Positions 1 through 22,591 of a stretch of DNA of 22,591 nucleotides are shown in pieces. This DNA comes from a virus. Below the pieces are notes generated by a model. That model did not search any database. It was not told the origin of the DNA and saw nothing but the letters and a program-made list of their open reading frames with translations. The translations under genes were made by a program, and so were the position numbers. How positions within the stretch are numbered: position 1 is the first letter of the stretch; every line of letters starts with the position of its first letter. The stretch is taken from the IMG/VR virus record IMGVR_UViG_3300032893_000285, positions 1 to 22,591 of that record. One strand, 5' to 3'.

Positions 1-86
1 CCTTCCGCAACCGTCTGAGCCGACTGTCCGAACATCGAACACACCGACGCAAGCGCTGCGAGAAGAAGAGTTATACGAAGTTTCAT
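1..86 (-). CDS. Exported protein, N-terminus only (partial)
   Basis: Only the first 28 codons are inside the window. They begin at an ATG whose first bases overlap the stop of the preceding gene (ATGA). The peptide starts MKLRIT, followed by a hydrophobic Leu/Ala/Val run and then SVCSMFGQSAQ, which looks like a signal peptide. The Cys at residue 16 follows A-S-V, so the lipobox is poor and ordinary signal peptidase cleavage is as likely as lipidation. Directly following a membrane-anchored coiled-coil protein, it could be the outer partner of a lysis pair, but that is speculation. The function cannot be read from this fragment. Confidence 0.6.
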   Translation of the reverse strand, partial: MKLRITLLLAALASVCSMFGQSAQTVAE

Positions 87-559
87 TGTTTCTTATCTCC
101 TGTGATGGGAACCCATTTGAAGTCGGGACTCAACGTCCACAACTCCGGGGTCGCGTGGTACTTCGACCGTAGTTCCGTGAGTTTGTTCTTCACGACAGAG
201 TTCGCCTTGTCAAGCGCTTCTTGGAGTTGATATGTTCGGACCTTCGCCAGAGCTTCATCCCGTTGGGCTTCTGCGAGTTGCATGGCGGTGTTGTATGCAT
301 CGAGGAGGAGGGATTTGTACGCACTTTGATCAGCGTCGACGACGTCCTTCGGGGGGAGCATCGGCTTCGGACCGACCGTCTCGGTGGTGTGATCCACCGG
401 GTCGAGATTCGCTATCGGAGTTTGTCCGTGGCATCGTTGTAGTGCGATCAATAATAGTATACCACAGATGAAGATCCGCCAGCTCCAAAGGCAGACCTTC
501 TCCCAGTGGGGGATGAACTTCGTATGGACGTGGTGGACGGTGTTACCATGTACTCGCAT
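83..559 (-). CDS. Membrane-anchored coiled-coil protein
   Basis: 158 residues, starting at an ATG that overlaps the previous stop (TAATG). Residues about 20-45 hold a hydrophobic segment (WRIFICGILLLIAL) after a short basic/His-rich tail, consistent with a signal anchor. A Pro-rich linker follows, then a long helical stretch rich in Ala, Gln, Glu and Lys (about residues 85-135) that looks like a coiled coil, and a C-terminus with DFKWVPITG. The layout (short inner tail, one membrane helix, external coiled coil, next gene with a signal peptide overlapping the stop) resembles an inner-membrane spanin followed by a second exported protein. No family signature confirms this. A tail or virion-associated membrane protein is the alternative. 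Confidence 0.7.
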   Translation of the reverse strand: MRVHGNTVHHVHTKFIPHWEKVCLWSWRIFICGILLLIALQRCHGQTPIANLDPVDHTTETVGPKPMLPPKDVVDADQSAYKSLLLDAYNTAMQLAEAQRDEALAKVRTYQLQEALDKANSVVKNKLTELRSKYHATPELWTLSPDFKWVPITGDKKQ

Positions 560-897
560 TAAGCTTCTCCAAACATAGTGACCATGATGGTTCCGGTTCC
601 GTTCCCGGCGTTGGTGCCGCAGAGGAACCACCCTGCAGTCATTCCCGCGCGGTAGCGGTTGGTGTATTGGTTTGACCCAAGCCGGACGACGGAGTACGGC
701 GGGGAGATTACTTCCTGGTCGTCTGCGCGAAGGACGTCCTGAGTGTTGGCGTCGTTCGGGTCGGTGCGGAGGTAGATATCCGGACCGTTCGCGATATTCC
801 GAAACTCAATCGTCCCGCAGTTGATGGGGAGGACGAATGGGGTGAACGTGGAGGTTCCGAACGTGAAGATGTACTTCGTGAATATCGGGTCTTGCAT
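559..897 (-). CDS. Hypothetical beta-rich virion-module protein
   Basis: 112 residues with ATG start two bases after the portal stop. The protein has no charged helical stretches. It is rich in Thr, Gly, Asn and alternating hydrophobics (for example IFTFGTSTFTPFVLP and GTIMVTMFGEA), which suggests an all-beta fold. Its position directly downstream of the portal suggests a small head or connector protein such as a decoration or adaptor protein. That role is inferred from position only, and I do not recognise the family. Confidence 0.75.
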   Translation of the reverse strand: MQDPIFTKYIFTFGTSTFTPFVLPINCGTIEFRNIANGPDIYLRTDPNDANTQDVLRADDQEVISPPYSVVRLGSNQYTNRYRAGMTAGWFLCGTNAGNGTGTIMVTMFGEA

Positions 898-899
898 GG

Positions 900-3500
900 T
901 TAGTTCCCCTGGCCGGATTGAACCGGCGACGACGACACCCCAGCGGACTGAGGCCGCATCTCCGCGACCTTCGCGGCGGTCTCCGCCGACTGCCGGTCGA
1001 TGTCGGTTTGGTGACCTGCAAGGATGAGGTTACCGATCTGCAACGCTTGGTCGACATCGGTTTTGTGATGCTGATGCGCGGCCTTCGCGAGTTCGACGTT
1101 GTGCTCGGCTTCTTTCTGAGCGTTGTCGAACTTCGTCTGCTCTTGTTGGTGCTGGAGCCGGACGAGGTCGGGGATAAGCCGAAGCAGATCCGGCGTGATC
1201 GTCTGCCCGAACATCGCTTGCTGTTGCGCGGCAGCGGTCTCGGGATCAGCGAGGATCTCTTCGATGTCGTGGATCGCCGGGCGGAAGGCTTCAAGGATAC
1301 GTTGCAGCAGTTTCGATTGGTTGATATACGGCAACCACGCTTGCGGGTTTTGACCGATGAGGTTCATGAACTGCACGAGGGATTGCAGCATCTCGGCTTT
1401 TTCAAGCTGACCGGTGATGCCCCGAACGTGGACTTTGTAATCGCCCTGGATGAGTTCCATGATCTCTTCCCGGGTCATCCCCGCGAGGACCCCGGCTTCA
1501 AGCCCGAGGATCGACGCGACGCGTGGGTCGTTCGCGGTGTCGACGAATTGGAAGATCAAATCCACTGCCATCATGACGATGGGGGCGAGGAAGTTTTGCT
1601 CGATATCCGCAGCCATCGACCCGAAGAACGTCTGCTGGTTCTGCTGCATGTACTGGGTTTCCGTGGCAGACTGCGCTCCGCGGTAGCGGGGGACGGCCTG
1701 CTGGAGTTGGGAGATCAACGACCCTTCCTGGTGGGCGACGTTGAGTTCCGCGGTGAGCTGGGTCGAACCCGGCGAGATGTCGTTCATCTCGATGGGTTTC
1801 ATGCCCTCCGCACCGGGGTACTGCAGGTTCCGCCGGAAGATCTTCCCCGGCGTAAGCCCGGTGTCGAAGTCCTCTGGGTTCTCATACGCATCCGGCGCGA
1901 CTTCGAAGATCGGCATCAGGCGGAACATCAGCGTGTCCACCGACATATTCGCCAGACGGTTCATCGCTTTGTCTATCTGCCGAACCATCTCCACGATACC
2001 AACACCTTCAGTCCGGAACGGTAACGCCACCGGTGAAAATCCACAGTAGGGAGGCTTTCGGTGCCAAAACTGATTCTTACCAGCCAGAAGGGTAACAGTA
2101 TCGTTAGCGACAAGCACATGGCCGTAGCGTTCCTTCACCTCACCATCGAGGACTATCGGCCCGTAGAATTCGGTGAGTTTCACGACGCCGGTGTCGGGGG
2201 TCGGGCCGTTGGTCGTGCGAGGCATCTCACCCCAACGTAGCCAGGATTGTTTCGTCTGCTCCTCGATCTTCATCGGCTGGATGGATCGCACGAGTTCGAC
2301 GTCGAACACGCCTTCGGCGGCCATCTGGAGGAGTTCCCATTTCGGGATTTCGATCTCTTCGATGGTGCCCGTCCACGCGTTCATCTTCGACCCAGGGAGC
2401 CAGTAAAAGTTATATGGGTCGACCGCACGGAGGAACAGCTTGCCTTCAAGGATCTCTTCCCGCACGAGCTGACGGTTTTGCGTGCCTGGGGTGGGAGCCA
2501 TCGGGGAACCGACGCCATCCGGTGGGCCACCTGCCCGTCCCGGTCCTGGCATATTCATCGGATTGATGAACTCATTCGGTAGCGCGGTTGGGTACATCCT
2601 CGCGTCTTGTTGGATCAGAGCCTTCGGGAGCTGTCCAAGGGGTTGGGTGGTTCGGGCCGATGCCGGGGGTTCGACAGGCACACCTGCACCCAAGGGTTGT
2701 TGTTCAGGTGGTTCATTCGCTTGTCCAGATCCGCCAACTCCTCCGGATGGGGTACCAGCCTGAGGCCCCGCTGGGGGCGGAACCGACGTAGCATGCGAGA
2801 CAGATGTGACATCTCGTCCAGAGCTGTCTTCAAGTCCGAAGGATTCAGAAGGTTGTGCGACACCTTTGATGTCTCCCGGGGTTTGGTTGAGTTGGAGGTA
2901 GCCCTGCGATCCGGTGCCGGTGCGGTCGGTTACGCCCGCGAGTCCGAGGGGGATTTTCTCCACCTTCGTCACAATCCGTGGGACGAGTCCCCACCAGAGC
3001 TTCACGATCCCCGCGCCCATGATGAAACCGGTTTCAAGGGCTTCGGAGAACTCGAACAAGAACCGAGCTTTCTCCAGCATGACCTCCGCGAGGTGGGTCA
3101 TCTGCTCGGAGCGTCGGACCGCCACGAGGTCGTTCGGGTTCTCCGACTCAAGATCGAACGGTTTCTTCGATGCGGACAAGAACTGTTTGATTACATTCGT
3201 CGCTTGCTTTACCGACGAGAACGACTTCGGGAGTGCGATCTTGGACTGCCAGTCTTCCTTATCCGACCAGTCTTCTTGACATCGGTAGATCTGCCAGCAT
3301 TCGTTCCACACGGATAGCTTCTCGTAACGGTACATCCGAAGCTGGTTCCTCCACGAGATAACGTACTGACGTACCTTCTCGTCATACATCCGCTTCTCAC
3401 GGTCGTCGTCGGTCTCGAACGTCCGGTGGGCTTTTGACTGGAGTTCGTCGGTGACGAATTCAGCGGGGGTGGAGGAGTAGAACGATGCTACGTAGGACAT
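900..3500 (-). CDS. Portal protein (head-tail connector)
   Basis: 866 residues. Portals form the dodecameric ring at one capsid vertex through which DNA is packed. Recognisable stretches: the N-terminal helical region with WNECWQIYRCQEDWSDKEDW, then ALPKSFSSVKQATNVIKQF; the segment LFLRAVDPYNFYWLPG; and GVGIVEMVRQIDKAMNRL followed by MSVDTLMFRLMPIF, which is typical of portal stem and wing regions of the P22-like or large podovirus type. Residues about 190-342 are a Pro/Gly/Gln-rich, probably disordered insertion, and this makes the protein longer than most portals. Residues about 770-850 are Gln/Glu/Ala/Lys-rich helix, possibly a barrel-like or coiled-coil tail. The start overlaps the previous stop (TAATG). 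The portal identity is well supported by context with terminase genes. Confidence 0.88.
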   Translation of the reverse strand: MSYVASFYSSTPAEFVTDELQSKAHRTFETDDDREKRMYDEKVRQYVISWRNQLRMYRYEKLSVWNECWQIYRCQEDWSDKEDWQSKIALPKSFSSVKQATNVIKQFLSASKKPFDLESENPNDLVAVRRSEQMTHLAEVMLEKARFLFEFSEALETGFIMGAGIVKLWWGLVPRIVTKVEKIPLGLAGVTDRTGTGSQGYLQLNQTPGDIKGVAQPSESFGLEDSSGRDVTSVSHATSVPPPAGPQAGTPSGGVGGSGQANEPPEQQPLGAGVPVEPPASARTTQPLGQLPKALIQQDARMYPTALPNEFINPMNMPGPGRAGGPPDGVGSPMAPTPGTQNRQLVREEILEGKLFLRAVDPYNFYWLPGSKMNAWTGTIEEIEIPKWELLQMAAEGVFDVELVRSIQPMKIEEQTKQSWLRWGEMPRTTNGPTPDTGVVKLTEFYGPIVLDGEVKERYGHVLVANDTVTLLAGKNQFWHRKPPYCGFSPVALPFRTEGVGIVEMVRQIDKAMNRLANMSVDTLMFRLMPIFEVAPDAYENPEDFDTGLTPGKIFRRNLQYPGAEGMKPIEMNDISPGSTQLTAELNVAHQEGSLISQLQQAVPRYRGAQSATETQYMQQNQQTFFGSMAADIEQNFLAPIVMMAVDLIFQFVDTANDPRVASILGLEAGVLAGMTREEIMELIQGDYKVHVRGITGQLEKAEMLQSLVQFMNLIGQNPQAWLPYINQSKLLQRILEAFRPAIHDIEEILADPETAAAQQQAMFGQTITPDLLRLIPDLVRLQHQQEQTKFDNAQKEAEHNVELAKAAHQHHKTDVDQALQIGNLILAGHQTDIDRQSAETAAKVAEMRPQSAGVSSSPVQSGQGN

Positions 3501-3940
3501 TACGCTTCACTTCCTGGGCCATGGCCCAACTTACCCAGCACGGAGTGGAACAGGTCGATGAATGGGGACGACGGATCGGAGACCTGCGAGGTGGGCTTCC
3601 CGACTGGGGACGGAGCCGTCCCGCGGGGTTTCGTGACATGCTTCCCCGCGGCTTTCGCTTGGGCCTGTTTGTGCTCTTCCATGTATCGATCCACCGCGCC
3701 CTTCAGATACGACGGGTCTTGGTTGTTCGGGTCCTTCACGCCCGTCAGCGCCTCGCCAATCTTGGACAGTATCGGGTTTCCGGGTCGAGCACGGATCGCA
3801 TCCGGGGTGATCATCGGGCCGGTGGGGGCTGCTGGAGTGCCAGTCGGTCCTGCCGCCGCACCCAGCGCAGACCGTCCCATGATGAAGTTCAGGAAGTTTT
3901 GAAGTAGTCCCGGCTGACCTGTATCATTACTCTGAGGCAT
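3500..3940 (-). CDS. Hypothetical Pro/Gly/Ala-rich protein upstream of portal
   Basis: 146 residues, overlapping the metallopeptidase-like gene by 14 bp at its start and the portal start by the TAATG junction. The N-terminal 25 residues are amphipathic and hydrophobic (GLLQNFLNFIMGRSALGAAAG). The middle is low-complexity Pro/Thr/Ala/Gly, followed by a charged helix (YLKGAVDRYMEEHKQAQAKA) and a C-terminal amphipathic helix (SPFIDLFHSVLGKLG). Placement between protease-like and portal genes suggests a virion-module protein, perhaps a scaffold or ejection protein. No family is recognised. Confidence 0.75.
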   Translation of the reverse strand: MPQSNDTGQPGLLQNFLNFIMGRSALGAAAGPTGTPAAPTGPMITPDAIRARPGNPILSKIGEALTGVKDPNNQDPSYLKGAVDRYMEEHKQAQAKAAGKHVTKPRGTAPSPVGKPTSQVSDPSSPFIDLFHSVLGKLGHGPGSEA

Positions 3941-4691
3941 TGGGTCTCAACCTGTTCCAAAGATTTTGTATATGCTCATGTATCGTCGGGGGAGGAAGCG
4001 GAAGATCCCGTTTCGACTGTATCGACGGTTCGGTTAAGGATTGAAATGCTCGGAGGGATTTTCCGGATGGATCACGGCGGGCGAGGAGTTTATGAACCAG
4101 CCCGAGATAATCAGCGCGTTGAGTCTCCGTGAGTTGTTCCATCATCGCCGGATCGTGACGTCCAAGATACGCCGGAAGCTCTGGATGTGGGTTGTCGTTA
4201 TTCGACCCTGCAAGATGGTTCGAACGGTTGAACGCGTCGAGTACCGGACGAACGATGGTAGGATGATCCTTCTCTAACCCGATCAGATCCTCATCCGTCA
4301 CACCGGAGTTACGAATCACCGAATGAATCGTCTCATGACGGATGGTGTCGACGGTATCTGCCGGATCACCCGGAGTAGGCGTTGCAAACATAACCCCGCG
4401 GTTCTTCGGAGTGCCGGACCAGATCATCTTGATTGCAGCAGCGCCGAGATGAGATCGTAGGGCTTGTTGAGTGAGTAATCGTTTATCCGAGAGATTCAAA
4501 CTATCGAGACTTGTCGGCGATGTAAGCCCTTCACCTGGAGTTGGCGTATCTCGGGTCGCACCGATAAACAACGGCGATTTTGTTCGCCGTTCCTCGGTGT
4601 AGAACGGCGTTGGGTCGGTGATCATCGACCAGACATCCGCACCAGTGAGACCGGTATTAGTCCCGTTCGGGTTGTTCGGATCGTTTGGCAT
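3927..4691 (-). CDS. Predicted zinc metallopeptidase-like protein (HExxH)
   Basis: 254 residues. Around residue 118 the sequence DTIRHETIHSVIRNSG contains a canonical HExxH zinc-binding and catalytic motif. About 50 residues later PELPAYLGRH supplies an E-x-x-A-Y arrangement that in gluzincin-type peptidases provides the third zinc ligand. The preceding segment (GVMFATPTPGDPADTVDTI) fits the edge strand and helix entry before the active-site helix. The N-terminus is Pro/Asn-rich and probably disordered. The gene lies between Pro-rich virion-module genes and the portal, so a head-maturation or virion-borne protease is plausible, but the substrate is unknown. No clear Shine-Dalgarno precedes its ATG, so translation is probably coupled to the overlapping upstream gene. 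Confidence 0.75.
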   Translation of the reverse strand: MPNDPNNPNGTNTGLTGADVWSMITDPTPFYTEERRTKSPLFIGATRDTPTPGEGLTSPTSLDSLNLSDKRLLTQQALRSHLGAAAIKMIWSGTPKNRGVMFATPTPGDPADTVDTIRHETIHSVIRNSGVTDEDLIGLEKDHPTIVRPVLDAFNRSNHLAGSNNDNPHPELPAYLGRHDPAMMEQLTETQRADYLGLVHKLLARRDPSGKSLRAFQSLTEPSIQSKRDLPLPPPTIHEHIQNLWNRLRPNASE

Positions 4692-4803
4692 CGGCGGGGG
4701 TGGTGTGGATCTTCGGTTTGTCCTGTCTCGGGTAGGGTTTACGATCCGATGGTCGGGTGAGGTACTGGATGGACGCCAGTGGACGTGTCTCCGACAGCTT
4801 CAT
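4657..4803 (-). CDS. Small basic/Pro-rich protein
   Basis: 48 residues (starts MKLSETRPLASIQYLTRP). The ATG overlaps the preceding stop as ATGA, and the 3' end overlaps the next gene by 35 bp in another frame. It fills the only gap between the neighbouring genes, which is the main support. It is rich in Arg, Lys, Pro and Asp with no hydrophobic segment. The function is unknown, and its short length leaves some doubt that it is expressed. Confidence 0.55.
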   Translation of the reverse strand: MKLSETRPLASIQYLTRPSDRKPYPRQDKPKIHTTPADAKRSEQPERD

Positions 4804-5018
4804 GACGCGAGGTTCCTCGGTGGGGCTGGGATCTGCTTCGCGGAGGCGTCGGACGCTCGTCCGGATGAGTTCATCCCAAACGTCGGCTGGGTCGGGGCTT
4901 GACCGTAGTCCATCCCGGGCAGAACCTGCCCCGGAGGCGGAACCAACCCATACCGATTCGCCGTCGGCCCCGGCATCGCTCCACCAAACCGTCGTATGAA
5001 CGGACCTGACGCGATCAT
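4800..5018 (-). CDS. Small Pro/Gly-rich hypothetical protein
   Basis: 72 residues. The ATG overlaps the previous stop (ATGA), and its own stop overlaps the next ATG in the same way. The content is low complexity: PGPTANRYGLVPPPGQVLPG and a Ser/Ala/Pro C-terminus. It resembles the Pro-rich proteins on either side (4657-4803, 5015-5515), so this part of the virion module encodes several probably disordered or linker-like polypeptides. No function can be assigned. Confidence 0.6.
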   Translation of the reverse strand: MIASGPFIRRFGGAMPGPTANRYGLVPPPGQVLPGMDYGQAPTQPTFGMNSSGRASDASAKQIPAPPRNLAS

Positions 5019-5515
5019 CCGATCTTCTCCCAGTATGACTCCGTACCGAACGGCGTAAGGACTACATGCTTGATAAACGTCCCCCGTGCGTCAGAGTGCT
5101 TCGCCTGATCCGGGCTGGTATCCCCAGCCACGCTGAGGTAGATATCCCCGACCGAACACGGCCCGACCGGATTGGTCGGCGGCGCGGGCGGAGGCGGCGG
5201 AGGAACCATAGGCGGGTAGTCCGCGAGATCCGTCGAGACCTTGATATTCATTGCCCCGAGCGCTGACGGCACGACCGAGAACCCATACGTCTGCCGGAGC
5301 TGCATGGTCAGATACGGATCCCATCCCCAGATCATGATCGGAACGTCCACGACGAAGCCTTGGTTGGCGAGGGCCAGCGCGGCTTTGTACCGGGTCGAAC
5401 CCGTCAACGCCCCAAGCGGGCCGTCGGTCACGTCGAGATCCCGTAGTTTCTGAATCGATGGAGGCTTCGACTCCCAGTAAGCTTCATCAAACGTCGTCTG
5501 AGTGATGTCAGGCAT
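5015..5515 (-). CDS. Hypothetical protein with polyproline linker
   Basis: 166 residues, first gene after the terminase nuclease half with a 19-bp gap. Residues 1-100 look like a compact domain (helix TRYKAALALANQGF, then strands VVDVPIMIWGWDPYLTMQL and FSVVPSALGAMNIKV). A run of eight near-consecutive prolines (PPMVPPPPPPAPP) then leads to a beta-rich C-terminal part with GDIYLSVAGDTSPDQ. The two-domain layout with a proline hinge and the position suggest a virion structural or tail-fibre-like component. I do not recognise the family. Confidence 0.72.
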   Translation of the reverse strand: MPDITQTTFDEAYWESKPPSIQKLRDLDVTDGPLGALTGSTRYKAALALANQGFVVDVPIMIWGWDPYLTMQLRQTYGFSVVPSALGAMNIKVSTDLADYPPMVPPPPPPAPPTNPVGPCSVGDIYLSVAGDTSPDQAKHSDARGTFIKHVVLTPFGTESYWEKIG

Positions 5516-5534
5516 ATGTCTTATTCTACCATAC

Positions 5535-6383
5535 TTACTTCAACCACCGTCGGTACATCATCGGGTCTTTGCCCATCCGGGGGCGGTTGGACGGGCGGCT
5601 ATTCATGAGGTACTTCGTCGCGTCTAGCGCGTGGTTCCGGACATCTTCGATGTTCTCACGGTACGTCTCGGTCAGGATCTCCTTATCAGACTGCCCCGCA
5701 TACACCGCGTTCTCGAACTCGTTGATGGTATTCGGGCAGCACGACCGTATCCGAAATGTCGGATCGTCCGGGTTCGACCAATGCCGCCGCATCATCTCGA
5801 CCCACGTGGTCTCGTTCACATTCCCCGCCACGAGCTTTCGGACCCCGTGCTCGGCGAAGAGATCCGCGAGGGTCACAAACTGCCCGAGGCGGTTGGTTCG
5901 GGTCTTCACCTGTACGATGGTCGGATCACACGCGATGTACTTCATCTGCCCGTAGTACGGCGAGGACAGGATCTGCTGCGCGAAGTACTCGATGTTCCGA
6001 CAGGGTTCGTAGATCTCGTGGACGAGGACCAGCACCCCTTCGTCGATGGTGAAGGTGAGGAACGCCGACGGATTCCGCTGCCCGAAGTCAAACCCACCCC
6101 AGAATGGCTGGAGCGGTCCGTAGTCGGGGTATGGCTCCGGGATGACGATCTTATCCCGCATCGTCGCCATCTCGGGGAAGACGCGCTGGCCGTACAGCGC
6201 GGTGTAGTCGATCTCGTATTCCTTCGCCCACCGCGCCGGGGTCATCCCCGCACGGGCCTCGGCTTTCCACGTGTCGGAACGTTTCGCCGGGTCGGCGAGG
6301 TAGTGCAGGGTCACGACCGCGAACTTGTTCGTGTCGTTTTTGACGATCTTTAGCCCAGTGGATTCATGAAGGAGTTCAGGCAT
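5535..6383 (-). CDS. terL: Large terminase, C-terminal nuclease half
   Basis: 282 residues carrying the RNase H-like headful nuclease. Key residues visible: WGGFDFGQRNPSAFL (first catalytic Asp), MKYIACDPTIV (second Asp) and VRNHALDATKYLM (third Asp), in the order and spacing normal for TerL. The N-terminal part (GLKIVKNDTNKFAVVTLHYLAD..) is the strand-rich linker that normally follows ATPase motif III. No ATPase motifs occur in this gene; they are in 8250-9095, about 1.87 kb upstream. The combined length, 281 + 282 residues, equals a normal full TerL. The ATG at 6383 has no evident Shine-Dalgarno and starts two bases after the zinc-ribbon stop, so it is either translationally coupled or a second exon. 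Its frame also stays open upstream. Confidence 0.9.
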   Translation of the reverse strand: MPELLHESTGLKIVKNDTNKFAVVTLHYLADPAKRSDTWKAEARAGMTPARWAKEYEIDYTALYGQRVFPEMATMRDKIVIPEPYPDYGPLQPFWGGFDFGQRNPSAFLTFTIDEGVLVLVHEIYEPCRNIEYFAQQILSSPYYGQMKYIACDPTIVQVKTRTNRLGQFVTLADLFAEHGVRKLVAGNVNETTWVEMMRRHWSNPDDPTFRIRSCCPNTINEFENAVYAGQSDKEILTETYRENIEDVRNHALDATKYLMNSRPSNRPRMGKDPMMYRRWLK

Positions 6384-6385
6384 AG

Positions 6386-6619
6386 CTACTGTCGGTAGAT
6401 GTACTTCAGATACTTCGCCACGTCCACCCCGCGTTCCCCACACTGCGGGCATCGGATGCGGAGCGGGTTTGTCTTCGCTGGGTACGCCGCCTCGAACTCA
6501 TACTCACACGTAACACATCGTAACACAGCCACGTGGTGGTCATACAAATCCACCTCGTCCATGTGCCGGTCCGGCGGGGGTGGGAGCTTCGTCCAATGAG
6601 TCGGGATCGGTTCGTCCAT
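6386..6619 (-). CDS. Zinc-ribbon protein inside the split terminase
   Basis: 77 residues. The ATG overlaps the methyltransferase stop (TGATG). Two CxxC knuckles (RCVTCEYEFEA and RIRCPQCGERG) about 22 residues apart form a typical zinc ribbon. The N-terminus is Pro-rich and acidic (PTHWTKLPPPPDRHMDE). Such small ribbons occur in phages as nucleic-acid-binding or adaptor proteins. It lies last in the four-gene block between the two terminase halves, and the preceding methyltransferase ends in a similar ribbon, so the two may work together. The exact role is unknown. Confidence 0.75.
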   Translation of the reverse strand: MDEPIPTHWTKLPPPPDRHMDEVDLYDHHVAVLRCVTCEYEFEAAYPAKTNPLRIRCPQCGERGVDVAKYLKYIYRQ

Positions 6620-7344
6620 CACGCCACCACGTTCGAGGTGATCTCCACCATCGTCCCGCAGTCCCTACACCACGCGTGGAAGTGTTTGTTTTTCATAATC
6701 CCTGTGACGTTCAGCGCCATCCTCCGGCACTTCGGACAGAGGAACGCTTCGAGGAGTTCGCGGGAGATGAACGGGATGATCGGCGGATCCTTCTGCATGA
6801 TCGACTCCACCGCGGCCTCTGCCGGAGACGTGTCGGTCTGGTCCACCGTCATCGGCAGCGTGTAGTCGTATCCGGTATCGATGGTCCGAAGGGAAATCAG
6901 CTTGTGGTTCGGTAGCTCTCTCAGCAGGTCCACAAGATTCCTCGACACTGGTGACCACGATTCGGACTTATGTGCGGTGTAGGTGAACTTATGGTCGGTG
7001 TTGAAGACCGACGGCCAGATCCCCTGCTCGTACAAATCCTCCTCCGGCACGACGGTGATCATAAACCCACCTGGCTTCAACACCCGCCATTGGTTCCGCA
7101 AGGCCAGCCCGGGGTCGTACGCGTGTTCGAGGAAGTGGGATGATACAACAAGGTCCATGCTTGCCGAATCAACTCCGGTGAGAGTAACTCCGTCTCCGTC
7201 AGCTTGATCGTACCCTCTGGCGGTGGGGTGAATAAGATCGTTCCCACATCCGACATCGAGGATCTTTGCTCCGTCGGTGAAGTACCGGTCCCAGATTCCT
7301 TCCCGTTTCCATCGTTCACGTAGTTTACTCGCTTCCTTTGACAT
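6619..7344 (-). CDS. Class I SAM-dependent methyltransferase with C-terminal zinc ribbon
   Basis: 241 residues, start chosen at the ATG preceded by GGGAGGG. Rossmann motif I is KILDVGCGND (residues about 27-36), and the acidic post-I residue is in RGYDQADGDG. Motifs IV-V appear as SMDLVVSSHFLEHAYDPGLA and RVLKPGGFMITVVPEEDLYE, a pattern typical of small-molecule, sugar or lipid methyltransferases of the Methyltransf_11 type. A C-terminal pair of knuckles (LCPKCRRM and WCRDCGTM) adds a zinc ribbon. It overlaps the nucleotidyltransferase gene by 20 bp, so methylation of a nucleotide-sugar or of the glycan made from it is a reasonable guess. A DNA or protein substrate is not excluded. Confidence 0.85.
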   Translation of the reverse strand: MSKEASKLRERWKREGIWDRYFTDGAKILDVGCGNDLIHPTARGYDQADGDGVTLTGVDSASMDLVVSSHFLEHAYDPGLALRNQWRVLKPGGFMITVVPEEDLYEQGIWPSVFNTDHKFTYTAHKSESWSPVSRNLVDLLRELPNHKLISLRTIDTGYDYTLPMTVDQTDTSPAEAAVESIMQKDPPIIPFISRELLEAFLCPKCRRMALNVTGIMKNKHFHAWCRDCGTMVEITSNVVA

Positions 7345-7855
7345 ATCCCTCCCGGATTCGTTCGATGATCCTCGACGTCCGTGTCGGACCGTTCCGGACA
7401 AAACACTTCTTCCACTTCGGGAACTTCGACGTCGTCCCGCGGTGGTCCCAGCCTTGGACCCGCACAGCGGGGTTGAGGTGGGTCAACAACTCCCGCATAT
7501 CCTCATCGGTCTCGATCTCGACGATGGCATCGACGGGCATGTAGTTCAACGTCACCGCGCGTTCGATGAAGGACTGGATCGGGCGACCCGGACCTTTGCG
7601 GGCACAGCGTGCATCCGAGTCGAGGGCGACCACCACCGACCTTGCCCGCTTCCGCGCCGCGAAGATCACCTTCATATGCCCGGCGTGGAGGATGTCGAAC
7701 GCGCCGTTCACCAACGCCACTGGACCTGGCAGGTCCAGCAACGCCTCGTCGGTCGTGCGATACCACGGGACCTCTTCGTGTTCATGCTCCCGCGCGAGAT
7801 AGTAGTTCGTTACCCTTGATGGGATTCGGGTGGGTGTTATTGTTGATGTGGGCAT
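7325..7855 (-). CDS. HldE/RfaE C-domain-like sugar-phosphate nucleotidyltransferase
   Basis: 176 residues. The signature LVNGAFDILHAGHMKVIFAA is the GxFDxxHxGH nucleotide-binding motif of the cytidylyltransferase fold. DSDARCARKGPGRPIQSFIE closely resembles the GxGRPI substrate loop of bacterial HldE C-domains, and RTSRIIERI matches the end motif. In HldE this domain adenylylates D-glycero-beta-D-manno-heptose 1-phosphate to ADP-heptose. The specificity here may differ. About 40 N-terminal residues precede the fold. The ATG at 7855 overlaps the HNH stop. The matching kinase domain is a separate gene at 9507-10334, so the two HldE activities are on two polypeptides, separated by the terminase ATPase half. 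Confidence 0.85.
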   Translation of the reverse strand: MPTSTITPTRIPSRVTNYYLAREHEHEEVPWYRTTDEALLDLPGPVALVNGAFDILHAGHMKVIFAARKRARSVVVALDSDARCARKGPGRPIQSFIERAVTLNYMPVDAIVEIETDEDMRELLTHLNPAVRVQGWDHRGTTSKFPKWKKCFVRNGPTRTSRIIERIREGYVKGSE

Positions 7856-8208
7856 ACTCCACCGTTTCGTTCTCGACCGATATTGCAGTTGGCGCACAAG
7901 ACCTGATAGCCGGGCGGGTAACCGAGATTCTTTAGTTTAATATAGAACGGCTTCCCGCCTTTCGTATTTGTGTCTCGCCGTTCTTGCGCACCGTTCTGGT
8001 TAACATGGTCGAGCTGTAAAAATAAAAACTCACGCTCCCCGCAACAAGCACACCAGCAACCACCATACGCTTCAAACGTCTCTCGTTTGATTCTCTGACG
8101 ATACTCTGTATAGAATCGATTGTGTTCCTCCAGACATTTATCACACTTTGACTTACGTAGATCTTGTCTAGGAAGTGTGCAAATCGTACAAAGTCCTGCG
8201 AGTTTCAA
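7837..8208 (-). CDS. HNH homing-type endonuclease
   Basis: 123 residues from a TTG start preceded by GGAAGG. The core is GGCWCACCGERE, then FLQLDHVNQNG (the H of the DH pair), then YQVLCANCNIGRERNGG, i.e. HNH with two CxxC zinc knuckles, the layout of free-standing or intron-borne phage HNH nucleases. It sits directly after the broken-off terminase ATPase half, which is the expected position for the element that caused the break. By hand count its DNA is about 45% GC against about 60% in nearby genes, which suggests recent transfer. The frame is open for 19 codons above the TTG, reaching into the last terminase codons, so an upstream non-ATG start is possible. Confidence 0.88.
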   Translation of the reverse strand: MKLAGLCTICTLPRQDLRKSKCDKCLEEHNRFYTEYRQRIKRETFEAYGGCWCACCGEREFLFLQLDHVNQNGAQERRDTNTKGGKPFYIKLKNLGYPPGYQVLCANCNIGRERNGGVCPHQQ

Positions 8209-8249
8209 TTCCTTCCGTCGTTGTTTTTGTTCTTCAGGTGTGTGAGGTA

Positions 8250-9095
8250 TCAGAGTTGTACATCTCTACAACAGGACATGAAGAAGCCGGGATTCGCACT
8301 CGAAACTGCTGTATAACGCCCACCGGCTTGTATCGCTGGCTTGATTGCCATAAAAGAGGCTTCAGCTTCTACTTGGAAAGCGGCCTCGTCGACAAACATT
8401 CCGCTAGGATGGTATTGACGGATTTGGTCTGGGCCTGCGGGGAAGCCGAGGATTGTTGAGACTAGCGAAGGCACACGAAGTATCCCCGAACGAGTTTGTC
8501 CTGACGCATAGGAAGCTGGGTGGAGAGATTTAAGAAAGTTTGGTTGGTTATCGAAAATAAAGAACGCTCGTTCGACAAGATCTGCGGTTTTGGTAGAGTC
8601 ATCGGACTGAAATATATTCTCCCTGTTCTTGTGAAACAACGTATCCCACGTGTACAACGTTACGACGAGCCACGTCACCATCATATCCCGGGACTTCTCG
8701 ATGAACACGATCTTCTGCCGTAGCCATGTCTTGATGATGGGTTCGATGTAGGGGAACAGCGTAAATGGCCGGACCGTATCCAGCGGCTCGAAGTACCCGT
8801 CGATCTCTGGATCCGAGTCGGTCTCGATGTCGTGGTAGATCTTCAGGTGGGTCTGCTTCACGTCGAAGGTCCTGCCCGCCCCATCGTTGCAGATCCTACA
8901 CGCGAAGAGCTGCTTCGGATCCCGGGTGTGGACGTACGGGATCAGATGCCGCTTCGCATCCAGCCAGTACATCACGTCATCCGCGCACTTCGACCACTCC
9001 GACTGCCCGAGCTGCGCGTAGAGTTGCTCGCGTTCCTTCGGTTTGCATCGGGAGAGGTACCCGAGGAGATCCTCAGTTAGCTCTATCGTCGACAT
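8250..9095 (-). CDS. terL: Large terminase, N-terminal ATPase half
   Basis: 281 residues. The Walker A-like motif is IVFIEKSRDMMVTW, the deviant P-loop of phage terminases. Walker B is SGMFVDEAAF with the catalytic Glu, and the coupling motif III is TAVSSANPGFF near the C-terminus. Eight residues after NPGFF the frame stops, exactly where the linker to the nuclease domain should begin; that domain starts at 6383. The N-terminal 100 residues contain CRICNDGAGRTFDVKQTHLK, a possible zinc or DNA-contact element. The ATG lies within the last codons of the cupin gene. The packaging motor would need both halves to associate or be spliced together. Confidence 0.9.
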   Translation of the reverse strand: MSTIELTEDLLGYLSRCKPKEREQLYAQLGQSEWSKCADDVMYWLDAKRHLIPYVHTRDPKQLFACRICNDGAGRTFDVKQTHLKIYHDIETDSDPEIDGYFEPLDTVRPFTLFPYIEPIIKTWLRQKIVFIEKSRDMMVTWLVVTLYTWDTLFHKNRENIFQSDDSTKTADLVERAFFIFDNQPNFLKSLHPASYASGQTRSGILRVPSLVSTILGFPAGPDQIRQYHPSGMFVDEAAFQVEAEASFMAIKPAIQAGGRYTAVSSANPGFFMSCCRDVQL

Positions 9096-9510
9096 CGTTG
9101 AACGACTCGAACTCCTCGGTCGTGTCTCGGTCCGGCACTGGTCCGGACTCTTCCAACCGAGTCACATCCGTATCCGAATGCGGGGTGGAGATCTCCAACA
9201 GCAGCGACCCTTCCGGGGTCATACTCCAGAACCTATGCGGGGTATGCGGGGGGAGATGCAGACTATCACGTCTCCACCCGAGGAGGATCGTGTCGTACCG
9301 TTTCTCTCCGACGTAATATTCGACTCGCGTAAGGCCGTCCAGGGCCACGAAGGTTTCGTCTTTAACGCTATGGTAATGCAACGAACAACGCATCCCGGGG
9401 GTGATCCAGAGTAGCTTCCCGCAGTACTTCTCATTGTTGGTTAGTACCTCCTCCAGCCCCCACTTCTTCGCGATGTACTCGCGGTCTTCCATTCCGGTCT
9501 CGTAACTCAT
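9073..9510 (-). CDS. Cupin, mannose-6-phosphate isomerase type II-like
   Basis: 145 residues, ATG overlapping the kinase stop (ATGA). Cupin motif 1 is seen as SLHYHSVKDETFVALDG (His-x-His and Glu metal ligands), and motif 2 as LHLPPHTPHRF with the last His. The opening WGLEEVLTNNEKYCGKLLWI and the motif 1 context resemble the C-terminal cupin of GDP-mannose pyrophosphorylase/phosphomannose isomerase and related sugar-phosphate isomerases. Directly following a sugar kinase, it probably acts on a phosphorylated or nucleotide sugar. The exact reaction cannot be deduced. The Asp/Glu-rich C-terminal tail is probably disordered. Confidence 0.8.
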   Translation of the reverse strand: MSYETGMEDREYIAKKWGLEEVLTNNEKYCGKLLWITPGMRCSLHYHSVKDETFVALDGLTRVEYYVGEKRYDTILLGWRRDSLHLPPHTPHRFWSMTPEGSLLLEISTPHSDTDVTRLEESGPVPDRDTTEEFESFNDVDDRAN

Positions 9511-10334
9511 GCCCCAAGCTCCTTCATACGTTCCTCGATCTCTCGTAGGCTCACGACGGATGTGCCCGGCTTCTCTACGGCTAGTCCTGCCGCGAGGTTC
9601 GCGAACCACAGAGGATTGTGACGCCCTGATGTAACAGCGAAAGCGTAAGCAGCAACCACGACATCACCAGCACCGCAAACACTACCAACGGATCGAGCAA
9701 AGGTCGGATACTCGATGATAGGCTTCCCATACTCACGTTCCTCCACCCCCTCCTCGGACTTCTTCAGCACCACGCTTGGGCACAGGTCGTACCGGACCCG
9801 ATCCTTCTCATACTCCTGCCGGTTTGGGAAGTACACCCACCGGGACGTGAACCCCTGCGGGTGGTCGTACGCGAAGTGCTCCGGACCATGCTTCGTGTCC
9901 ACGAATGTCGGAAGGTTCTGGTCGATCACCCATCGCGAGACCTTTCCGTCCACCGATCCCTTTCCGTAGTCGGACACGACGATACCGTCCGGCTGCCATC
10001 GCTCAACCGCGGCCTGCAACGCCTCGACCGGTATCGGACTCACGGAGTCCCACTCATCCCACCGCGCAAGCTGGGTCGTTCCAACCACGAGCCGATGTTT
10101 CTGTGGGATTTCCTTCCCGTTGGCCCACACCCGCCAGCCGTGCAGCAGCAATGCTTCCGCCCCGAGACTCGCGAGATTCGCCGCCACATTCGCCGCCCCA
10201 CCCGGGCTATGCTTCGTCTCGGTGATCTTCACCACCGGGATCGGAGCTTCCGGGCTGAGCCGGACCGCCGTCCCAACGTGGTACAGATCCTTCATCGCGT
10301 CGCCAATGACGAGGATCTTAGGCACCGTCGTCAT
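9507..10334 (-). CDS. PfkB-family sugar kinase, HldE/RfaE N-domain-like
   Basis: 275 residues. LSPEAPIPVVKITETKHSPG followed by GGAANVAANLASLGAEALLL closely resembles the substrate-binding start of HldE kinase domains, and VCGAGDVVVAAYAFAVTSG is the PfkB signature 2 with the catalytic Asp of GAGD. DGIVVSDYGKGSV and FVDTKHGPEHF also fit. In HldE this domain phosphorylates D-glycero-beta-D-manno-heptose 7-phosphate at O-1. It is somewhat shorter than the usual about 315 residues, mainly in the middle. ATG is preceded by GGAG at 7 bases. Together with the nucleotidyltransferase at 7325-7855 it can form an activated-sugar pathway. GmhA, GmhB or HldD functions are not seen here. Confidence 0.88.
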   Translation of the reverse strand: MTTVPKILVIGDAMKDLYHVGTAVRLSPEAPIPVVKITETKHSPGGAANVAANLASLGAEALLLHGWRVWANGKEIPQKHRLVVGTTQLARWDEWDSVSPIPVEALQAAVERWQPDGIVVSDYGKGSVDGKVSRWVIDQNLPTFVDTKHGPEHFAYDHPQGFTSRWVYFPNRQEYEKDRVRYDLCPSVVLKKSEEGVEEREYGKPIIEYPTFARSVGSVCGAGDVVVAAYAFAVTSGRHNPLWFANLAAGLAVEKPGTSVVSLREIEERMKELGA

Positions 10335-10432
10335 AGGATCACTCCGGAAAGTTGGGAGGCGTCAACTTCTGCGGGGAGAGGATCCCCGCCTCCGGAGTGA
10401 TTATCAGCAGCGGTGGGACGAACGTCGTACAT
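10331..10432 (-). CDS. Very small hypothetical protein
   Basis: 33 residues (starts MYDVRPTAADNHSGGGDP). It exactly fills the space between the neighbouring genes: its ATG is three bases after the previous stop, and its stop overlaps the kinase start as ATGA. The sequence is polar with no motif or membrane segment. It may be a real peptide or serve mainly to couple translation of the kinase. A weak AGGAT is the only Shine-Dalgarno candidate. Confidence 0.5.
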   Translation of the reverse strand: MYDVRPTAADNHSGGGDPLPAEVDASQLSGVIL

Positions 10433-10435
10433 ATC

Positions 10436-10741
10436 CTACTTCGGCGCCTCAACTTCCCTTCGCCAGTCCATCGGTACATCCTTCGCCCCCTGCTGCCACG
10501 AGGCGGTCTTTCGACCCTCGTACCGCAGGTGTAGCGGTTCCAGCTCCCCGTTCGGGGCGACGGGTACATCCCGCCACTCATGCTCCGACACCGCTTCGAG
10601 CATGACCCACCGGGTCACGTACGGCGACACTCCCGCTGCGACTAGCTCCGCGTCGAGCGGGACTCGGTTCGCGTTGTCTTGAAAGTAGTGGACGCAGAGC
10701 TTCAGCAGGCTGTTAGCGTCGAACTCGATTCGCTTCTGCAT
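10436..10741 (-). CDS. Hypothetical protein
   Basis: 101 residues. The ATG overlaps the previous stop (TGATG). The N-terminal half is helical (FDANSLLKLCVHYFQDNANR, then LDAELVAAGVS), and the second half reads WRDVPVAPNGELEPLHLRYEG with several Trp and charged residues. There are no metal-binding or nucleotide-binding motifs. It is conserved-looking in composition and well packed in the operon, so it is probably genuine. The function is unknown. Confidence 0.72.
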   Translation of the reverse strand: MQKRIEFDANSLLKLCVHYFQDNANRVPLDAELVAAGVSPYVTRWVMLEAVSEHEWRDVPVAPNGELEPLHLRYEGRKTASWQQGAKDVPMDWRREVEAPK

Positions 10742-10959
10742 CAGACCGTAACCACTCTCTGGATATCAAACGTCACCCTCACCGGGGTGTCATCCTTCCA
10801 GCTCGACGACTCCGCCATGATCGCGAACATCCCGCGCTCGGAGGGTTTCACGAGCAGACTCACTGGCATCGCATCCGCTGGTATCGACCCTTCCTGTCGG
10901 GTGTAGTCCTTTAGCAGTTCCATGATCGTATCGATGGGGATGATGATTCGGCGTTTCAC
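10741..10959 (-). CDS. Hypothetical small protein (GTG start)
   Basis: 72 residues from a GTG that overlaps the stop of the 21-residue membrane peptide gene (GTGA). A longer frame upstream would run through that gene and the next, so it is rejected as the start. The protein begins MKRRIIIPIDTIMELLKDY, a strand then an amphipathic helix, and continues with strands SLLVKPSERGMFAIMAESSS and VRVTFDIQRVV. It is a small alpha/beta fold of unknown family. Confidence 0.65.
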   Translation of the reverse strand: MKRRIIIPIDTIMELLKDYTRQEGSIPADAMPVSLLVKPSERGMFAIMAESSSWKDDTPVRVTFDIQRVVTV

Positions 10960-11021
10960 TTCGACTTCCCAAGTAAGAACCCCACCGCAAAGATCAATAC
11001 CAACAACGCAATCGATTCCAT
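10956..11021 (-). CDS. 21-residue membrane mini-protein
   Basis: Starts at an ATG that overlaps the previous stop (TAATG) and has a strong ribosome-binding site (AGGAGGG) seven bases or so upstream. The peptide is a two-residue polar head (ME), a single hydrophobic helix SIALLVLIFAVGFLLG, and a short basic end (KSK). That is one membrane helix with a positive cytoplasmic tail. Its stop overlaps the GTG of the next gene. The good Shine-Dalgarno and tight packing at both ends argue that this tiny gene is translated. The function is unknown, possibly a membrane regulator or toxin-like or lysis-related peptide. Confidence 0.65.
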   Translation of the reverse strand: MESIALLVLIFAVGFLLGKSK

Positions 11022-11182
11022 TACTTCCCTCCTTTGTATTTCCCCGGGAACTTCTTGTGGTCCGGGTGCCACCCATGCTTCACCGCTTGGGCCACTCGTT
11101 CGAAATTGTCCCGGGCTTTCTCGGATTTGAACTTCCTCACCTCCCCGGAGGACATGCGAAGTTTGTCTTTGCCGACCTTCAT
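11021..11182 (-). CDS. Small basic protein
   Basis: 53 residues, ATG overlapping the preceding stop (ATGA) and stop overlapping the next ATG (TAATG). The sequence is highly charged and Lys-rich: VRKFKSEKARDNFERVAQAV followed by KHGWHPDHKKFPGKYKG. One amphipathic helix with a basic tail suggests nucleic-acid or anionic-surface binding. Similar short Lys-rich proteins are common in phage genomes without known function. Confidence 0.68.
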   Translation of the reverse strand: MKVGKDKLRMSSGEVRKFKSEKARDNFERVAQAVKHGWHPDHKKFPGKYKGGK

Positions 11183-11502
11183 ATCCGCTCCTTCCCGGGC
11201 GGAACCTTCGCCGACGGGATCGTATCCGAATACCCGTCATGCCGTCCCGACGGATGAGACTGCACCGGTTGGGTGTCCTGACCCGGCAACGCGTGGGGAG
11301 CCCGACCGAACGGTCCGAACCCGATCTCGGTGAGTCGTTCACACTCCGGGCATAGCACCTGCGGGGCCACGACCCGAAGCCCACATTGCTTACACGACCC
11401 AAATGGCCTGCCCTGTGCCGTCGATGCAATCTGCGCTTCCATACCTTTCTTCCACGTGTCCATCGAGGACGTGAACTTCTTGTCTTCCTTAAACTTTGCC
11501 AC
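11179..11502 (-). CDS. Zinc-ribbon hypothetical protein
   Basis: 107 residues starting MAKFKEDKKFTSSMDTWKKG. A basic N-terminal helix is followed by two knuckles, SCKQCGLRVVAPQVLCPEC, with short spacing typical of a zinc ribbon. A Pro/Gly/Ser-rich tail follows (GRAPHALPGQDTQPVQS) and is likely disordered. It overlaps the endonuclease VII-like gene by 14 bp. It may bind nucleic acid, but the partner is unknown. Confidence 0.72.
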   Translation of the reverse strand: MAKFKEDKKFTSSMDTWKKGMEAQIASTAQGRPFGSCKQCGLRVVAPQVLCPECERLTEIGFGPFGRAPHALPGQDTQPVQSHPSGRHDGYSDTIPSAKVPPGKERI

Positions 11503-11941
11503 TATTGTTGTCCTTTCGATACGAATCTAAATACTGCACCATCTTGGACAACAGTTCGGTGTTATCCTGTACATATCCGAGCGTCAGGTTACACTTATTA
11601 CACAACAACGCTCGTATCTGTCCGGTCTTGTGATCGTGATCTACAGCAAGAACTTTTCCTGGTTTTGGTGGTTCACCACACAAGAAGCACTTGCCGTCTT
11701 GTAGAGCAAGTTTTGATTCAAACTGCTCCTGTGTAAGGTTGTACTGTCTTCGTTTGTCATACCATCGTTGATACTCACGAATCCGATCTCGATTCGCTTG
11801 GTAGTACTCACGAGACTTTTTACGTAATCGGTCCGCGTTTTTATGTCGCCAAGTCTGAATCCGAGTATTCTCCCTATCCCGATGGTTTGCGACCCACTGC
11901 TTCATATATACAACCCGCTTCTTCCATCGCGGTTCAGGCAT
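11489..11941 (-). CDS. Recombination endonuclease VII-like nuclease
   Basis: 150 residues. The C-terminal half has the endonuclease VII (T4 gp49) zinc/HNH-like core: YNLTQEQFESKLALQDGKC, then CFLCGEPPKPGKVLAVDHDH, KTGQIRALLCNKCNLTLG and the end helix LLSKMVQYLDSY. Four Cys form the zinc site, and DHDH carries the catalytic His. The N-terminal 70 residues are a very basic, Tyr- and Arg-rich DNA-binding helix region. Family members resolve branched DNA during packaging, but many phage copies behave as free-standing homing nucleases. A 60-bp stretch I counted in this gene is about 40% GC, well below neighbouring genes, which favours recent transfer. Confidence 0.88.
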   Translation of the reverse strand: MPEPRWKKRVVYMKQWVANHRDRENTRIQTWRHKNADRLRKKSREYYQANRDRIREYQRWYDKRRQYNLTQEQFESKLALQDGKCFLCGEPPKPGKVLAVDHDHKTGQIRALLCNKCNLTLGYVQDNTELLSKMVQYLDSYRKDNNSGKV

Positions 11942-12365
11942 TCGAAGGATTCGCTTTCTCGTGCGGATAAGGATTAAGATGAGCCTTCAAAGGAATGTCA
12001 AGAATGATGACTTCAGCGTTAGTCGCGGCTTTGGGTATACACATCGGTACGGGAAAAGGAACCGGGGCTGTATGATCGATTCTTAGATGTAATCGGACAG
12101 AAGGTTCATTACACTGGGGGCATAATGTTTGCTTCACGGCCAGCACCGGGGTTCCACACCCAACCCACCCCTGACTCGTACCATACCCACACTTCGCCAG
12201 CGCAACCGCTGGGGTGTATCGATGCCCCGCGAGGCATTCGAGATACGTGCAGTCCTCCAGCCGGGTGACCTCCGGAAACATCGTCTGCGGGGCTGGATTC
12301 GCCTGATCCACCGGTGTCGCCTCTACCGGAGTAATCTGCTTCGTCGTCGGGTTCGCCTCACTCAT
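11934..12365 (-). CDS. First gene of leftward operon, Cys-containing hypothetical protein
   Basis: 143 residues from the ATG at 12365. An in-frame ATG at 12374 lies inside the -10 box and cannot be transcribed from that promoter. The start site predicted from the promoter is about 12366, so the mRNA would begin at the initiation codon (leaderless), and no Shine-Dalgarno is present. The N-terminus is Thr/Pro-rich. The body has Cys-containing segments YLECLAGHRY, CGYGTSQGWVGCG and TLCPQCNE, probably a zinc site, then a hydrophobic strand (AEVIILDIPLKAHL). The function is unknown; an early regulatory role would fit the position. Confidence 0.7.
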   Translation of the reverse strand: MSEANPTTKQITPVEATPVDQANPAPQTMFPEVTRLEDCTYLECLAGHRYTPAVALAKCGYGTSQGWVGCGTPVLAVKQTLCPQCNEPSVRLHLRIDHTAPVPFPVPMCIPKAATNAEVIILDIPLKAHLNPYPHEKANPSNA

Positions 12366-12372
12366 ACCATCC

Positions 12373-12402
12373 ATTATACCACCCCAACCCCCCACATGTC
12401 AA
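12373..12402 (-). promoter_or_regulatory. Sigma70-type promoter of the left-arm operon
   Basis: Read on the minus strand: TTGACA (12402-12397), an 18-bp G-rich spacer, then TATAAT (12378-12373). Both boxes are perfect matches to the consensus. It points at the first leftward gene and lies at the edge of the divergent control region. The predicted transcription start is about 12366, adjacent to the ATG at 12365. Confidence 0.85.
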
Positions 12403-12403
12403 G

Positions 12404-12417
12404 ATTTTCATGAAAAT
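12404..12417. promoter_or_regulatory. 14-bp perfect palindrome next to -35 (operator candidate)
   Basis: ATTTTCATGAAAAT is its own reverse complement and starts one base from the -35 box of the leftward promoter. An AT-rich dyad of this size in a GC-rich control region is what a dimeric repressor or activator site looks like. The binding protein is unknown. No second copy was noticed. Confidence 0.5.
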
Positions 12418-13008
12418 AGTTAAATCCGGGTTTTACCCATGCTCGGAGCAGTTAATTCCCGACCCGTATCATCACCTACGAGCGGTGCTCGTCCTGCTCC
12501 ATTCGTGGGTAACGTCGTCGGAATCCGGGCTGTTTTCGTAAAAATTTTTTCATCCCGTTCCGCCCGTAACTCCTTGGCATACAGTGGGGTAGCGCCCGTC
12601 ACCCGACCCCTCCCCCCGCGTTCTGATCGCGCCCGCCCCCGGCCTACGTCCGGTACCATCAGCGGTGGGAGTAGGACTACCGGGCTACGACGTGGGGCGT
12701 AGGACACGCGCGCACACACGCGGGGTCACGCACCGCACACACCCACACCCACACGCGATACCGTTACCGCGCCCGCGTTACCTTAGTGCCGAAGGCGAAC
12801 AAACGGCGAAAACCCGGCCGTAACTGCCATCGAATCAGCGAGTTGCAGACTTCTGCATCCGGCGACCTTGCAAGCCCGGTGTCGGCGGCAAGCGGCACGG
12901 CGGCAACGGCTACCGGGCAGCACCGCTAACCCGAAACCCGCGTGGTGGGCGTCACAACAACGCCCATCGCGTAACAAGCGTACCACGGGTACGCACTGGA
13001 GTCGCAAT
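12418..13008. other. Divergent gene-free control region
   Basis: About 590 bp with no convincing gene. It holds a GGGT-TTT-ACCC hairpin near 12430, an A/T run after TTTTCG around 12535-12552, a CA/CCCACA-rich tract at about 12703-12758, a TGCAG-ACTT-CTGCA hairpin near 12845, and two strong hairpins just before the first rightward gene: TGGGCGT/ACGCCCA with a 7-base loop, and GCGTACC/GGTACGC with a 3-base loop. No clear rightward sigma70 promoter was found, so the right arm may use a phage-specific or factor-dependent promoter. A replication origin is possible but not shown. Confidence 0.6.
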
Positions 13009-13311
13009 ATGCCAAACCCGAACACGGTTGATTTGGTATTCGGCGACGCAACGGTAAACGAGAAGGCGAAACCGTATGTTAACGCCAAGTTATCCGTCGA
13101 TGAGAAGGGACAGATGCACATCGTCCTTCCCGCGACGTATGATTTGGGGTTGATTCAACGGACGCAGGATGGCGAAGGTAAGACTTTGTTCATCACCGTG
13201 AAGACCGATGCGCTCGATTTGAATATCACGACGAAAACCCCGGATGGAGTGAAGGAACGTGTGCTCACCACGTGGCCGGTATCATTCCGTCTGAATCTGA
13301 AGATGAAGTAA
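13009..13311 (+). CDS. First rightward gene, beta-rich hypothetical protein
   Basis: 100 residues, ATG chosen because GGAG lies 9 bases upstream and the longer frame enters the hairpin-rich leader. The protein is mostly alternating strands: TVDLVFGDATVNEKAKPYVN, QMHIVLPATYDLGLIQ, KTLFITVKTDALDLNITTKT and VSFRLNLKMK. No motif is recognised. Being first in the rightward unit and followed directly by a self-cleaving ribozyme, its message would be cut just after the stop codon. It may be an abundant early protein. Confidence 0.78.
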   Translation: MPNPNTVDLVFGDATVNEKAKPYVNAKLSVDEKGQMHIVLPATYDLGLIQRTQDGEGKTLFITVKTDALDLNITTKTPDGVKERVLTTWPVSFRLNLKMK

Positions 13312-13316
13312 TTCCA

Positions 13317-13371
13317 GGACGAAACGGGGCGTGAGGCCCCGTACGTGGGTTACGCCCACGCTGATGAGTCC
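13317..13371 (+). ncRNA. Type II hammerhead ribozyme
   Basis: All conserved parts are present in the permuted order of a type II hammerhead. Stem II strands are GGAC (13317-13320) and GTCC (13368-13371). The core GAAA (13321-13324) is followed by stem III ACGGGGC/GCCCCGT (13324-13330 with 13336-13342, loop GTGAG). The cleavage triplet is G-U-A, with the cut predicted after A13343. Stem I is CGTGGG/CCCACG (13344-13349 with 13355-13360). Core CTGATGA is at 13361-13367. It starts five bases after the stop of the first rightward gene and ends 29 bases before the next ATG, so it would process the shared mRNA between the two genes. Confidence 0.9.
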
Positions 13372-13400
13372 ATCAGTAGATCTTACAATCGAGGTGTGCC

Positions 13401-13805
13401 ATGGGTGCAGTAACAGCATTCAAATCCATGGACGCGCTCAATGGTTTCGTCGCAGCGCGGCAGATTGACCGCGCGGACGGGTATGTGCATTCGCAACGTG
13501 GGTTTAACACCTCAATGCGGGTGTCGTCAGACCGTCCGTCAAGGGTTAAGCTGTGGTCGGCTGGAACGTCGGTCGGGTTTCAACGTACCACGTTTGGTGC
13601 GGAGACTCCGGAGAAGGCGTATCAGCGGAAGTATCGTGAGGCGAATGAAACGCATAAACGGCGCGTCCCGGAGTGTGTGTGGACAGATATTGGGTCCACC
13701 ATGCGTGATGGTAGAATGACTTCGCTTCGCGCGGAACAAAGGCGGATTTATGCGAACGCTATGCGTGGGGTTGGGTCGGTTGAGGCGATGGTGTTTGGGG
13801 ATTAA
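13401..13805 (+). CDS. Hypothetical basic protein
   Basis: 134 residues, ATG preceded by GAGGTG. The protein is Arg-rich with segments GVTAFKS-like start, KLWSAGTSVGFQRTTFG, EKAYQRKYREANETHKRRV and RAEQRRIYANAMRGVGS. Charged helices in the C-terminal half suggest nucleic-acid binding, but no family is recognised. Translation would start from the 3' product of the hammerhead cleavage, whose 5' end carries stem I. Confidence 0.75.
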   Translation: MGAVTAFKSMDALNGFVAARQIDRADGYVHSQRGFNTSMRVSSDRPSRVKLWSAGTSVGFQRTTFGAETPEKAYQRKYREANETHKRRVPECVWTDIGSTMRDGRMTSLRAEQRRIYANAMRGVGSVEAMVFGD

Positions 13806-13808
13806 AGG

Positions 13809-13904
13809 CTACACCTTCGACCTTGGGGTACTACCCAACGTCGGATAGGTCGGGACACGTGTGTCCGGCGGGGATGGGCAGGTGCCTCACGGTGGGAGGT
13901 GTAG
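13809..13904 (+). promoter_or_regulatory. Structured leader that can hide the RBS of the next gene
   Basis: CTACACCT (13809-13816) is complementary to AGGTGTAG (13897-13904), which includes the ribosome-binding site GGGAGG of the gene at 13906. Inside this 8-bp outer stem are smaller hairpins: TTGGG/CCCAA (13823-13827 with 13834-13838) and GGACA/TGTCC (13853-13857 with 13862-13866). An alternative CCTC/GAGG pairing (13885-13888 with 13896-13899) also blocks the site. It is a candidate translational switch. No known riboswitch or ribozyme class was recognised. Confidence 0.5.
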
Positions 13905-13905
13905 A

Positions 13906-14085
13906 ATGGACAAGGCTTTAGCCGCACTCGACTACATCGAGTTAGCAGCGGATACGAGAACTGCGTTGAATGTCAACCCGCCGAATGATCGCACGGGGAT
14001 GATTATCAACGCTTCGTTGAAACACGGATTATGGTTGTTTGACAGATGTATGGCGGAGTTATGTGGCGGTACGAACTTGGAGTAG
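13906..14085 (+). CDS. Small helical hypothetical protein
   Basis: 59 residues, ATG directly after the stem that contains its ribosome-binding site. The sequence is mainly helical (DKALAALDYIELAADTRTAL, then MIINASLKHGLWLFDRCMAE) and ends in a polar tail. The repeated pattern of small hydrophobics suggests a compact helical hairpin. No motif is recognised. Confidence 0.65.
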   Translation: MDKALAALDYIELAADTRTALNVNPPNDRTGMIINASLKHGLWLFDRCMAELCGGTNLE

Positions 14086-14118
14086 CACGGCTGAATCAGG
14101 GTCAATCATACCACAGGG

Positions 14119-14159
14119 TTGCGGACGAGTAGTACGTCCCTGCAAGACTGTTTTGTTTG
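14119..14159 (+). terminator. Possible intrinsic terminator
   Basis: A hairpin TTGC-GGACG (14119-14127), loop AGTAGTA, CGTCC (14135-14139), two-base bulge, GCAA (14142-14145) is followed by GACTGTTTTGTTT. The stem plus T-rich tail lies 30 bases after a stop codon and just before a promoter-like sequence. The T-run is interrupted, so termination may be partial. Confidence 0.4.
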
Positions 14160-14183
14160 ATCCGGATTGAGGTGTGCTATAGA
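14157..14183 (+). promoter_or_regulatory. Possible extended -10 promoter
   Basis: TTGATC (14157-14162), 15 bp, then TGC-TATAGA with TATAGA at 14178-14183. The TG one base before the -10 is an extended -10 feature that can compensate for a poor -35 and short spacing. The predicted start near 14190 coincides with the first base of the paired leader at 14190-14249. Confidence 0.4.
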
Positions 14184-14189
14184 CATCTG

Positions 14190-14259
14190 AACAGGGTGGG
14201 GTAGTGTCCGGTGACGTCCGGATGATAGGCTGCACCACCACACCCTGTTGAGGTGTGGC
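14190..14259 (+). promoter_or_regulatory. Leader with two mutually exclusive stems around the RBS
   Basis: AACAGGGTG (14190-14198) pairs perfectly with CACCCTGTT (14241-14249), enclosing a TCCGG/CCGGA hairpin (14207-14211 with 14218-14222) and leaving the adjacent ribosome-binding site GAGGTG free. Alternatively CCACACC (14238-14244) pairs with GGTGTGG (14252-14258) and hides it. The two stems share bases, so only one can form. This is the logic of a riboswitch or attenuating leader. The ligand or factor is unknown and no published class was recognised. Confidence 0.5.
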
Positions 14260-14448
14260 ATGGAAGAATCGTATCTTGCACTGAGCAGTAACGAGCAGGC
14301 TTCAGCGCTACGTCGGGGGATTTCCCGGACGTTGGTGAAGGCGCTGACGGTGAATGATCCGGAGGGTCAGCACGGGCCGTGTAGGCAAGCGGTGCTGGAC
14401 CGGGATGGGCAGATCGTCGGATGGAAGGAGTATCGACGTGGGGATTGA
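14260..14448 (+). CDS. Small hypothetical protein
   Basis: 62 residues; the ATG is preferred over an in-frame TTG four codons earlier because GAGGTG lies just before it. The protein begins MEESYLALSSNEQASALRRG and ends with VLDRDGQIVGWKEYRRGD. A helix followed by a beta turn (DRDGQIVGW) is suggested. No family is known. It overlaps the next gene by 11 bp. Confidence 0.65.
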   Translation: MEESYLALSSNEQASALRRGISRTLVKALTVNDPEGQHGPCRQAVLDRDGQIVGWKEYRRGD

Positions 14449-14569
14449 GATGTTTCGACTGCGCGATGCGCTCGGACGGGAGTCGTGGACCGAGCGTCCG
14501 GTGCCGGTCGTGCCGGTGGAGGAGCCCGCGGATAGTCCGGAGGATATGTTGGAATATGCGAGACGTTAA
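14438..14569 (+). CDS. Small acidic hypothetical protein (GTG start)
   Basis: 43 residues from a GTG placed seven bases after AAGGAG, better positioned than the ATG four codons later. The sequence runs GIEMFRLRDALGRESWTERP, then a Val/Pro linker (VPVVPVEEP) and an acidic helix (DSPEDMLEYARR). The function is unknown. Overlaps at both ends support real translation. Confidence 0.6.
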   Translation: MGIEMFRLRDALGRESWTERPVPVVPVEEPADSPEDMLEYARR

Positions 14570-14714
14570 ACCGACGTGGGGTTGGTGGGCAGCGGGGCGG
14601 TTTATCCTTGCTCTGTCCCTCGGTGGGATGTTCTGGTGGAAACTAGCCCATCATGACATCGAGGGGGCGCTGGCAATGTTGATGTTGTTCACGCTGAACT
14701 GGGGGTTGGATTGA
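14556..14714 (+). CDS. Small two-helix membrane protein
   Basis: 52 residues. Segments WGWWAAGRFILALSLGGMFW and GALAMLMLFTLNWGL are each long enough to cross a membrane, joined by a short polar loop (KLAHHDIE). The N-terminus is short and basic. It overlaps the previous gene by 14 bp, and its stop overlaps the next ATG (TGATG). The topology with two helices and few charged residues is compatible with a small holin, but no family is recognised. Confidence 0.65.
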   Translation: MRDVKPTWGWWAAGRFILALSLGGMFWWKLAHHDIEGALAMLMLFTLNWGLD

Positions 14715-14815
14715 TGATCGAGATACTGATAGTTCTCGTCGTGCTTCTGATCCTCATACCTATCATTGGGATACTGTGGTTCATACTGTTAGACGTATGG
14801 AGTAACGGGCTATGA
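14714..14815 (+). CDS. 33-residue single-helix membrane protein
   Basis: Starts at the ATG in a TGATG junction. Nearly the whole peptide is hydrophobic (ILIVLVVLLILIPIIGILWF), with a short polar tail (DVWSNGL). Its stop overlaps the next start as ATGA. This fits one transmembrane helix, possibly with a kink at the proline. The function is unknown. It is one of a run of similar mini-proteins. Confidence 0.65.
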   Translation: MIEILIVLVVLLILIPIIGILWFILLDVWSNGL

Positions 14816-14955
14816 GCTGGATTTGGGTAGGACCAGCGAAGTCAACATCACACCCACCCAGCGGAGCATCCGCTATGGGGTTTTGGCTCATCGTGGTGGC
14901 GCTGGTGGGGGTGGTGGTGGGGATGTTTATCGGGATCGGGCTGGATCGGTTATGA
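14812..14955 (+). CDS. 47-residue membrane protein with C-terminal helix
   Basis: ATGA overlap with the previous gene and with the following gene. The first 27 residues are polar and Ser/Pro/Gly-rich (MSWIWVGPAKSTSHPPSG). The rest is one strong membrane helix (FWLIVVALVGVVVGMFIGIG) ending in LDRL. A Gly-spaced helix such as GxxxGxxxG can pack against others. The function is unknown. Confidence 0.62.
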   Translation: MSWIWVGPAKSTSHPPSGASAMGFWLIVVALVGVVVGMFIGIGLDRL

Positions 14956-15197
14956 GACGATATCAGAATCATCTCTGGGAAGCGGATATTTTGTCCTACT
15001 GGTGGAAGCCGTTGGTGTTCTGGGAGTGGACATATAGCTATCCTGGTGGACGATGGATGCATAAGCGTCGTGGAGCATATGTACGCATCGGTCCGATTGG
15101 TATCGCGTTCAAATGGCACAGGGCTGGTGTGTATCATAACGGATCACACTGGATGATAATATTCCATTATCGACGTGAGTACGAGGAGATGTTTTGA
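14952..15197 (+). CDS. Trp/Tyr-rich hypothetical protein
   Basis: 81 residues, ATGA start overlapping the previous stop. It is unusually rich in aromatic and basic residues (DILSYWWKPLVFWEWTYSYP, then RIGPIGIAFKWHRAGVYHNG), with no long hydrophobic helix, so it is probably a small beta-rich soluble or membrane-surface protein. It sits between membrane mini-proteins and may associate with them. No family is recognised. Confidence 0.65.
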   Translation: MRRYQNHLWEADILSYWWKPLVFWEWTYSYPGGRWMHKRRGAYVRIGPIGIAFKWHRAGVYHNGSHWMIIFHYRREYEEMF

Positions 15198-15295
15198 CGA
15201 TCTTTGCAATCGTGGTGATCGTGCTCGTCGTGGAAGTCACGTTTGCTCCGATTAGAGGGATTGTAAGAGTATGGCGAAGCAGCCGAAGGAAATAA
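15194..15295 (+). CDS. 33-residue membrane protein (TTG start)
   Basis: A TTG overlaps the previous stop (TTGA), with GAGGAG upstream. The peptide TIFAIVVIVLVVEVTFAP is one hydrophobic helix, followed by a strongly basic tail (RGIVRVWRSSRRK), an orientation signal that places the tail in the cytoplasm. The rare start and small size lower certainty, but the overlap and ribosome-binding site fit the pattern of the cluster. Confidence 0.5.
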   Translation: MTIFAIVVIVLVVEVTFAPIRGIVRVWRSSRRK

Positions 15296-15462
15296 TCCGT
15301 CACGGGGCGTTGCCGGTGCATATCGAGGATATGGTACATCGGAACACCGCGATGTGTCGAGTAGCGGTGCCGCGGATGAGGTTCGCGGAGAAGCCGCCGC
15401 TGGATGCGACGTGTCAGATCTGTATCGGGATGTGGAACAAGCGGGAGGGACGGAAGAAGTGA
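15271..15462 (+). CDS. Small basic protein with CxxC
   Basis: 63 residues (starts MAKQPKEIIRHGALPVHIED). Three Cys are present, two as CQIC near the C-terminus, then a basic tail (GMWNKREGRKK). His and Cys residues could form a zinc site. It overlaps the previous gene by 25 bp and the next GTG by four. The function is unknown. Confidence 0.62.
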   Translation: MAKQPKEIIRHGALPVHIEDMVHRNTAMCRVAVPRMRFAEKPPLDATCQICIGMWNKREGRKK

Positions 15463-15581
15463 TCGAATTCTTGTTCTGCCCCATCCACGGGGTGTTGTCG
15501 TACGTGATCTATGGGTGGGTCGTACTCGGGCCGCTCCGATGTTGGGTAACGGCGTGGATCGGGTCGTGGTGGAGGAAGTAA
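15459..15581 (+). CDS. 40-residue hydrophobic protein (GTG start)
   Basis: GTG overlaps the previous stop (GTGA), with a purine-rich GGAAGAA just upstream. The sequence is IEFLFCPIHGVLSYVIYGWV followed by VLGPLRCWVTAWIGSWWRK: one membrane helix with two Cys and a Trp-rich, basic end. The topology is uncertain and the function unknown. It belongs to the membrane mini-protein chain. Confidence 0.55.
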   Translation: MIEFLFCPIHGVLSYVIYGWVVLGPLRCWVTAWIGSWWRK

Positions 15582-15583
15582 CA

Positions 15584-15658
15584 ATGCTGTGTGTAGTTTG
15601 GTTTATCATCGGATACGTTGTTGGATGGTGGTTCACGGAGGTGATTCTACATCGATGA
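15584..15658 (+). CDS. 24-residue membrane mini-protein
   Basis: ATG two bases after the previous stop, with GGAGG in the preceding codons. The peptide is MLCVVWFIIGYVVGWWFTEV plus a short basic end (ILHR): a single membrane helix with Gly residues. The stop overlaps the next ATG (ATGA). It is short enough to doubt in isolation; coupling at both ends supports it. Confidence 0.55.
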   Translation: MLCVVWFIIGYVVGWWFTEVILHR

Positions 15659-15771
15659 AAGCTTTTGTAGCAGTTCTCGGGATCGTGGTGGGACTGCTGT
15701 TTCTCGTCCCGGTCCTGATGGTGTTATTCCTGAAGTGGGCATTCTTTCTCGAAAGGATTATCAACCCGTAA
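15655..15771 (+). CDS. 38-residue membrane protein
   Basis: ATGA overlap at the start, TAATG overlap at the end. The peptide starts MKAFVAVLGIVVGLLFLVPV and continues LMVLFLKWAFFLERIINP. It can form one long helix or a helical hairpin kinked at the proline. It is the last of the membrane mini-protein run. The function is unknown. Confidence 0.62.
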   Translation: MKAFVAVLGIVVGLLFLVPVLMVLFLKWAFFLERIINP

Positions 15772-16079
15772 TGAAAGGCTTCGGAGCCCCACGTGGGCGG
15801 TGTACGAACTGCGCGGCGCGTAACCGCACCGTGCGAGAGGTGTATTGGTGTCGAAGGATGAGGATGTTTTGTCAAGCCTGCATCGACGCCGCGAGACGAG
15901 TCAGCAACGGAGATTTGACTAATGAAGAAGGTAATCAGCTTTATCCTGATCTGGGTAGCGCTGCCGTGCATGGCGCGGACGCACAGCACGCGGGTACGGA
16001 CACCACGGGTACGGGCGATGTCACCGGGGTGGGCGAAGGTGCGCACGCCACGGACGAGTACGTACCACACGAGGCGTAG
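15771..16079 (+). CDS. Zinc-finger protein with low-complexity tail
   Basis: 102 residues. The N-terminal part has two Cys pairs (RCTNCAARNR and FCQACIDAARR) plus another Cys (WCRR), a likely treble-clef or ribbon zinc site. After about residue 50 the protein becomes low complexity, with Gly/Thr/Asp/Ala repeats (HAGTDTTGTGDVTGVGEG). That tail is the stretch overlapped in another frame by a possible exported protein (15922-16089), so tail composition may be constrained by the second frame. Confidence 0.68.
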   Translation: MKGFGAPRGRCTNCAARNRTVREVYWCRRMRMFCQACIDAARRVSNGDLTNEEGNQLYPDLGSAAVHGADAQHAGTDTTGTGDVTGVGEGAHATDEYVPHEA

Positions 16080-16089
16080 TGGGCGATGA
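15922..16089 (+). CDS. Possible overlapping gene, exported basic peptide
   Basis: 55 residues in the +1 frame relative to the zinc-finger gene. The ATG follows GGAG at 9 bases, and the stop overlaps the next gene's ATG as ATGA, the junction used throughout this operon. The N-terminus MKKVISFILIWVALPCMA is a good signal peptide; the remainder is very basic (RTHSTRVRTPRVRAMSPGWA..). The lipobox is imperfect (ALPC). The alternative is chance: the tail is GC-rich, where unused frames stay open easily. Confidence 0.45.
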   Translation: MKKVISFILIWVALPCMARTHSTRVRTPRVRAMSPGWAKVRTPRTSTYHTRRSGR

Positions 16090-16433
16090 AGACTGTCATC
16101 CCAATCGTCAACCATGCTGATCTTCCTGAACCATTCACGCGGTATTGGAATGGTGAGGATCGATTGGATCGTCCGGAGTATCAGTTCTACCTCGTCGATG
16201 GGGAATTGTATATCGATGGGGACGAGGAGCAACGCGGATTGCTCCACCATTGGACGTTGGATGGGTGTGCAGGGATTGATTGTTTCATGCTGCATGGAAG
16301 GATCACACCGAAGCGGCTTCCGTACGTGACCGACTACGGGCAGGATGTGTTTGAGGTTGTTGAGAGTGGCGATTATGAAATGTCGATTCGGGACCCGAAC
16401 AATGGGAAGATGTGGGTAGTTTACACCGGATGA
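16086..16433 (+). CDS. Hypothetical protein
   Basis: 115 residues, starting MKTVIPIVNHADLPEPFTRY. Acidic and aromatic-rich, with strands YQFYLVDGELYIDGDEEQRG and a pattern WTLDGCAGIDCFML. The C-terminal part reads YEMSIRDPNNGKMWVVYTG. It looks like a compact alpha/beta soluble protein with no metal or nucleotide motifs. The function is unknown. It overlaps the next gene by four bases. Confidence 0.72.
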   Translation: MKTVIPIVNHADLPEPFTRYWNGEDRLDRPEYQFYLVDGELYIDGDEEQRGLLHHWTLDGCAGIDCFMLHGRITPKRLPYVTDYGQDVFEVVESGDYEMSIRDPNNGKMWVVYTG

Positions 16434-16720
16434 GGACGCTCGTGATGGTGTTGATATCGTTGCCAAACGGGCAACAGACGACCATACCGATGCGAATGGC
16501 TCGGCTACCGCAAGCGCAGACAGTCCCGACGTGTACGACGATGCTGTGGTCGGGGAATCTGTGGTCGATATGGTGTCCAGGTGTGGCGTTGGATGGGACG
16601 CCGGGGATGGTCGGGGAGGTCGGGACGCTGGTGATGGATCCAGTGCATAACGATTGGCATATCCGGCGGGAGCAGACGTGTGGGCCGAAAGGAGCGATGG
16701 GAACATCGGAGTGTCAATGA
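16430..16720 (+). CDS. Hypothetical protein
   Basis: 96 residues from the ATG in the ATGA junction. Rich in Met, Thr, Pro and Trp (MLWSGNLWSIWCPGVALDG), with two Cys in the last 15 residues. The repetitive use of short GTLVMDPVHN-like turns suggests beta structure. I do not recognise it. It is probably genuine because of its tight junctions. Confidence 0.6.
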   Translation: MRTLVMVLISLPNGQQTTIPMRMARLPQAQTVPTCTTMLWSGNLWSIWCPGVALDGTPGMVGEVGTLVMDPVHNDWHIRREQTCGPKGAMGTSECQ

Positions 16721-16860
16721 AGGCATCGCAGTTAGTATTGAAACTCCTCGAACGTATCGCGGAGCATGGGGATCTGGTTGTTGCTACGGATATGGAATAC
16801 ATCACTTACGTCAAACATGAGACTGATGACGGCGAGGAAGAAAGGTTTCGGATATGTTGA
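16717..16860 (+). CDS. Small acidic hypothetical protein
   Basis: 47 residues. A leading amphipathic helix (ASQLVLKLLERIAEHGDL) is followed by VVATDMEYITYVKHETDDGE and an acidic turn. The layout resembles small phage proteins annotated only as helix plus strands. It overlaps the neighbours by four and seven bases. The function is unknown. The ribosome-binding site is AAAGGAG, 22 bases or so upstream, so coupling is likely. Confidence 0.6.
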   Translation: MKASQLVLKLLERIAEHGDLVVATDMEYITYVKHETDDGEEERFRIC

Positions 16861-17219
16861 TCCACAACCCCTACGCGTGTGATGTCTGCACCACCCCGAT
16901 GGTGAAAGACGACGCTGGGTGGTGGTGTATGGTTCGGGAATCGGCGGTGTTCACGCTGGCGAGGTTCTCGCCGATGCTGGCGAAGGGGTTGTCCGTCGAA
17001 CACGTGTGCTGTGCGAAGTGTGTACACGTCGCGGTGGAAGGGTGGATGAACGGACCGAATCCGGCTACGCCGACCGTCGGCGCGGATAGTGAAACCGGCA
17101 TGACTTTCGCGGCAGCGGCGGGGACGGCCACGGCGACGAGTACTAAGACGTCGGGCGAGGCGTCGTTGAAGAAACGAATTCCAGTGTCAGCACAGAAGGA
17201 ATGGAAGGAGCATAAGTAG
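16854..17219 (+). CDS. Cys-rich hypothetical protein
   Basis: 121 residues. The N-terminal 70 residues hold CDVCTTPM, WWCMV and HVCCAKCVHVAVEGWM, a probable zinc-binding domain. The tail is Ala/Thr/Ser low complexity (AAAAGTATATSTKTSGEASL) and ends in a Lys-rich helix. The two-part layout, zinc finger then flexible tail, matches the protein at 15771-16079, so the two may be distant relatives. Confidence 0.68.
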   Translation: MLIHNPYACDVCTTPMVKDDAGWWCMVRESAVFTLARFSPMLAKGLSVEHVCCAKCVHVAVEGWMNGPNPATPTVGADSETGMTFAAAAGTATATSTKTSGEASLKKRIPVSAQKEWKEHK

Positions 17220-17347
17220 TGGATAGAACCGAACAACCGGTCGATTACGATCTTTTCATCGAAGACGTGCAGGAGTTGCTGCACGCACAGACGAGACAGG
17301 AGTTGCCGTGCTGGCCGCCGGAGGGCGGGGAAGGACCGGTGTCGTGA
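17219..17347 (+). CDS. Small acidic hypothetical protein (GTG start)
   Basis: 42 residues. The GTG follows AAGGAG by eight bases and overlaps the previous stop by one base. The sequence DRTEQPVDYDLFIEDVQELL is acidic and helical, then a Pro/Gly tail (PCWPPEGGEGPVS). The stop overlaps the next ATG (TGATG). The function is unknown. Confidence 0.6.
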   Translation: MDRTEQPVDYDLFIEDVQELLHAQTRQELPCWPPEGGEGPVS

Positions 17348-17562
17348 TGGTAGATAAGTCAAGAGTCAATATATCAATCTCGTTGGCGTACAAGCCATCA
17401 CACGTGGCGTTAACTATCGTGGCGGAGTATGGAGTTGGTACAGAACGAGATACGTTCTTCACCCAAACCGCACGAGTCACCGGAGGTGATGAGATGGTGA
17501 AGGCGCAGTTGGATGACGTTACGGGGACGATTTTGGATATGATCTCGGAGGATGAAGAATGA
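17347..17562 (+). CDS. Hypothetical protein
   Basis: 71 residues from an ATG in a TGATG junction; a GTG one codon earlier is also possible. Strands SRVNISISLAYKPSHVALTI and VAEYGVGTERDTFFTQTARV are followed by an acidic helix (KAQLDDVTGTILDMISEDEE). It looks like a small beta-sheet plus helix fold. No family is recognised. Confidence 0.68.
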   Translation: MVDKSRVNISISLAYKPSHVALTIVAEYGVGTERDTFFTQTARVTGGDEMVKAQLDDVTGTILDMISEDEE

Positions 17563-17816
17563 AACGACTACTCATCATCGGCGTGATCGCCGCGGGGCTG
17601 GCGTCTCCAGCGTCGGAGTTGGATGAGCTGCGGTACCATGCTGCGCAGTTTGACAAAGCGTGGGATGTGTTCATACGTGGGATATTTGGGTGTCCAACGG
17701 ATGTCGTACCGTCGAAGGACACGTGTAAGGACGACGACGCCCACATCGATTACCGTGCGTGGAATCGTGCGCGGGAGTTGGCGAAGGGGTTGTTTGAGTT
17801 GGAGGAACGGCAGTGA
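17559..17816 (+). CDS. Exported hypothetical protein
   Basis: 85 residues, ATGA start. MKRLLIIGVIAAGLASPASE is a classical signal peptide with likely cleavage near ASPAS-E. The mature part is helical and charged, with two Cys (FGCPTD, DTCKDDD) about 12 residues apart that could form a disulphide in the periplasm. The function is unknown. A role in host envelope modification or superinfection exclusion is possible but unsupported. Confidence 0.7.
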   Translation: MKRLLIIGVIAAGLASPASELDELRYHAAQFDKAWDVFIRGIFGCPTDVVPSKDTCKDDDAHIDYRAWNRARELAKGLFELEERQ

Positions 17817-17971
17817 GCCAACAACAGCTAACCGAACTCCGCGACCTTGTCGAAGGTCTCGTCTACGGCAAACTCGCCGATGCGAAGCTCCCACGGAAAC
17901 TCACGCATGAGATATCCCGCAACGCCGCGTCGTATGTGGCGGGGCAACTACGGGAGCAGGTTTCGAAGTAG
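17813..17971 (+). CDS. Small helical protein (GTG start)
   Basis: 52 residues. GTG overlaps the previous stop (GTGA), with GGAGGAA a few bases upstream. The sequence SQQQLTELRDLVEGLVYGKL, then a turn (ADAKLPRKLT), then HEISRNAASYVAGQLREQVS gives two amphipathic helices. It may be a small dimeric or regulatory protein. No family is recognised. Confidence 0.62.
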   Translation: MSQQQLTELRDLVEGLVYGKLADAKLPRKLTHEISRNAASYVAGQLREQVSK

Positions 17972-18006
17972 TCCAATCCAAAGCTGAAAGGAGGTGACAA
18001 CAACCA

Positions 18007-18393
18007 ATGCCAAGAATCACAGTAGCAGAAACCCGTCCGATCACAGTGACGGATATCTACAACCGAACCTTGAACGACCTCTCGCGAGGTCTTCCCCGCG
18101 GGAAGGAATTCGTAGCGTTTGATTTCCCACAGCGTGGACAGGAGTTTTTGAAACTCGACGGAACCGTCGGGGTGCATAACTCCGCGACGTATAAGTTCGG
18201 CGGGCCACGGCTTATCGTGGCGACTCGTCGGATCATGAAGTACGTGTTCACGGAGACCGGGGATGTGCAAGTGCCGGAGCCGAATCAGTACTATCTCAAC
18301 AACGATGGGACGATTGGTCGGGCGACGATGACGGCGGGACCGAACGGCCCGATGCCGATTGTCGTGATGACGCAGGAAGAAGTGACGGCGTAA
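18007..18393 (+). CDS. Hypothetical protein with very strong RBS
   Basis: 128 residues. AAAGGAGGTGA lies 11 bases before the ATG, the best Shine-Dalgarno in the window, and the gene has its own 35-bp spacer, so it is probably made in quantity. The protein is largely beta: TVAETRPITVTDIYNRTLND, EFVAFDFPQRGQEFLKLDG, RRIMKYVFTETGDVQ and GPMPIVVMTQEEV. High expression and length suggest a structural or abundant binding protein. The family is not recognised. Confidence 0.78.
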   Translation: MPRITVAETRPITVTDIYNRTLNDLSRGLPRGKEFVAFDFPQRGQEFLKLDGTVGVHNSATYKFGGPRLIVATRRIMKYVFTETGDVQVPEPNQYYLNNDGTIGRATMTAGPNGPMPIVVMTQEEVTA

Positions 18394-18482
18394 CTACGTT
18401 CGTGCCCGGCATGACCGGGACGTATTAGGGGTGACACATAGACCCTCGACGGCGGTGCGAGGCCGCCTCAAGATTTGGAGGG
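18394..18482 (+). promoter_or_regulatory. Three-hairpin intergenic RNA before the first amidoligase
   Basis: Three hairpins follow one another in 63 bases: CCCGG/CCGGG (18405-18409 with 18415-18419, loop CATGA), GGGT/ACCC (18429-18432 with 18442-18445), and GGCGG/CCGCC (18451-18455 with 18463-18467). They are not followed by a T-run, so intrinsic termination is unlikely. The ribosome-binding GGAGGG is 10 bases after the last stem. It could be a processing or stability element. No known ribozyme core (for example CTGATGA/GAAA) is present. Confidence 0.45.
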
Positions 18483-19769
18483 ATGATGGAAGAACAACAA
18501 CTGACGATTGAGAGGGTTCCGGTTGGGGCGGTGGTATGCTACACCCACGACGGAACGGAATGCGTCGGGTTCAAGTCCGGGGCGTACAACACGATTTTGG
18601 ATGAGAACGGGAAGTACGTGTACATGCTGAAGCACGAACATCCCGTCACGCTTGCACCGCCCGATACAAAACAATCGATCATCCGGAAGGTCGCGATGGA
18701 GGCGACGCCGGATCAGTCGCGGTGTGTGTGGAGGTCAACCAAACATGGCACTACGGTCGGTTCCGACCCGGAGATATTCGTGCTCGACGGGAACGGGGAT
18801 GTGCTTCCGGCGTTTCAGTATCTCCCGAAGAAGGACAAGGCGGTTGAGGTGATCCACAAACAATCCCCCTGCGGCACCGCGTTCTACGACGGGTTCCAAG
18901 CTGAGTTCACAGTCAGACCTTCATCGTGTCTCGGCCACACCGCGGATTATATTCGAGAAGGGTTACTCACGGTACTCAATGCTGCACGGGCTGTCGACCC
19001 CGCTGCAAAACTCTCCATCGCGTCGGTGGTGCCGATACCACAGAAGGTGATGGAAGCCACGCCGAAGGAACACTTCATCCTCGGATGTTCCCCGTCGTTG
19101 AATGTATACGGTGAAGGCTGTGCGGTACCGGAAGCGCCGGAGATGATACCGTATCGTTCTGCCGGGTGGCATATGCACTTTAGTACGGTCGGGTTGGAGA
19201 AATCCTTCCCCATCGAGCGTCGGGAAGAGTCGATCAAAATGCTTGATCGTATCATCGGTGTTGGGATGGTTCCCTTCGCGCAGTCGTTTGTCGACACCCG
19301 ACGGCGGGAGATGTATGGCCGCGCGGGGGAGTATCGCTACGGACGTACGATGGAATATCGTGTCCCGGAGGTCATCCTCGGTGCGCATCCGGCCACGTGG
19401 AACATGTGGTGGGATCTCGCCCGTCGCACGTGGTGGATGGGGTTGATGGGGTTAAGCTTTCTTTGGGAAGGTGACGACGGTGAAGTCCGTGAGGCGATTA
19501 ACGACTCGAATGTGAAACTCGCGGAGAAGATCATTCATCAGAATGAGGCGGTGTTTCGAAGGTTGATATATCTTCAATACAAGTCCGACACCATCACCGA
19601 TGCCACGATGTCGATGATCTTGAATGGGGTTGAATCCCGCGTGAAAGACCCGACGGATCTGTACAAGAACTGGCGGCTGGGGGAGGTGTATGGCGTTGGG
19701 GAGTTTCCCGGGTATGGTGGGAAATGGTTGAAGTGGGGAACGGAAAGTCTAAACAAGGAGTTGTTGTAA
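18483..19769 (+). CDS. Amidoligase, COOH-NH2 ligase type
   Basis: 428 residues. Motifs of the glutamine synthetase-fold COOH-NH2 ligases: VGSDPEIFVLDGNGDVLPA (G-x-D-P-E-x-F, metal/ATP site, about residues 92-110), YDGFQAEFTVRPS, ILGCSPSLNVYGEG, YRSAGWHMHFSTVG (R-x-A-G-x-H-x-H) and AGEYRYGRTMEYRVPE. Such enzymes, known from phiEco32-like phages, are predicted to form amide bonds between a carboxylate and an amine. About 85 extra N-terminal residues form a small separate domain. GGAGGG touches the first ATG, so the second ATG at 18486 may be the real start. The substrate is unknown. Confidence 0.85.
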   Translation: MMEEQQLTIERVPVGAVVCYTHDGTECVGFKSGAYNTILDENGKYVYMLKHEHPVTLAPPDTKQSIIRKVAMEATPDQSRCVWRSTKHGTTVGSDPEIFVLDGNGDVLPAFQYLPKKDKAVEVIHKQSPCGTAFYDGFQAEFTVRPSSCLGHTADYIREGLLTVLNAARAVDPAAKLSIASVVPIPQKVMEATPKEHFILGCSPSLNVYGEGCAVPEAPEMIPYRSAGWHMHFSTVGLEKSFPIERREESIKMLDRIIGVGMVPFAQSFVDTRRREMYGRAGEYRYGRTMEYRVPEVILGAHPATWNMWWDLARRTWWMGLMGLSFLWEGDDGEVREAINDSNVKLAEKIIHQNEAVFRRLIYLQYKSDTITDATMSMILNGVESRVKDPTDLYKNWRLGEVYGVGEFPGYGGKWLKWGTESLNKELL

Positions 19770-20401
19770 TGGTCAATATTCTTTGTGGCATCGCGCAGCA
19801 CATGTCGTTGGTGGATTATAAACCTCGGATGACGAAGTGCGGGATCAAAGAGATGAAAACATCGGAACAGACGGGAGAGATATTGGTCATCTCCACGCCC
19901 ACTATTGTCTATGATATCACAACCGATGAAAACGTCCCTCTTCGATATGAAATTCCACTCGATCTCTTTCCCGGCTGTTGTGGGATGAAAGTCGTGCATC
20001 ATATGGGGTCGGATCGGCGAGACAGGATCTTCGATGGTGGGGAGTTTCGCAGAAACGGTATCGGGCAACTGGTATTCGATACCTTCCTCGGTGGGTACAA
20101 ACTCATCGCGGAGGCGTGGGAGGGTCCTGGGACGTTGTATGCTACAACAATCCCCGACCAAAAAGCTGGGGAGAAAATCCTTCAACGATCCGGGTTCACA
20201 CCGATATCAAAGTTCAAGAACTGCAACACGAGGAATGTTGTCACGCTATGGGAGAATGTGTTGTACACACCAAAAACAACCCATCCGGTGTATGAGTTTC
20301 CGAAGCATGAAATCTCCGGACGTTGTATGTGTGTACGATGCCTCTCCGTCACCGCTGAAGCGAATACAGCGAGTGTAGCGAATATAGCGAATACTAGGTG
20401 A
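19769..20401 (+). CDS. GNAT-like acyltransferase candidate
   Basis: 210 residues from the ATG overlapping the amidoligase stop (TAATG). FRRNGIGQLVFDTFL looks like the acyl-CoA pyrophosphate loop (R/Q-x-x-G-x-G/A) and helix of the GNAT fold. Further on, GTLYATTIPDQKAGEKILQ and RSGFTPISKFKN resemble the second half of that fold. The C-terminus adds a Cys cluster (RCMCVRC) and then a 9-bp-repeat-encoded tail. Direct coupling to the ligase suggests the two act in one modification pathway. The assignment rests on a few motifs, and a non-catalytic relative is possible. Confidence 0.55.
   Translation: MVNILCGIAQHMSLVDYKPRMTKCGIKEMKTSEQTGEILVISTPTIVYDITTDENVPLRYEIPLDLFPGCCGMKVVHHMGSDRRDRIFDGGEFRRNGIGQLVFDTFLGGYKLIAEAWEGPGTLYATTIPDQKAGEKILQRSGFTPISKFKNCNTRNVVTLWENVLYTPKTTHPVYEFPKHEISGRCMCVRCLSVTAEANTASVANIANTR
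20360..20395 (+). repeat. Four 9-bp tandem repeats in coding sequence
   Basis: Four imperfect copies of GCGAATAYN-type units (GCGAATACA, GCGAGTGTA, GCGAATATA, GCGAATACT) sit in frame at the very end of the GNAT-like gene and encode a tail of Ala-Asn-Thr/Ile or Ala-Ser-Val units. Slippage could change the tail length without a frameshift. Confidence 0.75.
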
Positions 20402-20623
20402 CTGTAAGATTCCCGTCTGAACAACACACGTCAGGGAGCCGAAGCGGGATCGACCACGGATGAGCAGGGGTAACTGACCTGCCACACGAATACGTTCTTC
20501 CCGTATCGAGTATGGTGAAAACAAGTAACCTTCCCTGTGGAAGCACGAGGTGAGCCTGCATAGCAGCGGGGAGATAGAAACTTCCACCTCGTCAGGCGGG
20601 AGTGAGATCTGATAGGAGAACGA
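20402..20623 (+). promoter_or_regulatory. Structured leader/intergenic RNA with possible pseudoknot
   Basis: No gene in 222 bp. Visible stems: ATACG/CGTAT (20490-20494 with 20502-20506), CTTCC/GGAAG (20530-20534 with 20539-20543), and ACGAGGTG/CACCTCGT (20545-20552 with 20585-20592). Inside the last loop GCCTG (20554-20558) can pair with CAGGC outside (20593-20597), an H-type pseudoknot, or CTGC/GCAG (20556-20559 with 20563-20566) can form instead. AGGAGA and the ATG at 20624 follow 20 bases later. This may be a regulatory leader or a stable RNA. It matched no class I know. Confidence 0.55.
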
Positions 20624-21130
20624 ATGACGGCTACAAATTATTCGATCAAAGTACTCGATGCAAAAAACGGAATCGCGATGGAAAAAATCGTCGCGACTAC
20701 GAGCGGGGAGGCTATTATTCAGCAGATTTTTCCGGTAGAACCGATAGACGCGAAGAGGTATACAAAACACCTGCAATGCCTATACGCGAACGTCGCATAT
20801 TGCCCATACTGCCCATCCGGATCGATGCAGGCGTTGTATCAACCAACGGATATGAAGTACTACGCCGGAATGGAGGTGATATGTTTCACCTGCGGGCATT
20901 TTGTGGCGAAGATCACGTACTCTCGTGGGTCGGTGTTTAAGGAGTATTGCTTCGAATTCGATCCGGGGCGAATGGCGGTAAAGACGGTAGAGAAGAAGAA
21001 GACGGCGCAAGAGACGAAGGTAAAAAAGGCATCCGGAATGAATTATGCTCAGAACATGACTATCGATCCCGGTCCTGTTACATTCGCATGGGACCGAGAG
21101 TTGGAGATCACCCCACCCACAGAGGAATAA
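20624..21130 (+). CDS. Zinc-knuckle hypothetical protein
   Basis: 168 residues, with AGGAGA upstream of the ATG. The middle has CPYCPSGS and ICFTCGHF, a probable zinc ribbon with knuckles about 37 residues apart. The N-terminal part (ATNYSIKVLDAKNGIAMEKI..) is alpha/beta. The C-terminal 50 residues are Lys/Thr-rich and probably flexible. It sits between the two amidoligase genes behind the structured leader and may be part of the same system. The function is unknown. Confidence 0.72.
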   Translation: MTATNYSIKVLDAKNGIAMEKIVATTSGEAIIQQIFPVEPIDAKRYTKHLQCLYANVAYCPYCPSGSMQALYQPTDMKYYAGMEVICFTCGHFVAKITYSRGSVFKEYCFEFDPGRMAVKTVEKKKTAQETKVKKASGMNYAQNMTIDPGPVTFAWDRELEITPPTEE

Positions 21131-21133
21131 CCC

Positions 21134-21784
21134 ATGGCTATCTACGATTACAAAACCGTTCGGCTCGCGTATGTATCCTACGAGGATATGCGAACCATCT
21201 GGCCGTATATGAACTACACCTCATATATGTTCGGGACGGTGTGGTACAACAAAACAGGCGAGAGACATCGAACACCAGCACCTGACATCTCACACACCTG
21301 CCAAATCTGGAGTGCGATGATGGGGGCGGCTATCGACCTAAAACGTTCAATCCGATATTCCAACGTCGTCGGACTCCGCCTACCAAAATACATCCGCGCG
21401 TGTCCTTTTGCCAATGGGACGTTGTATGGATTCCATCCCACCTTCATGTCTGGATTGAATCAGATCTGCACACTTGAAGATCGACTCCTCCATCAGCTTT
21501 GTGATGGACTGGATACGGATTTTCCAGACCGAGGCGGTACCGCCGACTCCCGTAGGATGTTCCTCGAGTTATTCGAAGGTGTTGCAAACCCAAATCCTCA
21601 GACGGAGTTCGTCCCGGGGGGATTGAATATGAATTTTATCAAACCCTTCATAGCCTCCATGGATCATATCAAACTCCTCCAACCCGCCGTAACCCGGCTT
21701 CTCACCAACATCGCGCGGTCTCGACATGTTTCGCCGGAATGGGCGGCGAAGAAACTCTTCTTGGAGAAATACTATGCCCGGTAA
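21134..21784 (+). CDS. Hypothetical protein between amidoligase genes
   Basis: 216 residues, ATG three bases after the previous stop. The N-terminal part is rich in Tyr and Met (YVSYEDMRTIWPYMNYTSYM), the middle reads GLRLPKYIRACPFANGTLYG, and the C-terminal half is helical (MFLELFEGVANPNP.., HIKLLQPAVTRLLTNIARSR). I could not match it to glutamine amidotransferase, papain-like or other partners usually found next to phage amidoligases. The stop overlaps the next ATG by 11 bp, so it belongs to the same translational unit. Confidence 0.72.
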   Translation: MAIYDYKTVRLAYVSYEDMRTIWPYMNYTSYMFGTVWYNKTGERHRTPAPDISHTCQIWSAMMGAAIDLKRSIRYSNVVGLRLPKYIRACPFANGTLYGFHPTFMSGLNQICTLEDRLLHQLCDGLDTDFPDRGGTADSRRMFLELFEGVANPNPQTEFVPGGLNMNFIKPFIASMDHIKLLQPAVTRLLTNIARSRHVSPEWAAKKLFLEKYYAR

Positions 21785-22591
21785 GACTTCGAAGAAGTTC
21801 TGTCAGTACTGTGCGGGGTACTACATCCAGCGCGGGGAAGTCCCACCACCTGACACCGCAGTCGAAGCGTGTACGACCTGTCACCTCTGTCGAAGCTGCG
21901 GATGTTGTTGTGCGAATTGCAAGTGTGGTAGTCGAGTGAACTCCCGTTCCACCGCGCAGTGGTGTCAGCACTGTCAATCCTGCCGTGGGTGTTGCTCCTG
22001 CCGGAAGATGCCGAAGTATCTTCCCCCGACGAAGCTTCGCGTTCGTCCGACAACGTTTCGATTCAACACACTCCCTCGGCTCCTCGGGTTGGAGATGGAA
22101 ATCGCAGAGTGGAAGACGCTTCACGAGCAGAACTTCAAATACCTGTCCTACACCGTCGCACATGACTGGTCGGTGAAGCCCTCCGGACAGGAGATGGTTA
22201 TCGATCCGCTTCATGGGGATAACTTCCTCACTGCGGTAATCGAACTCTGTGATGGACTACACCGACATGAATGTAAACTCAACCAAACCTGTGGGTTACA
22301 CGTCCACGTGAACGCATCCGATCTCAGTTACTGGGAGATGCGGCGAGTGCTTCGGATGTACGCCACACTTGAAGGCGAGATATACAATCATCTTATTCTA
22401 CCATACCGACGAACGGTTCCGACGGTAACGCACTATTGTCAGATGTTGACGGTACCCCACACGGAGTGTGCGAGGTGTGTGAGGTTTGATCAACAATACC
22501 CGAACGCGCGGACGCCGTCCCCGAATATCTGGAAGGTGCTGTCCCGGATGGATGCGGCGAAGACTACGAGCGAGTTGAAGCGGGAGTTGCT
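21774..22591 (+). CDS. Amidoligase_2-type enzyme with Cys-rich N-terminus (partial)
   Basis: At least 272 residues, cut by the window end. Residues about 9-80 hold some 20 Cys in CxxC, CxC and CCC patterns (FCQYCAGYY, ACTTCHLCRSCGCCCANCKC, WCQHCQSCRGCCSCRK), so several zinc ions could be bound. The amidoligase core follows: RLLGLEMEIAEW (G-x-E-x-E metal motif), DWSVKPSGQEMVIDPLHGDN (conserved Glu) and TCGLHVHVNASDL (G-x-H-x-H). A later pair CARCVRF may be another knuckle. Enzymes of this group are predicted ATP-dependent amide-bond formers; the zinc region may bind the target. GGAG precedes the ATG by nine bases. Confidence 0.85.
   Translation, partial: MPGKTSKKFCQYCAGYYIQRGEVPPPDTAVEACTTCHLCRSCGCCCANCKCGSRVNSRSTAQWCQHCQSCRGCCSCRKMPKYLPPTKLRVRPTTFRFNTLPRLLGLEMEIAEWKTLHEQNFKYLSYTVAHDWSVKPSGQEMVIDPLHGDNFLTAVIELCDGLHRHECKLNQTCGLHVHVNASDLSYWEMRRVLRMYATLEGEIYNHLILPYRRTVPTVTHYCQMLTVPHTECARCVRFDQQYPNARTPSPNIWKVLSRMDAAKTTSELKREL

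Follow-up and report, generated by a model that had tools for sequence, protein, structure and literature searches.

The large terminase subunit (TerL) is regarded as a one-chain protein universal among tailed viruses, a hallmark that serves both phylogeny and virus detection. In herpesviruses, the terminase ATPase and nuclease of UL15 are encoded in two exons with other genes between them, and the exons are spliced in the eukaryotic nucleus. TerL has been described as universal, with both domains present, in a paper that also reports minimal DNA polymerase III and RNA polymerase beta/beta' of jumbo phages as encoded by several genes each (PMC7824862). Introns or inteins are known in terL of Jug phages (PMC12363816), Bastillevirinae (PMC11878797), Campylobacter phage IBB_35 (PMC3322345) and Mic1 (PMC7156551). 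Our search of the open-access literature turned up no description of a stable two-gene TerL (subscription journals are mostly outside this coverage). A Thaumarchaeota paper with the phrase "encoded by separate genes" proved to concern primase domains, not TerL.

The window analysed here is a stretch of 22,591 nt (IMG/VR record IMGVR_UViG_3300032893_000285). In it, and in a large lineage of uncultured tailed viruses, the DNA-packaging motor is encoded as two genes, and in the window's branch unrelated sugar-modification genes lie between them. The first, TerL-N (8250-9095, minus strand), encodes 281 amino acids, predicted to form the ATP-binding (ASCE) core of a large terminase and to bear a C2H2-like zinc finger in its N-terminal part. 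We identified a P-loop-like motif (EKSRDMMVTW), a Walker B motif (MFVDEAAF) and motif III (AVSSANPG), soon after which the gene ends, as a sequence-only reading of this DNA had claimed (the stop codon is 13 residues past the motif III Asn). Of the three ATPase motifs listed in that reading, Walker B and motif III stand, but the P-loop lacks GK[ST]. It has the deviant form KSRxMxxxW, which is also found in the nearest intact TerL, L118. Although deviating from GK[ST], its KSR is invariant. PHROGs labels TerL-N "terminase large subunit", a profile built from its relatives matches T4 gp17 (E 2e-11), and an AlphaFold2 model (pLDDT 94) matches the gp17 ATPase domain (E 3e-10). TerL-N is thus a predicted P-loop ASCE ATPase of the TerL type, with Walker B and motif III.

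The zinc finger (C66, C69, H83 and H88, within TerL-N residues 66-88; window 8825-8910, minus strand) is invariant in the first ten TerL-N sequences of the clade in which the two genes are separated by a gap (the gap clade), and is absent from the neighbouring clade in which they are adjacent. GC3 of the last ~120 codons of TerL-N (window 8250-8615) is 0.38-0.53, versus 0.78-0.88 before. This sharp 3' drop occurs in 26 of 30 gap-clade loci and not in the adjacent-gene clade. One relative, L014 (8001-8859), has a frameshift around codon 235 of TerL-N, with an HNH gene next; this is either a sequencing error or a true inactivation.

The second gene, TerL-C (5535-6383, minus strand), encodes 282 amino acids from its own ATG, and is predicted to comprise the last part of the ATPase domain, which includes the lid, then the linker and an RNase H-like nuclease. 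All three nuclease Asp residues claimed earlier were found (D99, D153 and D254); D99 and D153 are invariant, and D254 nearly so, in TerL-C of the 48 lineages. PHROGs also labels this protein "terminase large subunit". A profile from its relatives matches the TerL of phage D6E (E 3e-7), and an AlphaFold2 model (pLDDT 89) matches the TerL nucleases of D6E, SPP1, P22 and G20c. Sequence and model together point to an RNase H-like nuclease with the three acidic residues of TerL. Neither TerL-N nor TerL-C is named by Pfam-A at E<=0.05. Some short PHROGs families (145-228 positions) under the "terminase large subunit" label match TerL-C, and their members may be intron-split genes or additional two-gene cases. 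Inteins occur within TerL-C of two relatives: at the third nuclease Asp motif in L024 (4059-5858; Intein_splicing) and at the first in L025 (1881-3728; LAGLIDADG_3, with intein-like ends judged by eye).

Alignments suggest that the break falls inside the ATPase domain, between motif III and the lid, and not at the hinge between ATPase and nuclease. TerL-N aligns up to gp17 residue 289, after which ~10 of its residues remain. The T4 ATPase-domain construct 2o0h extends ~70 residues beyond gp17 residue 289, and TerL-N ends ~60 residues short of the T4 ATPase-domain end. TerL-C residue 71 aligns with D6E residue 242, where the nuclease starts; in D6E TerL the linker spans 230-241 and the lid includes Y213, M216 and R224 (PMC5727402). 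From this collinear alignment, we infer that TerL-C residues 1 to ~60 are the end of the ATPase domain, including the lid. The sequence-only reading had TerL-C start at the ATPase-nuclease linker, but the T4 and D6E alignments indicate a start before the lid subdomain. Its division into an ATPase half and a nuclease half is likewise imprecise: TerL-C does hold the nuclease, but probably also the ATPase lid. The D6E lid touches the P-loop arginine, and in two packaging models reviewed with that structure lid movement transmits the energy of hydrolysis (PMC5727402). Thus, each chain should depend on the other, and TerL-N and TerL-C would have to pair to complete the ATPase.

We collected relatives from IMG/VR by tblastn and by profile search; these records are contigs from uncultured viruses and may be incomplete. 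Wherever a close relative has both TerL-N and TerL-C, the two genes are apart. We identified the gap arrangement in 33 non-redundant loci (gaps of 0.76-4.9 kb), in which the aligned halves are 42-71% identical to those of the window. The 30 loci complete enough for the tree form one clade (support 100/99). Four assemblies (L006, L007, L008 and L011) apparently recovered one and the same phage, each with this arrangement, and a further locus, L120 (JAGWFS010000009.1), lies on a contig from a genome bin in GTDB. Because these four assemblies agree and L120 comes from a genome bin, assembly error is excluded. The split that had been proposed from the window is therefore real: both genes are present at 5535-6383 and 8250-9095, and recurrence in 33 loci excludes chance or error in practice. 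L120 is binned with a Thaumarchaeota genome, and lysis-like peptidase genes occur in other clade members (L006); an archaeal host seems less likely than mis-binning of a bacterial phage.

Two TerL genes are also present in a neighbouring clade of 18 lineages and in L024-L026; in these, the genes mostly lie side by side or overlap. The junctions are ATGA or GTGA overlaps, TAATG, or genes a few nucleotides apart; larger gaps beside these forms occur in L026, L060 and L082. Every stop codon and every frame offset is represented, and the near-identical trio L076, L078 and L079 has three different offsets. Both domains in one polypeptide were thus not found in the gap loci or the adjacent-gene clade. 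The nearest intact TerL (L118/L119) is one ORF of 579 aa with both motif sets in the same order, and single-ORF forms occur only in L118, L119 and other outgroups. Both split clades are strongly supported. That one ancestral fission gave rise to both is likely rather than proven, because the sister relation of the two clades has support of 90/86 only and the intact outgroups are long branches. The two-gene state is old within the lineage. Neither the window record nor the gap-clade viral records of 43-75 kb, each with a single TerL-N, contain a canonical TerL elsewhere, which bears out the expectation of no third, intact terL. We identified no close cultured relatives in INPHARED or among plasmids, and the annotated distant matches examined have one-gene TerLs.

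Genes fill the 1,866-nt gap of the window almost completely, overlapping or nearly so, and leave only 43 nt of non-coding sequence. All are on the minus strand and are as previously described: an HNH endonuclease (phrog_2255; 7837-8208), which is an accessory mobile gene, a nucleotidyltransferase, more precisely an HldE/RfaE-type adenylyltransferase (7325-7840), a class I methyltransferase (Methyltransf_11; 6619-7344) and a small zinc-ribbon protein (6386-6622), whose stop is 2 nt ahead of the TerL-C start. The block was considered unusual, but it is not unique, as the same adenylyltransferase recurs in 27 of 33 gaps, which makes it the best-conserved gene there, and only the HNH gene is the exception. 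The six gaps without adenylyltransferase are one clade in the tree and contain other methyltransferases. In L009, the adenylyltransferase is kept beside a TylF-type methyltransferase. Further gap genes encode an M15-type peptidase (L006), a DNA methylase (L005) and an AAA+ protein (L115). An FkbM-type methyltransferase gene (Pfam) alone fills the 760-nt gap of L055, where 10 nt are non-coding. Gap coding coverage counts any ORF of at least 45 aa, which is generous, and the argument from non-coding space rests on the window and L055.

Directly upstream of TerL-N is a cupin gene (9094-9504, minus strand), whose open frame continues beyond the TerL-N start to a stop at 9073, and upstream of this is a PfkB-family kinase (HldE kinase-like; 9507-10334, minus strand). 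The kinase-like and adenylyltransferase-like genes resemble the two halves of HldE and flank the cupin gene and TerL-N, a gene order kept in many relatives. Two adjacent small genes (10436-10741 and 10741-11076) have mutually matching profiles, and 23 relatives keep them upstream of the kinase; the one tested matched no family. A Recombination endonuclease VII gene (PF02945; 11489-11941, minus strand) lies upstream of the sugar genes. Genes for a COOH-NH2 ligase-like protein (18483-19769) and an amidoligase (21726-22589) are on the plus strand, opposite to the TerL genes. Downstream of TerL-C is a large head-tail adaptor/portal-region gene (900-3500, minus strand), a position conserved in relatives. 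The TerL genes thus sit near the portal region, and a role in ATP-driven packaging at the portal is predicted.

The split terminase could be decayed or defective, with DNA packaged by another enzyme. The P-loop without canonical GK[ST] and the distance of up to 4.9 kb between the genes would fit this, but we consider it improbable. The intact relative L118 has the same deviant P-loop, the long viral records have no additional TerL, and the remaining motifs persist under strong purifying selection across 48 lineages, each catalytic residue being invariant or almost so. In TerL-N and TerL-C alike, dN is 0.06-0.36 while synonymous sites are near or at saturation. Pairwise TerL-N and TerL-C distances correlate (r 0.82 and 0.87; none of 2,000 permutations as high). 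Shared descent alone would yield this correlation, which shows that TerL-N and TerL-C travelled together.

Less probable still is that an HNH homing endonuclease invaded terL, brought other genes with it and so caused the split. The HNH gene does follow directly on the TerL-N stop, and base composition there is AT-rich. However, 30 of the 33 gaps have no HNH gene, the adjacent-gene clade is already split without one, and the GC3 drop is clade-wide rather than a co-conversion tract specific to the window, so co-conversion was rejected as the source of the AT-rich stretch. HNH is in 3 of the 33 gaps: homologues of the window's gene follow TerL-N only in L014 and L041, and others occupy nearby sites in five further loci. 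The HNH fold, together with patchy presence at differing sites, is that expected of an HNH homing endonuclease, and the gene is probably a late, recent mobile passenger and not the cause of the split.

Least credible of the three is that a group I or II intron, in cis or in trans, rejoins the TerL-N and TerL-C RNAs and that the gap holds intron-borne genes: phage terL is a known intron target (PMC12363816, PMC11878797, PMC3322345) and the window gap contains an HNH gene, but 30 of 33 gaps do not, Rfam searches returned no intron at the gathering threshold and none at E<=5, non-coding sequence is down to 43 nt (window) and 10 nt (L055), the protein termini facing the junction are not constant from one relative to the next, and overlapping stop and start codons in the adjacent-gene clade leave no room for an intron. 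Stop-codon readthrough or frameshifting is ruled out by the three stops and three frame offsets of the adjacent-gene clade. Because overlaps, all stops and all offsets occur in that clade, none of splicing, frameshift and readthrough is used there. Split-intein joining was also rejected, as intein halves are absent at the TerL-N end and the TerL-C start; neither protein of the window has an intein family match. In most relatives TerL-N ends a few residues from a CRD-like motif and TerL-C starts a few residues before PEILHE. The sequence-only reading had left a choice between two subunits and RNA splicing. Splicing fails on the missing Rfam intron, the near lack of non-coding room and the variable junction ends, and two subunits are strongly favoured by separate conserved genes with no rejoining signal.

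We therefore return to the two-subunit reading: with high probability, judged from these comparisons, TerL in this phage lineage is naturally bipartite, two genes whose products most likely form a non-covalent heteromer. We infer complex formation, a lid in trans and the history as follows. TerL-N, the ATP-binding core, would form the motor ring at the portal, and TerL-C would dock onto it, its first ~60 residues giving the ATPase lid and its remainder the nuclease that cuts the concatemer, such that hydrolysis in one chain moves the other. Fission of TerL would first have given adjacent, translationally coupled cistrons, the state retained in the neighbouring clade. Later, in the window's branch, other late genes (the HldE-type adenylyltransferase, methyltransferases and the zinc ribbon) most likely moved into the break. 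A point against the two-subunit reading is that the two genes, once apart, could have diverged in expression level. We give even chances to the further proposal of an obligate split ATPase, in which productive hydrolysis by TerL-N awaits the TerL-C lid in trans and the nuclease chain doubles as the motor's switch. If so, force crosses a non-covalent interface, and the ratio of nuclease to motor chains in the ring is not necessarily 1:1.

With TerL cut within the ATPase domain, such a lineage offers a natural experiment on how core hydrolysis moves the lid and nuclease, and bears on whether force transfer needs a covalent link. Pipelines that expect a single terL ORF would call such genomes broken.

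Among known systems, the jumbo phage polymerases are similar in that a usually one-chain enzyme is thought to reassemble from the products of separate genes, although the enzymes are different. UL15 is likewise a TerL homologue in two parts with unrelated genes between, but its parts are rejoined by nuclear splicing. Intron- or intein-split terL also has an interrupted frame, in some cases around an endonuclease gene, but is rejoined by RNA or protein splicing, whereas here the cistrons are separate and no such element occurs at the junction. Single-chain TerL (T4 gp17, and those of D6E, SPP1, P22 and G20c) shares the ATPase and nuclease folds, the motif order and the site upstream of the portal region. 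The difference is that here there are two genes and chains, apparently broken between motif III and the lid, with the deviant P-loop KSRxMxxxW.
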